NCBI GenBank assembly: GCA_004298015.1
Contig: SCSE01000090.1
Location: forward strand, 1-64,000
Source of the DNA: Rhodanobacter sp.
GTDB lineage: Bacteria; Pseudomonadota; Gammaproteobacteria; Xanthomonadales; Rhodanobacteraceae
Direction of reading: 5' to 3'
Length of the DNA stretch: 64,000 nucleotides
How positions within the stretch are numbered: position 1 is the first letter of the stretch; every line of letters begins with the position of its first letter. Of this stretch, positions 1 through 64,000 are shown in pieces. A program made the position numbers and the translations under genes. Under the pieces are notes generated by a model, which was given only the letters and a program-made list of their open reading frames with translations, did not search any database and had not been told where the DNA came from.

Positions 1-298
1 CCATAGGCTGAGTCTCTCCTCAGGTTTGCATAGAACCACTATGCGCTCCTTCCGATAGACCCATCCTATGGCGATAGCGCAATCTCGCTATCCAAAGGTT
101 CTACGGCCCAAGCTCCTAGCCGACTACGCTACAGCCTGTTATGAGCGCGTGATAGGCTCAGTGCCGGCGTTAGGGGACGTGCCGTGGTGAAGAATATGCA
201 GCTTCGCTCCATCGCGAGGAGTGTCTCTCGCCATGGGATGGCTTGATCTGCCTTGGCGGGAGAGGTAATTCATCCACCACGAAAAACAGGGGAAATTC
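1..298. other. Left-edge stretch with no gene recognised
   Basis: I find no convincing coding sequence here. The only open frames are antisense shadows that run into the peptide gene at 299. The last bases (about 289-295) hold the AGGGGA ribosome binding site of that gene. A gene ending just left of the window cannot be excluded. Confidence 0.5.
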
Positions 299-589
299 AT
301 GACGAACACGATTGAGCTGCTGGAAACCATCGGGCGGGATGCGTCGCTGCGCCATGCTTCCGGAGAGGATCTGTCGCAGGCCATTATCGGGCTGCAGGCC
401 AGCGAAGCGCTCAAGCTGGCGGCGATCTCAGGCGACGACGGTCATTTGGCAAAAGAGCTTGGTCACAGGGACGTCAAGACGCCCAATCACGTGAGTCAAA
501 ATCACGCTCCTTGTCATGATGATGGCAACGGCAAAGACGGTGACGAGGATCACGACAAGGACCACGGCGTCGCTGGAGAGCCAGAGTGA
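299..589 (+). CDS. Small acidic protein, possible modified-peptide (RiPP-like) precursor
   Basis: Encodes 96 residues. The start is supported by AGGGGA about 5-10 bases upstream of the ATG. The first ~55 residues look like a helical, well-behaved domain (MTNTIELLETIGRDASLRHA at the start). From about residue 58 the protein becomes a low-complexity tail very rich in His, Asp, Glu and Gly with one Cys. This two-part design, an ordered leader-like part and a variable tail, resembles small 'putative modified peptide' proteins I associate with Xanthomonadales; that family match is from memory and unverified. No modification enzyme is visible nearby. The next gene is a diguanylate cyclase 56 bases downstream on the same strand. 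An alternative is a metal-binding small protein, since the tail is rich in His and acidic residues. Confidence 0.6.
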   Translation: MTNTIELLETIGRDASLRHASGEDLSQAIIGLQASEALKLAAISGDDGHLAKELGHRDVKTPNHVSQNHAPCHDDGNGKDGDEDHDKDHGVAGEPE

Positions 590-645
590 AAGGAATCGAG
601 GCGCGTCCGGTTTATTGGCTCCCGTCCTAGTGCGGCCAGAGGCAC

Positions 646-2460
646 ATGCAAACAGCTGGACCAAGCGCCATTGCACGACGAGCTCTCCTGGTGGCAGGGC
701 TTGTCGTATTTGTCGTTGGCAACGTCCTGGCAAAGGTGACAGACACAGGTACTCCTGCTGTTTGGTTTACTCGGGCTGAAAAGGAGAAATTGACTGATTA
801 CCCACGTTTTCTGGGTACGCTGAAGCAACTGCATGAAGATGAAGGCCTGCTTTCCCCGATGCAGCGATGGCATCTGCGCTATCTGGAAGCTTGGCAGGCA
901 GCGTATTCTGGAAACCTCGCGGGGGCCACACCGCTCCTGCGCGGCGTCATCGACCATGCGGGCGAATCAGCGCTGGTGACCAAGGCTTCGGCTTTGTTAA
1001 TCAATGTGCTGTCCCGCAACCACCACTATGAAGAGGCCTTCAAGTTGGCCAATACGTTGATGGTCGAGCTACCGCAGGTAGCTGACAGCAACGCTCATGA
1101 GCAGGCTTTGCGCGCGATCGTGCAGATGCTCGATCTGGCGGGAGAGTTCGATCAAGCCTTGAAGTACGCCCAGCAGTTGGACACCCCAAAGGCATCTCCC
1201 GAAAACCGATGCGCGAATTATCAATACAAGATCAATGCGACAAGCTATGTCATCACGCTTTCCTCGGAAGATCCAGGACTTCTCCGGGCGATTGCCATGT
1301 GTCTTGCCGACAAGCAAACTGTTTACGCCAACACGCTGCGTCTTAGTCGCGCGGATTTGCTGGATAAAGAGGGTCACGCAGATCAGGCGGTTGCCCTGCT
1401 GAAAAGGATCGAGCCGAGCATTCTGCGAGTCGGGTTCCAGCCGCATATTGCTAGCTTGCACGTCAGCCTCGCGCAGGCCTATGTAAGCTTGGGCGACGCC
1501 GCCAAGGCAAGACAGTCGGCGCTGGCCGCAGTGGCAGCGAGCGACCCGAAGAGTTTTACCTGGCCGCTGCAAGCAGCTTACGAGCTGCTCTACCAAATCG
1601 ACAAGCGTGCCGGTCATGACCGGGCAGCACTGGCTTATTACGAGAAATACGTTCGCCAGGAGAAGGCCGCGATGGACGACACCAAGACGCGCGCGCTCGC
1701 TTACCAGATGGTGAGGCAGCAGGTGCTGGACAAGAAGCTGAAGCTGGAGGCGCTGGACAAGAAGAACAGGATTCTCGAGCTGCGTCAGGAGCTGGCTGGC
1801 AAGGCGCAGGAAACCAGCCGGCTGCATATCCTGCTGCTGGCGCTGGTGATCGTCGTGATCGGCCTGTGGACGTTCCGTCTCAAGCACTCCCAGCTGCGCT
1901 TCCGGAAGCTGGCGCGTCATGACGGCTTGACCGGGGTCTTCAATCGCCAGCACTTCTTGCATGAAGCCGGGCGAGTACTGCAGCGCCTGCACCAGGCCGA
2001 TGCGGGAGCCTGCCTGGTCGCGCTGGATCTGGATCACTTCAAGCGGATCAATGACACCTACGGCCACGCGGCGGGGGACGAAGCGTTGCGACGGGTGGTT
2101 GAAATCTGTGGCCGGGAATTGCGCGCTTCGGATCTGTTCGGTCGCCTCGGTGGCGAAGAGTTCGGCATCCTGATGCCGGCGTGTACCTGCGAACAGGGCG
2201 TCGAGATTGCCACCCGGATCCGTCGCAGCCTCGCCGCCGCCACGCTGAAGCTCGATCCGGAGACCAAGGTGGTGGTTTCTGCCAGCCTGGGCCTGGCGCA
2301 CAGTACTGCCTCCGGCTATGCGTTTCATCAACTTTTCACTGACGCCGATGCCGCGCTGTATCGCGCCAAGAATGGTGGCCGCAACCGCCTTGTGGTGGAT
2401 GACGGCGGCGGCGAGCCGATCGTGGCGAATGCCGACACGCCGGACACCGCCAACGCCTGA
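646..2460 (+). CDS. TPR-containing membrane diguanylate cyclase (GGDEF)
   Basis: 604 residues. An N-terminal hydrophobic segment (about residues 12-29) is a signal or anchor. A long helical region with TPR-like repeats (about 60-340) follows and should be periplasmic. A charged coiled-coil stretch leads to a transmembrane helix at about 393-412. The C-terminal GGDEF domain (about 413-580) has an intact active loop GGEEF at 502-506, and a RxxD inhibitory site (RASD, 493-496) exactly five residues before it. It should therefore make cyclic di-GMP from GTP and be product-inhibited, with periplasmic TPRs sensing a protein or wall signal. The ATG has only a weak upstream AGAGG. It may be co-transcribed with the small peptide gene. 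Confidence 0.88.
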   Translation: MQTAGPSAIARRALLVAGLVVFVVGNVLAKVTDTGTPAVWFTRAEKEKLTDYPRFLGTLKQLHEDEGLLSPMQRWHLRYLEAWQAAYSGNLAGATPLLRGVIDHAGESALVTKASALLINVLSRNHHYEEAFKLANTLMVELPQVADSNAHEQALRAIVQMLDLAGEFDQALKYAQQLDTPKASPENRCANYQYKINATSYVITLSSEDPGLLRAIAMCLADKQTVYANTLRLSRADLLDKEGHADQAVALLKRIEPSILRVGFQPHIASLHVSLAQAYVSLGDAAKARQSALAAVAASDPKSFTWPLQAAYELLYQIDKRAGHDRAALAYYEKYVRQEKAAMDDTKTRALAYQMVRQQVLDKKLKLEALDKKNRILELRQELAGKAQETSRLHILLLALVIVVIGLWTFRLKHSQLRFRKLARHDGLTGVFNRQHFLHEAGRVLQRLHQADAGACLVALDLDHFKRINDTYGHAAGDEALRRVVEICGRELRASDLFGRLGGEEFGILMPACTCEQGVEIATRIRRSLAAATLKLDPETKVVVSASLGLAHSTASGYAFHQLFTDADAALYRAKNGGRNRLVVDDGGGEPIVANADTPDTANA

Positions 2461-2477
2461 CGCTTCGTCGAGCGCAT

Positions 2478-2493
2478 CCGGGCTGAGGCCCGG
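2478..2493. terminator. Weak GC hairpin between convergent genes
   Basis: CCGGGC and GCCCGG pair around a four-base loop in the 66-bp gap between the convergent cyclase and aceA genes. There is no T-tract on either side, so terminator activity is uncertain. Confidence 0.3.
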
Positions 2494-2526
2494 GTGCTCC
2501 CGCAATGAGGTACGCGTGCCGTGTGG

Positions 2527-3828
<1,302 letters not shown>

Positions 3829-3849
3829 GATGGGGCTCCGGTAAGGGCG

Positions 3850-3899
3850 TTGCTGCGAGGTGCCGCCCTCGCGCGATTCGCGCAGGGGTGCGCTGCTGC
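3850..3899. repeat. Degenerate REP-like sequence between aceB and aceA
   Basis: The segment 3878-3899 resembles the right arm of the REP pair at 8658-8686 (TCGCGCA, then GGGTGCGCT) with several changes. A weaker inverted counterpart lies at about 3850-3877. Position between two cistrons of one operon is typical for REP/BIME elements. The match is partial, so this is tentative. Confidence 0.35.
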
Positions 3900-3909
3900 G
3901 AGAGGTGGG

Positions 3910-5505
3910 TCAGGCGAGTTTTTCGTAGGCGGGCAAGGTCAGGAAGTCGGCCAGTTGCTCGGCATGGGTCAATGCACTCAGCAAGGCTGCCGCTTCGTCG
4001 ACGCGGCGCGCACCCGGCAGCGTGCTTTCGCGCAGCCGATGGGCATGCGCGGCAAGCGCCTGATCGAACAAGGCGAAATCGATCGCGGCATGGTCGGGGA
4101 ATTCGAGCGCACCGTGATGCAGCCATTGCCACAGTTGGGCGCGGGCGATTTCGGCGGTGGCGGCATCTTCCATGAGATGGTGGATCGGTACGCAACCGAG
4201 CCCTTCCAGCCATGCTGCGGTATAGCGCAGGCAGACCTCCACGTTGTTGTCGAAGCCAGCGCGACTGATGGTGCCGGTGCAGGGCGCCACCAGCTGATCG
4301 CGGGTGACCGCGACGTCGTCACGCATCACGTCCAGTTGGTTGGCGGCGGGCATGTGCTGGTCGAAAATGGACTGCGCCACCGCCACCAGGGCGGGGTGTG
4401 CCACCCAGGTGCCGTCATGGCCTGCCTGCACTTCGCGCAGCTTGTCGGCGCGCACCTTGTTCATGGCGGCCTCGTTGGCCGCTTCGTCGCCCTTGATCGG
4501 AATCTGCGCAGCCATCCCACCCATGGCAAAGGCACCACGACGGTGACAGGTCTGGATCAGCAACTCCGAATAGCTCTTCAGGAACGGTACCGTCATCGCG
4601 ACCTGGCCGCGCTCCGGCAGCAATCGATCACGGTGCCCGCGCAAGGTTTTCAGGTACGAGAAGATGTAGTCCCAGCGGCCGCAATTGAGACCGACCGCGC
4701 GCCGGCGCAGCGCATGCAGGATCTCGTGCATCTGGAACACCGCCGGCAGCGTCTCGATCAGCACCGTGGCCTTCATGCAGCCGACGGGCAGATCCAGCTC
4801 AGTCTCGGCGAGCGCCATGACTTCATCCCACAGCGCCGCCTCTTCCATCGCCTCCAGCTTGGGCAGATAGAAGAACGGGCCGCGGCCTTGCTGGTGCAGG
4901 CTGCGCGCGTTGTGAAACACGAACAGGCCGAAATCCACCAGGGCGCCGGCCATCGGCTCATCGTCGACGGCCAGATGCCGTTCCGGCAAATGCCAGCCGC
5001 GGGGTCGTATCACCAGCACCGCCGGGTTGTCGCCGACGCGATACGGCTTGCCTTCCGGGGAGCGAAATTCGATCGTGCCATTGACGGCGTCACGCAGGTT
5101 GATCTGGCCGTCGAGTTGATTGGTGAAGCTCGGTGCCGAGGAATCCTCGAAATCTGCCATGAACACCTTGGCGCCGGAATTGAGCGCATTGATGATCATC
5201 TTGCGCTCCACCGGGCCGGTGATCTCCACGCGCCGGTCCCGCAACGCGGCTGGAATCGGTGCGACGGTCCACGCCGACTCACGAATTGCCTGGGTGTCGG
5301 TGCGGAAATCCGGCAGCGCACCGGCATCGTAAGTGGCTTGACGTTCGCGTCGGGCCTGCAGTAACTGCTGCCGGGTTGCGTCGAAGCGCCGGTGCAATCG
5401 GGCCAGGAAGGCGAGTGCCTGCGGCGTCAGAATGTCCTCGTAACCGCGGTGTTCGGCGCGGATCACGGCGGGGGTGGCTGCGAGTGGCTCACGGGGTACT
5501 GCCAT
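3910..5505 (-). CDS. aceB: Malate synthase A
   Basis: 531 residues, the normal size of malate synthase A. It condenses glyoxylate with acetyl-CoA to malate, the second step of the glyoxylate shunt. The family signature is visible (GLNCGRWDYIF in the middle), as is the conserved N-terminal block VEITGPVERKM followed by FMADFEDS. It is the first gene of the aceB-aceA operon. The 123-bp AT-rich region upstream separates it from a divergent LysR regulator and should hold its promoter and operator. Confidence 0.96.
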   Translation of the reverse strand: MAVPREPLAATPAVIRAEHRGYEDILTPQALAFLARLHRRFDATRQQLLQARRERQATYDAGALPDFRTDTQAIRESAWTVAPIPAALRDRRVEITGPVERKMIINALNSGAKVFMADFEDSSAPSFTNQLDGQINLRDAVNGTIEFRSPEGKPYRVGDNPAVLVIRPRGWHLPERHLAVDDEPMAGALVDFGLFVFHNARSLHQQGRGPFFYLPKLEAMEEAALWDEVMALAETELDLPVGCMKATVLIETLPAVFQMHEILHALRRRAVGLNCGRWDYIFSYLKTLRGHRDRLLPERGQVAMTVPFLKSYSELLIQTCHRRGAFAMGGMAAQIPIKGDEAANEAAMNKVRADKLREVQAGHDGTWVAHPALVAVAQSIFDQHMPAANQLDVMRDDVAVTRDQLVAPCTGTISRAGFDNNVEVCLRYTAAWLEGLGCVPIHHLMEDAATAEIARAQLWQWLHHGALEFPDHAAIDFALFDQALAAHAHRLRESTLPGARRVDEAAALLSALTHAEQLADFLTLPAYEKLA

Positions 5506-5628
5506 GGCATCGGCTCCGGTCTTGTCAGGTATTTGAAGCTAGTGTGAAATTCGAAGTTTGACAAAGTGAATGTTTCAATCAAAAGTATTGACTATGCCAA
5601 TATATATATCATCTTATTGATATAGCTT
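5506..5628. promoter_or_regulatory. Divergent aceB / lysR control region
   Basis: This AT-rich gap stands out from its GC-rich surroundings, especially 5600-5625 (a TA run). A candidate aceB promoter on the minus strand is TTGTCA (5559-5564) and TAGCTT (5536-5541) with 17 bp between. On the plus strand TTGACT (5588-5593) could serve lysR, but no good -10 sits at the right distance. The related words TTTGAAG (5533-5539) and TTCGAAG (5550-5556) could be part of a LysR operator. These assignments are by eye. Confidence 0.4.
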
Positions 5629-6669
5629 ATGAAAAAGTCCGATTCGAAACTGAATGCAACCCCAGATACGTCCGTGCGGCAACGAAAAAAGGACGCTGCT
5701 ACTGAGAGTGGCGTGGGAAAAGGGGGGCGTTACTACTATAAGGGCAACCGCCACAAGCAGCTGCGGGCATTTGTGAGCACGGTGAAACTGGGCACCTTGA
5801 CACGTGCAGCCGAGGCGCTTTATCTGTCGCAGCCAACCATCAGTCTGCAGTTGCAGGCGCTGGAGCGGGAGCTGGGTGTCACTTTGCTGGAGCGCAATCG
5901 GCGCCGCATCAACCTCACCGATGCCGGCGAGGCCTTGTACGAACTGGCCCGGCCGCTGGTCGAGGGTTGGGAGACGCTCGATCGCGACTTTCAGGCGCGG
6001 GTAAAGGGTCTGCGCGGAGGCCGCCTGACCATCGCGGCGGGTACATCGACGATCCAGTACCTGCTGCCCGAACTGGTGCGCCGTTATCGCGAGCAGTTTC
6101 CTGCGGTCCATCTGCAACTGGCCAATGTCACCGGCAAGGACGGTCTGGCCTTGCTGCGCGCCGATGAGGCGGACTTTGCCGTGGGGTCGATGCTGGATGT
6201 GCCCAACGACATCGCCTGGGCGCCCGTCCATCACTACGATCCGATGCTGATCATGCCGCCGGAACATCCGCTCGCAGCAATGCAAAAGATCACCCTGGAG
6301 GATCTGTCGCCGTATGGTCTGATCCTGCCGCCGCAGCGGCTGTCGACGTATCGGATGGTGGATCTGGTGTTCCAGCAGCGCCAGGTGCCGTACCAGGTGG
6401 CGATCGAGGTCGGTGGCTGGGACGTGATCAAGGAATACGTGGCGATGGGGCTGGGCATCTCGATTGTCACCGGCATCTGCATCACCGAGGCCGACCGCAG
6501 CCGCCTGGCGGTGCGCAACATGCGCCAGTACTTTCCACAGCGTGCCTACGGGGTGGTGATGCGCAAGGGCAAATTTCTCAGTGTCGAGGCACGCGCCTTC
6601 ATTGATCTGATCCGCCCGGGTCTGCTGACCCATCGCGACTATGACGAGTCCGGGCATTCCCAGCGTTGA
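5629..6669 (+). CDS. LysR-type transcriptional regulator, likely of the glyoxylate operon
   Basis: 346 residues. A winged helix-turn-helix sits at about residues 44-102 (TRAAEALYLSQPTISLQLQ) and is followed by a periplasmic-binding-like effector domain to the C-terminus, which is CysB-like in style. The N-terminus carries ~40 extra basic, low-complexity residues before the usual LysR start. The ATG at 5629 has no clear ribosome binding site. An in-frame GTG at 5713 with GAGAG upstream would give a more usual length. Divergent placement from aceB strongly suggests that it controls aceBA; the effector is not evident. Confidence 0.88.
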   Translation: MKKSDSKLNATPDTSVRQRKKDAATESGVGKGGRYYYKGNRHKQLRAFVSTVKLGTLTRAAEALYLSQPTISLQLQALERELGVTLLERNRRRINLTDAGEALYELARPLVEGWETLDRDFQARVKGLRGGRLTIAAGTSTIQYLLPELVRRYREQFPAVHLQLANVTGKDGLALLRADEADFAVGSMLDVPNDIAWAPVHHYDPMLIMPPEHPLAAMQKITLEDLSPYGLILPPQRLSTYRMVDLVFQQRQVPYQVAIEVGGWDVIKEYVAMGLGISIVTGICITEADRSRLAVRNMRQYFPQRAYGVVMRKGKFLSVEARAFIDLIRPGLLTHRDYDESGHSQR

Positions 6670-6670
6670 T

Positions 6671-6687
6671 GCCGGGCGTTGCCCGGC
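6671..6687 (+). terminator. Hairpin after the LysR gene
   Basis: A perfect GCCGGGC/GCCCGGC stem with a three-base loop starts two bases after the lysR stop, in the gap to a convergent acyltransferase gene. It lacks a T-tract, so it may be a weak or Rho-assisted stop. Confidence 0.35.
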
Positions 6688-6791
6688 AACAAGGCGCCCG
6701 CCTACCATCGAGCGGCAGGCCGCCTGAGTTTTCCCGACTTCCCAACCGGCGCGGACACCGCCACCCCCGCCTTTCCGTCTTTCCGCCACGA

Positions 6792-7388
6792 TCAGGCGTT
6801 GCGATGCTTGCCCTTGAACGGGGCATAAAACGCTCGCAGGCGTGCGATGTCGGCCTCCATGTCGCCGGACGTCACCAGTGATGGGCCAATGCCAATGGTC
6901 CTGTCGGCGTAGTTGAAATACCCGGGAATGATCGGCACGCCGGCCTGGTCGGCGATGTGCCAGAAACCACTCTTCCAGCGCGTCACCGACCGACGCGTCC
7001 CCTCCGGCGCGATAGCGAGCCAGAAACGCCCGCGTTGCTGAAATTGCCCGACCATCTGCTCGACCACCCCCAGCGTAGCGCTGCGATCGATCGGCATGCC
7101 ACCAAGGCGACGCAGCAGGCTGTCCAGCGGACCGTGAAACAACTCCTGTTTGCCCATGAAATGTATCTCGGCACCGACGGCGACCTTCATCAGCAGTCCC
7201 CATACACCGTCCCACCATGAGGAGTGGGGTGCGGCTATCAGCACCGCCTTGGGAAAGTCGGGAAATTGGCCGGCCAGGTGCCAGCCGCACAGGCGCAAAA
7301 CAAGCCGGCAGACGCGGCGTTGCAGCCCATCGGGGTACTGCGGCATGCGCGCGGGGAGTTCCGCCGGCAAGGGGATCGGGCGGCTCAT
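6792..7388 (-). CDS. PlsC-like acyltransferase family protein
   Basis: 198 residues, short for a 1-acyl-glycerol-3-phosphate acyltransferase but with the family's core motifs: an HX4D box (HSSWWD) and an EGTR box. Such enzymes move acyl chains from ACP or CoA to lysophosphatidate or related acceptors at the inner membrane face. The small size and the divergent HX4D box suggest a subgroup with an unproven acceptor. Its start overlaps the stop of arfB by four bases (ATGA type), so the two are translationally coupled, arfB first. Confidence 0.85.
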   Translation of the reverse strand: MSRPIPLPAELPARMPQYPDGLQRRVCRLVLRLCGWHLAGQFPDFPKAVLIAAPHSSWWDGVWGLLMKVAVGAEIHFMGKQELFHGPLDSLLRRLGGMPIDRSATLGVVEQMVGQFQQRGRFWLAIAPEGTRRSVTRWKSGFWHIADQAGVPIIPGYFNYADRTIGIGPSLVTSGDMEADIARLRAFYAPFKGKHRNA

Positions 7389-7807
7389 TCCAGATCCGGC
7401 TTGCGTGAACGCGTCTGCTTCAGCTTGCCACGCTGTTGCTTGCCGACCAGCCGGCGCTCCCTGGAGCCGCGCGTCGGGCGCGTGGCCAGCCGCTTCTTCG
7501 GCGCGATCAGCACGCTGCGGACGATCTCGACCAGTCGCTCGCGGACGTCGTCGCGATTGCGCGCCTGGTCGCGGAAGCGACGTGCCTGGATCACCAGCAC
7601 GCCCTCGCTGGTCAAGCGGCGGTCTCGTCGTGCCAGCAGCCGTGCATGCACGTCGTCCGGCAGAGAAGGTGAGTTGAGCACGTCGAAGCGCAGTTCCACC
7701 GCACTCTCGGTGCGATTGACATGCTGTCCGCCCGGACCGTCGGCGCGCAGAAAGCGCTCGACCAGTTCGGACTCGGGCAGCGAGATGTCGCGGGAGACGG
7801 TCAACAT
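7385..7807 (-). CDS. arfB: Alternative ribosome-rescue factor ArfB (YaeJ)
   Basis: 140 residues from the ATG at 7807. The open frame extends upstream, but that part is a simple repeat and not protein-like. The catalytic GGQ loop of release factors is at residues 26-28, followed by HVNRT as in YaeJ. The C-terminus is a basic tail that would enter the empty mRNA channel of stalled ribosomes. It hydrolyses peptidyl-tRNA on non-stop complexes. Its stop overlaps the following acyltransferase start. Confidence 0.93.
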   Translation of the reverse strand: MLTVSRDISLPESELVERFLRADGPGGQHVNRTESAVELRFDVLNSPSLPDDVHARLLARRDRRLTSEGVLVIQARRFRDQARNRDDVRERLVEIVRSVLIAPKKRLATRPTRGSRERRLVGKQQRGKLKQTRSRKPDLE

Positions 7808-7829
7808 GGGCAGCAGTGTAAAGGGTGGG

Positions 7830-7864
7830 GTGAGGAGTGAGGAGTGAGAGGTGAGAGGTGAGAG
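7830..7864. repeat. Tandem heptamer repeat upstream of arfB
   Basis: Five consecutive 7-base units: two GTGAGGA then three GTGAGAG, with no interruption. It lies 23 bases upstream of the arfB start, so the arfB mRNA leader would carry a pyrimidine-rich CTCTCAC-type repeat. Such tracts can change copy number by slippage. Confidence 0.75.
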
Positions 7865-7912
7865 GAAAATCAAAATCGGCGGCTAGCCGTTGCTCACTTC
7901 GAGATTACCCTC

Positions 7913-8704
7913 TCACGCCTCAGCCGGCAGCGGCCAGCCAAACCGTTCGAGCAGCGCGGCATAGGCGGCGTCGAGCGGCGCCTCGACCATCAGCGGCGTC
8001 CCGCTCAGCGGGTGGGTGACGCGCAGTCGCCAGGCATGCAGCAACATCCGATGGCAGTGGAAATGTTGCTTGTAGAGTCGGTTGTGGTCGCCGCGCCCGT
8101 GCTGGCAGTCGCCGATTACCGGGTGGTGGATATGCGCCAGATGCTTGCGGATCTGCCGGAACCGGCCGGTCTCCGGTTCGACCAGAAGCAGCGCATAACG
8201 CTGCTGGGGATAGCGACCGAGTTCGATCGGCACCTCGATCGTGGCCAGCCGCCGGAAACCGGTGCGCGCCTCGCGCCGCGGACCGGTCTCGCGCGAGCCG
8301 GGCAGCGGGTAGTCGATCAGGCCCTCGGTCGGGTCGGGCCAGCCGCGGACCACCGCCAGATACTGCTTGTGCACGTCGCGGCCCATGAACTGTTCGCCCA
8401 GGGCGGCAGCGATCTCCTTGCTGCGGGCGATCAGCAGCACGCCACTGGTGGCGCGATCGAGTCGGTGCGCCAGATACACGCTGCCGCCGATCTGCCCGCG
8501 CAGCTTGTCGATCAGGAATTCCTCCGCGTTGCCGACCATTTTCGAGCGGTGCACGGCCAGGCCCGCCGGCTTGTCTACCGAGATCAGCGCGTCGTCCTGG
8601 TAGAGAATTTGTAGCAGCGCACCCTGTGCGCGATGCTCTCGCTCGACGTTAGGCGCAAGAGCATCGCGCACAGGGTGCGCTCCTACAGGATGGCCATGGT
8701 TCAT
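7913..8704 (-). CDS. truC: tRNA pseudouridine(65) synthase TruC
   Basis: 263 residues. RluA/TruC family: catalytic HRLDR at residues 80-84 with the nucleophilic Asp at 83. The N-terminal ILYQDD and [12 protein letters not shown] blocks align with E. coli TruC, which begins at the equivalent of residue 32 here. It isomerises uridine 65 of certain tRNAs. The start ATG at 8704 overlaps the ubiB stop (ATGA), so it is coupled to ubiB. Residues ~6-31 are not family sequence: they are encoded by a REP palindrome (8611-8686). No ATG, GTG or TTG lies in frame between the REP and the conserved domain, so translation must pass through at least part of it. Confidence 0.88.
8611..8686. repeat. REP palindrome pair (BIME-like) inside the truC 5' coding end
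   Basis: Two 29-base arms (8611-8639 and 8658-8686) are inverted copies with one mismatch, separated by 18 bases. Each arm has a GTAG at its outer end and its own small hairpin (GCGCA/TGCGC), the hallmarks of REP elements mobilised by RAYT (TnpA-REP) transposases. A related single copy is at 54055-54079. Here the element lies just after the ubiB stop and within the first ~31 codons of truC. Confidence 0.85.
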
Positions 8705-10350
8705 CGCGAACGCGGCCAACCGATGGCGAAGGACAGCAGTCCGGCAGCAGCGACGAGCGCCGCGGGCCAGAAACCGTATTCTGGCGCGAGTGAAGTGAGC
8801 AGCGCAGCGCCGATCAGCAGTGCACCACCTAGCAGGCCGCTGGCGAGCAGGCGTTGCTGCCGTCGTGCCTCGTCGTGCATCAGCCCAAGCAGCTTCGGAT
8901 CGCTGCGTTCGCGCTGTTCGCCGCGAGCAACCTGGCGCAAGGCGTCTCGTACCAGTTCGGGAAACTGCGGCGCACTGTGCAGCCATTCGGGAACCCGTTT
9001 ACGCATCTCGCGCAAGGTGCGGCGTGGACTGTAGCGCTCGCGCAGGATGCGCTTCAGTACCGGGTGCGCAACCGCCCAGATGTCGATATCGGGATCGAGC
9101 ATGCGGCCGACCCCCTCGATGTTCAGCAGGGTCTTTTGCAGCAGGATCAGCTGCGGCTGCAGGGTCAGCTCGAAGCGGCGTGCGGTCTGGAACAGCTTGA
9201 CCACCAGTTCGGCCAGCGAAATCTGCGACAGCGGTCGGGTGAAGTACGGCTCGCAGACGGTGCGCACGGCAGCCTCGAGTTCATCCAGTCGTACCTCGGC
9301 GGGCATCCAGCCGGCGGCGACGTGCAGCTGCGCAATACGCGCATAGTCGCGCTCGAACAGCGCGATGAAGTTTTGCGCCAGCCAATACTGGTCGGCCTCC
9401 GGCAGCGAGCCCATGATGCCGAAATCCAGCGCGATGAAGCGCGGCTCGGTGAGCCGCGTCGGATCGACCCAGATGTTGCCCGGGTGGGCATCGGCGTGGA
9501 AGAAGTTGTCGCGAAACACCTGCTCGTAGAACACTCGCACGCCCTTCGCGGCAAGCGCCTTGCGATCGATACCGGCCGCGTCGATCGCGGCAATATCGTC
9601 CGAACTCACCCCATGCACGCGCTCCAGTGTCAGCACCCGGGCCGAGGTCAGCTCCCAGTGTATGGCGGGCACGTAAAGATCCACGCCGCTGTCAAAATTG
9701 CGCTTGAGCAGGCTGGCGCTGGCGCCTTCGCGTTGCAGGTCGAGTTCGTTCTCCAGCATCTTCTCGACTTCGGCCACCACGTCAAGTGGGCGAATCTTGT
9801 CCGCGTGCGGATGCCAGCGCTGCGCGAGCTCACCGAGTGAACGCAGCAGCTTCACGTCGCGGGCAATCCTGGCGTCGATGCCGGGACGCAACACCTTGAC
9901 CACCACCTCGCGACCGTCGTGCAGGGTGGCGGCATGCACCTGGGCAATCGACGCCGATGCCAGCGGTGTCGTGTCGAAGTACGCGTAGAGTTGATCGATG
10001 GAAGCCTTGAGTTCGACTTCGACAATCGCGCGTGCCTCGGATCCGGCGAACGGCGCGACCTGATCCTGCAGCAGCGACAGTTCATCGGCGATGTCCGCCG
10101 GGACCAGGTCGCGCCGGGTCGAGAGCACCTGGCCGGCCTTGACGAAGATCGGCCCCAGCTCGGTCAGCGCCAACCGCAGGCGCTCGCCGCGCGGCAACGT
10201 GGCGATGTCGGCACGGGGGCGTGACAATAACGGACGCAACAGCTTCAGCGGGCGGAACAGGTGGGCCGCATCGACCAGTTCATCGAGCTGGTAGGCCAGC
10301 AGCACGGAGGCTACCCGCAGCAGCCTCGGCACGACGCGCAACGGCGTCAT
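8701..10350 (-). CDS. ubiB: Ubiquinone biosynthesis atypical kinase UbiB
   Basis: 549 residues, the usual UbiB/ADCK length. The KxGQ motif characteristic of the family is at residues 71-74 (KAGQ), and a kinase-like core with a DAHPGN metal loop follows. The C-terminus has two transmembrane helices. UbiB is an ATPase/kinase-like protein needed for aerobic coenzyme Q synthesis, probably by extracting lipid precursors from the membrane. The gene overlaps ubiJ upstream and truC downstream by four bases each. Confidence 0.96.
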
Positions 10351-10994
10351 GTGGTGGGGTCCGACAAACCGGCGGCCAGGCGCCGGATACGCGACTCCAG
10401 GCGCTCGCTGCGTTCGCGCAGCACATCGACGCCGTCCAGAAAGCCTTCGGCTTCGCCGGGGGCGATCGCGAGACGGGCCTCGTCGCGCAACCAGTCGACG
10501 CCATCTTCGGCGAGGTGTGCGGCGCTTTCACGCGCGTAGCCAAGTCCCTTGCGAATCGCCCTGGCCAGCGGTACGCCGAGGACGTCGCCAAAGGTCCGGC
10601 AGAACGCTTCCTCGAAATCCGGCGTGAACTTGCTGGCGAGTTTTTCCAGTCGGCGGGCGAGCTCGGCATCACCGGCAATCTCCACCTTGCCGGGGGCGAT
10701 ACCGTCTTCGTCGCGACGGAACATCATGGCCAGCAGGCTGCCGGGGGTGGCGGCGACGCGCAGTTGATCGTCTTGCTGCGGCGGTCCGACTTTCAGTCGG
10801 GCGCCCTCGACGGTCACCGCCAGCGCCAACTCCACGCCACGCAGGTGCAACTGGACGCTGCGCCCGTTCAACGCGGCGAGCTTGTGCTGCGTTTCCGCGT
10901 CGAGCGACAGCGTGTGATTCAGGGCGGTTTCCAGCGCGCGGCCGGCAAGCTGGCGCAAAGGCTGGGGCAACCGGGCATTCGGGGTGCTAGTCAT
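10347..10994 (-). CDS. ubiJ: Ubiquinone biosynthesis accessory factor UbiJ (SCP2 domain)
   Basis: 215 residues. The N-terminal half (about 15-115) fits a sterol-carrier (SCP2) lipid-binding fold. The C-terminal half is charged and coiled-coil, as in UbiJ. UbiJ binds the hydrophobic ubiquinone intermediates and organises the Ubi complex with UbiK. I chose the ATG at 10994 because upstream frame sequence overlaps trmL and is not family-like. It is coupled to ubiB by an ATGA overlap, which strengthens the assignment. Confidence 0.88.
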
Positions 10995-11046
10995 CCGCCG
11001 ATTGTAGCTCGCGTCTCCGTTTCTGCAGGAACACCCGTCGGCGCCG

Positions 11047-11514
11047 TCACTTCCCGGCCCCGTTGAAACCGAGCTGCCGCCATGCCTCATAGACGGCGAC
11101 GGCGACGGTGTTGGACAGATTAAGGCTGCGGCTGTCCGGGAACATCGGCAGCCGCAGCCGCTGCACGGCGGGAATCGAATCCAGCACGTCGCCCGGCAGG
11201 CCGGCGGTTTCGCAGCCGAACAGCAGGGCGTCACCATCGGCAAAACGCGCCTCGACATGGGCTATCCGTGCCCGCGTGGTGAACGCGAACACGCGCGGCG
11301 AGCCGATCGCGTCGAGGCAGCTCGCCAGGTCGTCATGCACGGTAAGGCGGGTGTATTCGTGGTAATCCAGCCCGGCCCGGCGCAGCCGCGCATCGTCCAG
11401 CTCGAAGCCCAGCGGGCGGATCAGGTGCAGCGCCGCGCCGGTATTCGCGCACAGGCGAATCACGTTGCCGGTGTTCGGCGGAATCTCGGGACGGAACAGG
11501 ATGACATGGAGCAT
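11047..11514 (-). CDS. trmL: tRNA (cytidine(34)-2'-O)-methyltransferase TrmL
   Basis: 155 residues, full length for this small SPOUT methyltransferase. The conserved start [17 protein letters not shown], a central FGCETAGLP and the C-terminal [16 protein letters not shown] form the trefoil-knot SAM site. It 2'-O-methylates the wobble base of two tRNA-Leu species. It is the first gene of the trmL-ubiJ-ubiB-truC row; the gap to ubiJ is 52 bp. Confidence 0.95.
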
Positions 11515-11574
11515 CCGTGGATTATCGCTGGTCAGCGGCCAACGTGGGTCGATGCCGCTGGCCAGCGTGCTCGT

Positions 11575-11778
11575 TCAACCATCGACGCGTGGGCAGACCA
11601 CGCCGTCGGGCGGCAGGGCGCAACGGTTCGGTGCACTCTGCAGCGCGGCGGTGATGCGACTGCCCGCCGTCAGCTGCACATTGCTCGGGGTGGTGGTCAG
11701 CATTGCGCCCAGCACCAGACCGCAGACGGTGACACAGGCGAAAAACAGGCCACGCAACATCATTGCTTCGAATTTCAT
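11575..11778 (-). CDS. Small membrane-anchored or exported hypothetical protein
   Basis: 67 residues from the ATG at 11778, which has GGAG nine bases upstream. Residues ~8-25 form one hydrophobic helix (signal or anchor). The remainder is polar, with two cysteines near the C-terminus (NRCALPPDGVVCPR) that could form a disulfide outside the cytoplasm. I do not recognise a family. An AT-rich stretch at 11850-11880 could supply its promoter. Confidence 0.5.
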   Translation of the reverse strand: MKFEAMMLRGLFFACVTVCGLVLGAMLTTTPSNVQLTAGSRITAALQSAPNRCALPPDGVVCPRVDG

Positions 11779-12049
11779 GATCAAGTCTCCAGCACAGGTT
11801 TGAATTTCCATTGCTGGGTCTTCAGCAAGCGCCGTGCCAGCCAGCGATATGCTTTTAATTAATTGATTATGCGGACATTATTTGGCGGTACTCATGAGGG
11901 CCATAGCGTCCGCGGACAGTCCCGTGCGGCTGAGCGGACAGCCGGACAGCGGCCCGCCCGCCCCGGCCCAGGCGCCATCGCAAGAAGTTGCGGTACCCGC
12001 GCCGCACCGGTAGCCTGCTGCGTCTCATCCGTGTAACAGGAGGTTCACC

Positions 12050-14923
12050 GTGACCAGAAAACCACTTGCCCTGCTCATCGCCGGTCTGCTGACCCTTGCC
12101 GGCGGCATGCCCCTGGCGCTGGCCGGCACCGAAGCGGCGGCGGCCGGCGCTGGCGCGACGCAGCAGATCCCCGAGCTCGCCTATACCCGGTTCACCCTGC
12201 CGAACGGACTCACCGTGGTGGTGCACGAGGACCACAAGGCACCGGTGGTAGCGGTCAGCGTGTGGTACCACGTCGGCTCCTCGTACGAGCCCATGGGCAA
12301 GACCGGTTTTGCGCATCTGTTCGAGCATCTGATGTTCCAGGGTTCGGAAAACCACCAGGACGAATACTTCAAGCCGTTCGAACTGGCCGGCTCCACCGAC
12401 CAGAACGGCACCACCTGGCTGGACCGCACCAATTACTTCGAGACCGTTCCGACCACGGCGCTGGACATGGCGTTGTGGATGGAGTCCGACCGCATGGGCC
12501 ACCTGCTCGGTGCGATCGGCCAGCCGCAGCTCGAGGAGCAGCGCGGCGTGGTGCAGAACGAAAAGCGCCAGGGCGAAAACCAGCCCTATGGGCGTGCCGA
12601 CGAGCTGATCCAGGCCGAGTCGTTTCCGGCCAACCACCCGTACCACCACGACACCATTGGCTCGATGAAGGATCTCGACGCCGCCTCGCTGGCCGACGTC
12701 AAGCAGTGGTTCCGCGACTATTACGGCGCGGCCAACACCGTGGTGGTGCTGTCCGGCGACATCACCCTGGCGGCAGCGAAGGCGAAAATGATCAGATACT
12801 TCGGCGACATCGCCGCCGGTCCGCGCGTGCCCCGGCCGCAGCCGTGGGTGGCGCCGCGCGAGACTTCGACCAGTGGCACGATGACTGACAACGTGGCGCA
12901 GACCCGCATCTATCGCGAGTGGAACGTGCCCGGCCGCGGCACCCGCGACGACAACCTGCTGGAGCTGGCCGCCGCCGTGCTCGGCGGCAGCAAGACCTCG
13001 CGGCTGTACCAGCGCCTTGTCTACCAGGACAAGCTGGCCGACAACGTCTCGGTCGACCTGCAGCAGCACGTGCTGGCGAGCATGTTCCAGCTGCGGGTGG
13101 ACGTGAAGAAAGGCGTGGATCCGAAAAAAGTCGATGCCGCGATCGCCGATGAGTGGCGGAAATTTCTCAAGAACGGCCCCACTGCCGACGAGCTCGCCCG
13201 CGTCAAGACCGAGATCCGCGCCTCCTTCGTGCGTGGCCTGGAAAAGGTCAACACCCAGGCCCTGATCCTGGCCCAGGGCCAGCTGTATCAGGGTGACCCA
13301 GCCGCCTACCTGAAAGATTTCAACCAGCTGATGGCGGCCACCCCGGCCGGTGTCACCGCGGTCAGCAGACAGTGGATCGCCAAGGGCGATTACACCCTGA
13401 CCGTGACCCCGGGCAAGGTCGACGATACCGACACCGCCAGCGTGCCCGGTCGCGCCGCCGCCCCCGGTGCGCCGGCCCCGGTACTGTCGCCCAAGGGCGA
13501 CTACAAGACCGTGGCCAGCGAGGTCGAGCGCAGCAAAGGCGTGCCCCTGGTCAGCCGCTTTCCGGACCTGAGATTCCCGACCCTGCAGCGCGGCAAGCTG
13601 GCCAATGGCGTCGAAGTGGTGCTGGCCGAGCGTCACAGCGTGCCGGCGGTACAGCTCCAGTTGCTGTTCGATGCCGGCTATGCGGCCGACCAGGGTCGCA
13701 AGCTCGGTACCTCCAGCTTCACCATGTCGATGCTGGATGAGGGCAGCAAGGACCTGGACTCGGTCGAAATCGCCAAGCGCAAGCAGCGTCTGGGGGCACT
13801 GATCGCCACCGGTTGTGGTCTGGATTACTGCAACGCCACGCTCAACGCACTGGACGATCAGCTCAAGCCCTCACTCGATTTGTTCGCCGACATCGTGCGC
13901 AACCCGGCCTTCCGTGCTGCCGACGTCAGCCGCCTGCGGGGCCAGTGGCTGGCGCGCATCGCACAGGAAAAGAGCCGGCCTATCGGCATCGCGCTGCGCA
14001 CCCTGCCACCGCTGCTCTATGGCAAGGGTCACGCGTATGCGATCCCGTTTACCGGTTCCGGCACCGAGGCCTCGATCAAGGCGCTGAATGAAGCCGACAT
14101 GCGCCGTTTCATGACCGACTACATCCGTCCGGACAACCTGAAAATCCTGGTGGCCGGCGACACCACCATGAGCAAGATCATCCTGCAGCTGAATGCGGTA
14201 TTCGGTGACTGGAAGGCACCGTCCAGCCCGCTGCCGAAGAAGGACATCGGCAAGGTGGCGCCGCCGGAGCAGGTGCGCGTGTATCTGGTCGATCGCCCCG
14301 GTGCGCAGCAGAGCCTGATCCTGGCCGGCAGCCTGGCCCCGTCCACCGAGGCGGCCAACAATCTGCAGATCCAGACCATGAACGGCGCCTTCGGCGGCAC
14401 CTTTACCTCACGCCTGAACATGAATCTGCGTGAGGACAAGCACTGGGCGTATGGCGCCTTCAGCTTCCTGCAGAACGCCGTGGGGCAACGCCCGTTCATG
14501 CTCTACGCGCCGGTGCAGACCGACAAGACCTCGCAGTCGATCGCGGAAATGCTGAAGGAGGCCCGTAGCGTGATCGGCGACAAGCCGCTCACCGCGGCGG
14601 AAATCAGCAAGGTCAAGGCTGGTGACGTACGCAGCATGCCCGGTCAGTACCAGACCACCTCGGCGGTGATGGGCGCGCTGCAGGGCATTGCCCTGTACCA
14701 GCGCCCGGACGACTACGTGCAGACCCTGAAGTCGCGGATTGACGCGCAAAGCGACGCGGCGGTCGAGGCGGCTACCCGGGAGGTCATTCATCCGGAACAG
14801 CTGACCTGGGTGATCGTCGGCGATCTGCACAAGATCGAGGCGCCAATCCGTGCCCTGCAGCTCGGTCCGGTGCAGGTGCTCGATGCCAAAGGCAAGCCGC
14901 AGGCGAAACCGGTATCCAGCTGA
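12050..14923 (+). CDS. Secreted M16 family zinc metalloprotease (tandem-domain)
   Basis: 957 residues. It starts at a GTG with a perfect AGGAGG (12038-12043) six bases upstream. A signal peptide (residues 1-26) directs it to the periplasm. The first M16 half has the inverted zinc motif HLFEH at 89-93 and the distal zinc ligand Glu at 171 (VVQNEKRQ). The second half keeps the fold, but GTSSFTMSMLDEGS replaces the zinc motif, so it is a non-catalytic partner. M16 proteases form a closed clam shell that degrades small peptides. No protease partner gene is adjacent; active and inactive halves are fused in one chain. Confidence 0.94.
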   Translation: MTRKPLALLIAGLLTLAGGMPLALAGTEAAAAGAGATQQIPELAYTRFTLPNGLTVVVHEDHKAPVVAVSVWYHVGSSYEPMGKTGFAHLFEHLMFQGSENHQDEYFKPFELAGSTDQNGTTWLDRTNYFETVPTTALDMALWMESDRMGHLLGAIGQPQLEEQRGVVQNEKRQGENQPYGRADELIQAESFPANHPYHHDTIGSMKDLDAASLADVKQWFRDYYGAANTVVVLSGDITLAAAKAKMIRYFGDIAAGPRVPRPQPWVAPRETSTSGTMTDNVAQTRIYREWNVPGRGTRDDNLLELAAAVLGGSKTSRLYQRLVYQDKLADNVSVDLQQHVLASMFQLRVDVKKGVDPKKVDAAIADEWRKFLKNGPTADELARVKTEIRASFVRGLEKVNTQALILAQGQLYQGDPAAYLKDFNQLMAATPAGVTAVSRQWIAKGDYTLTVTPGKVDDTDTASVPGRAAAPGAPAPVLSPKGDYKTVASEVERSKGVPLVSRFPDLRFPTLQRGKLANGVEVVLAERHSVPAVQLQLLFDAGYAADQGRKLGTSSFTMSMLDEGSKDLDSVEIAKRKQRLGALIATGCGLDYCNATLNALDDQLKPSLDLFADIVRNPAFRAADVSRLRGQWLARIAQEKSRPIGIALRTLPPLLYGKGHAYAIPFTGSGTEASIKALNEADMRRFMTDYIRPDNLKILVAGDTTMSKIILQLNAVFGDWKAPSSPLPKKDIGKVAPPEQVRVYLVDRPGAQQSLILAGSLAPSTEAANNLQIQTMNGAFGGTFTSRLNMNLREDKHWAYGAFSFLQNAVGQRPFMLYAPVQTDKTSQSIAEMLKEARSVIGDKPLTAAEISKVKAGDVRSMPGQYQTTSAVMGALQGIALYQRPDDYVQTLKSRIDAQSDAAVEAATREVIHPEQLTWVIVGDLHKIEAPIRALQLGPVQVLDAKGKPQAKPVSS

Positions 14924-15130
14924 CCCGGATACCGGGATGTGTGCGGTGCCGCCTCGGAGTGGTGAAAATATCGAACGCCGTAGCGAGTATCTGACGGCGA
15001 TCGCCGATAGCGGGCGGTATCTTATAGGCCTCCTGGGCCGCACATTTCGGGTTTGTTGAGGATTCCCGTGCACGCTCGCGCTACGATGGCGGGGTCAAGA
15101 GCCTTCACCTCGCCCTCGCGGAGCTGCCCC

Positions 15131-15544
15131 ATGCGCAAGACCCTGTTGTTGCTCGTTCCCGTTGCGTTGCTGGCCGGTTGCAGCTGGGGGATCAAGCTCG
15201 ACCCGGCTGGCGAGGTCGTGCGGACGGCCTGGAACGGCGATGTTTCCGGTTGTCGCGACCTCGGCAAGATCACCGTGTCGGTGATGGACCGGGTCGGCCC
15301 GGTCGATCGCAACAACATCACCGTGGCCGACGAGCTGCAGGTGATGGCACGCAACGAGGCTGGCACCATGCATGCCGACACCATCAAGCCTCTGGGCGAT
15401 CCGCAGGGCGGGTCGCAATCGTGGGGCGCCTATCAGTGTGGTGCCGCGTCCGGCAAGCCGGCCCCGGCTGTGCCGACGGCGGCGCCTGCCCCAGCGGCTT
15501 CCGCTGCCACGCGGACCTTTCCGCTGCATCAGGGCGGCGGCTGA
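15131..15544 (+). CDS. DUF4156-like outer-membrane lipoprotein
   Basis: 137 residues from the ATG at 15131, with GGAG seven bases upstream. The signal peptide ends in a clear lipobox LLAGC with the lipidated Cys at 17. The middle (residues ~20-100) resembles DUF4156 lipoproteins. The C-terminal third is Pro/Ala-rich and probably disordered. Function unknown. It converges on a DUF2127 gene. Confidence 0.75.
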   Translation: MRKTLLLLVPVALLAGCSWGIKLDPAGEVVRTAWNGDVSGCRDLGKITVSVMDRVGPVDRNNITVADELQVMARNEAGTMHADTIKPLGDPQGGSQSWGAYQCGAASGKPAPAVPTAAPAPAASAATRTFPLHQGGG

Positions 15545-15611
15545 CGGCGGCCATCGGCCTGTTGCCGACATGCCTCCTGTGAGGCCTGTTCGGGCCGTGC
15601 TGACTTGATGC

Positions 15612-16100
15612 TCAAGGCCCGTGGCGAGTGCCCTGAAGGCGGCGATACTCCAGCCAGGTGAGCACCACCACGGCCACGTCCAGCACGGAAAGGGCGAGCA
15701 GCCAGATCGAGTGCGTGTTGGCGTAACGGTAGAGTTGGTAGAGTACAAACAGGCCGAAGGCGCCCATCGCCAGTGGATACGCCCAGCGCCGTTTCTGCAG
15801 CAGGGCCAGTACCAGGCCCACCTTCACCACACCGTGCCACAGCAGGAAGATCGCGGCGAAAAGTTTGGTGTTGCTGGAAAGATGGTGTACCGAGTGAATC
15901 AGCAGGTTGGCCACCAGGTCATGGGGGTCTTCGCTGATTTCGTGTTGCGTCAGCGCTCTGACCACGCCGCTGATCTGGGCTGGATGGACGAAAAGCAGCA
16001 GCACGCCGCCGGCTATCTCCAGCAGGCCATCGAGCCCCTTGGCGATCACGCTGATATCGAACAGCGTATGGATCGTACGGTTTTTGTCACCAAGACGCAT
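15612..16100 (-). CDS. DUF2127 family membrane protein
   Basis: 162 residues from the ATG at 16100; the longer frame upstream is not membrane-like. It has about four transmembrane helices, with the ISVIAKGLDGLLEIAGG start and the WHGVVKVGL segment typical of DUF2127. No function is established for the family. It is transcribed alone, convergent to the lipoprotein gene and divergent from pssA. Confidence 0.8.
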   Translation of the reverse strand: MRLGDKNRTIHTLFDISVIAKGLDGLLEIAGGVLLLFVHPAQISGVVRALTQHEISEDPHDLVANLLIHSVHHLSSNTKLFAAIFLLWHGVVKVGLVLALLQKRRWAYPLAMGAFGLFVLYQLYRYANTHSIWLLALSVLDVAVVVLTWLEYRRLQGTRHGP

Positions 16101-16354
16101 GCGCGGTTCCGTGGCTTGTGGGGGTGTGAGGGGACGCAAGTCGTTGCGGCACAACGGACGCCGAGGCGTTTTCCGAGCCGACTGCATACTCGGCTGACGC
16201 CCGTGCAAAGGCTGATTCTTGCAGGTCGACAGCGTACACACTGTCAACGCCGCAGCGTGCTTCTGCGCTGCGTGGTTCGAGGTGGTCAGGTGGTTGTCGC
16301 ACTTTGATCGGCCGGTCTGCGATGATCGGCACTGCGATGGAACCGATCCTGCCC

Positions 16355-17755
16355 ATGAACAAGTTGACCAGCACGCCAGCCCGACTGGCGCGACGCATGC
16401 TCTCGCCGTTGCGCACGCCGAACTCGCGGCAGTGGCTTGACGCTCTGCCGGCGTTTGCCGTGCCGGCGGACGCGATCGAGGTGCTGCCCGATCCCGCGGC
16501 GTTTCGGCGGGTCTTGCTGCAGGCCATCGGGCTGGCGCGACGGCGTATCGTGATGACGGCGTTGTATCTGCAGGACGATGCCGCCGGACGCGAGCTGCTC
16601 GATGCGCTGTATGCCGTACAGTCGCGGCATCCCCGGCTGGAAATCTCGATCCTGGTGGACTGGCATCGCGCCCAGCGGGGATTGATCGGCAAGCAGACGT
16701 GCGCCGGCAATGCGGGGATGTACCGCGATTATGCCGCTCGTCTCGGGCCGGGAGTGGCGATCTATGGCGTGCCGGTACAGAACCGCGAATTGTTCGGCGT
16801 GTTGCACCTCAAGGGTTTCGTGATCGACGACGTCGTGCTGTACAGCGGCGCCAGTCTCAACGAGGTGTATCTGGCTACCCACGGACGCTATCGGCTTGAT
16901 CGTTATCATCTGCTGCGCCATCGGCGGCTGGCCGATGCCATGGCAGAGCTGGTACTCACGCAGCTCATTGACAGTGATGCCGTGTGTCGCCTGAATGTAG
17001 CGGACGTGCCGTTGACGCGAACACTGCAGCCGGCAATCCGCGTTTTACGGCAGAAGCTGCAAAACGTCGACTACGATGTTCCACGCGAGATACCCGGGCC
17101 GAACCAGGTGGCGGTGACGCCGTTGCTTGGTTTTGGCCGCAGCGACAACGCGCTGAATGAAGCGGTGCTGGCGTTGCTGCGCAGTACGCGTCGACAGGTG
17201 ATCGTGCTGACGCCGTATTTCAACCTGCCCCGGCCGGTACGCGTGGTACTGGGCCAGTTGCTGCGCCGCGGCTGCGAGATCCACATCATGGTGGGCGACA
17301 AGACCGCCAGCGATTTCTACATCCCGCCGGAGCAGCCGTTCCGTACCATCGGGCTGTTGCCCTACATGTACGAAAACAACCTGCGGCGCTTTGCCCAGGC
17401 CCATCGGCGGCATATGGCCAGCGGCCAGCTCAACCTCTACCTGTGGCGTGACGGTGACAACAGCTATCACCTGAAGGGCTTGTTGGTCGATGAGGACAGG
17501 GCCTTGCTGACCGGCAACAACTTGAACCCGCGTGCCTGGGCCCTGGACCTGGAAAACGGCCTGCTGCTGCGTGATCCCTCGGGGGCGCTGTGGCCGCGCC
17601 ATCGAGCGGAATGGGAAGCCTTGCAGCAGCATGCCACGCGCCTGGTCGACTACCATGCGCTGGAAAGTCCACGGCACTATCCGCCGGCGGTGCGCAAGCA
17701 ACTGGGACGGTTGAACCGAACGCGACTGGACCGTTTGCTCAATCGGTTGCTGTAA
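16355..17755 (+). CDS. pssA: CDP-diacylglycerol-serine O-phosphatidyltransferase (PLD-type)
   Basis: 466 residues from the ATG at 16355 (E. coli PssA has 451). The open frame extends upstream to a TTG, so the exact start is not certain. It makes phosphatidylserine from CDP-diacylglycerol and serine, the route to phosphatidylethanolamine. Both HKD motifs are intact: H151/K153/D158 (HLKGFVID) and H372/K374/D379 (HLKGLLVD). Long blocks match E. coli PssA (VDWHRAQRG, VLYSGASLNEVYL, TGNNLNPRAW). It is a peripheral membrane enzyme. A run of nine C follows its stop codon. Confidence 0.94.
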   Translation: MNKLTSTPARLARRMLSPLRTPNSRQWLDALPAFAVPADAIEVLPDPAAFRRVLLQAIGLARRRIVMTALYLQDDAAGRELLDALYAVQSRHPRLEISILVDWHRAQRGLIGKQTCAGNAGMYRDYAARLGPGVAIYGVPVQNRELFGVLHLKGFVIDDVVLYSGASLNEVYLATHGRYRLDRYHLLRHRRLADAMAELVLTQLIDSDAVCRLNVADVPLTRTLQPAIRVLRQKLQNVDYDVPREIPGPNQVAVTPLLGFGRSDNALNEAVLALLRSTRRQVIVLTPYFNLPRPVRVVLGQLLRRGCEIHIMVGDKTASDFYIPPEQPFRTIGLLPYMYENNLRRFAQAHRRHMASGQLNLYLWRDGDNSYHLKGLLVDEDRALLTGNNLNPRAWALDLENGLLLRDPSGALWPRHRAEWEALQQHATRLVDYHALESPRHYPPAVRKQLGRLNRTRLDRLLNRLL

Positions 17756-17797
17756 CCCCCCCCCGCCCGGCGGGTCTGCGCCCGCTCCCGCATGAAG

Positions 17798-17825
17798 CAG
17801 CCCAGGTGCTATCGCGCCTGGGCTG
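17798..17825. terminator. Hairpin between convergent pssA and GNAT genes
   Basis: Twelve-base arms with one mismatch (CAGCCCAGGTGC against GCGCCTGGGCTG) enclose a four-base loop. The hairpin overlaps the 3' end of the GNAT gene. No T-tract follows on either strand, so it may serve both genes weakly. Confidence 0.4.
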
Positions 17826-18432
17826 GTCGCGTCAGCCGCAGCGCCAGCCAGCGGTCCACGTCCGGCCATTCGCTGGCCAGCACGCTGTAGCACACGGTGT
17901 CGCGCAGGCTGCCATCGGGACGGCGCTTGTGCGCGCGCAGCACGCCATCGCGGTGGGCGCCGAGGCGTTCGATCGCACGCTGGGAATCGAGGTTGCGATG
18001 GTCGGTGTGGAATTCCACGGCGACGCATTGCACGGTTTCGAAGGCATGACGCAGCAGCAGGCGCTTGCAGGCCGTGTTCAGATGACTTTTCTGCCAGCGC
18101 TTTGCATACCAGGTATAGCCGATCGCCAGCCGCGGCAGCTCGGCGGCGAAATCGTAGTAGCGGGTGGTTCCGACGATGTCGCCACTCGCCGCTTCGCGCA
18201 CGGCGAACGGCAACATGGTGCCGTCATGTTGTCCTTGCAGCGCCTTTTCGACATAGGCAATCGCCTGGCCGGGGGCGGGTACGCCGGTGAACCACAGGTT
18301 CCACAATGCCCCGTCGGCTGCGGCGCGCTCCAACGCGGGTACGTGATCGAGGCGCAACGGTTCCAGCACGACATGCTCGTCCTGCAGGCGAGTCGGTGTG
18401 ATGGTAAGTTCCGGGCTGTTTGGCGCGGTCAT
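17809..18432 (-). CDS. GNAT family N-acetyltransferase (RimJ/RimL type)
   Basis: 207 residues. A RimL-like acetyltransferase fold is visible: the N-terminal LEPLRLDHVPALERA block, the central IGTTRYYDF-type strand, and a C-terminal part with LNTACKRLLLRHAFE and NLDSQRAIERLGA, which is the acetyl-CoA and substrate region of this group. The acceptor cannot be told; it could be a protein N-terminus or a small amine. It is followed 13 bp upstream in reading order by the ydcH-like gene on the same strand. Confidence 0.88.
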   Translation of the reverse strand: MTAPNSPELTITPTRLQDEHVVLEPLRLDHVPALERAAADGALWNLWFTGVPAPGQAIAYVEKALQGQHDGTMLPFAVREAASGDIVGTTRYYDFAAELPRLAIGYTWYAKRWQKSHLNTACKRLLLRHAFETVQCVAVEFHTDHRNLDSQRAIERLGAHRDGVLRAHKRRPDGSLRDTVCYSVLASEWPDVDRWLALRLTRPAQAR

Positions 18433-18445
18433 GGCGGCAGCGGGG

Positions 18446-18652
18446 TCATGCGTCCAGGTCGGGGATCAGCTTGCTTTCGAGCCGTGCGATATGGTCCTTC
18501 AGCAGCAGCTTGCGCTTCTTCAGCCGGGTCAGTTGCAGTTCGTCACGTCCGAGCGCCGCCGCCAGCTGCTCGATGGCGGCGTCGAGATCGCGATGCTCCA
18601 TGCGCAGTTCGGCCAGCAGATGGACGATTTCGGCGTGATCCTGAACCTGCAT
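18446..18652 (-). CDS. YdcH-like DUF465 small coiled-coil protein
   Basis: 68 residues, nearly all helical and charged, with the DUF465 pattern (a central LKKRKLLLKDHIARLE helix). The family is widespread in proteobacteria with no firm biochemical role. It sits just upstream of the GNAT gene on the same strand. Confidence 0.8.
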   Translation of the reverse strand: MQVQDHAEIVHLLAELRMEHRDLDAAIEQLAAALGRDELQLTRLKKRKLLLKDHIARLESKLIPDLDA

Positions 18653-18786
18653 GGCTAATGGCGACGGCTGTGGCGGCGACGAAGTTCCCTAGTCTAGCGC
18701 CGTTTGGTCGGGTCGCCATGCCTGAGGTCGGAGGCGAGGTGGGCAGCCGGCTACAATAGGCGCCCTCGGCACCCGATGGAGGGTTC

Positions 18787-19656
18787 ATGTCAGCGTCAGT
18801 CGAAACCACCCATCCCCTGGCCAGCGAAGCCGGCAAGCTGGCCCGCCGCCTGCGCCATCAGGTCGGCCAGGCGGTCGCTGACTTCGGCATGATCGAGGAC
18901 GGCGACAAGGTGATGGTCTGCCTGTCTGGCGGCAAGGACTCGTATACCTTGCTGGATCTCCTGTTGCAGCTGCAGGCCAGGGCACCGGTACGCTTCGAGC
19001 TGATCGCGGTGAATCTGGACCAGAAGCAGCCGGGTTTTCCGGCCCAGGTATTGCCGGACTACCTGAAGGCACGTGGCGTACCGTTTCATGTCATCGAGCA
19101 GGATACCTACAGCACGGTCACCCGGGTGATACCGGCTGGCAAGACCCTGTGCAGCCTGTGCTCGCGACTGCGGCGCGGCGCGCTCTACAGCTGGGCGGCG
19201 GACAATGGCATCAGCAAGATCGCGCTGGGTCATCATCGCGACGACATTCTTGCCACCTTCTTCCTGAACATGTTTTACCAGGCGCAGCTGAAGGCGATGC
19301 CGCCGAAGCTGCGCTCGGACGACGGTCGCCACGTGGTGATCCGTCCGCTGGCCTACTGCCGCGAGAGCGACATCGTCGAGTATGCCGCGGCGCGGAATTT
19401 TCCGATCATTCCGTGCAACCTGTGCGGTTCGCAGGACAACCTGCAGCGCCAGGCGGTGCAGCGCATGCTGGCGGAATGGGAGCAGCTTCAGCCCGGGCGC
19501 AGCGAGAATATTTTCCGCGCGCTCGGTCATGTGTCACCCTCGCAGCTCGCCGATCGCCAGCTGTTCGATTTCGCGGCGCTGGGCCGGGTCGGCGGTCCCG
19601 ATGTCCCGTATTCACCTCCAAGGCTTGCCGTTGCCACGCCGGGCGATGATCATTAG
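18787..19656 (+). CDS. ttcA: tRNA-cytidine(32) 2-sulfurtransferase TtcA
   Basis: 289 residues. A PP-loop ATPase motif SGGKDS is at 47-52. Cysteines C122 and C125 (LCSLC) and C213 match the three cysteines that hold the [4Fe-4S] cluster of TtcA. It replaces O2 by sulfur at cytidine 32 of some tRNAs in the cytoplasm. GGAGGG lies just before the ATG. The aminotransferase gene follows after 35 bp. Confidence 0.96.
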
Positions 19657-19691
19657 CCGTCTTTACTTCCAACCACTGACCGAGAACTGAC

Positions 19692-20894
19692 GTGTCCCTT
19701 TTTGCAGCTGTTGAAATGGCCCCGGGCGATCCGATCCTGGGGCTGACCGAGGCCTATAACGCCGATGCCCGGCCGAACAAGGTGAATCTGGGCGTGGGTA
19801 TCTACGTCGACGAGCAAGGACAGGTGCCGGTACTCAAGGCCGTGCGCGAGGTCGAGCAGACGCTGGCGCGCGATGGCGGACCACGCAGCTACCTGCCGAT
19901 CGACGGCTTGCCGGCCTACAACCGGCTCACCCAGCAGTTGCTGTTCGGCGCCGGCGCACCGCTGCTGGAGGCCGCTCGGGTCGCGACCGCGCAGACCATC
20001 GGCGGCAGCGCCGCGCTGCGCGTGGGGGCCGATCTGTTGCGTCAGATCCCCGGCGTCAAGCCGAAGCTGGCGATCAGCAACCCGAGCTGGGGCAACCACC
20101 ACGTGGTGTTCCGTACCGCCGGGTTCGAGCTGATCGACTACCGCTATTACGATGACGTCAGCCACGGCGTCGATTTCGCCGGCATGCTGGAGGATCTCGG
20201 CAAGCTGGAGCCGGGCACGGTCGTGCTGCTGCATGCCTGCTGCCACAACCCGACCGGCGTCGACCTTAGCATTGAGCAGTGGAACCAGGTGGTCGCTGTG
20301 GTGAAGGAGCGCAACCTGCTGCCGTTCATCGACATGGCTTACCAGGGCTTTGACCAGGGTACGGCTGCCGATGCCGCGGCGATCCGCCTGTTCGCGGACT
20401 CGGGAATCGAGGCATTCGTGGTGGCTAGTTCGTACTCCAAGTCGTTTTCGCTGTATGGCGAGCGGGTGGGTGCGCTGTCGTTCGTCGGTGCCGACCGCGA
20501 CGAGGCGGCACGACTGCGGTCGAAGATCAAGCAGACCATCCGTGCCAACTACTCCAGCCCTGCCACGCATGGCGCCGCGCTGGTAGCCGGTGTGCTCGGC
20601 AGTCCCGAATTGAGTGCATTGTGGGAGCGCGAGCTGGGCGAGATGCGCGAACGCATTCACGCGATGCGTGCGGGCATGGTCGAAAAGCTGGCCACGCTGG
20701 GTGCGCCGCAGTTCGGTTTCATTCAACGCCAGGCCGGCATGTTCTCCTATTCCGGCCTGAGCAAGCCGCAGGTGGAACGCCTGCGCGAGGAGTTCGCGAT
20801 CTATGCGCTGGGCAGCGGGCGGATCTGCGTGGCGGCATTGAATGGCAGCAATCTGGATGCCGTGGTCGCCGCGGTGGCGGCGGTCAGCCGCTGA
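19692..20894 (+). CDS. tyrB: Aromatic amino acid aminotransferase (AspC/TyrB family)
   Basis: 400 residues, class I PLP aminotransferase. The start is a GTG, chosen because the next residues match the family start (MSLFAAVEMAPGDPILGL). The PLP lysine is K250 within SSYSKSF. The ACCHNPTGVD loop and a C-terminal Arg region are also present. It swaps amino groups between aspartate or aromatic amino acids and 2-oxo acids. AspC and TyrB cannot be separated by eye. Confidence 0.9.
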   Translation: MSLFAAVEMAPGDPILGLTEAYNADARPNKVNLGVGIYVDEQGQVPVLKAVREVEQTLARDGGPRSYLPIDGLPAYNRLTQQLLFGAGAPLLEAARVATAQTIGGSAALRVGADLLRQIPGVKPKLAISNPSWGNHHVVFRTAGFELIDYRYYDDVSHGVDFAGMLEDLGKLEPGTVVLLHACCHNPTGVDLSIEQWNQVVAVVKERNLLPFIDMAYQGFDQGTAADAAAIRLFADSGIEAFVVASSYSKSFSLYGERVGALSFVGADRDEAARLRSKIKQTIRANYSSPATHGAALVAGVLGSPELSALWERELGEMRERIHAMRAGMVEKLATLGAPQFGFIQRQAGMFSYSGLSKPQVERLREEFAIYALGSGRICVAALNGSNLDAVVAAVAAVSR

Positions 20895-20977
20895 CAGCCT
20901 CATGGCCGCCGTTCCGGCGCAAGCCGGCATGGCGGCAACCTCTCCAGCTGCCCGGCAGCACCTTACCCGGATAATGC

Positions 20978-21895
20978 ATGTTTTTTCGCAACCTCACCCT
21001 GTTTCGCTTTTCCCCCAGCGTCGCTGAAGACCTGAGCCGCCTCGACGAAGCACTGGCCGGGCATCGCCTGCGCCCCTGCGGTCCGCTGGAAATGTTCACC
21101 AAGGGCTTTGTCCCGCCGGTCGGCCGTGGCGAGGGCGAACCGCTGACCCACAGCGTCAAGCAGTGCACCTTGCTGACCGTGGGGGGCGAGGACAAGCTGC
21201 TGCCGGCGGCGGTGATCAACGACGAGCTGCAGCGCAAGGTGCAGAAAATCGCCGAGGAAGAAGGGCGCAAGGTCGGAGGTCGCGAGCGCAAGCGGATCAA
21301 GGAGGATCTGCTGACCGAGTTGCTGCCTCGCGCGTTTGTGCGCAATTCGCGGATGTCCGCCTATGTCGATCGGAAAAACGGCTGGCTGGTGCTCGATACC
21401 TCCAGCCGAAAATCCGCCGAGAACACCTTGACCCAGGTCCGCGAGGCGTTGGGCAGCTTTCCGGCGGTGCCGTTGGCGCCGGAGGAAGGTCCCCGGGTGC
21501 TGATGACCGACTGGCTGGCCAATGGCAACCTGCCGGCCGGTCTGGCCCTGGGCGATGAATGCGAGCTGCGCGACCCGGCGACCGCAACCGGCGCGATTGC
21601 CCGCTGCCGCCGGCAGGATCTCGATGCCGAGGAGGTCAAGGAGCACCTGCGCAACGGCAAACAGGTATTTCAGCTGGGACTCACCTTCGATGATCGCATC
21701 AGCTTCGTGCTGGGTGAGGACCTGATCGTCCGCAAGCTGAAATTCCTCGACGTGGTGATGGACGAGCTGGGCGACAGTCAGCAGGATGCACATGCCGAGA
21801 TGGATGCTAGCTTCGCCCTGCTGACGCTGGAGCTGGAGCGGCTGCTGGGCAAACTGGAAGAATGGTTCGGTTTGCCGCGTCCCAGCGACAGCTGA
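20978..21895 (+). CDS. rdgC: Recombination-associated protein RdgC
   Basis: 305 residues, the normal length. It begins MFFRNLTLFRF and shows the RdgC blocks PCGPLEMFTKGFVPP and AEEEGRKVGGRERKRIKE. RdgC forms a ring-shaped dimer around DNA and restrains RecA and replication-restart events. It is a single gene here, with the aminotransferase gene 83 bp upstream. Confidence 0.96.
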   Translation: MFFRNLTLFRFSPSVAEDLSRLDEALAGHRLRPCGPLEMFTKGFVPPVGRGEGEPLTHSVKQCTLLTVGGEDKLLPAAVINDELQRKVQKIAEEEGRKVGGRERKRIKEDLLTELLPRAFVRNSRMSAYVDRKNGWLVLDTSSRKSAENTLTQVREALGSFPAVPLAPEEGPRVLMTDWLANGNLPAGLALGDECELRDPATATGAIARCRRQDLDAEEVKEHLRNGKQVFQLGLTFDDRISFVLGEDLIVRKLKFLDVVMDELGDSQQDAHAEMDASFALLTLELERLLGKLEEWFGLPRPSDS

Positions 21896-21904
21896 GACGG
21901 CAAC

Positions 21905-21924
21905 GTCGGTGGGCCTTCACCGAC
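21905..21924. terminator. Hairpin after rdgC
   Basis: GTCGGTG and CACCGAC form a seven-base stem with a six-base loop just after the rdgC stop. No T-run follows directly, so activity is uncertain. Confidence 0.35.
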
Positions 21925-22087
21925 AATCGATGAAAAAACCCTTGCGCTGAGCCATTGATTTCCCCACATACTTCCACTTCGAGTTGCCGGCAAGCACGTT
22001 GATCCGGCGGGCAAGTCGTAGTGGATCCGCCAGCCGAACCGACTCGCGGGTTTGGTGCGCAGCGTGTGGGCAGCAACAGGTGGACTG

Positions 22088-22858
22088 ATGGCGCAGCAGT
22101 TGCAAGGCGATTGGCTGGAATTGGCGATGGCGGGCGGCGGCACCGTTCGGGTGCTCAAGGCCGCGCATCCGCGCGCGCGCCGGTTGCGTCTCACCGTGAC
22201 CCCCAAGGGTGCGCGAGTGTCCTATCCGCATGGCACCCATCCGGCGCAGGTCAGTGCGTTCCTGCGCAGTCATGCCGATTGGCTGGAGCAGAAGCTGGAT
22301 GAGCTGAACCTGATGGTGAAGCCGCTGCCGGCACTGCGGCTTGGGTGTCCAACAGACTTTCGGTTCCGCGGCGAGCGCATCGCCCTGGACTGGGCGGAGG
22401 GGCCTTATCCACGGATCCAGTCGGCTGCTGACAAGATCACCCTGGTGATCCCGCGGCCACACAGCCGGGCACTGCCGATTGCCCGGGGCCTGCTGGCCTC
22501 ACATCTGGAAAGCCAGGTGCGACGTGACGTGTCGCGTTGGCTGGCCGGTTACGTACCGCAGCTGGGGCTGGCCCCGACCGCGCTGCGGATACGCCCGATG
22601 AAAAGCCTGTGGGGAAGTCTGGATACCCGCGATCGGATCAATCTTGACCTGGCGTTGGCTCTGGCACCACCGGTCGCGCTGCGCTACGTGCTGGTCCACG
22701 AGCTTTGCCATCTCAAGGTGCGCAATCATTCGCCACGTTTCTGGGCCCAGGTCGAAAACCTGTTTCCCGGCTGGCGCGAGCAACGCGACTGGCTGCGCCA
22801 GCACGGCGCCATCCTCAAGGCCGAACTCGACCGACTGGTGGCCGACGTGGCCGATTGA
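22088..22858 (+). CDS. YgjP-like (M48/DUF45) metallopeptidase
   Basis: 256 residues from the ATG at 22088, preceded by AGGTGG. The C-terminal zincin motif HELCH is at 204-208, followed by the typical NHSPRFW. The N-terminal half (VKAAHPRARRLRLTVTPKG style) is the YgjP beta domain. These are soluble cytoplasmic putative peptidases often described as nucleotide/SprT-like; the substrate is unknown. The gene is convergent with a response-regulator gene only 15 bp away. Confidence 0.88.
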   Translation: MAQQLQGDWLELAMAGGGTVRVLKAAHPRARRLRLTVTPKGARVSYPHGTHPAQVSAFLRSHADWLEQKLDELNLMVKPLPALRLGCPTDFRFRGERIALDWAEGPYPRIQSAADKITLVIPRPHSRALPIARGLLASHLESQVRRDVSRWLAGYVPQLGLAPTALRIRPMKSLWGSLDTRDRINLDLALALAPPVALRYVLVHELCHLKVRNHSPRFWAQVENLFPGWREQRDWLRQHGAILKAELDRLVADVAD

Positions 22859-22873
22859 GGCTGGGTCGCAGGA

Positions 22874-23233
22874 TCAGGGCGACAGCATGTCGCGAACCGC
22901 GCGTTCGAGAACCGCCTTTTCAAACGGCTTGATCAGGGCCTTGATCTGCGGATGTCTGGCGGTGAATTCGGACTGATCGAGACCGGAGAGTACGATGAAC
23001 GGCGTCTTGCGGGCCAGCAGTGCGCGGGTCACCGGGGCGGCGCTGTCACCACGCAAATGCATGTCGACGATGGCTGCATCGAAGCTGGCTATCTCGATAT
23101 CCGCCAGCGCCGACTCGAGCGTCGAGGTCGTCAACACCTGCAAACCCATGTCGAGCAGAATTTCCTCGACGACCATGGCCACGATCGCATCGTCCTCAAT
23201 GACCAGTACGCATCGAGATGTTTTCTGTGACAT
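22874..23233 (-). CDS. Single-domain response regulator (receiver only)
   Basis: 119 residues, a CheY-like receiver with nothing else. The acidic pair is at residues 14-15 (IEDDA), the phospho-acceptor is D57 (AIVDMHL), and the lysine is in LIKPFE near the C-terminus. It lies 84 bp downstream of a hybrid histidine kinase on the same strand and is its likely partner. With no output domain it must act by protein contact or as a phosphate sink or relay. Confidence 0.9.
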   Translation of the reverse strand: MSQKTSRCVLVIEDDAIVAMVVEEILLDMGLQVLTTSTLESALADIEIASFDAAIVDMHLRGDSAAPVTRALLARKTPFIVLSGLDQSEFTARHPQIKALIKPFEKAVLERAVRDMLSP

Positions 23234-23317
23234 GGATGACTTCCTGCTGTCCTGGTTCGGTTGACGGACGCGCTTCTCTACAACGGTCGTATCGATCTTC
23301 GCCAGTCCGGAAAACCG

Positions 23318-25795
23318 TCAGAGCGGTATCAGTCCCTGCACGGCGGCCACCAACTGCTTCACGCCGAACGGTTTGGGCAGCATCTCCATGTCCCCGTTGC
23401 CGCTACATCCGTCAAATATGGTGTCTTCTGAATAACCGGTGATGAATAATACCTTCAATTCCGGTCTTGTCGTGCGGGCCAGACTGGCCACCTCGCGACC
23501 GTTGAGGTCCGGGAGCCCCACATCAGTGATCAATAAATCCATGGGAACGTCATGCGCGTTGATGAGTTCAAGCGCCGTCGTACCATTGGTCGCCTGGAGA
23601 CAGGTATACCCCAGTTCTCCCAGTACCTCCAGGATCAGCTCGCGTATGACGCGTTCGTCCTCCACCACCAGCACCGCGCGGGAGGATCGAGTCAGTGAGC
23701 GCGTGGCAACGGCTTGTGGGTTCCCGGCCGGGCTGGTTTCGCGAACGCCGCGATAACGAGGCAGATACAACCGCACGGTAGTCCCTTTGTCCAGGCAGCT
23801 CTCGATGTGGATGCAACCTCGCGATTGTCTGGCAAAGCCATAAGCCATGGACAGGCCCAAACCGGTGCCGTGTCCGATCGGTTTGGTGGTAAAAAATGGC
23901 TCGCATGCGCGACGAATCACCTCGGCAGGCATGCCTTGGCCAGTGTCCGACACGCTGAGGCGGACGTACTCGCCCGGTTCAAGTTCTCGTGGAGCCACCA
24001 ACTCGTCTGCCGCAATGGCCACGTTGGCGGTTTGCAGCGTGAGCAAGCCACCGTCCGGCATCGCGTCCCGTGCATTGATGACGAGGTTCAGCAAGGTGCT
24101 TTCGAGCTGGTTCGGGTCACATAGCGTAAGCCAGAGCTCCGGTGCGGATTTTGTGGAAAGCTGGATGTGGTGGCCGAGGGTACGTTGGAACATATCTCTC
24201 ACCGACCCGACCAGCACATCCGCCTCGACCACCTCGGGCTTTAGCGGTTGCCGCCGGGAAAACGCCAGCAGGCGATGGGTCAGCGTTGCGGCCCGTTTCG
24301 CCGCGCTGGCGGCAGCCTCGAGAAAGCGTGCGCTCTCTTCGTATTTACCCTGGGCCAGGCGTGTCCCGAGCATATCGAGACCACCGATGACACCGGTGAG
24401 CAGGTTGTTGAAATCGTGAGCGATTCCCCCCGTAAGCTGACCTACAGCCTCCATTTTCTGGGACTGGCGCAGGGCTTCATTGGCTATTTCAAGCTCAACA
24501 CTGCGTTGGGCGATCCGACTTTCCAGCGTGTTGTTGACGTCCGCGAGCTCTTGTTCGGTGCGCTTTTGATCGTGAATATCCGTATTGGTGCCGATCCAGC
24601 GCTTGATTGAACCGTCTTCATCATGAAGCGGAACGGCCCGCGCGATATGCCAGCGATATTTGCCATCCGCGCGCCGCAGCCGGAACTCGGTCTGATAGGA
24701 AGCCCCGCTGCGGATGGCGAGAGTCCAGCGCTCGGCGGCAACCACGAGATCCGTGGGATGCACTAACTGGATCCAGCCGCTTCCCCGCAAGGCCTGGTGC
24801 GTCGCCCCGGAGTAGTCGAGGACGCGGTCGTTGAACCAGTCGAGTGAGCCGTCGGGATCGGAAGTCCAGACGTGATTGGGCATGGCCTGCGTCAATCCGC
24901 GGAATGCGGCCTCGCTTTCCTGCAGGGCGGTTTCGGTAGTTTTGCGTGCCGTGATATCCAGAAACAACAGGGCGAACTGATCCGCTGCCGCCTTGCGGAC
25001 ACGGACTTCGAACCAGCGTGAACCGACCGCTGGCACATGGATCTCGAAATGCCTCGGTTCGCCGCTATCCAGTACTTCTGCGTAGAGGTCGACCAGTTCT
25101 TGCTGGAGGGTGGGAAGAACCTCGCGCGCCGAGTGCCCGGTCACGTCCTCGGCACGCAAACCGGTCTGCAATTCAAAACCCGGATTTACCTCCAGCAGGC
25201 GGAAGTCGACCATGCGGCCACCGCCATCCCGCAGGGCTTCGGCCAGGACAAAACCCTCCTGCATATTGTCGAACAGCCCACGCCAGCGCGATTCGCTTTC
25301 CCGCAGCTTCGCCTCGGCGCGCAACTGTTCGGTGGTTTCCATACAGGTGCACAAGATGCCATCGACGCCACCGGCCGAATTGCGAACGGGTGCAGCAGAC
25401 AAAGTGAAGGTGGCATCTTCCTCGAAGTTGTTGCGTGTGAGCCGCAGTGGCAGGCTTTCAAAATAGAGCGACTCTCCGCTGCTCGCGCGAAGGGCCAGAG
25501 GCTGGGCCGCCGGCCAGATTTCCGGAAAGACTTCCCGGAATGGCTGGCCCAGGGATTCCGGATGGCGTTTTCCCAATATCGGTATATAGCTGTCGTTGTA
25601 GAGGCACACATAGTTTTCGCCCCACAGTACGAACATGGGAAACCTTGAAGCAAGCATCCATCGCACAATCGCTCTCAGTGCTTCCGGCCACTGTTGGGGG
25701 TTGCCCAGAGCCGAGACATCCCAGTCGTAGGCGTGCATCCTGGCACCCATCTCATCGCCGCTGGCGAGGAAGCCATGGTTATCTTTCGTTATCAT
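23318..25795 (-). CDS. PAS-rich hybrid sensor histidine kinase
   Basis: 825 residues without transmembrane helices, so it is cytoplasmic. Three PAS/PAC units occupy about residues 35-160, 170-290 and 295-425. A coiled linker leads to the HisKA box with the phospho-acceptor H460 (GGIAHDFNNLL). The ATPase domain follows (N box LVINARDAM, G boxes DTGQGMP and GTGLGLS). A C-terminal receiver has D758 (ITDVGLPDLNG). The separate receiver downstream gives the system two acceptor aspartates. Ligand unknown; the PAS domains may sense redox, light or a small molecule. Confidence 0.93.
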   Translation of the reverse strand: MITKDNHGFLASGDEMGARMHAYDWDVSALGNPQQWPEALRAIVRWMLASRFPMFVLWGENYVCLYNDSYIPILGKRHPESLGQPFREVFPEIWPAAQPLALRASSGESLYFESLPLRLTRNNFEEDATFTLSAAPVRNSAGGVDGILCTCMETTEQLRAEAKLRESESRWRGLFDNMQEGFVLAEALRDGGGRMVDFRLLEVNPGFELQTGLRAEDVTGHSAREVLPTLQQELVDLYAEVLDSGEPRHFEIHVPAVGSRWFEVRVRKAAADQFALLFLDITARKTTETALQESEAAFRGLTQAMPNHVWTSDPDGSLDWFNDRVLDYSGATHQALRGSGWIQLVHPTDLVVAAERWTLAIRSGASYQTEFRLRRADGKYRWHIARAVPLHDEDGSIKRWIGTNTDIHDQKRTEQELADVNNTLESRIAQRSVELEIANEALRQSQKMEAVGQLTGGIAHDFNNLLTGVIGGLDMLGTRLAQGKYEESARFLEAAASAAKRAATLTHRLLAFSRRQPLKPEVVEADVLVGSVRDMFQRTLGHHIQLSTKSAPELWLTLCDPNQLESTLLNLVINARDAMPDGGLLTLQTANVAIAADELVAPRELEPGEYVRLSVSDTGQGMPAEVIRRACEPFFTTKPIGHGTGLGLSMAYGFARQSRGCIHIESCLDKGTTVRLYLPRYRGVRETSPAGNPQAVATRSLTRSSRAVLVVEDERVIRELILEVLGELGYTCLQATNGTTALELINAHDVPMDLLITDVGLPDLNGREVASLARTTRPELKVLFITGYSEDTIFDGCSGNGDMEMLPKPFGVKQLVAAVQGLIPL

Positions 25796-25945
25796 GGGCT
25801 ATCCGGTGTTCTGCGATGAACACTCGCGGTAACACGAATCCTACAACGAGGATGACATTTTCGTTTGACGCAGGGGATTTCTCACGGCAGGGCCTGGGGC
25901 AGGGTGCTGATTGCCGGCATCAGATATCGTCAGCTGGCTTGCGAA

Positions 25946-26545
25946 TCAGAGCTCGCGTGCCTTTCTGACGTAGCGCGTACCCAGCACCACGTCCCAAAGC
26001 GGCGTGGTGACACCGAAGTTACAGTCGGGGTGGTAGTGGTGCACGTGGTGTGCACCGGCCCAGCGTCGCAGCAGCGGGCGTTTGAAGCGCACGTGATGAA
26101 TTGCGAAGTGGCTCAGTCCGTAGGCGATATAGCCGAACGTCACCGAACCCATCATCATCAGCGCAAAGCCGGTCGGTGCAACCATCATGCACAGTCCGGT
26201 GAGTATCACCAGCACCGCGCCGGGCAGAAAAAACGGCAGCGAGTCGTAGCCGAGCGGATGCTCGTGATGCATGCGATGGCCTTGTTCGAACAGCGGTATG
26301 CCGGTGTGGAACATCCAGCGGTGGAAGACGTATTCGAAAAAACTGAAGGTCAGCAAGCCGAGCACGACGGCCAGCACGGCGCCAATCGGACTGCTACCAT
26401 GATGTTGCCAGCCGGCAACCACCAGTACGCAGCCCAAGGCCGAGTCGAGCACGACTTCGGCCCAGTAGTTGGTGCGCGTGGACGACATGCGCACGATCCC
26501 ATCGAGGATCGTTCCGGCCAGGTTGCGTTTCATCGGTGGGTGCAT
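25946..26545 (-). CDS. Fatty acid hydroxylase superfamily membrane protein
   Basis: 199 residues from the ATG at 26545, with AGGA upstream. An in-frame ATG at 26608 lacks a ribosome binding site. At least four hydrophobic helices and the di-iron histidine boxes are present: HRWMFH (75-80), HRMHH (90-94), HFAIHH (146-151) and HHVHH (166-170). This is the sterol desaturase / fatty acid hydroxylase fold. It uses O2 to hydroxylate or desaturate a membrane lipid; the substrate is not clear. Carotenoid or ornithine-lipid hydroxylation is an alternative. Confidence 0.85.
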   Translation of the reverse strand: MHPPMKRNLAGTILDGIVRMSSTRTNYWAEVVLDSALGCVLVVAGWQHHGSSPIGAVLAVVLGLLTFSFFEYVFHRWMFHTGIPLFEQGHRMHHEHPLGYDSLPFFLPGAVLVILTGLCMMVAPTGFALMMMGSVTFGYIAYGLSHFAIHHVRFKRPLLRRWAGAHHVHHYHPDCNFGVTTPLWDVVLGTRYVRKAREL

Positions 26546-26713
26546 GTGTTCACTGTCCTGCGGCAAAGCATGCAAATCTCTGTGCCATGCATGATTCCAT
26601 TGTCCCATGTTGCCGACGGTAAATCACAATGATGTACGGTCCCAAGCTGACTCGCAGATGACCGGCGCCGTTTGTGCGGTAGCCCGGGGCGGCCTTTTCC
26701 GCACTCGCAAACG

Positions 26714-27703
26714 TCAATGCGACAACGCGAACCCGGTGAGGATTTGTGCCGTTTCCGCCGGCTTCTCCAGCATCGGCATGTGGTTGCAGCCGCTGATGAT
26801 ACTGGAGCTGATGGCGCTGGCATGCGTGAGGCCGTTGCGCAGGCTGTCCAATGCCGAGCGATCGATCACCTTGTCGTCATGACACCACAGACCGAGTACC
26901 GGCATGTCGAGCTGCCCCAGCCGATGCTGCACGGCGAGATACTGTGATGGTTGGCGCAGTTGATTGAAGACGTGCTTGATGAAGGCATGGTTCTTTACGT
27001 TGCGCGCGACCAGGACGTCGACAAACCGCCCCGGAAGATCCAGCGGCTTGTCCAGCACCAGTGCAGCCGCCTTTGCAAAGCCGGCGCGGTCATCGAACAG
27101 GAACGGATCCTTGCCTGCCAGCGACTCGCGCGCGAACGCGTTCTCATTGTATTTCAGGCCAAAGGCGTCGACCAGCGCCAGTTCTGCCACATGCTCGGGG
27201 TGTTCGGCGGCGTAGACGCCGGCAATGGCGCCGCCCATGGAATGGCCGACCAGCACAAAGCGCCCCAGTCGCAAGGTCTGCACAAAAGTCTGCAGACGGG
27301 CGGCCTGGGCGTCGATGTCGTAGCTGGCACCGGGCAGCCGAGAGGAGTCTCCCCAACCGGGCAGGTCGGGAATAATCAGGTGGAAATGCGGAGTCAGCCG
27401 GTTTGCCACGTCCAGCCAGACCTGCCGGCGATCGGCAAAGCCGTGAAGCAACACGATGGTTGGCCCGCTGCCACCCTCGTAGTAGACCCAGCGGGTGTCG
27501 CCCGCTTGCACCGAGTGTGTCTCGAGGTGCGCCGCCATCGCCTCGCGGGCAAAGTTGGCGCGCATAAGCCACTGCGGGGCGAACAGGTAGCTGCCGCCAA
27601 GCACGATGCCGAGGATCGCCACCAGCCATGCCAGCAACTTGAGCCGGCGGAACAGCATCTGCTTCCACAGTGGGCGGTTGACGGGGCGGATGGATGGTGG
27701 CAT
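26714..27703 (-). CDS. Membrane-anchored alpha/beta hydrolase
   Basis: 329 residues from the ATG at 27703, with AGGA eight bases upstream. One N-terminal membrane helix (about 22-42) anchors a periplasmic alpha/beta hydrolase. The oxyanion region LLHGFA is at 85-90. The nucleophile elbow GHSMGG has Ser155. An Asp in the late strand CHDDKVID and the His in NHMPMLEKP complete the triad. It resembles lipases or esterases and epoxide-hydrolase-like enzymes; the substrate is unknown. It follows the M1 aminopeptidase gene after 66 bp. Confidence 0.86.
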   Translation of the reverse strand: MPPSIRPVNRPLWKQMLFRRLKLLAWLVAILGIVLGGSYLFAPQWLMRANFAREAMAAHLETHSVQAGDTRWVYYEGGSGPTIVLLHGFADRRQVWLDVANRLTPHFHLIIPDLPGWGDSSRLPGASYDIDAQAARLQTFVQTLRLGRFVLVGHSMGGAIAGVYAAEHPEHVAELALVDAFGLKYNENAFARESLAGKDPFLFDDRAGFAKAAALVLDKPLDLPGRFVDVLVARNVKNHAFIKHVFNQLRQPSQYLAVQHRLGQLDMPVLGLWCHDDKVIDRSALDSLRNGLTHASAISSSIISGCNHMPMLEKPAETAQILTGFALSH

Positions 27704-27733
27704 GGGAGTTTCCTGAGTTTCGTTGAGCCGGTC

Positions 27734-27764
27734 CCACGGCGCGTTGCAGCGCAACGCGCCGTGG
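27734..27764 (-). terminator. Strong hairpin between M1 aminopeptidase and hydrolase genes
   Basis: Two perfect 14-base arms (27734-27747 and 27751-27764) flank a three-base loop. The hairpin begins six bases past the M1 stop on the minus strand. There is no T-run, so it could be an RNA processing or 3'-end stabilising structure rather than a full stop between the two genes. Confidence 0.6.
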
Positions 27765-27769
27765 ATGAC

Positions 27770-29626
27770 TTAGTGGCTGCCCTTGCGCGCCTTGACGAAG
27801 ATCGCTTCCACCGCCTGCTGAGTCAGCGGGTGGTAGCCGGGCTTCGCTTGCGCATAGACGCGCTCGGCGTAGGCCAGGCCCTGCGGCGTCCTGGCAAAGG
27901 CCTTGTACAGCGGCAGGGTGAGGTAGAGTCGGCCGATCCGGATCATGTGTGCGGCGGCGGCCGGCCATACCGAGGTGTCACCACCGGCAATGGCGTGGCT
28001 GTACCAGCGCATGCCGATCTCCGCATTCGGCGTGCCGGTGAGGTGCCAGGTGGCGTCCAACTCGCCGAGCTTGCCTGACGGGGTGACGTCGGGAAGGCGA
28101 TCGAGGAAGTACATCCACTCCTGGGTGTTCCAGCCCTTCGCCTCGATCTCGTCGGCGCCCAGGGTGCCGGCAAGGAACGCCTTGCGCTCGCGATCGATCG
28201 TGTCGAAGCGGGGCGAGTCGGGCAGCGTGGCATCCTTCGGGATGCCGGTGCCGTAGACCCACGCTTTGACTTCGGCCCAGCGCATTTTGCCGGGATATCT
28301 GTCGATCAATTGCGGCTTCAGGTAGGCGAGCATCTGCTCGGTGGTAATGCTCTGGAATGCGAAATGGTTGAAATAGCCTTTCAGGTAGGCGTCGAATGCC
28401 CGGCGGCCGAAGCGCTGCTCCAGCGTGCGCATGAACCATGAGCCTTTGTCGTAGGCGACATCGGACAGCGCATCATCGGCACCGACACCGCGTGGATCGG
28501 GGGCCAGTTTCTGCGCGTTGGCGGGCATGTCGGCGATGTCTTTCTGCAGCGCACGAGCCGACAGCAGGGCTTCCTCGTCAGCCAGTGCCTTGCCGTAGAG
28601 CGCCTCGGTGATGCGACCCTGTACGTAGGTGGTGACCCCTTCGTTCAACCAGATGTCACGCCAGCTGGCAGCGGTAACCAGATTGCCCGCCCACGAATGT
28701 GCCAACTCATGGGCTACCAGCGAGACCAGGCTCTTGTCACCCACCAGTACGGTCGGCGTGGCGAAGGTCATGTCGGGGTTTTCCATGCCCCCGTAGGGAA
28801 ATGACGGCGGCAATACCAGGATGTCGTAGCGACCCCAGCGGTAGGGGCCATACAGCTTTTCCGCCGTGGCGAGCATTTTCTCGGTGTCTTCGAACTCGTG
28901 CGTCGCCTTGTCGACCACCGATGGCTCGGCATAGACCGCCGAGCGCGGCCCGGTCTCCTTCACCGCGATGCCGCCGGCCGCGATCGCCAGCAGGTAGGCG
29001 GGAATCGGATGCGGCTGGTCGAACGAGAAGTTGCCATCCAGTGGATGCCTGGCGTCGTTGATCGCGCTCATCAGTACGCGGATATCCTTCGGCGCACTGA
29101 TGTGGGCGTCATAGGTGAAGCGCACCGCCGGCGAATCCTGCAGCGGCACCCAGGAGCGGGCATGGATCGACTCCGATTGCGAGAACATGAAGGGCAGCTT
29201 GCCGTCCGCGGTCTGCGCCGGACCAAGCCACTGCAGCCCGGTGGCAGCGGGCGAGGTGGCGTAGACGATCCGCACCCGCTGCGGATGGTTCGGCGCGGTG
29301 ACGGTCAGCTTGCTGCCCAACGCCTTGTCAGGTGGTGAAAGCACGTAGTTGAGTGGCGAGGATTTGCCGTTGCCGTGGAGGGCTTCGATGCTCGCGATCT
29401 TCAGATCCCGCGTGTCCAGCACCAGCGACGGCGCGTCCGGATTTTTCCAATCCAGCGTCAAGGTGGCGACGCCTTCCAGCTGCTTGCGTGGAAAGTCGAT
29501 CGTCAGGTCGAGATCGAGATGCGTTATCCGTACCTGGTCGGGCTGCGCATAGGAATCCGGATCGGCCGCGAGGGCCGCCAGCGGCAGCATCAATGTGCCG
29601 AGTGCGAGGAGGGAAAGCAGGCGCAT
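27770..29626 (-). CDS. Secreted M1 aminopeptidase (leukotriene-A4-hydrolase type)
   Basis: 618 residues from the ATG at 29626, with GGAG seven bases upstream. A signal peptide (residues 1-21) is present. The exopeptidase motif GGMEN and the zinc motif HELAH at 306-310 are intact, with the third ligand Glu in WLNEG about 20 residues later. The C-terminal helical domain matches the LTA4-hydrolase group. It should remove N-terminal residues from peptides in the periplasm. The downstream hydrolase is on the same strand. Confidence 0.94.
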   Translation of the reverse strand: MRLLSLLALGTLMLPLAALAADPDSYAQPDQVRITHLDLDLTIDFPRKQLEGVATLTLDWKNPDAPSLVLDTRDLKIASIEALHGNGKSSPLNYVLSPPDKALGSKLTVTAPNHPQRVRIVYATSPAATGLQWLGPAQTADGKLPFMFSQSESIHARSWVPLQDSPAVRFTYDAHISAPKDIRVLMSAINDARHPLDGNFSFDQPHPIPAYLLAIAAGGIAVKETGPRSAVYAEPSVVDKATHEFEDTEKMLATAEKLYGPYRWGRYDILVLPPSFPYGGMENPDMTFATPTVLVGDKSLVSLVAHELAHSWAGNLVTAASWRDIWLNEGVTTYVQGRITEALYGKALADEEALLSARALQKDIADMPANAQKLAPDPRGVGADDALSDVAYDKGSWFMRTLEQRFGRRAFDAYLKGYFNHFAFQSITTEQMLAYLKPQLIDRYPGKMRWAEVKAWVYGTGIPKDATLPDSPRFDTIDRERKAFLAGTLGADEIEAKGWNTQEWMYFLDRLPDVTPSGKLGELDATWHLTGTPNAEIGMRWYSHAIAGGDTSVWPAAAAHMIRIGRLYLTLPLYKAFARTPQGLAYAERVYAQAKPGYHPLTQQAVEAIFVKARKGSH

Positions 29627-29753
29627 GGACGACTCCGGCGACGGGAACGCGAGTATGCCATCGGCCCGTGTCGCGGCGCCCATGGCAATGGTCATCGGGC
29701 CTGGGTGGGCATGGCGTAGCGGCGGTTGCCGTTGTGCCGGTATCAGGTGGCGC

Positions 29754-30521
29754 TTACAGCTTGTAGGCGCGATGGATGGCCACGATGCCGCCGGTGAGGT
29801 TGCGCACTTCAACCCGGCCGAAACCGGCCTGTTCCATCATCCCTTTCAGGGTAGCCTGGTCCGGGTGCTTGCGGATCGACTCGGCCAGATACTGGTAGCT
29901 GCCGGCGTCGCCGGCGAACAGCCGGCCGAGCCTGGGCAGCACCTTGAACGAATGAAAATCGTAAAGCTTGCCGAAGGCCTCATTGCGCACCTTGGAAAAT
30001 TCCAGTATCAGTGCCCGGCCTCCAGGCTTGAGCACGCGGCAGATGTCGGCCAGTGCCTTCTCCTTGTCGGTGACGTTGCGCAGGCCGAACGCCATGGTGA
30101 CGGCGTCGAAACTGGCATCCGCGAACGGCAGGCTCTCGGCATTCAGTTGTGCCCAGCGCAGCCCGGAGACCACGCCACGATCGGTCATGCGGTCACGTCC
30201 GACGCCGAGCATGGCCGCGTTGATATCGCCAACCACGACCTCACCCTGTTCGCCGACCACCGGCTTGAGCAGGGCGGCGATGTCACCGGTACCGCCAGCG
30301 AGATCCAGCACCCGGTCGCCACGCCGCACACCGCTGACCGCCACGAAATGGCGCTTCCACAGCCGGTGTACGCCGAACGACATCAAGTCGTTCATCAGGT
30401 CGTAGTTGCGCGCCACCGAGGTGAATACCTGACCGACCAGCTTCTGCTTGTCGGCGACCGGCACGTCGCGGAAGCCGAAGTGGGTGGTCGATTCGGAGGT
30501 GGACTCGGGCTGCTCGTTCAT
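29754..30521 (-). CDS. ubiE: Ubiquinone/menaquinone C-methyltransferase UbiE
   Basis: 255 residues. The SAM motif [10 protein letters not shown] is at 71-80, preceded by the UbiE signature around [11 protein letters not shown]. It methylates the benzoquinol ring carbon during coenzyme Q synthesis. Here it is away from ubiB/ubiJ, 122 bp after a secreted amidohydrolase gene, with nested hairpins in the gap. The N-terminal ~15 residues are a short polar extension. Confidence 0.96.
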
Positions 30522-30562
30522 GGCTGCAATGCTACAGGAAAGGCTGTTTCAATCAGATACCT

Positions 30563-30660
30563 CGCTCGTTACGTGCGCATCCGCTCGCCTGCGCGGGAGC
30601 GGATGCGCAGGCAAGTCCAGCTTCTATAACGAGCGCTGTGCCTTATAGAAGCCTGGACTT
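30563..30660. repeat. Nested inverted repeats in the amidohydrolase-ubiE gap
   Basis: Three inverted pairs share 100 bases. A perfect 13-base stem joins 30574-30586 and 30597-30609. A near-perfect 17/18-base stem (one bulge) joins 30613-30629 and 30643-30660, and its right arm includes the last codons of the amidohydrolase gene. A 9-base pair (30563-30571 with 30627-30635) bridges the two. No T-run is present. Confidence 0.7.
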
Positions 30661-31998
30661 GCCGCCTTCCTTGTAGATCACGCCGTCCTTCATCACGAAG
30701 TTGACGTGCTGCATCACGCTGATGTCGTCCAGCGGATTGCCGGGCACGGCGATTATGTCGGCGCCGCGGCCGACGGCGATCTGGCCGAACTGGTCCTGTT
30801 TGTGCAGTAGCTCGGCCGCGTGCGTGGTGGCGGCCTGCAGCACGAATACCGGTGGCATGCCGGCCTGCACCATGTACTGGAGCTCTTTCGCGTTCTCGCC
30901 ATGCGGATAGACCCCGGCGTCAGTGCCGAAAGCGATCTTCACCCCGGCGCGATAGGCCTTGCCCGCCGTCGCCATGATCACCGGGCCGACCTGTTCCGCC
31001 TTGGCGGCGACCTGTGGCGGGTACCAGCCTTCCCTGGCCTTCTCCATCACGTACTGGCCGGCGATGATGGTGGGCACATACCAGGTACCGTGTTCCTTCA
31101 TCAGCTTCATGTCCTGCGCATTCATGAAGGTGCCGTGCTCGATCGAATCCACGCCGCCGAGCACCGCGCGGCGGATCGCCTCGGCGCCGTGCGCATGAGC
31201 GGCGACGGTGAAGCCGTAGTCATGCGCGGTGGCAACCACGGCCTTGATCTCGGCCAGGGTCATCTGCGGATTCTCGGAACTGGCGCCTTCGTCGAGCACG
31301 CCGCCGGAGGGCATGATCTTGATCAGGTCGGCGCCGTCCTTGTAATGCTGGCGCACGGCCTTCCAGGCATCGGCGGGCGAGTTGATGATGCCGTCCTTCG
31401 GGCCCGGATCGCCTTGCAGATCCCATCGGAAGCCATTGGTCGGGTCGGCGTGGCCGCCGGTAGTGCCGACGAACTGGCCGGCGCTGAAGATGTGCGGGCC
31501 GGGCACGATGCCGGCGTTGACCGCATTGCGCAGTGCGATCGACTCGTTGTGCTCGTCGCCGACATTGCGCACCGTGGTGAAACCGGCCAGCAAGGTGCGT
31601 TTTGCGTACACCGTGCCGCGAATCGCGTAGTCCGCCGGATTGAGGCGGAACTTGTCGCTGTAGGTGGTCTTGCTGAACTGCACGGTCAGGTGGGTGTGCG
31701 CGTCGATCAGGCCCGGCAGGCACGTCTGGCCGGACAGGTCGTGGTAGGAAAACGCGCTGCCCGCGGGCGCGTCGGCGCGGTAGCGGGCCGGGTCGGCAAC
31801 CCCCGACTGGATCTGCGCGATATGGCCATCAACCACCACCAGGGTTGTTTCACCGAGCAGCTTGCCGGCGACCGGGTCGAACAGGTGCGTGCAGTGCAAA
31901 ACGCTGACGGTATGGCTGGCAGCGGACGGCTGCCGGGCGTGAACGGCCGACGGCAAGGCAAGTGCAAGCGTCAGCGCGAGGGCAAGGCGTATGGTCAT
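30643..31998 (-). CDS. Secreted metal-dependent amidohydrolase
   Basis: 451 residues with a signal peptide (1-22). The amidohydrolase superfamily metal motif DAHTHL gives His101 and His103. Later metal residues are visible in AHAHG, SIEHGT and GTDAG, and the C-terminal NPLDD strand block closes the fold. Relatives include prolidase-like Xaa-Pro dipeptidases and imidazolonepropionase-like enzymes, so the substrate is likely a peptide or cyclic amide in the periplasm. Its stop codon lies inside a long hairpin (30613-30660). Confidence 0.88.
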   Translation of the reverse strand: MTIRLALALTLALALPSAVHARQPSAASHTVSVLHCTHLFDPVAGKLLGETTLVVVDGHIAQIQSGVADPARYRADAPAGSAFSYHDLSGQTCLPGLIDAHTHLTVQFSKTTYSDKFRLNPADYAIRGTVYAKRTLLAGFTTVRNVGDEHNESIALRNAVNAGIVPGPHIFSAGQFVGTTGGHADPTNGFRWDLQGDPGPKDGIINSPADAWKAVRQHYKDGADLIKIMPSGGVLDEGASSENPQMTLAEIKAVVATAHDYGFTVAAHAHGAEAIRRAVLGGVDSIEHGTFMNAQDMKLMKEHGTWYVPTIIAGQYVMEKAREGWYPPQVAAKAEQVGPVIMATAGKAYRAGVKIAFGTDAGVYPHGENAKELQYMVQAGMPPVFVLQAATTHAAELLHKQDQFGQIAVGRGADIIAVPGNPLDDISVMQHVNFVMKDGVIYKEGGKSRLL

Positions 31999-32077
31999 GA
32001 TGAGCGGTTCCCCTGGAGAATCCGGTTATCTTAAGCGTGGAATGCCGCGTCGTCACCGGATGGGTTTGTTGCGGGAA

Positions 32078-34762
32078 TCAGCGTGGCGGCTTGCGCAGCG
32101 ACGCCGCAGGCGGGGTGGCCGCTTCATGGTCCGTAGCCTCATCGATGCGCGGCGCGCCGTGCTGCGCGTGGAGGTGCTGTTCGGCAGCGACATGGCGCGC
32201 ATGCAGCTCGTCGCTGGCGGCATCGGGTGAGTCGTCAGGCGCGCGCGGCGCGACGGCAATCTCCTTGTCGCCCGCATCGTCGCCGCCAGCGATTTTGAGG
32301 ATCGAATGGCGAACTTCGCGCGACAGGATGACCCGGGCATCGCGTACCATGCCCTCGAGCGCTTCGGTGTAGTCGAGTTTGCCGTTGTCGTCGGTCCACA
32401 CCACGCGTCGTTTGCGCAACTTCTGGATAAAACCGCGGAACAGTGCCTTGTCGAAGAATTCCGGTGCCGACAATTCATTGATCAGGCTCAGTCGTTGCGC
32501 GATCAGGGTGCAGGTGGTTTCCAGTTCTCCGGCACTGAGGGTGTGCCGGCCGTGCCGTGCCAGCGCCGCAATGGTGATGTAGTAGCGCTCGAAAGCCTGG
32601 ATCAGACTGCGTGCGATCACCTTGAGCTGGAAGGCGCCGTCATCCTGTCCCGGGCCACGCTCCAGCATATGGCCGTCGTCGGTGGATTCGAGCAGTCCGC
32701 GGCGCACGAAGAAATCGATGGTCGCCTGCAGTTGCGCGCCGAACCCCCGGCCATCCCAGGGCAGGAACAGCTCGCCCTGGATGAACGGATAGATGATCCG
32801 CCCCAGCCGTACTACCGCGGCCCGTGGCATGCGTCGGTTGTTGAGGAAGCAGCAGGCCACCCAGGCGGCGGTGGCATTGAGGTGGAGCACATTGTTGCGG
32901 AAATAGCTGAGCAGGATGGCCTGTTCCCCGTCGACGCTCAGTACATCGCCGAGGGGATGCTGCACGCGCTGGATCCAGCCCATCTGTTCGCCATAGGCGA
33001 TGATCCCGGCAGGGTTCATCGGGGTCAGCGTGATGCGATCGGAGTACGGCAATTCCTCCAGCAATCCCTTGCTCAGCGCGAGCTGGGCCAGCAGGTCGTT
33101 TTCAGCCATGGCATGCTTGGGCGTGGCGAGCAGGGCGAGCGCGAGCAGGTTGATCGGATTGACGTCGGCCGCGCGGTTGATGTTGATCTGGATCTGCTCG
33201 GCCAGACGGTCGGTGACGCCGTTCAGCCATTCCGGCTTGGCGTCGGACGCGGTGGCGGCATGCCGCCAGTTGTCACTGGCGGCATCGAGCAACGGGTTCA
33301 GCTCGATCGGTTCGCCGAAGTTCAACGCCACATGGCCGTAATGCTGGCGCAATACCTTCAGGCCCCGCAGCAGGCCAAGCAGGGACTCCTTCTCTTTCGG
33401 TTTGCCGGAAAGCTCGCCGGCATACGACGTGCCCTCCATCAGCTTCTCGTAACCGATGTAGACCGGCTGGAACAGTACCGGGCGACGCGGCGCACGCAGG
33501 AACGCGCGAATCGTCATGGCCAGCATGCCGGCATGCGGCGCCAGCAGACGGCCGGTTCGCGAGCGGCCACCTTCGATGAAATATTCGATCGGCACTCCGC
33601 GATCGATCAGCTGTGCCAGGTATTCGTTGAACACTACCGAGTACAGTGCGTTGCCCTTGAAGCTGCGCCGCAGGAAGAAGGCGCCGCCGCGGCGCAGGAT
33701 CGAGCCGATGCCGGGCAGGTTGAGGTTGACCCCCGCGGCGATGTGCGGCACCACGACGCCGGAGACGTGCAGCTGATAGCTCATCAGCAGGTAGTCGGCA
33801 TGGCTGCGATGACACGGTACGTAGACCACCTCGTAACCCGGCGCAGCGGCGCGGGCCTTGTCGAAGTGGTGCATGGCGATGCCGTCGTAGAGCTTGTTCC
33901 AGAAGTTGCGCAGCAGGAACGACGACGAACGCACCATCGGGTGCGAGTAGTCGGCGGCGATCTCCAGCACCAGCTTTTGGGCCTTGCGCCAGGCTTTGGC
34001 GTGGCTGATTTTTTCCTTGGCGGCAGTGGCGTTGATCGCGCTGCGCACCGGCTCGGCGTTCAGTACCGCGTCGACCACTGTGCGGCGATGTGAAAGGTCC
34101 GGTCCGATCACGACGGCGCGGATGCGGTGGAAATGCGTTCGCAGCACCCGTGCCAGCATGCGCGTGAAGCGCTCCGGCGCCGTGTCACCGGTTTCGTCGA
34201 GCACACTGCGCAGCGAAATCGGTGCGGAGAAATGCACCACGGTGTCGCGACCGTTCAGCAGCAGCGCCAGCATGCGCCGGAAGCGGCCCACCATGACCCA
34301 GTTTTCCGAGAACAGCACCCGGAACCAGCCGGTATCCCGGCTCGGTGCGCGGCCGACATAGATCGACACCGGCACGATCTGGATGTCACGCTCTGGCATG
34401 CCTTCCAGCGAGCGTACCAATTGCCGCAGCGGCTCGTGCGGCGCGCGCTTGCGAATGCGCCCGAACACCCAGCCGTCGCGTCGCGCCAGTGCAATCACCG
34501 AGCGACGACGACGGGTACCGAGGATCGCCTGAGAGGGTCGTGGCAAGCCGGCTTCGCGGCAGGCCCGTTCCAGGATCAGCGCATCGGAGAAGCCATCGCG
34601 TTCGATCACATAGCAGACCGGCGTGCCGGTTTGCAGCAGCACGGCCGGCTCGACTGGATCACGCAGGATCCGCACCCAGGGTTGCAGCAAGTGCCCCGCC
34701 AGGTTGAACCACCAGGGCGCGCGCTGCCGGGAGATCGAGTCCGCAGTGAAAATGGTAGGCAT
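32078..34762 (-). CDS. plsB: Glycerol-3-phosphate 1-O-acyltransferase PlsB
   Basis: 894 residues, full-length PlsB. It acylates the sn-1 position of glycerol-3-phosphate at the inner membrane, the first committed step of phospholipid synthesis. Catalytic HX4D box HRSHAD is at 318-323. The further family blocks GGAFFLRRSF, FIEGGRSRTG and PVYIGYEKL follow in order. The last ~50 residues are a Pro/Ala- and charge-rich extension. It lies alone between the amidohydrolase and a lipoprotein gene, all on the minus strand. Confidence 0.97.
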   Translation of the reverse strand: MPTIFTADSISRQRAPWWFNLAGHLLQPWVRILRDPVEPAVLLQTGTPVCYVIERDGFSDALILERACREAGLPRPSQAILGTRRRRSVIALARRDGWVFGRIRKRAPHEPLRQLVRSLEGMPERDIQIVPVSIYVGRAPSRDTGWFRVLFSENWVMVGRFRRMLALLLNGRDTVVHFSAPISLRSVLDETGDTAPERFTRMLARVLRTHFHRIRAVVIGPDLSHRRTVVDAVLNAEPVRSAINATAAKEKISHAKAWRKAQKLVLEIAADYSHPMVRSSSFLLRNFWNKLYDGIAMHHFDKARAAAPGYEVVYVPCHRSHADYLLMSYQLHVSGVVVPHIAAGVNLNLPGIGSILRRGGAFFLRRSFKGNALYSVVFNEYLAQLIDRGVPIEYFIEGGRSRTGRLLAPHAGMLAMTIRAFLRAPRRPVLFQPVYIGYEKLMEGTSYAGELSGKPKEKESLLGLLRGLKVLRQHYGHVALNFGEPIELNPLLDAASDNWRHAATASDAKPEWLNGVTDRLAEQIQININRAADVNPINLLALALLATPKHAMAENDLLAQLALSKGLLEELPYSDRITLTPMNPAGIIAYGEQMGWIQRVQHPLGDVLSVDGEQAILLSYFRNNVLHLNATAAWVACCFLNNRRMPRAAVVRLGRIIYPFIQGELFLPWDGRGFGAQLQATIDFFVRRGLLESTDDGHMLERGPGQDDGAFQLKVIARSLIQAFERYYITIAALARHGRHTLSAGELETTCTLIAQRLSLINELSAPEFFDKALFRGFIQKLRKRRVVWTDDNGKLDYTEALEGMVRDARVILSREVRHSILKIAGGDDAGDKEIAVAPRAPDDSPDAASDELHARHVAAEQHLHAQHGAPRIDEATDHEAATPPAASLRKPPR

Positions 34763-34787
34763 CCGTCTATTCTAACGGCTGCGGGGT

Positions 34788-35729
34788 TCAGTCTTTCGCG
34801 GCAGTCGTGCTGGCGGGTGCCGGGGCGATGGCGTTGGCTACCGGCACGCTGGGGTGGTGGAGTGTCTTCTGGTGCGCCTCGCGCACCTGCTTCAGCATCG
34901 CCTCGCTGTACCAGCGGCCATTTTGCTGGACCAGGGTCGACTCGGTCGTCAGCGGCTTGCCGAGCAGGGTGTAGTCGATTTTCACCACCGCCCGGCCATG
35001 CTTGTTCTCCAGTGGGATCAGTTTGACCGAATCAAGCGTGTCGTCCACCGACAGTCCATAGATCGCCAGCAGTTGGCGGATGCCGTCGTAGGCGGTCGAA
35101 TACTTCTTCATGGCGCTGTCGAAATCCAGTGCATGCAACTGCTCAGGGCTTTTCAGGTCCAGCTTGCGAGCCGTTGTCACGGTAACGGCGATCGCCTGTT
35201 TGGCCTTGGCCTGATCAAACCACGGCGTCTGTTTCGCCCACGGTGCAAGCACATCGACGACGTCGCCAAGCTGACCTTTCTGCGGCGCCGACAGCTGCTT
35301 GTTCTGTTGGATCGCGCTCTTGGCGAAGGCTTCAGCGATGCTGATCAGTACCGGCAACTGGTCCTTGTACTGCTGCTGCATCTGCGCCAGTTTCGGCTGC
35401 AATTGGGTATACAACGTGGTCTCGGCATCCGGTGCGGTCAACGTGGCCATGGTCGCCTTGAAGCGTTCGCGGTCCCGCGTGGTGATCGGCGGCTGATCCT
35501 TTGCCTGCCGGTTCCAATCGGTGCGCAAGTTGACGTAGTCGGCCGCTGGCAGGGCGTGTTTCCAGAGGCCGTTGAAGTCGCCCGCCTTGATCAGGTCGAT
35601 CGAACCTTGCACCGCGGCCACCGGAGTGCTGCCGCCGGGTTGCGAGAGATCGTCCTTGCCATGGCATGCGGCCAGGACGAGGCTGGCGCATAGCGGCAGC
35701 AGGACGAGGCGGAGAGAGGGAAAGCGCAT
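34788..35729 (-). CDS. Predicted lipoprotein of unknown function
   Basis: 313 residues from the ATG at 35729; the longer upstream frame is not protein-like. The signal peptide ends in a lipobox with Cys22 (LVLAAC). The mature part is mostly helical and polar, with no domain I recognise, and ends in an Ala/Pro/Thr tail. It may be co-transcribed with plsB, whose start is 25 bp downstream. Upstream lies a terminator and a candidate sRNA (35836-35937). Confidence 0.72.
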   Translation of the reverse strand: MRFPSLRLVLLPLCASLVLAACHGKDDLSQPGGSTPVAAVQGSIDLIKAGDFNGLWKHALPAADYVNLRTDWNRQAKDQPPITTRDRERFKATMATLTAPDAETTLYTQLQPKLAQMQQQYKDQLPVLISIAEAFAKSAIQQNKQLSAPQKGQLGDVVDVLAPWAKQTPWFDQAKAKQAIAVTVTTARKLDLKSPEQLHALDFDSAMKKYSTAYDGIRQLLAIYGLSVDDTLDSVKLIPLENKHGRAVVKIDYTLLGKPLTTESTLVQQNGRWYSEAMLKQVREAHQKTLHHPSVPVANAIAPAPASTTAAKD

Positions 35730-35835
35730 GGCGGATCTCGTCGTGATGGCGTCAGGGCGAGATGCCCGGCTGCGCCGTGATCGGGCAGGGTAAGGGGCTT
35801 GTCGGCACGGAACAAGGCCTGCTCGCCGGCAGCGC

Positions 35836-35869
35836 AAAAAGAAAAACCCGCGGACCGTGGTCTCGCGGG
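35836..35869 (-). terminator. Strong intrinsic terminator
   Basis: On the minus strand a CCCGCG...CGCGGG hairpin with an inner GAC/GTC stem (35847-35869) is followed directly by T5-C-T5 (35846 down to 35836). It lies 155 bp past the phosphatase stop and 107 bp before the lipoprotein start. It may end the phosphatase transcript, a small RNA, or both. Confidence 0.88.
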
Positions 35870-35937
35870 GAAGTCCGGCATCGCCGGAAGGGAAATGGCC
35901 AAGCCTGGCTGCAGGTCCATCTGGGCAGGTGGTGGCG
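35836..35937 (-). ncRNA. Candidate small RNA (or terminated leader)
   Basis: A good promoter (TTGCCT, 17 bp, TAAAAT) ends about seven bases before 35937, and a strong terminator closes at 35836. This bounds a roughly 100-nt transcript with no reading frame of note. It contains a CCGG/CCGG hairpin, C-rich unpaired-looking patches (such as CACCACCTGCCC) and the terminator stem. It could instead be an attenuated leader of the lipoprotein gene. Confidence 0.45.
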
Positions 35938-35943
35938 AGAGCC

Positions 35944-35972
35944 ATTTTAGCGGCCACAATGAGTTGAGGCAA
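35944..35972 (-). promoter_or_regulatory. Candidate sigma-70 promoter
   Basis: On the minus strand, TTGCCT (35967-35972) and TAAAAT (35944-35949) are separated by exactly 17 bp. It sits at the edge of a marked AT-rich island (35960-36015). The predicted start is near 35937. Confidence 0.55.
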
Positions 35973-36023
35973 TACTTTTATTTAGTCATTTAACATATTG
36001 AATTCCAATATAAAGATGGCTTG

Positions 36024-36920
36024 TTACTGATAGCGTAGCGCCTTGATCTTCTCGTGACGGCGCTGATCGCGTGGTGCCGTCCAGTTGTTGTTGAACAGTG
36101 CCGGCTCCCACGAGCCGTAGGTCGGATTGGGAAGTACGAACCAGCGCCTGCCGATCCAGTCCCGATAGGGAGCCATCGCCTGCCGGCGGCCGGTGGCGTT
36201 GTTGGCCACGACGGTGACGAAGTCGCCGATCTGGTCACCGAACTGCATCAGTACCCGGTAGCGGCGACTGATCAACTGACGCCGGCAGCTCTTCTGGCTG
36301 CCGATCTGCTCGCAGCCCTTGACGTAGGTGCCCAAGCCCAGGAACGCCTCGGGGCCGGATACCGGCAACCCCGCCAAGCGCAGGTTGTCCAACGTGGCCT
36401 GGTCCAGGTCTTTGGCGCGATTGGAGACGTAAATCACGGCGATGCCGTGTTTTGCGGCGAACTGAGTGAAGGCGACTGCGCCGGGCAGCGCGCGGGCTTT
36501 TTCTTCCTTGCACCAGGCGGCCCAGTCGGCCTCGTTGAACTCGCCGCCGCTGCGGATCAGGCGTGCCTGATAGGGCGAGTTGTCCAGTACGGTCTCGTCG
36601 ATGTCCAGCACCACCGCAGGCTTGAGCCCCACGATCGGGGCCTTGCGGTCATCTTCCGGCAAAGCGTCCCAGTGCTTGTCCTGCAGTGCGGCAAGCAAAC
36701 GTGACCGGGCGTCGCGATACGTCTGCAGAAAGATCAGGTCGTGCTCGATCGCGGTCTGGGTCCAGGCGGTGGCATTGAGGTTGTCGTTGGCGGCTGTGCC
36801 GACCCTCACGGTGGTAGCCGGGAGCGGCGTGCTGGGCACCGAGTGTGGTTTCGGTGCCGGCGAGGCACAACTCGCCAGCAGGATCGCGGAGGCAACAACG
36901 GCTGGTAGACGCAACGGCAT
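36024..36920 (-). CDS. Lipoprotein e(P4)-type 5'-nucleotidase / class C acid phosphatase
   Basis: 298 residues from the ATG at 36920. The lipobox LLASC places the lipidated Cys at 18. The HAD-type DDDD phosphatase motif starts with DIDET at 106-110 (nucleophile D106, D108), and further acidic residues follow near GDQIGDF. It is anchored to the outer membrane and removes phosphate from nucleotides such as NMN outside the cytoplasm. It is divergent from the AI-2E-family permease gene; the two starts are 125 bp apart. Confidence 0.92.
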   Translation of the reverse strand: MPLRLPAVVASAILLASCASPAPKPHSVPSTPLPATTVRVGTAANDNLNATAWTQTAIEHDLIFLQTYRDARSRLLAALQDKHWDALPEDDRKAPIVGLKPAVVLDIDETVLDNSPYQARLIRSGGEFNEADWAAWCKEEKARALPGAVAFTQFAAKHGIAVIYVSNRAKDLDQATLDNLRLAGLPVSGPEAFLGLGTYVKGCEQIGSQKSCRRQLISRRYRVLMQFGDQIGDFVTVVANNATGRRQAMAPYRDWIGRRWFVLPNPTYGSWEPALFNNNWTAPRDQRRHEKIKALRYQ

Positions 36921-37045
36921 GGGAAGGCCTTGAAAGAACACTGACACAGGATCGCCGGAGTTTACGACAGCAGTATGTCGGCCGGGGCTGGCGCAGGTCC
37001 TGGCCTGCTGACAGACTGGCTATCCCATCGCGCCGCGCAGCTTCC

Positions 37046-38077
37046 ATGCCCACGAGTATTCGCCCCCAGCACGACCCGCGCCGTATCAGTCGCATCGCCA
37101 GCTATGTTCTGGCGGCACTCATGTTGTTGCTGGTGCTCTGGCTGCGACTGCTGCCGGTGTTGCTCGCCGGGCTGCTGGTCTACGAACTGGTGCAGACCAC
37201 CAGTCCGCTGCTGGGCCGGCGGGTTCCAGGGGACCGCGCCCGCGTACTGGTAGTCGCCCTGCTCGGGATAGTCGTGGTGGGGCTGCTGCTGCTGCTGATT
37301 CTCGGCACCATCAGCTTCTTCCGCAATGAAATCGGCAATCCGGCCGAGCTGTGGCGGGGGCAGTTGATGCCGCTGGTGGACAAGGCGCGTCAGCAACTGC
37401 CGGCGACCCTGGTGGGCTGGTTGCCGGACAGTGTCGACGAATTGCGGGTTGTGGCGATGGAGTTGACCCGCAAGCATGCGGGGAGTCTGCAATTGGCCGG
37501 CAAGGAAACTGCACGCGCCTTCGTGCACATCCTCATCGGTCTGGTGTTGGGCGCCATCGTGGCGCTCAGCCGCGCGCGCCCGGCACATCAGGTCGGCCCG
37601 CTGGCGGCGACGCTGAGCCTGCGCTGCCAGCGCCTGGCGACGGCGTTTCACAACATCGTGTTCGCGCAGATCAAGATATCCCTGATCAATACCGCGCTGA
37701 CCGCCATCCTGCTGCTCGGTGCGCTGCCGCTGGCCGGCATCCATGTGCCGCTGGCCAAAACCCTGGTGGTGATCACCTTCGTGGTTGGCCTGCTGCCGGT
37801 GATCGGCAATCTGCTGTCGAATACCGCGGTGACGATTGCCGGTTTGTCGGTGTCGTTGTGGGTAGGTGTGACCGCGCTCGGCTTCCTGATCCTGATCCAC
37901 AAGCTCGAGTATTTCCTCAATGCGCGCATCGTCGGCACCCAGATCCGTGCCCGCGCCTGGGAGCTGCTGGTCGCCATGCTGCTGATGGAGGCAGCCTTCG
38001 GCTTGCCGGGCCTGGTCGCCGCACCGATCTACTACGCCTACCTGAAAAGCGAGCTGGATGCGGAAGCGCTGATTTGA
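37046..38077 (+). CDS. AI-2E transporter family (PerM-like) membrane protein
   Basis: 343 residues from the ATG at 37046; the open frame upstream lacks family sequence. About seven to eight transmembrane helices are visible, with the polar 70-130 region between helices and the VVGLLPVIGNLLSNTAV and AFGLPGLVAAPIYYAYLK blocks of the AI-2E/PerM exporter family. Members export small molecules or act in ion antiport; the substrate here is unknown. The TonB-dependent receptor gene follows after 226 bp. Confidence 0.85.
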   Translation: MPTSIRPQHDPRRISRIASYVLAALMLLLVLWLRLLPVLLAGLLVYELVQTTSPLLGRRVPGDRARVLVVALLGIVVVGLLLLLILGTISFFRNEIGNPAELWRGQLMPLVDKARQQLPATLVGWLPDSVDELRVVAMELTRKHAGSLQLAGKETARAFVHILIGLVLGAIVALSRARPAHQVGPLAATLSLRCQRLATAFHNIVFAQIKISLINTALTAILLLGALPLAGIHVPLAKTLVVITFVVGLLPVIGNLLSNTAVTIAGLSVSLWVGVTALGFLILIHKLEYFLNARIVGTQIRARAWELLVAMLLMEAAFGLPGLVAAPIYYAYLKSELDAEALI

Positions 38078-38303
38078 TCTTGGGTTCAGGCCTTCATGCG
38101 CTTGGCTGCGGCGACCCGCCAGTGCCATCAGTACTGGGCGCCAAGTGTAAGTAAAATGTTGCGTCTTATTCCTGCGGCGTGTTAGTAATGAACACGTCAT
38201 GAATTGACATGCCTGTGACCCGCATGGCTTACGTTCAGCCGGTCCACAGGCACGCGCTAGGGGCGCAAAGACCTTGTTACGGACTCTGAGGGGAGTTGGC
38301 ACC

Positions 38304-41126
38304 ATGATCAAATCGAAAATTGCCGTCGCCGTTGTGGCGGCGCTCGCATTCAGTTACGGCAGTGCTTGGGCGCAGCCGGCGCCACAATCGGATACATCGG
38401 CTCAGAGTGGCAGTCAGAAGCCCAGCAAGACCAAGGTCAAGAAATTGCAGGCGATCATGGTGACTGGTTCGTTGATTCCGTTGACCGAGATTGAAACGGC
38501 ATCACCGGTTACCACGATCACTGCCGCCGACATCAAGGCGCGCGGCTTTACAACCGTAGCCCAGGCATTGCAGGCGACCTCGTTCGCCACCGGTTCGGTG
38601 CAGGGCCAGCAAAGTTCCGCCTCGTTCACCCAGGGTGCCGAGACGGTGAGCTTGTTCGGCCTCAACCCGGGTTATACAAAATACCTTATCAACGGTCGGC
38701 CGATGGGCGATTTCCCGGCGCTATACAACGGTAGCGACGCGTTCAACAACATTGCCGGCCTTCCCGCTGGACTGGTGGATCACATCGATATCCTGCCCGG
38801 CGGGCAATCCTCGCTGTACGGCTCGGACGCCATCGCTGGCGTGATCAACATTGTATTGAAGGATCACATCGATGCACCCACTCTCAGCGCACGCTACGGC
38901 TGGTTCAGCGAAGGGGGCGGCGCCAGTCGCCGTATTTCTGGTGCTGATAGCTGGCAATGGGGAAAACTCAACGTACTGGCAGGCGTACAGGTCGACAGCG
39001 TCGAGCCCATCTGGGGCTTCGATCGCGCGCTGACCGCGCAACGCAATCCCCATGGTCGAACGACCACTTATCCTTCATACGATATCGTCGAATACAGCGT
39101 GCTCAACAGCAACCTGTATCTGCAGGATCCTTCTCAGTGCGCCAATGCGAGCTCGTTGTTCCGGGGTACCGAGAAATTGGCCTCGCGGCCGGGCCGGGGT
39201 GACTACTGCGGCTCGTTGTATCAGCCGGGCTATAAAACCGTCACCAATCGCAAACGCACGGTCAACGCGTATGCACGTGCGACTTACGACTGGTCCTCGA
39301 ATCTGCAGTTGTACGGCGACCTACTCTACAAGTACGCCGATACCCGCTACACGGCGGGTTCGAACTACACATGGTGGGGCACCAGCGTCAACTATGGGGC
39401 CTTTTGGGATCCCAACGTCAATGGCGGTCAAGGTGATCTGGTCGAGTTCCAGAAGGTCTTTGCGCCAGAAGAGGTGGGGCAGTTCAGCCATATCGAAAGC
39501 AAGCAGTTCGACAATGCATTGTCGTTCACGGTGGGTGGCAACGGTACGTTCGGCAACTCGGACTGGAACTATGACCTGGGTCTAACCCATGGCGAAGAAC
39601 ACCTGACAAACCGTAACTTTGTTCGTTTCAATACGCCGATTGAAGCGTATTTTGCCAATATTCTCGGGCCCCAGTTGGGTGTGGACCCCAACTACAATTA
39701 CTACCCGGTGTTTTCCCCGGATTACACCAAGATGTTCTCGCCGATATCGCCCCAGGACTTCAGCAGTTTCACCGGTTATGCGACTACACGTTCGAAGACC
39801 TGGAACAACATGCTGCGTGCGCAGCTGACTGATGCCTCCCTGTTCAACCTTCCGGGCGGCGATGCCGGTATTGCCGTGGTTGCCGAAGGGGGAAATTCAG
39901 GTTGGGATTATTCTCCGGATCCGCGTCTTCTGAATGGCGGAATCTGGGGCCAGACCGATGTGCAGGGGGCAGGCCACCGGAGCCGATACGCGCTCACCTC
40001 GGAACTGCGCTTGCCGGTGCTCAGCCAGTTGACCTTCGATCTTTCAGCGCGTCACGACGGTTACAAGGTAGCGGGAAACTCCCTCGGCAAGACGACTTAT
40101 ATGGCAGGCGTAGAGTACCGGCCAACCAAGACGGTACTGTTTCGCGGCCGTTACGGTACCGCTTTCAAGGTCCCAACCCTGCCGGACGAATTTCAGGGTC
40201 TTAGTGGCTACTACACACGTGTGGTCGATTACTACAATTGTGCGCAACTGGGCTATGACCCATCGCAGGTGGGTAACTGTCCCGCACGCTATTCCAATCA
40301 TCAGACCTTCGGCCAGCAATCGGGCAACACCAAATTGCAGCCGATCAACGCCAAGGTCTGGTCATATGGCGTGGTGTGGGCGCCGACCGGCAATCTCAAT
40401 TTCACGGTCGATTACTTCCACACCAGCATCGACAATGAAGTCCGGCAGCAGAGCCCCAACGGGTTGACTTTGACCGAGTATGCCTGCCGTACCGGAATCA
40501 TCGATATCAACAGCCCGACCTGTACGATCGCGCTGTCGCAAATCACCCGTAACGCGTCGGGCAACATCAGTTACATCTTCACACCCAAGGTCAATGTATC
40601 CAACGAGTTGACCAACAACCTGATCGCTTCAGCGAGCTGGCGCAAGGACATCGGCAGCTGGGGCTTGCTGATATTGCAGGGCTCGTATGCCGATTCGATC
40701 AAGCATACGCAACAGGCGTATCCCAGCGATCCGAATATCAACCTGCTCACGTCACCGTTCTTCAGTACCGATTTCAAGACCAAGGCCAATGCGACCGTCA
40801 CCTGGATCAAGGGCGACTGGAGTTCGACCGTCTATGTGAACCGGTACGGCAAATCGCCCAACTACCTGTCCACGGTATACAACGGTTATGCCCGTTCGGG
40901 AACCGGCTCGTTGCCACCGTGGTTCCAGTACAACGCCAGTGTGCGCTATCAGGCAACTCCCGCACTGGAGGTGTCATTCATGGTCAACAACGTCTTTAAC
41001 AAGATGCCGCCATTCGATCCGACTTACTCGGGTACGACGGGGACTCCCTACAACGTCAATAACTACAATGTGTTCGGGCGCTCGTTTTACATAGAGGCCA
41101 CCTACAAGTTTGACAAGAAAGGCTGA
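38304..41126 (+). CDS. TonB-dependent outer-membrane receptor
   Basis: 940 residues from the ATG at 38304, with GGGGAG eight bases upstream; an earlier TTG start is less likely. A signal peptide (1-24) is followed by a TonB-box-like stretch near residue 50 (LQAIMVTGS), a plug domain (about 55-190, with INGRPMG and GGQSSLYGSDAIAGVINIV) and a 22-strand barrel. The end, FYIEATYKF plus DKKG, carries the aromatic insertion signal. The loops are rich in Tyr and Asn and hold paired cysteines. It imports a bulky nutrient or peptide using TonB energy. A clear terminator follows, then a TPR-sulfotransferase gene. Confidence 0.93.
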   Translation: MIKSKIAVAVVAALAFSYGSAWAQPAPQSDTSAQSGSQKPSKTKVKKLQAIMVTGSLIPLTEIETASPVTTITAADIKARGFTTVAQALQATSFATGSVQGQQSSASFTQGAETVSLFGLNPGYTKYLINGRPMGDFPALYNGSDAFNNIAGLPAGLVDHIDILPGGQSSLYGSDAIAGVINIVLKDHIDAPTLSARYGWFSEGGGASRRISGADSWQWGKLNVLAGVQVDSVEPIWGFDRALTAQRNPHGRTTTYPSYDIVEYSVLNSNLYLQDPSQCANASSLFRGTEKLASRPGRGDYCGSLYQPGYKTVTNRKRTVNAYARATYDWSSNLQLYGDLLYKYADTRYTAGSNYTWWGTSVNYGAFWDPNVNGGQGDLVEFQKVFAPEEVGQFSHIESKQFDNALSFTVGGNGTFGNSDWNYDLGLTHGEEHLTNRNFVRFNTPIEAYFANILGPQLGVDPNYNYYPVFSPDYTKMFSPISPQDFSSFTGYATTRSKTWNNMLRAQLTDASLFNLPGGDAGIAVVAEGGNSGWDYSPDPRLLNGGIWGQTDVQGAGHRSRYALTSELRLPVLSQLTFDLSARHDGYKVAGNSLGKTTYMAGVEYRPTKTVLFRGRYGTAFKVPTLPDEFQGLSGYYTRVVDYYNCAQLGYDPSQVGNCPARYSNHQTFGQQSGNTKLQPINAKVWSYGVVWAPTGNLNFTVDYFHTSIDNEVRQQSPNGLTLTEYACRTGIIDINSPTCTIALSQITRNASGNISYIFTPKVNVSNELTNNLIASASWRKDIGSWGLLILQGSYADSIKHTQQAYPSDPNINLLTSPFFSTDFKTKANATVTWIKGDWSSTVYVNRYGKSPNYLSTVYNGYARSGTGSLPPWFQYNASVRYQATPALEVSFMVNNVFNKMPPFDPTYSGTTGTPYNVNNYNVFGRSFYIEATYKFDKKG

Positions 41127-41148
41127 GTCGACGGTGCGTTCCATTTCG

Positions 41149-41178
41149 AAAGGCCTCACCATCCGGTGAGGCCTTTTT
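41149..41178 (+). terminator. Intrinsic terminator of the TonB receptor gene
   Basis: AAAGGCCTCACC (41149-41160) pairs with GGTGAGGCCTTT around a four-base loop and runs into a T5 tract. It lies 22 bases after the receptor stop. Confidence 0.9.
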
Positions 41179-41297
41179 CGTCGCCGGGATGCATCATGCA
41201 GGCTGCGCTACAGCCTTGCGCAATTCACCGACAAGGATGATCAGGGTATGGCCGCATCCGGACGAGGCATTTCATCGGTTAGAAGGGTGCTCTTTCA

Positions 41298-42878
41298 ATG
41301 AGCTTTCAAGACGAGCTGCAGAACCAAGTCGTCGAATTCTTCAATCGACGTGACTGGCCCCGTGCCGCGGCCCTGGCGGAACGCCTTTTGCAGCAGCAGC
41401 CCGGACATGCGGGCGCGCACTACATCGCAGGGGTGGCGCAACTCGAACTGAAACGCATGCCCAAGGCATTGGCGCACCTTCATCTGGCCGCGCAATACGC
41501 ACCTGGCCGCGCGGATTTCCATGCCACCTATGCCAAGGCACTGGCGATGGGTCGGCTTTCCGGTCACGCACTGGCGGCGGCGGATCGTGCACTGGCCCTT
41601 GCGCCAAGTGACGCGCAGACGCTGGACATGCTGGGCGTGGCATTTACGCTCAACAATGCACATGCACGAGCGGCCGAGGTTTTCCGTCGAGCGGTAGAGG
41701 CTGACCCCGGTGATGCCCACGGGCACTACAATCTTGCTACGTCGCTGATGTTCACCGGCGACCTCGATGCTGCCGAGCGCGAGCTTGAGGCTTGTGTGTC
41801 GATCCAGCCCACCTTCTGGAAGGCGCACGCGACCATCTCGCAGTTGCGTCGGCAAACGCGGCAGAAAAATCACCTCGAGCGACTGCAGGCTCTGCTCGAT
41901 GCACATCCCGACGTCGGTGCGGCCCGCGAACTGCTGAGCATGGCGCTGGCCAAGGAATATGAAGACCTGAACGAGCATGCCAGGGCTTTTGAGTATCTTG
42001 CGCGTGGCAAGATGCTGATCAAGGCGCGGCAAAATTACTCGTTGGCGAAGGATGAGGCCTTGTTTGCGTCGTTGATGGAGGTTGCACCCGCCGCAGCCTC
42101 CGAAAGTCCGGGATGTCCCTCCGAGGCGCCGATCTTCGTGATCGGTATGCCGCGCTCGGGTACTACCCTGGTGGAGCGGATTCTTTCCAGCCATCCCGAG
42201 GTGCATTCAGCCGGCGAGCTGCAGCAGTTCGGCATGGCGCTGAAGCGCATCTCGGGCAGCCAGACACCGGTGACCCTGGATACCGAAACAATCAACAGAC
42301 TGGGCCGCGCCGATTGGCGCGCGTTGGGGGAAACCTACCTGGCCAGCACACGCCCGATGGCTGGCAGCACGGCACGTTTCATCGACAAGCTGCCGCACAA
42401 TTTCCTCTATGCAGGATTCATCGCGAACGCGCTGCCGAAGGCGAAGATCATCTGCGTGCGCCGCCACCCGATGGATACGTGCCTGAGCAATTTTCGCCAG
42501 ATTTTCGCCGAGAATTCGCCCTTCCACGGTTACGCGAATGATCTGCTTGACGCCGGTCACTACTACATCCTCTTCGACCGCCTGATGGCACATTGGCAGC
42601 AAGCCTTTCCCGGCCGCATCCTGGAGGTGGGGTACGAGGCGTTGGTGAACGATCAGGCGGTAGGCACGCGACGCATGCTGGAATATTGCCAACTGCCCTG
42701 GGACGATGCCTGCCTGGATTTCGAGCACAACCTTTCACCGGTAGCCACCGCCAGCGCCGTGCAGGTACGTTCACCGATCTATCGCAGCGCGCTCAATCGC
42801 TGGAAAGGCTACGAAACCCAGTTGCAGGACTTGGCCGGGCTACTCAGGTCTGCAGGCATCGAGATCGAGCCGTCGTAG
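41298..42878 (+). CDS. TPR-sulfotransferase fusion protein, copy 1
   Basis: 526 residues. The N-terminal ~240 residues are TPR helices. The C-terminal ~260 form a PAPS-dependent sulfotransferase with the 5'-phosphosulfate loop GMPRSGTT at 283-290. A conserved basic/His region (RFIDKLPHNFLYAGFI, then IICVRRHPMDTCLSNF) supplies the catalytic and 3'-phosphate contacts. It should move sulfate from PAPS to a hydroxyl of a protein, peptide or glycan held by the TPRs. No signal peptide is seen, so it acts in the cytoplasm. It lies 172 bp after the receptor gene. Confidence 0.9.
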   Translation: MSFQDELQNQVVEFFNRRDWPRAAALAERLLQQQPGHAGAHYIAGVAQLELKRMPKALAHLHLAAQYAPGRADFHATYAKALAMGRLSGHALAAADRALALAPSDAQTLDMLGVAFTLNNAHARAAEVFRRAVEADPGDAHGHYNLATSLMFTGDLDAAERELEACVSIQPTFWKAHATISQLRRQTRQKNHLERLQALLDAHPDVGAARELLSMALAKEYEDLNEHARAFEYLARGKMLIKARQNYSLAKDEALFASLMEVAPAAASESPGCPSEAPIFVIGMPRSGTTLVERILSSHPEVHSAGELQQFGMALKRISGSQTPVTLDTETINRLGRADWRALGETYLASTRPMAGSTARFIDKLPHNFLYAGFIANALPKAKIICVRRHPMDTCLSNFRQIFAENSPFHGYANDLLDAGHYYILFDRLMAHWQQAFPGRILEVGYEALVNDQAVGTRRMLEYCQLPWDDACLDFEHNLSPVATASAVQVRSPIYRSALNRWKGYETQLQDLAGLLRSAGIEIEPS

Positions 42879-42989
42879 GCGTGATCGCGCTGCGTTTGCG
42901 TCTTTCCCACCATCGATTGGAATCGATCGGCTGCGGGCCGTGCGACGTATGCTCAAGTCTGGTTCGCATCGATATGCCGACAGTGAGGC

Positions 42990-44600
42990 TCATGAGGCAA
43001 CCGCAATGCCGGATCGGGTCAGCAGCGCCTGTAGTTCGCGCAGCTGCGGCTCGTAGCGCTTCCAGCGTTTGATCGCCGATTGGTAGATCGGGGTGCGGAC
43101 CTGCCAAGCGCTGGGCGTGTTGACCGGCGTCGGGTTGTGCTCGAAATCCAGGCAGGCATCGTCCCAGGGCAGTTCGCAGAAATCCAGCAATTGCCGCGAA
43201 CCCGCTTCCTGTGATGTCACCAGTGTCTCGTACCGTACCTCCAGGATGCGACCGGGGAAGGCCCGCTGCCAATGCGCCATCAGGCGGTCGAACAGCACGT
43301 AGTACCTGCCCGTATCGAGCAGGTCGAAGGAATAGTCGTAATAAGGCGACTCCTGCTCGAAGAGGTGGCGAAAATTGCCGAGGCAGGTGTCCATCGGATC
43401 ACGCCGGAGACAGATGATCTTCGCCTTCGGCAGCGCTTTGACGATGAATCCTGCATAGAGGAAATTGTGCGGCAGCTTGTCGATGAAGCGTGCCGTGTGT
43501 CCGGTGGATGGTCGCGTGCTGGAGAGATAAGCGGCGCCGAGCTGGCTCCAGTCGATGTCGCGGGTATGGGTGGCGATTTCGGGGTCGAAGAGCAAGGGCA
43601 GCCTGCTTCCCGAGGCGTGTTGAAGTGTTACCGGGAAGTCCTGCAGTTCTCCGGCGGGGTGAACCTCGGGATGGCTGGACAGAATCCGCTCCAGCAACGT
43701 GGTGCCAGTGCGTGGCATGCCGATCACGAAGATCGGCTCCGTAGTGGGGTCGCCTTGGGTTATCGCGGTTCCCGCTGCGGGAAAAGTACGGATCAGCGCC
43801 TCGAACATGGCTTCATCGCGCTTCATCGAGTCGGGATCCATCGAAGCGCGACTCATGGTCTGGCGACGTGCGCTGCGACCCGCCGACTTTCCGTGCACGA
43901 AGTGCTCGAAGGCCCTCGGATAGTCGGCGGTATCTTCATATTCCCTGGCCAGCGCCATGTTCAGATAGATTTGTGCGGCAAGATTGCCGGCATATCGCGG
44001 CAACAGTGAGCGCAGCCGTTGAAGATGGTTGTTCGCCGGCGTCTGCCGACGCAGTTGCGCCAGGCTCAGGTGCGCTGTCCAATAGCGATGATCAAGTCCG
44101 ATACAGGTTTCCAGCTCTCGTTCGGCGGCGGGCGCGTCACCCATGGCAATCAGCGAGTAGGCCAGGTTGAAACGGTAAGGGGCATGCTTGGGCATGAGTG
44201 CTACCGCACGGCGGAAAGCGGCTGTCGCCGGCTCGTGCGCGTTGACCTGCGTGTAGACCACGCCCAGCGTATCCAGGCTGAAGGGGTCATCGCACGGGAG
44301 GGTCAGCGCCCGATCGGCGACGAGCCGCGCTTCGCGCATCTGCCGGACGAGGGTCAGCACCTTGGCGTATTGCACGGCGAAGTCGGCGCGATGGGGGTCG
44401 AGCCGGGTAGCTTCGCGCAGGCAATCCAGCGCCGATGGCAAGTGCTGCATTTCCAGGTGCGCCACGCCGGCAAGAAAATGCACCGCCGCATCATGCGGCG
44501 TCAATGGCAACAGTTGCGCGGCCAGTTGTTGCACGCGCGGCCACGCGTGCTGATTGAACGCGGCGACAAGCCGGGCATAGATATCGGACGGATCAGTCAT
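42990..44600 (-). CDS. TPR-sulfotransferase fusion protein, copy 2
   Basis: 536 residues, same architecture as the gene at 41298: TPRs (about 1-250) and a sulfotransferase domain with GMPRTGTT at 294-301 and ICLRRDPMDTCLGNF. The two share long identical stretches (RFIDKLPHNFLYAGFI, RLMAHWQ, LPWDDACLDFEHN), so they are paralogues. They point at each other with 111 bp between the stops. The N-terminal TPRs differ more than the catalytic part, which suggests that the two copies read different targets. Confidence 0.9.
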   Translation of the reverse strand: MTDPSDIYARLVAAFNQHAWPRVQQLAAQLLPLTPHDAAVHFLAGVAHLEMQHLPSALDCLREATRLDPHRADFAVQYAKVLTLVRQMREARLVADRALTLPCDDPFSLDTLGVVYTQVNAHEPATAAFRRAVALMPKHAPYRFNLAYSLIAMGDAPAAERELETCIGLDHRYWTAHLSLAQLRRQTPANNHLQRLRSLLPRYAGNLAAQIYLNMALAREYEDTADYPRAFEHFVHGKSAGRSARRQTMSRASMDPDSMKRDEAMFEALIRTFPAAGTAITQGDPTTEPIFVIGMPRTGTTLLERILSSHPEVHPAGELQDFPVTLQHASGSRLPLLFDPEIATHTRDIDWSQLGAAYLSSTRPSTGHTARFIDKLPHNFLYAGFIVKALPKAKIICLRRDPMDTCLGNFRHLFEQESPYYDYSFDLLDTGRYYVLFDRLMAHWQRAFPGRILEVRYETLVTSQEAGSRQLLDFCELPWDDACLDFEHNPTPVNTPSAWQVRTPIYQSAIKRWKRYEPQLRELQALLTRSGIAVAS

Positions 44601-44679
44601 GGGTGCTTCCTGGCGTGGGAAAGCGAAGGCGGTTGACTACTATTCTCGAGGGAAGAATCGGGTACCCCAAGTCGCAAAT

Positions 44680-46662
44680 TCACCCCCCGGCCAGCATCGC
44701 GGCGATCTTCGCCATGTGTGATTCGGCGGTCTCGCGCACGGCCTCCTTGTCCGCCTCCGGATCCTTGCCTTGCCAGTGCAGGTCGGCTTGCGGCAGTTCA
44801 TGCAGGAAGCGACTGGGCTGGTTGCGATGGATTTCGCCGTAGCGTTTAGTCCTTGCCGACCACGACAAGGTCAGCAGCTCCTTGGCACGGGTGATGCCGA
44901 CGTACATCAGCCGGCGCTCCTCATCGATGCGGCCTTCGTCGATCGCGCCGTCATGGGGCAGGGTGCCGTCCTCGCAGCCGACGATGAAGACGAAACGGAA
45001 CTCCAGCCCCTTGGCCGCATGCAGGGTCATCAGGCGCACCGCGTTGCCGGGTTCGTCGCGGTCGGCATGGCTGAGCAGGGCCAGCTGCGAGGCGAGGTCG
45101 CCGGCGCTGTTGCCGCCTTTTTGCATCGCCCGGAACCAGTCCGCCAGCTCGCGCAGGTTGCCCAGCTTGCGTTCGCGCACGCTGGCATCGGGCGTACCGG
45201 CGGCGATCTGGGCGGCATAGCCGGTGCGCGCGAGGATCGTCTCCACCAGCTCGGCCGCGCCCTGGTGCAGCGAGGCACTGCGCAGTTCATCGAGCAGGTT
45301 CGCGAACGAAGCCAACGCTGCCGCCGGCCGTGGGGTGAGCTGGCGCAGCACGCTGTCACTGCGCACCGCATCGAGCAGGGAGCCGTGTCGTGACTGCGCG
45401 ATCTGGCCCAGCTTCTCCAGCGTAGTGGCACCGATCTCGCGCTTCGGCACGTTGACCACGCGCAGAAAGGCCGCGTCGTCGCTGGGATTGGTCAGCAGGC
45501 GCAGATAGCACAGCAGGTCCTTCACCTCGGCGCGGTCGAGGAAGCTCAGTGCGCCGGTCAGGTGATAGGGAATCCGTGCCAGCCGCAGCGCTTTCTCCAG
45601 CGGTCGGGCCTGGAAGTTGCCGCGGTACAGGATCGCCATGTCGTGCCAGCGTGCCTTGTGCTTCTCGGCCAGGGTGGTGGCGATGGCGGCGATGTGCTCG
45701 GCCTCGTGCTCGGCTTCCTTGCATTCCAGTACGCGGATCGGTGCGCCTTCGGGGAGTTCGCTCCAGAGCTTTTTTTCGTGCAGGTGCGGGTTGTTGCCGA
45801 TCAGCTGGTTGGCGGCGCGCAGGATGCGCTTGCCGCAGCGGTAGTTCTGTTCCAGCTTGATCACCCGCAGGCTGGGCCAGTCACGACCGAGCTGGTCAAT
45901 ATTCTCCGGATTGGCGCCACGCCAGGCGTAGATCGACTGGTCGTCGTCACCGACGCAGGTGATGCCGCCACGGTCGCCGGCCAGCACCTTGAGCAGCCGG
46001 TACTGGGCGTCGTTGATGTCCTGGTATTCGTCCACCAGCAGGTAGCGGAAGCGTTCATGCCACACCGCGCGGCACTCGGCCTCGGCCTCCAGGATACGCA
46101 GTGGCAGCCGGATCAGGTCGTCGAAGTCGACCGCATTGAACGCCGCCAGGCGCTGCTGGTACATCTCGTAGATGGTCGCTGCCTCCAGTTCACGTGGACT
46201 GCGTGCGGCGGCCAGCGCTTCCTGTGGCGACAGGCCGGCGTTCTTGGCACGGCTGAGCAGGTTGCGCAGCCCGAACAGTACGTCGTTCTTGGCGCCCTTG
46301 GGCGCCAACTCCTTGACGATGCCGCCGCTGTCGTCCGCATCCAGCACGGAGAAACCGCGACGCAGGCCGGCACGCGCATGTTCGAGCTGCAGGAACTTCA
46401 GACCCAGCGCGTGAAAGGTGGACACGGTGACGGCTTGAGCGTCCTCGTTGCTGATCAGCTTGCCAACCCGCTCGCGCATCTCACGCGCGGCCTTGTTGGT
46501 GAAGGTGATCGCGGCGATCCTCGACGCCGCCAGGCGCTTGCGCGCGATCAGGTAGGCGATCTTCTCGGTGATCACCGAGGTCTTGCCGGAGCCGGCGCCA
46601 GCGAGCACCAGCAAGGGGCTGTCGCAGTGTTCGACGGCGGCCAGTTGTTGCGGATTGAGCAT
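44680..46662 (-). CDS. rep: ATP-dependent DNA helicase Rep
   Basis: 660 residues from the ATG at 46662 (E. coli Rep has 673). UvrD/Rep superfamily I helicase: Walker A GAGSGKT at 22-28, Walker B LLVDEYQDIN, and the C-terminal VNVPKREIG and LMTLHAAKGLEF motifs. The start MLNPQQLAAVEH is the usual Rep start; the longer open frame upstream is not conserved sequence. It moves 3'-5' on ssDNA and helps replication forks pass bound proteins. It is divergent from tdk. Confidence 0.95.
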   Translation of the reverse strand: MLNPQQLAAVEHCDSPLLVLAGAGSGKTSVITEKIAYLIARKRLAASRIAAITFTNKAAREMRERVGKLISNEDAQAVTVSTFHALGLKFLQLEHARAGLRRGFSVLDADDSGGIVKELAPKGAKNDVLFGLRNLLSRAKNAGLSPQEALAAARSPRELEAATIYEMYQQRLAAFNAVDFDDLIRLPLRILEAEAECRAVWHERFRYLLVDEYQDINDAQYRLLKVLAGDRGGITCVGDDDQSIYAWRGANPENIDQLGRDWPSLRVIKLEQNYRCGKRILRAANQLIGNNPHLHEKKLWSELPEGAPIRVLECKEAEHEAEHIAAIATTLAEKHKARWHDMAILYRGNFQARPLEKALRLARIPYHLTGALSFLDRAEVKDLLCYLRLLTNPSDDAAFLRVVNVPKREIGATTLEKLGQIAQSRHGSLLDAVRSDSVLRQLTPRPAAALASFANLLDELRSASLHQGAAELVETILARTGYAAQIAAGTPDASVRERKLGNLRELADWFRAMQKGGNSAGDLASQLALLSHADRDEPGNAVRLMTLHAAKGLEFRFVFIVGCEDGTLPHDGAIDEGRIDEERRLMYVGITRAKELLTLSWSARTKRYGEIHRNQPSRFLHELPQADLHWQGKDPEADKEAVRETAESHMAKIAAMLAGG

Positions 46663-46832
46663 GAGGTCAGGGCGGTCTGCGACGCGATCAACGATGGTAA
46701 CAGGGCCGATTGCCGGATAGCGCCGTCCGCAGAGCGTCCCAGGCCGGAAATCGCCCGGGACCGTGAGGGGAGGTCGCCGGCTATCCCGGACCGCTCGCGC
46801 TACCATGTGCGGGATTTTCCAGGCGCACCGTT

Positions 46833-47474
46833 ATGGCCAAGCTCTATTTCTATTACTCGACGATGAACGCCGGCAAGACCACGACCTTGCTGCAGAGCGC
46901 CTACAACTACCACGAGCGGGGTATGCGGACGCTGATCTTCACCCCGGCGATCGACAACCGCCACGGTGAAGGCGTGGTCGCCTCGCGGATCGGGCTGAAG
47001 GCCGATGCCTTGCGCTTCCGTGGCGAGGAAAACCTGCAGGCCTGGATCGAGGCTGATATGGCCGCACACGGCCAGCTGCATTGTGTGTTCGTCGACGAGG
47101 CGCAGTTTCTCACCCGGGCCCAGGTCTGGCAGCTTGGCGAGGTGGTCGACCGGTTGGGGATTCCGGTGCTGGCCTATGGCCTGCGCACCGATTTCCGCGG
47201 CGAGCTGTTCGAGGGCAGTCGCTACCTGTTGGCGTGGGCGGACAACCTCGAGGAGATCAAGACGATCTGCCACAGCGGGCGCAAGGCGACCATGGTGGTG
47301 CGTGTGGACGAGCACGGTCGGGTGGTCACCGACGGGCCGCAGGTTGAGATTGGCGGCAACGAACGCTATGTCTCGGTGAGTCGCGCCGAGTTCAAGAAGA
47401 TCAGCGAAGGCACCGGCAGCATCGAATTGCAGCAAGCCGTGCTGCCGCTGGGCGAGCGGCGGCAGACACCGTGA
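46833..47474 (+). CDS. tdk: Thymidine kinase
   Basis: 213 residues, cytoplasmic type II thymidine kinase for salvage of thymidine to dTMP. The P-loop [10 protein letters not shown] and the catalytic VFVDEAQFL are present. Of the four zinc ligands found in E. coli Tdk, only the first Cys remains (TICHSGRKA replaces a CxxC, and the second pair is SRAEF). The zinc ribbon is therefore lost while the fold and active site look intact. It is followed 25 bp later by an unknown gene on the same strand. Confidence 0.94.
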
Positions 47475-47499
47475 CACCGTTTCCCATTCAGGAATTTGC

Positions 47500-48270
47500 A
47501 TGACCGACGCAAGCCCGACACCTGCCTGGCCACGACCGTATTGGCAGCCCAGCGACGAAAAGGCATTGTTGCAGTTTTACGTATTTGGCAAATTCGAGCA
47601 GGAGCTGCAGATCCCGTCGCCGCGCTACGGCAGTCCCGGCTTGCCGGAGGGCGTCGAGATCCAGCGCTTCCAGAACGCTGTATTGCGCAAGTGGGACGGC
47701 TATCCGCTGAACGGCGCGCTCGGCGACGTTTTGCGCGAAGATTCGCCGCAGGCCTTCGAGCTTTCACGGATCGCACCGGAGGTGCTGGTGCTGCGTGGAG
47801 AGATCGCCGATGGCGAGAGCCTGGACTATCTGCGCAACACGCTCGGTGTGCTGGCGGGCCTGCTGGATACCGGCGGCAGCACGATTCTCGATCCGCAGAT
47901 CCTGGGCCTGTTCGGTGCCGAGCACTGGCGTCGCCATTATCTGGTCGAAGGCGGCGCGCCGTCGCGCCACCACGTGTTGATCCTGTGCAACGCCGACGAC
48001 GTCGCCGGGCACTCCTGGATACGCACCCGCGGCATGCGCAAGTTCGGTCGTCCCGACCTCAGCATCCGCAATGTGCCCGAGCGGGCGGTCGACCGCGCCG
48101 GGCTGCTGTGCGAGTGGCTGGTCGAGCTGCAATCGCTCGGTGCGCATTTCAGTGACGGCCAGTCGCTTGATGTCGAAGGCCTGCCGGGCGGCCTGGTCGT
48201 GCGGCTCGGGGGCAGCCGCGACGATGCGCATTTCAATAACAGCCACGTGGAATTGCGCTGGGCCGATTGA
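47500..48270 (+). CDS. Conserved-looking hypothetical protein
   Basis: 256 residues, soluble, with no signal peptide or membrane helix. The composition is globular, with many Leu, Asp and Arg residues and a GGLVVRLGGSRDDAHFNNSHVELRW ending shortened here to its key feature: a Gly-rich turn followed by a His/Asn segment. I do not recognise a domain. A ribosome binding site (AGGAA) precedes the ATG, and the 25-bp gap suggests co-transcription with tdk. It converges on mutM. Confidence 0.7.
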   Translation: MTDASPTPAWPRPYWQPSDEKALLQFYVFGKFEQELQIPSPRYGSPGLPEGVEIQRFQNAVLRKWDGYPLNGALGDVLREDSPQAFELSRIAPEVLVLRGEIADGESLDYLRNTLGVLAGLLDTGGSTILDPQILGLFGAEHWRRHYLVEGGAPSRHHVLILCNADDVAGHSWIRTRGMRKFGRPDLSIRNVPERAVDRAGLLCEWLVELQSLGAHFSDGQSLDVEGLPGGLVVRLGGSRDDAHFNNSHVELRWAD

Positions 48271-48344
48271 TCCCGCCGACGCCGCTTCCGCCGCGGTGCC
48301 TGCCCTGCGCTGCCTGATCTGTGCGCACGCCGTGCAGCACTCTC

Positions 48345-49172
48345 TCAGTGCTGGCAATGCGGGCACCAGAACGTCGACCGCTGCCCCTGCACGACCTGAC
48401 GGATCGGTGTGTTGCAGACGCGGCACGCCTCGCCGGCACGGCCATAGACATTCAGCTCACGAAAGAAATAGCCTGGCGCACCGTCGGGATTGAGGAAATC
48501 CCGCAGCGTTGTGCCGCCACGCTCAATCGCCCAGGCCAGGATCCGTTTCACCTCCGCCGCGAGCCTGGCATAACGCGCCCTGGAGACAGCAGCCGCAGCG
48601 CGACGCGGGTCGATGCCGGCGGCGAACAGGGCTTCGCTGGCGTAGATATTGCCCACTCCGACCACCACGGCGTTGTCCATCAGCAACAGCTTCACGGCGC
48701 TGCGGCGGCCACGTGATGCCAGCCACAAGGTGTCGCCGTCGAAGTCGCCGGTCAGCGGCTCCGGGCCGAGCTTTGCCAGCAAGGGGTGGACTTCACCGGG
48801 GGGTTGCCAGAGCAGGCAGCCGAAGCGGCGCGGGTCGGTGAATCGCAGGATGCGCGCGGCCTGGGTGCTGCTGCGCGCCAAGGCGATGTCGACATGGTCG
48901 TGCTTGCCGATGGGGGCATCCGGTGGCAACACGCGCAACATGCCGGACATGCCGAGGTGCAGCAGCGCGCTGCCGGCCGCGGTATGCAGCAACAGATACT
49001 TGGCCCGGCGCTCGACCGCGTCGATACGCTGGCCAGGCAGCAGCGTGCTGACCTCGACCGGAATCGGCCAGCGCAGGTCCGTCCGGCGCAGGGTCACCGC
49101 GGCGACCCGTTTGCCGATCAGGCAGGGCGCGATACCGCGTCGGGTCGTTTCGACTTCGGGTAGCTCAGGCAC
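48345..49172 (-). CDS. mutM: Formamidopyrimidine-DNA glycosylase
   Basis: 275 residues starting at a GTG. The start is fixed because the mature protein must begin PELPEVE, whose Pro is the catalytic amine. Glu3 and Lys58 (ERRAKYLL) are the other active-site residues. The C-terminal zinc finger CRVC...CPHC is intact. It removes 8-oxoguanine and ring-opened purines from DNA and then cleaves the backbone. It is 15 bp downstream of the ABC/GldG operon and may be read with it. Confidence 0.97.
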
Positions 49173-49187
49173 GGATGATTTCGCCGC

Positions 49188-49679
49188 TCAATGCAGGTCG
49201 GTGATCTTGGTGATCGGCGGGCGTGGCATGTAGGCCTCCGATACCAGGGCTACGCGGTCACCCACGCGCACATAGCTTTGCGGTCCGGTCACCGAGCTGC
49301 CGCCGAAGGCCAGCCTGTGTCCGTTCAACACCAACACCGCCAGCGGTGGCGCCAGGCCGATCTTCGCCGCCTGGAAATCGCTGGCCGGTCGCCAGCTCAG
49401 CACCTCGGCCGCGGCGGTATTCGCCAGCTCGCCGAGGCGACCGTCGTCGGCGCGGGTCGGTGTGCCGTCCATCCGCCACCAGTGACCGGCGCGCTTTTCA
49501 TAGTGCATCGCCGGTGCGCCGGCGAGCGTGAGGGCGATACGGTGAATCCTGGTCGGCTCGATCTTCAGCAGGGTGCCTGGAGCCGACAGCGCATCCCGAT
49601 GCCACTGCCAGCCGGCCAGCGCCAGCAGCACCGCAACGGCAAACATCAGTGTCAGGCGTTGGCGCATGGCCCGTTTCAT
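49188..49679 (-). CDS. Short membrane-anchored DUF4340-like protein
   Basis: 163 residues with one N-terminal membrane helix (about 8-26) and a beta-rich periplasmic part. The general pattern (IHRIALTL...HYEKRAGHWW...DGRLGELANTAA) is like DUF4340 proteins that accompany GldG, but much shorter than the usual ones. It starts three bases after the GldG-like gene and is the fourth gene of the operon. Its job is presumably tied to the ABC unit. Confidence 0.6.
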   Translation of the reverse strand: MKRAMRQRLTLMFAVAVLLALAGWQWHRDALSAPGTLLKIEPTRIHRIALTLAGAPAMHYEKRAGHWWRMDGTPTRADDGRLGELANTAAAEVLSWRPASDFQAAKIGLAPPLAVLVLNGHRLAFGGSSVTGPQSYVRVGDRVALVSEAYMPRPPITKITDLH

Positions 49680-49682
49680 CGG

Positions 49683-51038
49683 TCAGCGCCGGCGCCGGCG
49701 CCAGCTGATCAGGCCGCCGAGAACCAGCAGCAACAGCGGCAGCACGATCAGGAAACCCACGCTGATCAGGTTCAGTTCGTTCTGGGAGATTTCCAGCAGC
49801 CGATCCGGCGCGCCGCGCGGCGGCAGATCGACCAGCTTGTCGTCGCCCAGCAACCAGTCGAAGATCCGCTCACCCAGGGCGCGATTGCCGCCATTGCCGA
49901 GGAAGGTGTTGGACAGGAAATCGCCATCGCCGATCACCACCGCGCGCTGCTGGCTCTTGTCCGGGCTCGGTGACAGGCGGCTCAATGCGAAACCGAAATC
50001 CAGCGGCCCCTTCAGCTCGCCAGCGGCAGCATCGAAACGGATCTCCGAAGGCCTGGCGTTGTCGATCGGTTTGAACTCGGTCCAGCTCTGCGGACTGGAG
50101 CGAAGAAACGCCTGCACCGCCCATTGCCCCTGCGAGGTCCGCGCCAGTGCGGCGACCTGCGGAAACAACGTGGTCAGCACGAAGCCGCGGGTAATTGCCT
50201 GCGGCGGGTAGGCGCCCAACGCGATCATGCGCGGATCGTGCAGACCGAGCGCGGTGCCGGAGCCGTCGACCAGCACACCGGGCAGGACGCGAATGCCCAG
50301 GGCGGCTGCCAGCGGCTTGAGCCCGAGATCCGTATTGGCCGGATCGGTCAGCCACAACAGGTTGCCGCCGTCGCGCACGTAGGTCAGCAAGGCCTGTATC
50401 GCCCCCGCGGCCAGCGGCAGCTCCGGGCTGGCCAGTACCACCAGGTCGGTATGCTGAGGCACTTCCGCGACCTGCGCGAAGTTGAGCGGCACCGCGCGCA
50501 TGCCGCGCGCCTCCAGTTGCGACATGAAGGTGCCGAGATCGGCATTGGCCTTGCCATCGGCGCGTCGCTCGCCGTCACCGGTGACAAACGCCACGATGCG
50601 GTCGTTGCCACGGATCAGTCGTTCCAGCGCATTGGTGAGGCTGGATTCGGACAGCTCATCCAGGCGTTGCTCGCGACCCTTGTAGTGCAGGATCAGGGTG
50701 CCATCGACGGTAATCCCGAGCTCGCGCATTTTGGCCGGATCCAGCTGTGGATCGACGAAGCGCAGGCTGATGTCCGGTTTGACCTGCTGGTAACGCTGCA
50801 GAAATCCAGCCACGGTCTGGCGCAAGTGACCTTGCGGATTGGCGTAGCTGACGATCTGTACCGGGCCGTCGAGCTTGGACAGCACGGCGCGGCTGGCCGC
50901 CGACAGGCTGGCGCGGTCGTGCGCCGTCCAGTCCGCTTCGTGGTAGTAACGGGTGCTGAGGAAGCCGAGTGCGCCGGCGGCCAGCAGCAACAGCAGCGCC
51001 AGCAGCCAGCTATCGAGGTGTCGCAGCAAACGGCGCAT
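49683..51038 (-). CDS. GldG-like ABC-associated periplasmic protein
   Basis: 451 residues from the ATG at 51038, whose first base is the last base of the permease stop (TGATG). A membrane helix at each end (about 10-30 and 424-444) flanks a large periplasmic domain of the ABC-type GldG kind (VASPELPLAAGAIQALLTYV...GGNLLWLTDP). The protein ends in an Arg-rich tail. GldG proteins pair with a GldA ATPase and GldF permease; their transported substrate is unknown outside gliding Bacteroidota. Confidence 0.82.
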   Translation of the reverse strand: MRRLLRHLDSWLLALLLLLAAGALGFLSTRYYHEADWTAHDRASLSAASRAVLSKLDGPVQIVSYANPQGHLRQTVAGFLQRYQQVKPDISLRFVDPQLDPAKMRELGITVDGTLILHYKGREQRLDELSESSLTNALERLIRGNDRIVAFVTGDGERRADGKANADLGTFMSQLEARGMRAVPLNFAQVAEVPQHTDLVVLASPELPLAAGAIQALLTYVRDGGNLLWLTDPANTDLGLKPLAAALGIRVLPGVLVDGSGTALGLHDPRMIALGAYPPQAITRGFVLTTLFPQVAALARTSQGQWAVQAFLRSSPQSWTEFKPIDNARPSEIRFDAAAGELKGPLDFGFALSRLSPSPDKSQQRAVVIGDGDFLSNTFLGNGGNRALGERIFDWLLGDDKLVDLPPRGAPDRLLEISQNELNLISVGFLIVLPLLLLVLGGLISWRRRRR

Positions 51039-51808
51039 CAACCACCCTCCCGGTCAGCGGAAAGCCGGCGCGTGGCCAGGGTCAGGGTCAGCGTGATCAC
51101 CAAGGCAAACCAGGTCAGGTCGGTGGTCGATACCAGTCCGCGCAGCAGCGGTTGCTCGTGCGTGCTCATCGCCAGCCAGTTGATGGCGCCGCCATTGACG
51201 CCTGCCATCTGGGCGCCGAGATTCACGCTCCACAAGCCGAGTGCGATGATCAGCGCCGCCGCTGCAGCAATGGCCGGATGCGAGGCGAATGCCGAGCAGG
51301 CCACGCCCAATGCCGCCAGCGCGGCCAGCATCAGGGCCAGCCCCAGGCTGGCCGCAGCCAGCTTGCCCCAGTCGAAGTGGGTGGCGGGGCTCAGGGTCAG
51401 CGGCATCGCCAGAATCAGGGCCAGCCACAGCAGCAGCCAGCCGAGCACGGCAAGATACTTGCCGAGCACGATCTGCGCCGCGGGCACACCGGTGGCCAGC
51501 AACAACGGCAAGGTGCCGTTGCGGCGCTCGCCGGCGAGCACCGACATGGTGAGCAACGGCACCACCAGAAAGGCCAGCTGGGCCAGCTGGCCCAACAGCG
51601 GTATCGCCACCAGATCGGTGAAACCGGGGCCATCAGGCAGCGCGGCGCGCTGGATCTGGCCTGTCAGGAAGCTGCCCAGCATCAGGGTGAAGTTCCACGC
51701 CAGCCAGGCCAAGGTGAGCGCCGCCACTACCCATGCCAGCGGACGCACCAGCAGGCGGCGCCATTCCAGTCGGGTCACCGCCCAGGTGTTCACCAACGCG
51801 GCGCTCAT
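51038..51808 (-). CDS. ABC-2 type permease, GldF-like
   Basis: 256 residues with six predicted membrane helices. The LAGERRNGTLPLLLATGV block after the second helix is typical of GldF/ABC-2 permeases. The start overlaps the ATPase stop by four bases and its stop overlaps the GldG-like start, so the three are tightly coupled. Confidence 0.85.
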   Translation of the reverse strand: MSAALVNTWAVTRLEWRRLLVRPLAWVVAALTLAWLAWNFTLMLGSFLTGQIQRAALPDGPGFTDLVAIPLLGQLAQLAFLVVPLLTMSVLAGERRNGTLPLLLATGVPAAQIVLGKYLAVLGWLLLWLALILAMPLTLSPATHFDWGKLAAASLGLALMLAALAALGVACSAFASHPAIAAAAALIIALGLWSVNLGAQMAGVNGGAINWLAMSTHEQPLLRGLVSTTDLTWFALVITLTLTLATRRLSADREGG

Positions 51809-52572
51809 GCCGCGTGGGCCGGAGGGTCTTGCGGGTTCATCATCGCGATCTCGAAAAAACGCCGCTCAAGTGCGGCATGGTCGTCACCGAATACCGGGCC
51901 GTCATGCCGCAGCGTCCCTTCATGCAGGATCGCCACGCGGTCGCAGACCGCGGTGACCTCGGTCAGCAGGTGGGTGGAGAGAATCACCGCGGTACCCGCG
52001 CTGGCCTGCTCGCGGATCAGGGTGCGCAGCGCCGCCACCTGTACCGGGTCGAGCGCATTGGCGGGCTCGTCCAGTACCAGCAGGCGGGGTCGATGCAGCA
52101 GCGCGCAGGCCAGTCCGAGCCGCTGCCGCTGGCCCTGCGACAGCACCCCGGCCAGTCGTCGGCTCAGCGACTGCAGCTCAAGCCGCTCGATGATGGCGGT
52201 GCGGGCCTGGCGCAGCGCGACGCCATTCAGGCCGCGCAGTCGGCCATGCGCATCGAGATGTTCGTGCACCGTCAGTTCAGGCCACAACGGCGCGCGTTCG
52301 GGCAGCCAGCCGATCTGCCGCCGGGCCAGCTCCGGTTGCTCCAGAAAATCCTCGCCATTTAGCCGAATCCCGCCGCTGTCAGGCCGCAGTGCCCCGGCAA
52401 TCATCGACAAGGTGGTCGATTTGCCCGCGCCGTTGACACCCAGCAGCCCCAGCACCTGGCCTCGACGCAGCTCGAGGCTCAGGTCCTGCACCACCAGCCG
52501 GCCGGCGCGATGGCGGCTGAGCTGGTCCAGCTGCAGGACCACCTCGGTGATGACGGGATTGTTCGAAGTCAT
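51805..52572 (-). CDS. ABC transporter ATP-binding protein, GldA-like
   Basis: 255 residues. Walker A GVNGAGKST is at 45-53, the signature LSQGQ at 144-148 and Walker B LLVLDEP at 164-170. It energises the downstream permease. As first gene of the four-gene unit, it is divergent from the desaturase gene with 178 bp between starts. Confidence 0.92.
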   Translation of the reverse strand: MTSNNPVITEVVLQLDQLSRHRAGRLVVQDLSLELRRGQVLGLLGVNGAGKSTTLSMIAGALRPDSGGIRLNGEDFLEQPELARRQIGWLPERAPLWPELTVHEHLDAHGRLRGLNGVALRQARTAIIERLELQSLSRRLAGVLSQGQRQRLGLACALLHRPRLLVLDEPANALDPVQVAALRTLIREQASAGTAVILSTHLLTEVTAVCDRVAILHEGTLRHDGPVFGDDHAALERRFFEIAMMNPQDPPAHAA

Positions 52573-52665
52573 GGTGCGATTGTCCCGTCGGCCTCATGGT
52601 TAAACAACCTCGGATGCGGCTGTCCGTGAAATTTGCAGCACATTAACGTCTCTGGCTTGACCGGC

Positions 52666-52674
52666 TGCTATAAT
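52666..52674 (+). promoter_or_regulatory. Extended -10 promoter for the desaturase gene
   Basis: TG-C-TATAAT is a perfect extended -10 element. No good -35 is spaced 17 bp upstream, which extended -10 promoters tolerate. Transcription would start near 52681, which excludes the upstream GTG at 52676 and favours the ATG at 52751 as the desaturase start. Confidence 0.65.
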
Positions 52675-52750
52675 TGTGGTTCACACCATGCTGGCGGGTA
52701 CGGAGCCTGCGGGCTACAGTGTGTCCACTCACTATATCTTGGTGTATTTC

Positions 52751-53944
52751 ATGCTTGACGCGGTATTCAATTTCCTCAACAACGGTCTGGCCCATGCAAG
52801 CTGGCTCGAGATGGTGGTCTATGTGCTGGTGGTAACCCAGCTCACCATCTTCACGGTGACCTTGTACCTGCATCGCAGCCAGACCCATCGCGGCGTGGAT
52901 TTCCACCCGGTGTTGGCGCACTTCTTCCGTTTCTGGGGCTGGCTGACCACCGGCATGGTCACCCGTGAGTGGGTGGCAGTGCATCGCAAGCACCATGCCA
53001 AGGTCGAGACCGAGGAAGATCCGCACAGCCCGATGATCTACGGTATCAAAAAGGTGTTCTGGGACGGCGTTTCGTTGTACCGCGATGCCTGCGAGTCGAA
53101 GCAGGACATGGAGCAGTATGGCCGCGGCACCCCCGACGACTGGGTGGAGCGCAACGTCTACGGTGCGCATCCCTACTGGGGGCCGACCCTGATGTTGCTG
53201 ATCAGCATCGCCTTGTTCGGTGTGATCGGCGCGGCGCTATGGGCTGTGCAGATGGTCTGGATCCCGTTCTGGGCCGCCGGCTTCGTCAACGGCATCGGCC
53301 ACTGGGCCGGCTATCGCAATTTCGAGAGCGCCGATACCGCGCGCAACCTGATTCCGTGGGGCTTCTGGATTGGCGGTGAGGAGCTGCACAACAACCATCA
53401 CGCCTTCCCCAGTTCGGCCAAGTTCGCGCTGCGCAAGTGGGAGTTCGATATCGGCTGGGCGGCAATCTGCGGCCTGCGTGCGGTTGGCCTGGCCAAGGTA
53501 CTGCGGGTAGCGCCGTCGCTGGACGTGCGCCCGAACGTGCATCTGCCCGATGCCGATACCCTGAAAGCGGTGCTCACCCATCGTTTCCAGGCGATGACCG
53601 ACTATTACCGTGGCGTGATCATGCCGACCCTGCGTGATGAGGCACATCACGCCGGCGACAGCATCAAGGCGGTGCCGCGTCGGGTGCGTCTGGCACTGGC
53701 GGACGGCGGTCGGTGGCTGGACGGCGAGAACCATGCCAAGTTGCAGGCGGTGCTGGCCAAGCGTCCAAACCTGAAGACGGTATGCGAATTCCGCAGCCGC
53801 CTCGCGGCATTGATGGAGCAGCGTGGCGCCGAGCAGACGCTGAAAGGTCTGCAGCAATGGATCCACGAGGCCGAGCAGAGCGGTATCCGTGCATTGCAGG
53901 ACTTCGCCGCGCGACTGAAGGGTTATTCGGTCGCTACGGCCTGA
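52751..53944 (+). CDS. Delta-9 type fatty acid desaturase
   Basis: 397 residues from the ATG at 52751. Membrane di-iron desaturase with three His boxes: HRSQTH (41-46), HRKHH (78-82) and HNNHH (213-217), plus four hydrophobic helices. It introduces a double bond into acyl chains with O2 and an electron donor and so tunes membrane fluidity. The C-terminal ~130 residues are a charged helical extension. No redox partner gene is adjacent. A perfect bidirectional terminator follows. Confidence 0.9.
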   Translation: MLDAVFNFLNNGLAHASWLEMVVYVLVVTQLTIFTVTLYLHRSQTHRGVDFHPVLAHFFRFWGWLTTGMVTREWVAVHRKHHAKVETEEDPHSPMIYGIKKVFWDGVSLYRDACESKQDMEQYGRGTPDDWVERNVYGAHPYWGPTLMLLISIALFGVIGAALWAVQMVWIPFWAAGFVNGIGHWAGYRNFESADTARNLIPWGFWIGGEELHNNHHAFPSSAKFALRKWEFDIGWAAICGLRAVGLAKVLRVAPSLDVRPNVHLPDADTLKAVLTHRFQAMTDYYRGVIMPTLRDEAHHAGDSIKAVPRRVRLALADGGRWLDGENHAKLQAVLAKRPNLKTVCEFRSRLAALMEQRGAEQTLKGLQQWIHEAEQSGIRALQDFAARLKGYSVATA

Positions 53945-53963
53945 TCGACGACTCCTGGCTCAG

Positions 53964-54005
53964 CTCAGCAAAAAGGCCCGCCACATGGCGGGCCTTTTTG
54001 CTGAG
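53964..54005. terminator. Perfect bidirectional terminator
   Basis: Two perfect 20-base arms (53964-53983 and 53986-54005) contain A5 and T5 on the outer half and a GC-rich core (GGCCCGCCA). It can stop the desaturase transcript on the plus strand and readthrough from rpmG on the minus strand. Confidence 0.92.
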
Positions 54006-54021
54006 GCTTTTGTATGAGGTG

Positions 54022-54049
54022 AAAAAGAAAACCCGCTGTGGGGCGGGTT
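54022..54049 (-). terminator. Intrinsic terminator of the rpmB-rpmG operon
   Basis: On the minus strand AACCCGC and GCGGGTT pair around six bases (54030-54049), followed by T4-C-T5. It lies 59 bp past the rpmG stop, beyond a REP element. Confidence 0.85.
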
Positions 54050-54054
54050 GTTCT

Positions 54055-54079
54055 TCGCGCACAGGGTGCGCGCTCCTAC
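54055..54079. repeat. Single REP element after rpmG
   Basis: The sequence matches the right arm of the truC REP pair (8664-8686) over its full core, with a two-base insertion, and keeps the CTCCTAC end (GTAGGAG on the other strand). It sits between the rpmG stop and the operon terminator. Confidence 0.75.
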
Positions 54080-54107
54080 GGCAAGAACGGCGCTTGCGCG
54101 CCGTGTA

Positions 54108-54275
54108 TTATTTAATCTTGCCTTCCTTGTAGATCACATGCTTGCGCACGACCGGATCGTATTTCTTGAACTCGAACTTTTCCGGCGTGTTCTTCTTGTT
54201 CTTCTGCGTGGTGTAGAAGTGGCCGGTGCCGGCCGAGGAGATCATGCGGATCTTGTCTTGGGTCTTGTTAGCCAT
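54108..54275 (-). CDS. rpmG: 50S ribosomal protein L33
   Basis: 55 residues, beginning [13 protein letters not shown] and ending YKEGKIK. It is the zinc-independent form, with no CxxC pairs. It is the second gene of the usual rpmB-rpmG operon, 11 bp after rpmB. It is too short for many gene callers. Confidence 0.97.
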
Positions 54276-54286
54276 GATTTACGTCC

Positions 54287-54523
54287 TCAGACCTTGTCGC
54301 CGCGGGCGCGTATTTCGGCGATCACGGCATCGATGCCGTTCTTGTCGATGGTGCGCAGGGCGTTGTTGGATACACGCAGCTTGATCCAGCGATTCTCGCT
54401 GGCCACCCAGAAGCGTCGTTCGTGCAGGTTGGGCAACCAGCGACGGCGGGTACGATTGTTGGCATGCGAGACGTTGTTGCCTGTCTGCACACCCTTTCCG
54501 GTAACTTGACATACGCGGGCCAT
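54287..54523 (-). CDS. rpmB: 50S ribosomal protein L28
   Basis: 78 residues from the ATG at 54523, with GGAGG five bases upstream. [11 protein letters not shown] and the Arg-rich [11 protein letters not shown] block are diagnostic. It lacks zinc-binding cysteine pairs. It binds 23S rRNA in the large subunit. Confidence 0.97.
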
Positions 54524-54863
54524 GACGACCTCCATTGAGTGACTTCAGAAACGCCTGGCCGGGAGGGCTGGAGCTTGAAGACGTGTTCACCACCCGTTAG
54601 CCAGGGCAGTATCGGCCCAGCGGCGCAGGGCGCCACGCGATGCTGGAGGTTGTCGCAAGCCCATGGTCGTGAGGTCCGCATCGCGTGGCGGACCGCCCGG
54701 AATTTCCCGGGTCGACGTAGGCGAGCCGTGTATTTTTGCAGATAAGTGCGGCGGTGCGCAATCGTTTCGAGCGCAGTGGGCACCCTCCAGCGTGCGCATC
54801 GAGGGGATGTATGGAACAATCGACCTCTTTTTTCGACGCGACACGACTTTCGAGGAGTCTCCC
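54524..54863. promoter_or_regulatory. Divergent rpmB / secB leader region
   Basis: 340 bases without a gene. It contains a 13-base inverted repeat (54631-54643 with 54678-54690) and a separate hairpin (54673-54679 with 54688-54694) that uses the same right-hand segment, so the two folds exclude each other. A third short stem, CCCGG/CCGGG, lies near 54697-54712. The secB ribosome binding site (GAGGAG, about 54851-54857) is at the right end. I could not assign a -35/-10 pair with confidence. Confidence 0.4.
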
Positions 54864-55367
54864 ATGGCAGAAGTCATCACCAACGGTCAGGACAGTGGCC
54901 AGGGCAATCAGCCGCAGCTGGTGCTGCAGAAGATCTACGTGAAGGATGTCTCGTTCGAGGCGCCCAATGCACCGCAGATCTTCCACGAGATCGACGAGAA
55001 CGATCAACCACAGGTCCAGCTCAATCTGGGTCAGAAAGCCACCGACCTTGGCAACGACCTGTACGAAGTGGTACTCAGCCTGACCCTGACCTGCACCGTG
55101 GGCGAGCGTACCGCCTATCTGGCCGAGGTCGAGCAGGCCGGCCTGTTCGGCATTGCAGGCTTCAACGAGGCAGACCATGCCGGGATTGTCGGCAGCTATT
55201 GTCCCAACCTGTTGTTTCCGTACGCCCGCCAGGTGATTTCCTCGCTGGTACTCGAGGGCGGTTTCCCGCCGTTCCTGCTGCAGCCGATCAACTTCGATGC
55301 GCTGTATACCGAGCAGCAGCGCCGCATGGCCGAAGGTGACGAAGCTCCGGCGATGCTCAACAGCTGA
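54864..55367 (+). CDS. secB: Protein-export chaperone SecB
   Basis: 167 residues from the ATG at 54864, with GAGGAG upstream; the longer open frame is not SecB. The SecB core is clear (LQKIYVKDVSFEAPNAP, ADHAGIVGSYCPNLLFPYAR, GGFPPFLLQPINFDALY). It forms a tetramer that keeps precursors unfolded and hands them to SecA. The gene is followed by gpsA. Confidence 0.97.
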   Translation: MAEVITNGQDSGQGNQPQLVLQKIYVKDVSFEAPNAPQIFHEIDENDQPQVQLNLGQKATDLGNDLYEVVLSLTLTCTVGERTAYLAEVEQAGLFGIAGFNEADHAGIVGSYCPNLLFPYARQVISSLVLEGGFPPFLLQPINFDALYTEQQRRMAEGDEAPAMLNS

Positions 55368-55556
55368 GCGGCTGAGAAAAAATCTCCTGCCGACTGCGAC
55401 CGCCGTCAGACGCCCGTGGCGGCGGCGCGCTGCAGGCAAACCCGGGTTATTTCCCGCCGGACTCCCCGAGTTTGACCACAACACACCTTGTCACGAACGC
55501 CTGGCGACACTCTCGTCACAGCGTTCGATATGTTCTCTACCTCTGAGTGGGCCTGA

Positions 55557-56582
55557 ATGGCTGAATATCCGACTCTGGCGATCCTCGGTGCCGGTTCCTG
55601 GGGCACCGCGTTGGCCGCGCTGACCGCACGCAACGGTGTGCCGACCCGGCTGTGGGGGCGTGATGCGAGCGCGTTGGCGGCGATGGCGGACAGCCGCCGC
55701 AACCGGCGCTATCTGCCGGATATCGAGTTGCCGCAAGCGCTGGATTTCGAGGCCGATCTGGCTACCGCCGTGCGCGGTGCGGGAATCGTGTTGATCGTGG
55801 TGCCCAGCCATGCCTTCGGCGCGATGCTGGACGAGCTGGCGCCGCTGCTCGAGGAGCATACGGCCATCGCATGGGCGAGCAAGGGTTTTGAGCCGGGTAC
55901 GGGACGTTTTCTGCACGAACTGGTGGCCCGGAAGTTTCCGGGCCATGCAGCGGCCGTGGTCACTGGCCCGTCCTTCGCCCGCGAAGTCGCGGCAGGCTTG
56001 CCCAGTGCAGTCACCGTGCATTCGGAAGACGACGCCTTCGCCCACCAGCTTGCCAGTCTGCTGCACGCGCCGAACCTGCGGGCGTACTCGGGCAGCGATG
56101 TGCTGGGTGCCGAACTTGGCGGTGCGATGAAGAACGTATTGGCCGTCGCCACCGGCATCGCCGACGGCATGGAGCTGGGCCTGAATGCCCGGGCCGGCTT
56201 GATCACCCGCGGCATGAACGAGATGTTGCGTCTGGGTGTGGCGCTGGGTGCGCGGCCGGAAACCCTGATCGGGCTATCCGGTCTGGGCGATCTGGTGCTG
56301 ACCTGCACTGGCGACCTTTCACGCAATCGTCGGCTTGGGCTGGCGCTGGGGCGCGGGGTGGCCATTGACGAGGCGATCCGGCAGATAGGCCAGGTCGTGG
56401 AAAGCGTGTTGACCGCCGATGAAGTGGCGCGACTGGCGGACCAGCATGGCCTGGATCTGCCGATCAGCGCGGGTGTACGCGCCGTGCTGCACGGTGAAGT
56501 GACACCGGTGGACGGCTTGCGCGCGTTGATGGCACGTGAGCAGAAGCCGGAATACCCACGGGGATTGTTCGGTCACGGCTGA
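55557..56582 (+). CDS. gpsA: Glycerol-3-phosphate dehydrogenase [NAD(P)+]
   Basis: 341 residues. The nucleotide-binding motif GAGSWGT is at 11-17 and the catalytic lysine is K192 (GGAMKNVLA). It reduces dihydroxyacetone phosphate to sn-glycerol-3-phosphate, the substrate of PlsB, also in this window. It lies 189 bp after secB. Confidence 0.97.
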
Positions 56583-56646
56583 TCCGCGTCGTCGCGCTCG
56601 CTCCGGCGCTGCTAAGCTCGGTGTTTTGGTTGTCGCCACGGATCGC

Positions 56647-59600
56647 ATGCGCATGCAGCCGCCGGACGGGAAGCAACGCCAACCGTCGTCATCGCGGGAC
56701 GACGAAATACCCTTGCCGAGCGAGTGGCGGCAACTGCTGGCGGCTCCGCGGCCGGTGGCTGAGGGCGAGCATGGCGTGCTCGGCATTTTCCTGGAGGTGC
56801 TGTCGGAGGAAGGTGCTGCCTTTGCACGGCTGGAAGCCGCGCCGGTGGTGTTGGCAACGGTGGAACATGGCCGCTACGCCCGCCCCGCGCCGATGAACTC
56901 CAAGCACTTGCTGCACTCGCATCTGCAGCCTCGCGAGCAGCGCCTGGCGGCGACCCTGCTGGGGCTGCCGCAGTGCCAGCGCAAAAGTCGCAGCTACGCG
57001 CATCTCGGTGGCCATGTCGGCGCCGCATTGCTGGCGGAAATGCTCGATACCACGCCCTGCTTCCTGGGTGGACTGGCGGGCCTGGCGTTGTCGCGCGGCA
57101 AGTCCCACCAACTCAACTGGCAATGGCAGATGCAGCCTGACGGCAGTCAACGCCTACTGCCGGCGTTGCCGCACAGCCAGCGCCTGCTGCGCATCGACGG
57201 GCTGTGGTATCTGGATGCCGAGCGGGCCACCCTGGGCATGCTTGAGGCGCCCGCCGAAGAAACCCACTGGCTGGAATTGCCGCCGCTCAAGCATGAGCAT
57301 GGCCGGCGTCTTGCTCAATCGCTGCCGGACAGTCGGCTGACCTCACGGATCCCGTTGCCGCAGGTTTTTGCCGAACTGCGTCGTGCGCAGATGGCACCCA
57401 AACCGGTGTTGACCATGCACGCACTGACCCGGCATGCGCGGCTGGCCGCGGGTACGCCACCGCTCGGCTATGCCAGCCTGGCGTTCGACTACGCCGGCGA
57501 GCGTCTGCCGGGGCGGGGCGGCGAGCCCCTGGTGCGAAGGGTACGCAATGGCCAGTTGGTTGAAATTACCCGCCGCCGGGCGGATGAGCTGGCGGCGATG
57601 GAACAACTCGAACGCGTCGGGCTGACCCCGGCGGTGGATACCGAAGGTCTGCCCTGGGACGTTGCAGAGACCCTCCCGGAGGATGCGTGGCTGTTTCCCG
57701 GCACCGGTTATGCCGGTGCGCTGGAGGTCAACACGCCGGCGCGCTGGCTGGCCTTGCGGCCGAAGCTGGAAGATGAAAACTTCCAGCTCGACTACGCGCC
57801 GAGTTTCCCGTTCGAGGTACTGGAGGGCCCGGTGCGCTGGTACGGTCACGCACAGGATGACGCCGAGGGGCAGGCTTTCGACCTGGAGATCGGCATCGAG
57901 CTGGATGGTCAACGACACAACCTGCTGCCTGCCGCGGCACAGGCACTGGTCGAGCACCAGCTGAGCCTGAGTCCCGCGCCGAACGAGCCTGAGGATGCGG
58001 TGTGGTATGCCCCGGTCGATGCACGTCGACGGGTGCCGGTACGCTTGACGGAGTTGCGTGGCTTGCTGGCGCCGCTGGCCGAATACCTCGAAAAGCCTCG
58101 GGAGCGCCTGCACCTGCCGCGGGTCCAGGCCGGTCGCCTGGAGGAGCTGGCTGCGGCGATGCCTGCCGAAGGCGCGCTGGAGGCGGCCGAACCCTTGCTC
58201 GGATTCGCTGCGCGCCTGCGCGATGCCACGGCACGAGCCAGCGACGCAGTGCCGGAGGGACTGACCGTGACGTTGCGGCCGTATCAGCGTGAAGGTCTGC
58301 GCTGGCTCAATGCCCTGGCCGAGGCTGGGGTGGGTGGCGTGCTCGCCGACGACATGGGGTTGGGCAAGACCTTGCAACTGATCACCCATCTGCTGTCGAT
58401 GAAGCAGGGTGGCGCACTGACCCAACCGGCGTTGATCGTGGTGCCGACCAGCCTGATTCCCAACTGGCAATCGGAGATCGCCCGCTTCGCCCCTGCGTTG
58501 CAGGTGCTGACCCTGCACGGTCCGCAGCGCGCCGAGGAGTTTGCCCAGCTCGGCGCGCAGGACATCGTGTTGACCAGCTACGCCTTGTTGCCGCGCGATG
58601 CCAGCGTGTTGCGCAAGCAAGGGTTTGCGTTGATCGTGCTGGACGAGGCGCAGCAGGTAAAGAACCCGCGCACGCAGGCCCGCCGTGCCCTGCTCAGCCT
58701 GCACGCGGCGCGCTACGTCTGCCTTACCGGCACGCCGCTGGAAAATCATCTGGGCGAGTTGTGGTCGCAGATTGATCTGGCGGTACCGGGCCTGCTCGGC
58801 GACGAAAGTGCGTTTCGACGCTACTACCGGGTACCGATCGAAAAGCAACATGATGAGGATTGCCAGCGGCGGTTGAACCTGCGGCTGGCGCCGTTCATCC
58901 TGCGCCGGACCAAACCGCAGGTGGCGCAGGAGTTGCCGCCAAAGACCGAGATCACGCGACGGGTGGTGATGGAAGGTCGTCAGCGTGACCTCTACGAAGG
59001 CCTGCGCCTCGCGCTGGCCGAGGAATTGCGCGAGGTCATCGCCCAGCGTGGCATCTCCCACTCCGGCATCGTGGTATTGGATGCGCTGCTCAAGCTGCGT
59101 CAGGTGTGTTGCGATCCGCGTCTGGTCAAGCTGGAGGCCGCTCGTGGTGTGCGTGAATCGGCGAAGTTCGAGTTGCTGATGGAGATGTTGCCGGCCCTGC
59201 TTGATGAGGGTCGCAAGGTGCTGCTGTTCTCGCAGTTCACCGGCATGCTCAAGCTGATCGCGGCCGAACTCGACCGCCGCCGGATCCGTTACGTGACCCT
59301 GACCGGCGAAACCCGCGACCGCGCCGAACCCGTGCAGCGCTTTCAGGATGGCGAGGTGCCGTTGTTTCTGCTGTCGCTGAAGGCTGGCGGGGTCGGGCTC
59401 AACCTCACTGCCGCCGACACGGTGATCCACTACGACCCCTGGTGGAACCCTGCTGCCGAAGCGCAAGCCAGCGATCGCGCGCACCGAATCGGCCAGGACA
59501 AGCCGGTGTTCGTGTTCCGCCTGATTACCTCGGGCACGGTGGAGGAACGCATCGAGGAGCTGAAAGCGCGCAAGGCCGAGCTGGCCGCTGCCGTGCTCGA

Positions 59601-59679
59601 AGGCGGCGGCAGTCGCGAGAGGCTCAGCTTCGATCAGGCTGATCTGGACTCCTTGCTGGCGCCTGCTCAGCAAGGCTAG
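56647..59679 (+). CDS. SNF2-family DEAD/DEAH-like ATPase (HepA-type)
   Basis: 1010 residues from the ATG at 56647; the open frame starts earlier inside gpsA, and an ATG at 56653 is equally possible. The last ~460 residues hold the Snf2 ATPase: GVLADDMGLGKTLQ (Walker A), LIVLDEAQ (motif II), CLTGTPLENHLGELW, and the C-terminal VLLFSQFT, GGVGLNLT and ASDRAHRIGQ blocks. The N-terminal ~550 residues are a poorly conserved arm without an obvious SWIM zinc finger. Such proteins move on duplex DNA or remodel protein-nucleic acid complexes; the bacterial role is unsettled. Confidence 0.88.
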   Translation: MRMQPPDGKQRQPSSSRDDEIPLPSEWRQLLAAPRPVAEGEHGVLGIFLEVLSEEGAAFARLEAAPVVLATVEHGRYARPAPMNSKHLLHSHLQPREQRLAATLLGLPQCQRKSRSYAHLGGHVGAALLAEMLDTTPCFLGGLAGLALSRGKSHQLNWQWQMQPDGSQRLLPALPHSQRLLRIDGLWYLDAERATLGMLEAPAEETHWLELPPLKHEHGRRLAQSLPDSRLTSRIPLPQVFAELRRAQMAPKPVLTMHALTRHARLAAGTPPLGYASLAFDYAGERLPGRGGEPLVRRVRNGQLVEITRRRADELAAMEQLERVGLTPAVDTEGLPWDVAETLPEDAWLFPGTGYAGALEVNTPARWLALRPKLEDENFQLDYAPSFPFEVLEGPVRWYGHAQDDAEGQAFDLEIGIELDGQRHNLLPAAAQALVEHQLSLSPAPNEPEDAVWYAPVDARRRVPVRLTELRGLLAPLAEYLEKPRERLHLPRVQAGRLEELAAAMPAEGALEAAEPLLGFAARLRDATARASDAVPEGLTVTLRPYQREGLRWLNALAEAGVGGVLADDMGLGKTLQLITHLLSMKQGGALTQPALIVVPTSLIPNWQSEIARFAPALQVLTLHGPQRAEEFAQLGAQDIVLTSYALLPRDASVLRKQGFALIVLDEAQQVKNPRTQARRALLSLHAARYVCLTGTPLENHLGELWSQIDLAVPGLLGDESAFRRYYRVPIEKQHDEDCQRRLNLRLAPFILRRTKPQVAQELPPKTEITRRVVMEGRQRDLYEGLRLALAEELREVIAQRGISHSGIVVLDALLKLRQVCCDPRLVKLEAARGVRESAKFELLMEMLPALLDEGRKVLLFSQFTGMLKLIAAELDRRRIRYVTLTGETRDRAEPVQRFQDGEVPLFLLSLKAGGVGLNLTAADTVIHYDPWWNPAAEAQASDRAHRIGQDKPVFVFRLITSGTVEERIEELKARKAELAAAVLEGGGSRERLSFDQADLDSLLAPAQQG

Positions 59680-59761
59680 CGCCGCGCGCAGGCCGCAGCG
59701 CATCGACTTCCCTCTGCGCGTCGGTCGGCGTGTGGCGAGCCACTCCACGCGGCAGTTCCAC

Positions 59762-59792
59762 AAAAAGAAACGCCTCCCTGGGGGAGGCGTTT
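59762..59792 (-). terminator. Intrinsic terminator of the symporter operon
   Basis: AAACGCCTCCC (59768-59778) and GGGAGGCGTTT (59782-59792) form an 11-base perfect stem. On the minus strand it runs into T3-C-T5. It lies 29 bp after the symporter stop. Confidence 0.85.
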
Positions 59793-59820
59793 CCCGAAGC
59801 GTGAGGATCGGTTTCTGCAC

Positions 59821-61359
59821 TCAGCCGACGTAGTCGGCCAGCTCCGTGGCGTCGTTGTCGTTGGCCACGCCGAGCTTGCGAATGACCAGATTGGCGATGA
59901 CAGCCACCACCAGGTTGAGGATCACCGCGTACAGACCGATGTAGGCAGGAATCACCCAGCCGCCCAGATGCAATGCATAACCGGATTTCTGGAAGCCGGT
60001 CAGCGAGGCCGCCCAGATACCCCATCCGAGGCCGGTGGCCCAGCCCAGCAACAGCGCCTTGGCATCGAACCAGCGGGTATAGATGCCGGAGACGATGGCG
60101 GGCAGGGTCTGCAGGATCAGGATGCCACCCAGCAGCTGCAACTGGATCGCATAGGTCAGCGGCAGGAACAGGATGAACATCAAGGCACCGAACTTGACCA
60201 GCAGCGAGAACATCTTGGCCATGCTGGTTTCCTGTTGCACCGTGCAGTCGGGCCTGATGTAGGCCTTGTAGATATTGCGGGTGAACAGGTTGGCTGCCGC
60301 GATCGACATGATCGCCGCCGGCACCAGCGCACCGATCGCCACCGCCGCGAACCCCACCCCGACGAACCAGCTTGGGAAGAAGTGCAGCAACAGGCCGGGC
60401 ATCGCGAACTGCGCCTTGTATTCGGCGAAATACGGGGCCAGCTCAGGCAGCTTGTCGATACCCGACGCATAGGCCACGTAGCCGAGCATGGCGATCAGCC
60501 CCAGCAGGAACGAATAGGCCGGCAGGAACACCCAGTTGCGACGCAGCGTATTCGGCCCCTTGGCCGCCAGCACCGCGGTAGTGGCGTGCGGGTAGAACAT
60601 CAAGGCCAGCGCAGAGCCGAAGGCCAGCGTGGTGTAGAACGAAATCATCCCGGTGTTGCCGTCCTTGATCGGCGGCAGCAACAGGTGATCCTTCGGAATC
60701 GCCGCGAAGATGTGGCCGAACCCGCCCATCTTGATCGGGATGATCACGATCATCGCAATGATGGTGATGTACACCAGCAGGTCCTTCACTACCGCGATCG
60801 ATGCCGGAGCACGCAGGCCGCTGGTGTAGGTGAACACCGCAAGGACCGTGAAGGCGATGATCAGCGGCAGTTCGCCGATGAACCCGTGGGTCGGGAAACC
60901 GAGGCCACCGATGACCACCTGGATACCGACCAGTTGGAGTGCGATATACGGCATGGTCGCGACGATGCCAGTCACGGCGATCGCCAATGCCAGCCCGGGA
61001 CTGTTGAAGCGTCCGGCAACGAAATCGGAGGCGGTGACATAGTTGTGCTTGCGCGCCACCACCCACAACCGTGGCAGGATGGCGAACACCATCGGATAAA
61101 CCACCACAGTGTAGGGCAAGGCGAAAAAGCCCAGCGCGCCAGCCCCGAATACCAGCGCAGGCACCGCGATGAAGGTGTAAGCGGTATAGAGGTCGCCACC
61201 AATCAGAAACCAGGAAATCCAGGCGCCGAACCGGCGCCCACCCAGGCCCCACTCGTGCAGGTGGCTCATGTCGCCCTTGCGCCAGTGGGCCGAGGCGAAG
61301 CCGAGAATCGCGATGAACACGAACAGGCCGATGAAAACGGTGCTTGCTACGACATTCAT
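59821..61359 (-). CDS. Sodium:solute symporter (SSS), monocarboxylate-permease-like
   Basis: 512 residues from the ATG at 61359, with 13 or so membrane helices. It follows a DUF3311 gene after four bases, an arrangement typical of MctP-like carriers of acetate, lactate or pyruvate. The WLIGGDLYTAYTF start and the NLFTRNIYKAYIRP segment near the middle fit that branch. The substrate is inferred. It would supply acids for the glyoxylate shunt seen at 2.5-5.5 kb. A terminator with T-tract follows. Confidence 0.87.
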   Translation of the reverse strand: MNVVASTVFIGLFVFIAILGFASAHWRKGDMSHLHEWGLGGRRFGAWISWFLIGGDLYTAYTFIAVPALVFGAGALGFFALPYTVVVYPMVFAILPRLWVVARKHNYVTASDFVAGRFNSPGLALAIAVTGIVATMPYIALQLVGIQVVIGGLGFPTHGFIGELPLIIAFTVLAVFTYTSGLRAPASIAVVKDLLVYITIIAMIVIIPIKMGGFGHIFAAIPKDHLLLPPIKDGNTGMISFYTTLAFGSALALMFYPHATTAVLAAKGPNTLRRNWVFLPAYSFLLGLIAMLGYVAYASGIDKLPELAPYFAEYKAQFAMPGLLLHFFPSWFVGVGFAAVAIGALVPAAIMSIAAANLFTRNIYKAYIRPDCTVQQETSMAKMFSLLVKFGALMFILFLPLTYAIQLQLLGGILILQTLPAIVSGIYTRWFDAKALLLGWATGLGWGIWAASLTGFQKSGYALHLGGWVIPAYIGLYAVILNLVVAVIANLVIRKLGVANDNDATELADYVG

Positions 61360-61363
61360 GGCA

Positions 61364-61585
61364 TCAGTCTCCGCTTCCCTTGGCCACGACCATCTTGTAG
61401 ACGATGCCGATGAAAACCCCCGACAGCGGCACCCAGACCAGCTGCCACCAGTAGAAGAATGGAATGCCAAACAGGCTTGGCTCCAGCCGGTTGAACCACG
61501 GCACGATCAGGACGGCAATGCACGGGATGGCCAGCAGAACGATCTGCAGCCAGCCGAGCTTGCGCGGTGTCGAAGTTGAATGCAC
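61364..61585 (-). CDS. DUF3311 small membrane protein, symporter partner
   Basis: 73 residues starting at a GTG (61585) with GGGGAGG six to seven bases upstream. It has two membrane helices separated by a short FGIPFFYWWQL loop, which is characteristic of DUF3311. It probably stabilises or assists the SSS permease in the next gene. An 18-base palindrome (61610-61627) lies just upstream of its ribosome binding site. Confidence 0.85.
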   Translation of the reverse strand: MHSTSTPRKLGWLQIVLLAIPCIAVLIVPWFNRLEPSLFGIPFFYWWQLVWVPLSGVFIGIVYKMVVAKGSGD

Positions 61586-62035
61586 GTTGAGCCCTCCCCT
61601 CAGGTTGCACGCGGAACCAGTTCCGCGCGGGTTATCACGACGCCCGGTTCGGTGCGTGATGTTTGCCGACATTGACGAATCGAGACATGCGTGCGCCGCG
61701 CTCAATCGTAGAGATTCGTTGAAAAAACCGCCGCATAAATCCGATAGGCCAGCGGTTTTGCCTGACCGAAAAACGTCGTGTACGGGAAGCGGTGATCCCC
61801 CCGCATGGCGCATCAAACAGCAAAGCTCTGCCGACCGCAACAATTTGTTTGCACAGGCTGACTTTCCCGTTGGGATGCCCTACCAAAGTCTTAGAACTTT
61901 TGCGAGCCACGCTCTTTCATCGCGGATTCACACTCGTGTAACCTTTCAGCAACTTCGCGCCATGGCTTTCGAAAGTCAGTCTGCGCCGGCAAGTACCTAT
62001 CGATCTGCTGTCCATCAACAAGAGGGGAAACTGTC
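61586..62035. promoter_or_regulatory. Divergent symporter / porin control region
   Basis: 450 bases without a gene. An 18-base palindrome at 61610-61627 (CGCGGAAC, two bases, GTTCCGCG) sits directly upstream of the DUF3311 ribosome binding site and could be an operator or an mRNA hairpin. A weaker dyad (ACGAATC 61675-61681, GATTCGT 61713-61719) is nearby. AT-richer patches around 61730-61760 and 61850-61930 may hold promoters; I cannot place -35/-10 pairs with confidence. Confidence 0.4.
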
Positions 62036-62062
62036 ATGAATCGAGAGGAAAATTTGCCATGA
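62036..62062 (+). CDS. Eight-codon leader peptide coupled to the porin
   Basis: The frame reads MNREENLP and stops at TGA (62060-62062). Its ATG has AGAGGGGA about eight bases upstream. The stop overlaps the porin ATG (62059-62061) in an ATGA junction. The porin's own ribosome binding site (GAGAGGA) is inside the small frame. This arrangement implies coupled translation. Confidence 0.5.
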   Translation: MNREENLP

Positions 62063-63480
62063 AACGACATCCTTTATTCTTTGCCATGGCCGCCGCCTTG
62101 GGGCTGGCGATCGCCAGCCCGGCGTTCGCGACCACCGCGCACAAGAAGGACGAGGTCAAGGCGCTGCACACGCTGATCGACAAACAGCAGCAGCAGCTCA
62201 ACCAGCAGCAGCAGGATCTGCAGATGCTGCGCGACAGTCTCAAGCGGCTGGAAGGTACTCAGGAACAACAGCAGGCGCAGATTCAGGCACAGGCCAGCCC
62301 CCCGCCGATGCCAGCTGTGGCGGCGAAAACGGCCGCACCTGCTTTCAGCAGTGCTCCCGGCGTATCTGTTGCGATGCATGGCTGGGTCAGTGCAACCGCC
62401 TTCAGCCAGAACAAGAGCTTCATCTTCGGCAATGGCACCAATGCCGAGTTCCCGGTACCGGGTTCGACCGGCTCGCTCAGTGGCGTCGATGTGCGCAACA
62501 CCCGCTTGTGGTTTGACTTCAGTGGTGCCAAGTTCGCCGGTAACTGGCAAGGTGGCGGGCATCTGGAGCTGGACTTCTTCGGTGGGTTCAACGGTACCGG
62601 TGGCTTCAGCGGACAGCAGGAGACCCCACGCCTGCGGCAGGCATTCATGACCTTGCAGAATCCCGTGAGCGGCACCAAAGTGCTTATTGGCCAGCAGTTC
62701 AATCTGACGATAGGTCTGGACAATATTCCGACATCGTTGACCAACCTGGCATTCCCGCTGGGCTATGGTGGCGGTGCACTGATCGGCTGGCGATTCCCTG
62801 GCGTGGTCCTGATGCAGGATCTCAACCATGGCGGGTCCGGGCCGAAATGGCGGCTTGACCTCGGTGCTTTCTCCGGCAATTGGGATGGTCCTGGCAACAA
62901 CGTCAACTTCCAGACTGCCGGGAATGTTGGGTTCAACCCGCAGTTGGAGGCCCGACTGCATGTGCAAGGCAAGGACTGGCTGGCTTATGCGGCAGTGCAT
63001 TACAGCAAGATCGATTTGCGCGGTGTAGGTGGTACCACGCCGACACCGATCACCCCAAGCTTCACCAGCGAGGCCGTGGTCGTCGGTGCCAACTGGCACC
63101 CCGGTGCCTGGATGTTCAAAGGCAGCTGGTACACCGGCAAGGGCATTGGCCAGTTGTTCGGCTCGCTGACCCAGTTCGGCGACATCAAGGACACCGGCGG
63201 CTTTGTGCAGGCTGGTTATTCGTTCACGCCACACTGGAGCACCGACGCGTTTTACGCGGTGGGCAAGCCCAACAACAAGGACGTGATCGCGTGGATGGGG
63301 CATGGTTCTGCCGGACGTCTGGACAATCGCGAGGTGGCCGTCAGCCTCAATTACACCGCCGGCGCATACGGGTTCGGTCTGCAGTGGATGAATGACAAGC
63401 TCAAATCCACGACCAATGGCATCGATCGCCAGACAACGACGGGCAATCAACTGAGCCTCAGCGGGATCTACCACTTCTAG
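62059..63480 (+). CDS. DcaP-like outer-membrane porin
   Basis: 473 residues. A signal peptide (1-24) is followed by a Gln-rich coiled coil (about 28-75) that should trimerise in the periplasm, then a short Pro/Ala linker and a beta barrel (about 100-473) ending in the aromatic signal YHF. This matches DcaP-type porins, which pass small dicarboxylates and similar acids. Its divergence from an SSS carboxylate-type symporter supports a shared role in acid uptake. A hairpin terminator follows. Confidence 0.85.
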   Translation: MKRHPLFFAMAAALGLAIASPAFATTAHKKDEVKALHTLIDKQQQQLNQQQQDLQMLRDSLKRLEGTQEQQQAQIQAQASPPPMPAVAAKTAAPAFSSAPGVSVAMHGWVSATAFSQNKSFIFGNGTNAEFPVPGSTGSLSGVDVRNTRLWFDFSGAKFAGNWQGGGHLELDFFGGFNGTGGFSGQQETPRLRQAFMTLQNPVSGTKVLIGQQFNLTIGLDNIPTSLTNLAFPLGYGGGALIGWRFPGVVLMQDLNHGGSGPKWRLDLGAFSGNWDGPGNNVNFQTAGNVGFNPQLEARLHVQGKDWLAYAAVHYSKIDLRGVGGTTPTPITPSFTSEAVVVGANWHPGAWMFKGSWYTGKGIGQLFGSLTQFGDIKDTGGFVQAGYSFTPHWSTDAFYAVGKPNNKDVIAWMGHGSAGRLDNREVAVSLNYTAGAYGFGLQWMNDKLKSTTNGIDRQTTTGNQLSLSGIYHF

Positions 63481-63490
63481 TGGCAAGCAT

Positions 63491-63519
63491 GCCGCCGGCA
63501 TAGCCTGCCGGCGGCGTTT
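63491..63519 (+). terminator. Terminator of the porin gene
   Basis: GCCGCCGGCA (63491-63500) and TGCCGGCGGC (63506-63515) form a 10-base perfect stem with a five-base loop. Only a short GTTTC follows, so the T-tract is minimal. Confidence 0.65.
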
Positions 63520-63682
63520 CACCAGTGCCTTGGTGACGCGTTATCTGCTTGGTCCCTGTTTTTCAGGGTCGGGGAGAAGCCCCGGGTTGCTGACGGGATG
63601 AGAGCTGACCTCGATATTCGGAGCCAGTCCCGCGGATTTCGCCGGTAGACTGTCACCTGAATCGCATGGGCCCGATTATCCA

Positions 63683-64000
63683 ATGAGTGTGGTGGAAGCA
63701 GAGCGTAAAGCAAGTCCGGTCCCGCGCAGCTTGTCGGGGACACCCATTCTGCGTGCTCGCAAGTTGGGCAAGAAGTTTTCCGGATTCGCCGCGGTAGAGG
63801 ATGTGGATCTGGAGATTGCCGAGGGGTCGATTCACGCCCTGGTCGGGCCGAATGGCGCGGGCAAGACAACCTGTTTCAATCTTCTGAGCAAGTTCCTCGA
63901 ACCCAGTTCTGGCGATATTTTTTTCCGGGACAGCAACATTACCCGCATGCAGCCGGCAGATGTCGCCCGCAAGGGCATGGTGCGTTCATTTCAAATCAGC
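63683..64000 (+). CDS. LivG-like ABC transporter ATPase, cut by the window end
   Basis: The first 106 residues are present and the frame is open at the right edge. After a 20-residue polar N-terminus come the LivG-type start (LRARKLGKKFSGFAAVEDV) and the Walker A GPNGAGKTT at 55-63. The FNLLSKFLEPSSGDI stretch and VRSFQIS at the edge are typical of branched-chain amino acid type ATPases (HAAT family). The ATG has no clear ribosome binding site. Partner permeases and the binding protein should lie to the right. Confidence 0.85.
   Translation, partial: MSVVEAERKASPVPRSLSGTPILRARKLGKKFSGFAAVEDVDLEIAEGSIHALVGPNGAGKTTCFNLLSKFLEPSSGDIFFRDSNITRMQPADVARKGMVRSFQIS

Follow-up and report, generated by a model that had tools for sequence, protein, structure and literature searches.

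A GTAG-type REP doublet in frame at the 5' end of a truC-like gene of Rhodanobacter, with probable loss of the native start codon

We found that a GTAG-type REP doublet lies in frame at the 5' end of a truC-like gene in Rhodanobacter sp. (contig SCSE01000090.1, positions 1 to 64,000; this whole stretch of 64,000 nucleotides is called the window). From the comparison with related sequences, the native truC start appears to have been lost, with translation most likely beginning at an ATG that overlaps the stop codon of the upstream cistron, ubiB. A mobile repeat would in that case have taken over the start of a conserved gene, of which relatives show the state without a REP at this place. The features of the region are as follows, in positions of the window.

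8701 to 10350, minus strand: ubiB, the upstream cistron (frame and profile match)
7913 to 8704, minus strand: truC-like gene, an RluA-family pseudouridine synthase of 263 aa counted from ATG 8704 (frame and profiles)
8702 to 8704, minus strand: ATG overlapping the ubiB stop as ATGA, the most likely truC start (ubiB stop TGA at 8703-8701)
8609 to 8704, minus strand: N-terminal extension, residues 1-32 (open frame; predicted disordered at 1-27)
8655 to 8687, minus strand: left REP unit (inverted-repeat arm and family consensus)
8669 to 8671, minus strand: GTG (V12) of the left unit, in frame with truC and preceded by GGAG at 8 nt, a rival start (start-site scan)
8643 to 8654, no strand: 12-nt loop of the doublet (inverted-repeat search)
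8610 to 8642, minus strand: right REP unit, the downstream half of the doublet in the truC sense (inverted-repeat arm)
8615 to 8617, minus strand: CTG (L30) where the putatively lost ATG stood, a rival start made by the outer mismatch of the REP

The doublet is an inverted repeat whose 33-nt arms (8610-8642 and 8655-8687) are 94% complementary, with two mismatches, and GTAG forms both of its outer ends. An earlier note on this DNA had described a 29-base inverted repeat with one mismatch and the same outer ends, and this description stands within the longer arms: one mismatch falls within the first 29-30 bases from the outer ends, and the second adjoins the loop. Positions 8664-8687 of the left unit are the exact family consensus TGTAGGAGCGCACCCTGTGCGCGA. 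In the right unit, the plus strand carries C at 8615 in place of the family's G, and the exact REP pattern with this C occurs at 2 places in the genome. The RNA fold of 8560-8704 on the minus strand reaches -86.2 kcal/mol (z = -9.0), with 0 of 200 shuffles as stable. The CTAC end of the REP lies 2 nt before the Ile codon of the ILYQDD block, and the REP encodes about residues 6-32 of the truC frame; the earlier figure of about 31 REP-derived first residues is right for that stretch but not for residues 1-5 (MNHGH), which are flank.

Next, we examined the family to which the doublet belongs. The motif TGTAGGAGCGCACCNNGTGCGCGA with up to two mismatches occurs in 136 copies (66 + 70) in the 3.93-Mb genome, whereas its reversed control gave 0 matches in the same genome under the same mismatch limit, supporting the identification of the palindrome pair as a REP. 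A census of stretches of the same genome gave 66 REP clusters and 122 monomers, the latter being the script's count, against the 136 of the genome-wide pattern search. Five Y1_Tnp matches were found in the genome, and the one at C90:28286-28597 (Pfam 30.5 bits, cut-off 23) is a RAYT, matching NF047646 with 120.9 bits at a cut-off of 80 (L004 1432-1821, minus strand, in G000:C90). The RAYT gene is flanked on both sides by the REP of truC (matches at C90:28198 and 28811-28986), with five REPs in tandem on one side, and the RAYT search and REP count that had been proposed as checks were both positive.

We then compared the ubiB-truC junction among relatives. The truC neighbourhoods comprised 129 loci (79, plus 30 kept from 149 further genomes searched, plus 20 further stretches), of which 125 entered the junction comparison, the distant L111-L114, with Bacteroidota and Verrucomicrobia among them, being excluded. 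Dropping 33 duplicates, 7 loci without a ubiB match and 2 with N left 83 distinct junctions, the window's included. A truC ATG stands 3-5 codons before the Ile in 76 of the 83 (3 codons in 63, 4 in 2 and 5 in 11), the sister of the window included, confirming the expectation that truC of relatives begins at the ILYQDD block, from an ATG of its own. Judged by eye, the exceptions are the window, L045 (Dyella sp. OK004), L071 and L105, whose truC starts as GTG-Leu-Glu, L058 and L162, which start with TTG, and L164, with an ATG 22 codons upstream.

Inverted repeats (arms of at least 12 nt, at most 2 mismatches) were found in 49/83 gaps when the last 6 nt of ubiB are counted in, and by eye they are of several kinds. 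A palindrome-like end could be placed by pattern in 39/83 junctions, some of these not being true palindromes. In the window and L045, 2 nt separate this end from the Ile codon; in the other 37 the distance is 17-122 nt. Six relatives carry the window's REP, with distances of 18, 20, 20, 21, 21 and 33 nt. A tree built from UbiB plus TruC pairs the window with L036 (support 0.988), its sister, whose junction lacks a REP and reads ATG-ATC-GAG-ATT, and pairs L045 with L083 (support 0.842), where truC has an ATG of its own. Since the REP is seen directly on the core in the window and in L045, each with a sister that has its own ATG, this state was reached at least twice, separately in the second strain. 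OK004 reads GTG-ATT-GAG (Val-Ile-Glu) at the ubiB stop, which may be a kept start with the REP behind it or mere resemblance, and therefore the event seen twice is the placing of the REP on the core, not the loss of the start. The flank before the window's REP resembles by eye that of L044, which has a different palindrome there, making an exchange of palindromes at one site possible. In another junction, L098, the ubiB stop codon TAG is supplied by the GTAG of the REP.

The truC case is not a one-off, because the REP peptide frame is also found in hrpA, polA, an icmF-like gene and ybeY. In the census of the window's genome, doublets in the frame VGAHPVRD occur in hrpA and polA and at the N-terminus of a gene that we take to be ybeY, and four REP units lie in an icmF-like frame. 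The best models for the gene pieces were HrpA (509.5 bits), DNA polymerase I (537.9) and IcmF (591.5), scores that lie below the whole-protein cut-offs, only pieces having been given. The second half of the REP is read as RAQGALL in hrpA, polA, ybeY and truC of this genome alike. The icmF-like frame (L017 1501-1682) also contains, beyond its four REP units, a VIPAKAGIQ stretch that resembles a CGTC-type repeat. Elsewhere, a membrane-protein-like frame (L187) is open through two separate REP clusters (1674-1728 and 2703-2726) and is coding-like by codon usage on both sides of the clusters.

Thirty genus loci, own genome included, were examined for each of hrpA, polA and ybeY. In hrpA (loci L229-L258) the REP peptide is present in 10/30, with exact REP seeds in 9 of those 10; the doublet lies at L180 1612-1689, and most of the remaining loci show a short loop, for example LDEIAARQGRSKDMQQGS. 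In polA (loci L199-L228) it is present in 8/30, or 9 with a degenerate copy, with exact seeds in 4, and the doublet (L026 1501-1575) stands between the 5'-exonuclease and 3'-exonuclease parts. In ybeY (L259-L288) the window's REP lies between the start region and the VHVGYAV domain in 6/30 (L189 1646-1720), following a GTG at the stop of the upstream gene and preceding the domain. Between REP and domain of ybeY, no ATG, GTG or TTG is found in the window's genome, the sister and G016; in the other three of the six the first codon of the domain is GTG, and hence those loci prove no read-through. Of these inserts, the sister (G023) has those of hrpA and ybeY (L230, L260) but not that of truC. In other species, a few hrpA genes and, by eye, several ybeY genes carry a second REP family in frame. 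Inside hrpA, polA and the icmF-like frame, the REP has to be read through. These counts, together with frames open through REP clusters in 245/396 cases of the own-genome census, speak against the earlier view, as applied to this genus, that frame-retaining insertion of such repeats is uncommon, and because of the census figure an open frame through a REP is by itself weak evidence.

Regarding the start codon, the last codons of ubiB are CGT-TCG-CGA-TGA, and truC opens within them, as ATGA (8704-8701). The truC frame runs from 8704 to 7913, stop included, with no earlier stop, so the retained frame and the ATG overlapping the ubiB stop are as the earlier note had reported. It had also held that no usual start codon remains in frame between the REP and the domain; this is correct for that interval, where no ATG, GTG or TTG occurs and the first one comes 19 codons after the REP, inside the domain, but a usual start, the GTG of V12, exists inside the REP itself. 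A usual start codon downstream of the REP was accordingly rejected. That truC starts at ATG 8704 is the most likely reading, with GTG 8671 and CTG 8617 as rivals.

The last sense codon of ubiB is CGA in the window and CGC in 44/83 junctions, where ubiB ends CGCTGA, as it does in the sister; from the junction comparison, ATG 8704 arose by a base change silent in ubiB. An ATGA junction occurs in 4/83 (window, L043, L085, L096), and only that of the window is in frame with truC, the four frames having been worked out by hand from gap lengths. With the gap cut to 2 nt, 5 of 21 relatives have an in-frame ATG within 45 codons and 14 have a usual start of any kind, so that an in-frame start after spacer loss is not rare. 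Retention of the frame or of an ATG was rejected as strong evidence on account of these shortened gaps and of the open frames in the census. No Shine-Dalgarno was found upstream of ATG 8704; its anti-SD energy is -3.6 kcal/mol, that of GTG V12 and of CTG L30 is -6.2 kcal/mol each, and the median for the native truC ATGs of relatives is -2.1 kcal/mol (n = 76). The mean unpaired probability over -15..+3 is 0.41 before the ATG and 0.056 before the GTG and the CTG. We favour the ATG on the strength of ybeY, where REP-coded stretches stand in frame at an equivalent place; this argument draws on three ybeY loci, not six, which slightly lowers our confidence in this explanation.

Among the alternatives, the REP could bring its own start, in the form of GGAG, 8 nt and GTG (V12) in the left unit, in frame with truC. 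The energy of this arrangement speaks for it, and the REP's GTG is in frame both in OK004 and in the window genome's ybeY, whereas the GTG codon has an unpaired probability of 0.0 in the fold, the ybeY of the sister has the same REP frame with no GTG there, and in hrpA and polA the REP frame is read through from far upstream; we consider this start unlikely. Alternatively, translation could begin at the CTG of 8617-8615, giving fMet-Leu-Gln-ILYQDD, the length of the ancestral Met-Leu/Ile-Glu-ILYQDD, with the REP as an untranslated leader in which the outer mismatch had recreated a near-cognate start. This CTG sits at position 1 of the TruC model, is made by the base whose exact pattern is confined to two genomic places, and has AGGG 4 nt upstream with the energy given above. 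However, CTG is a weak start codon, the site is inside the very stable hairpin with the low unpaired probability noted above, and OK004, with the same anatomy, has CTC at this position, so that both a start here and its restoration by the mismatch seem to us unlikely.

We also examined the protein. The best model is NCBIfam NF008321 (TruC), which matches residues 31-258 from model position 2, placing position 1 at residue 30, and since its 248.3 bits lie below the equivalog cut-off of 328, TruC-like, RluA family is the safe name. PF00849 (PseudoU_synth_2) scores 99.4 bits (cut-off 26.8), and H80, R81, D83, T86, S87 and G88 of HRLDxxTSG, which we take to be the motif of this domain, are invariant in 33 sequences. 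The 231-residue core is intact, with a dN/dS of 0.12 to the sister. Against five other relatives, the window shows a dN of 0.084-0.099 and the sister one of 0.076-0.094, the window's being slightly higher in 4 of the 5, and departures at 95%-conserved positions number 3 in the window, 1 in the sister, 1 in L045, 3 in L083, 0 in L044, 1 in L042 and 0 in L037. The predicted structure (mean pLDDT 82.9, pTM 0.80) is confident from about residue 31, with the first strand at 33-36, and residues 1-27 have a pLDDT under 50, so the tail 1-27 is predicted to be disordered. Behind the tail the enzyme is otherwise normal, and its core is constrained. No full-length truC match was found in 4/45 genus genomes (G010, G022, G036, G037, G036 being only 86% complete), indicating that truC is dispensable. 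That truC is an untranslated, decaying gene, or that misassembly at a repeat explains the missing spacer, is unlikely: these absences and the slightly faster change of the window's truC than the sister's would fit decay, and a draft genome of 90 contigs would fit misassembly, but the core is intact and constrained, and OK004 has the same anatomy while its nearest relative L083 has a normal ATG.

Overall, we regard the following account, taken as a whole, as moderately probable. A GTAG REP doublet of the RAYT-associated family would have come to lie directly on the truC core, by either of two routes: the REP may have stood in the ubiB-truC gap, as in relatives (e.g., L037 and L038), with the spacer from REP to Ile lost later, or the insertion of the REP may itself have removed the spacer. 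The native ATG-(Leu/Ile)-(Glu/Asp) would have been lost with the spacer, in an order of events that we infer. Termination at the ubiB stop would now most likely be followed by reinitiation of translation at the overlapping ATG, and the REP would be read as a disordered, presumably harmless, N-terminal tail before a normal, constrained enzyme. Directly supported within this account are the REP and its family, the RAYT, the absence of the native start (from comparison), the open truC frame and the constraint on the core. A wider reading, which we put forward as unlikely, is that REP doublets are portable N-terminal modules, one frame of which gives a harmless linker and possibly its own start signal, either GGAG-8 nt-GTG or a CTG through one base change; if true, a gene could lose its native start and still be expressed. 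The series of truC, ybeY, hrpA, polA and the icmF-like gene stands in one genome, with relatives that do and do not have the insert, which makes Rhodanobacter well suited to studying the translation of REP hairpins and their effects on proteins.

Several known systems resemble the present one. The REPINs of the Pseudomonas fluorescens group, as described in parts of PMC3390384, likewise consist of opposed REP pairs, with a RAYT flanked by the same REP, but they are described there from non-coding regions, unlike the in-frame doublet of truC. Rickettsia palindromic elements (RPE), whose in-frame cases are reviewed in PMC10969869, are also small palindromes in frame in unrelated proteins, and proteins with an N-terminal RPE-1 are said to be expressed; in contrast to the REP of truC, they are about 150 nt long, have other sequences and occur in other bacteria (sections of PMC10969869 and PMC3733652). 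The closest parallel is the account of intragenic GTAG and CGTC REPs in PMC3733652, where, as here, GTAG-ended dimers of 20-30 amino acids are in frame, at N-termini too, and RAYT genes are flanked by REPs. Its sections on these elements place GTAG REPs inside genes including those for DNA polymerase I, helicases and tRNA pseudouridine synthase A and B; they name these two synthases and not TruC, and its main text does not contain the word Rhodanobacter. Many N-terminal cases are judged extragenic there, on the ground that translation may start downstream (PMC3733652). The truC case differs from these and answers the objection, because no ATG, GTG or TTG remains between its REP and the domain. 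Intragenic REPs are thus already published, and the truC case is rarer in having apparently lost its native start codon.
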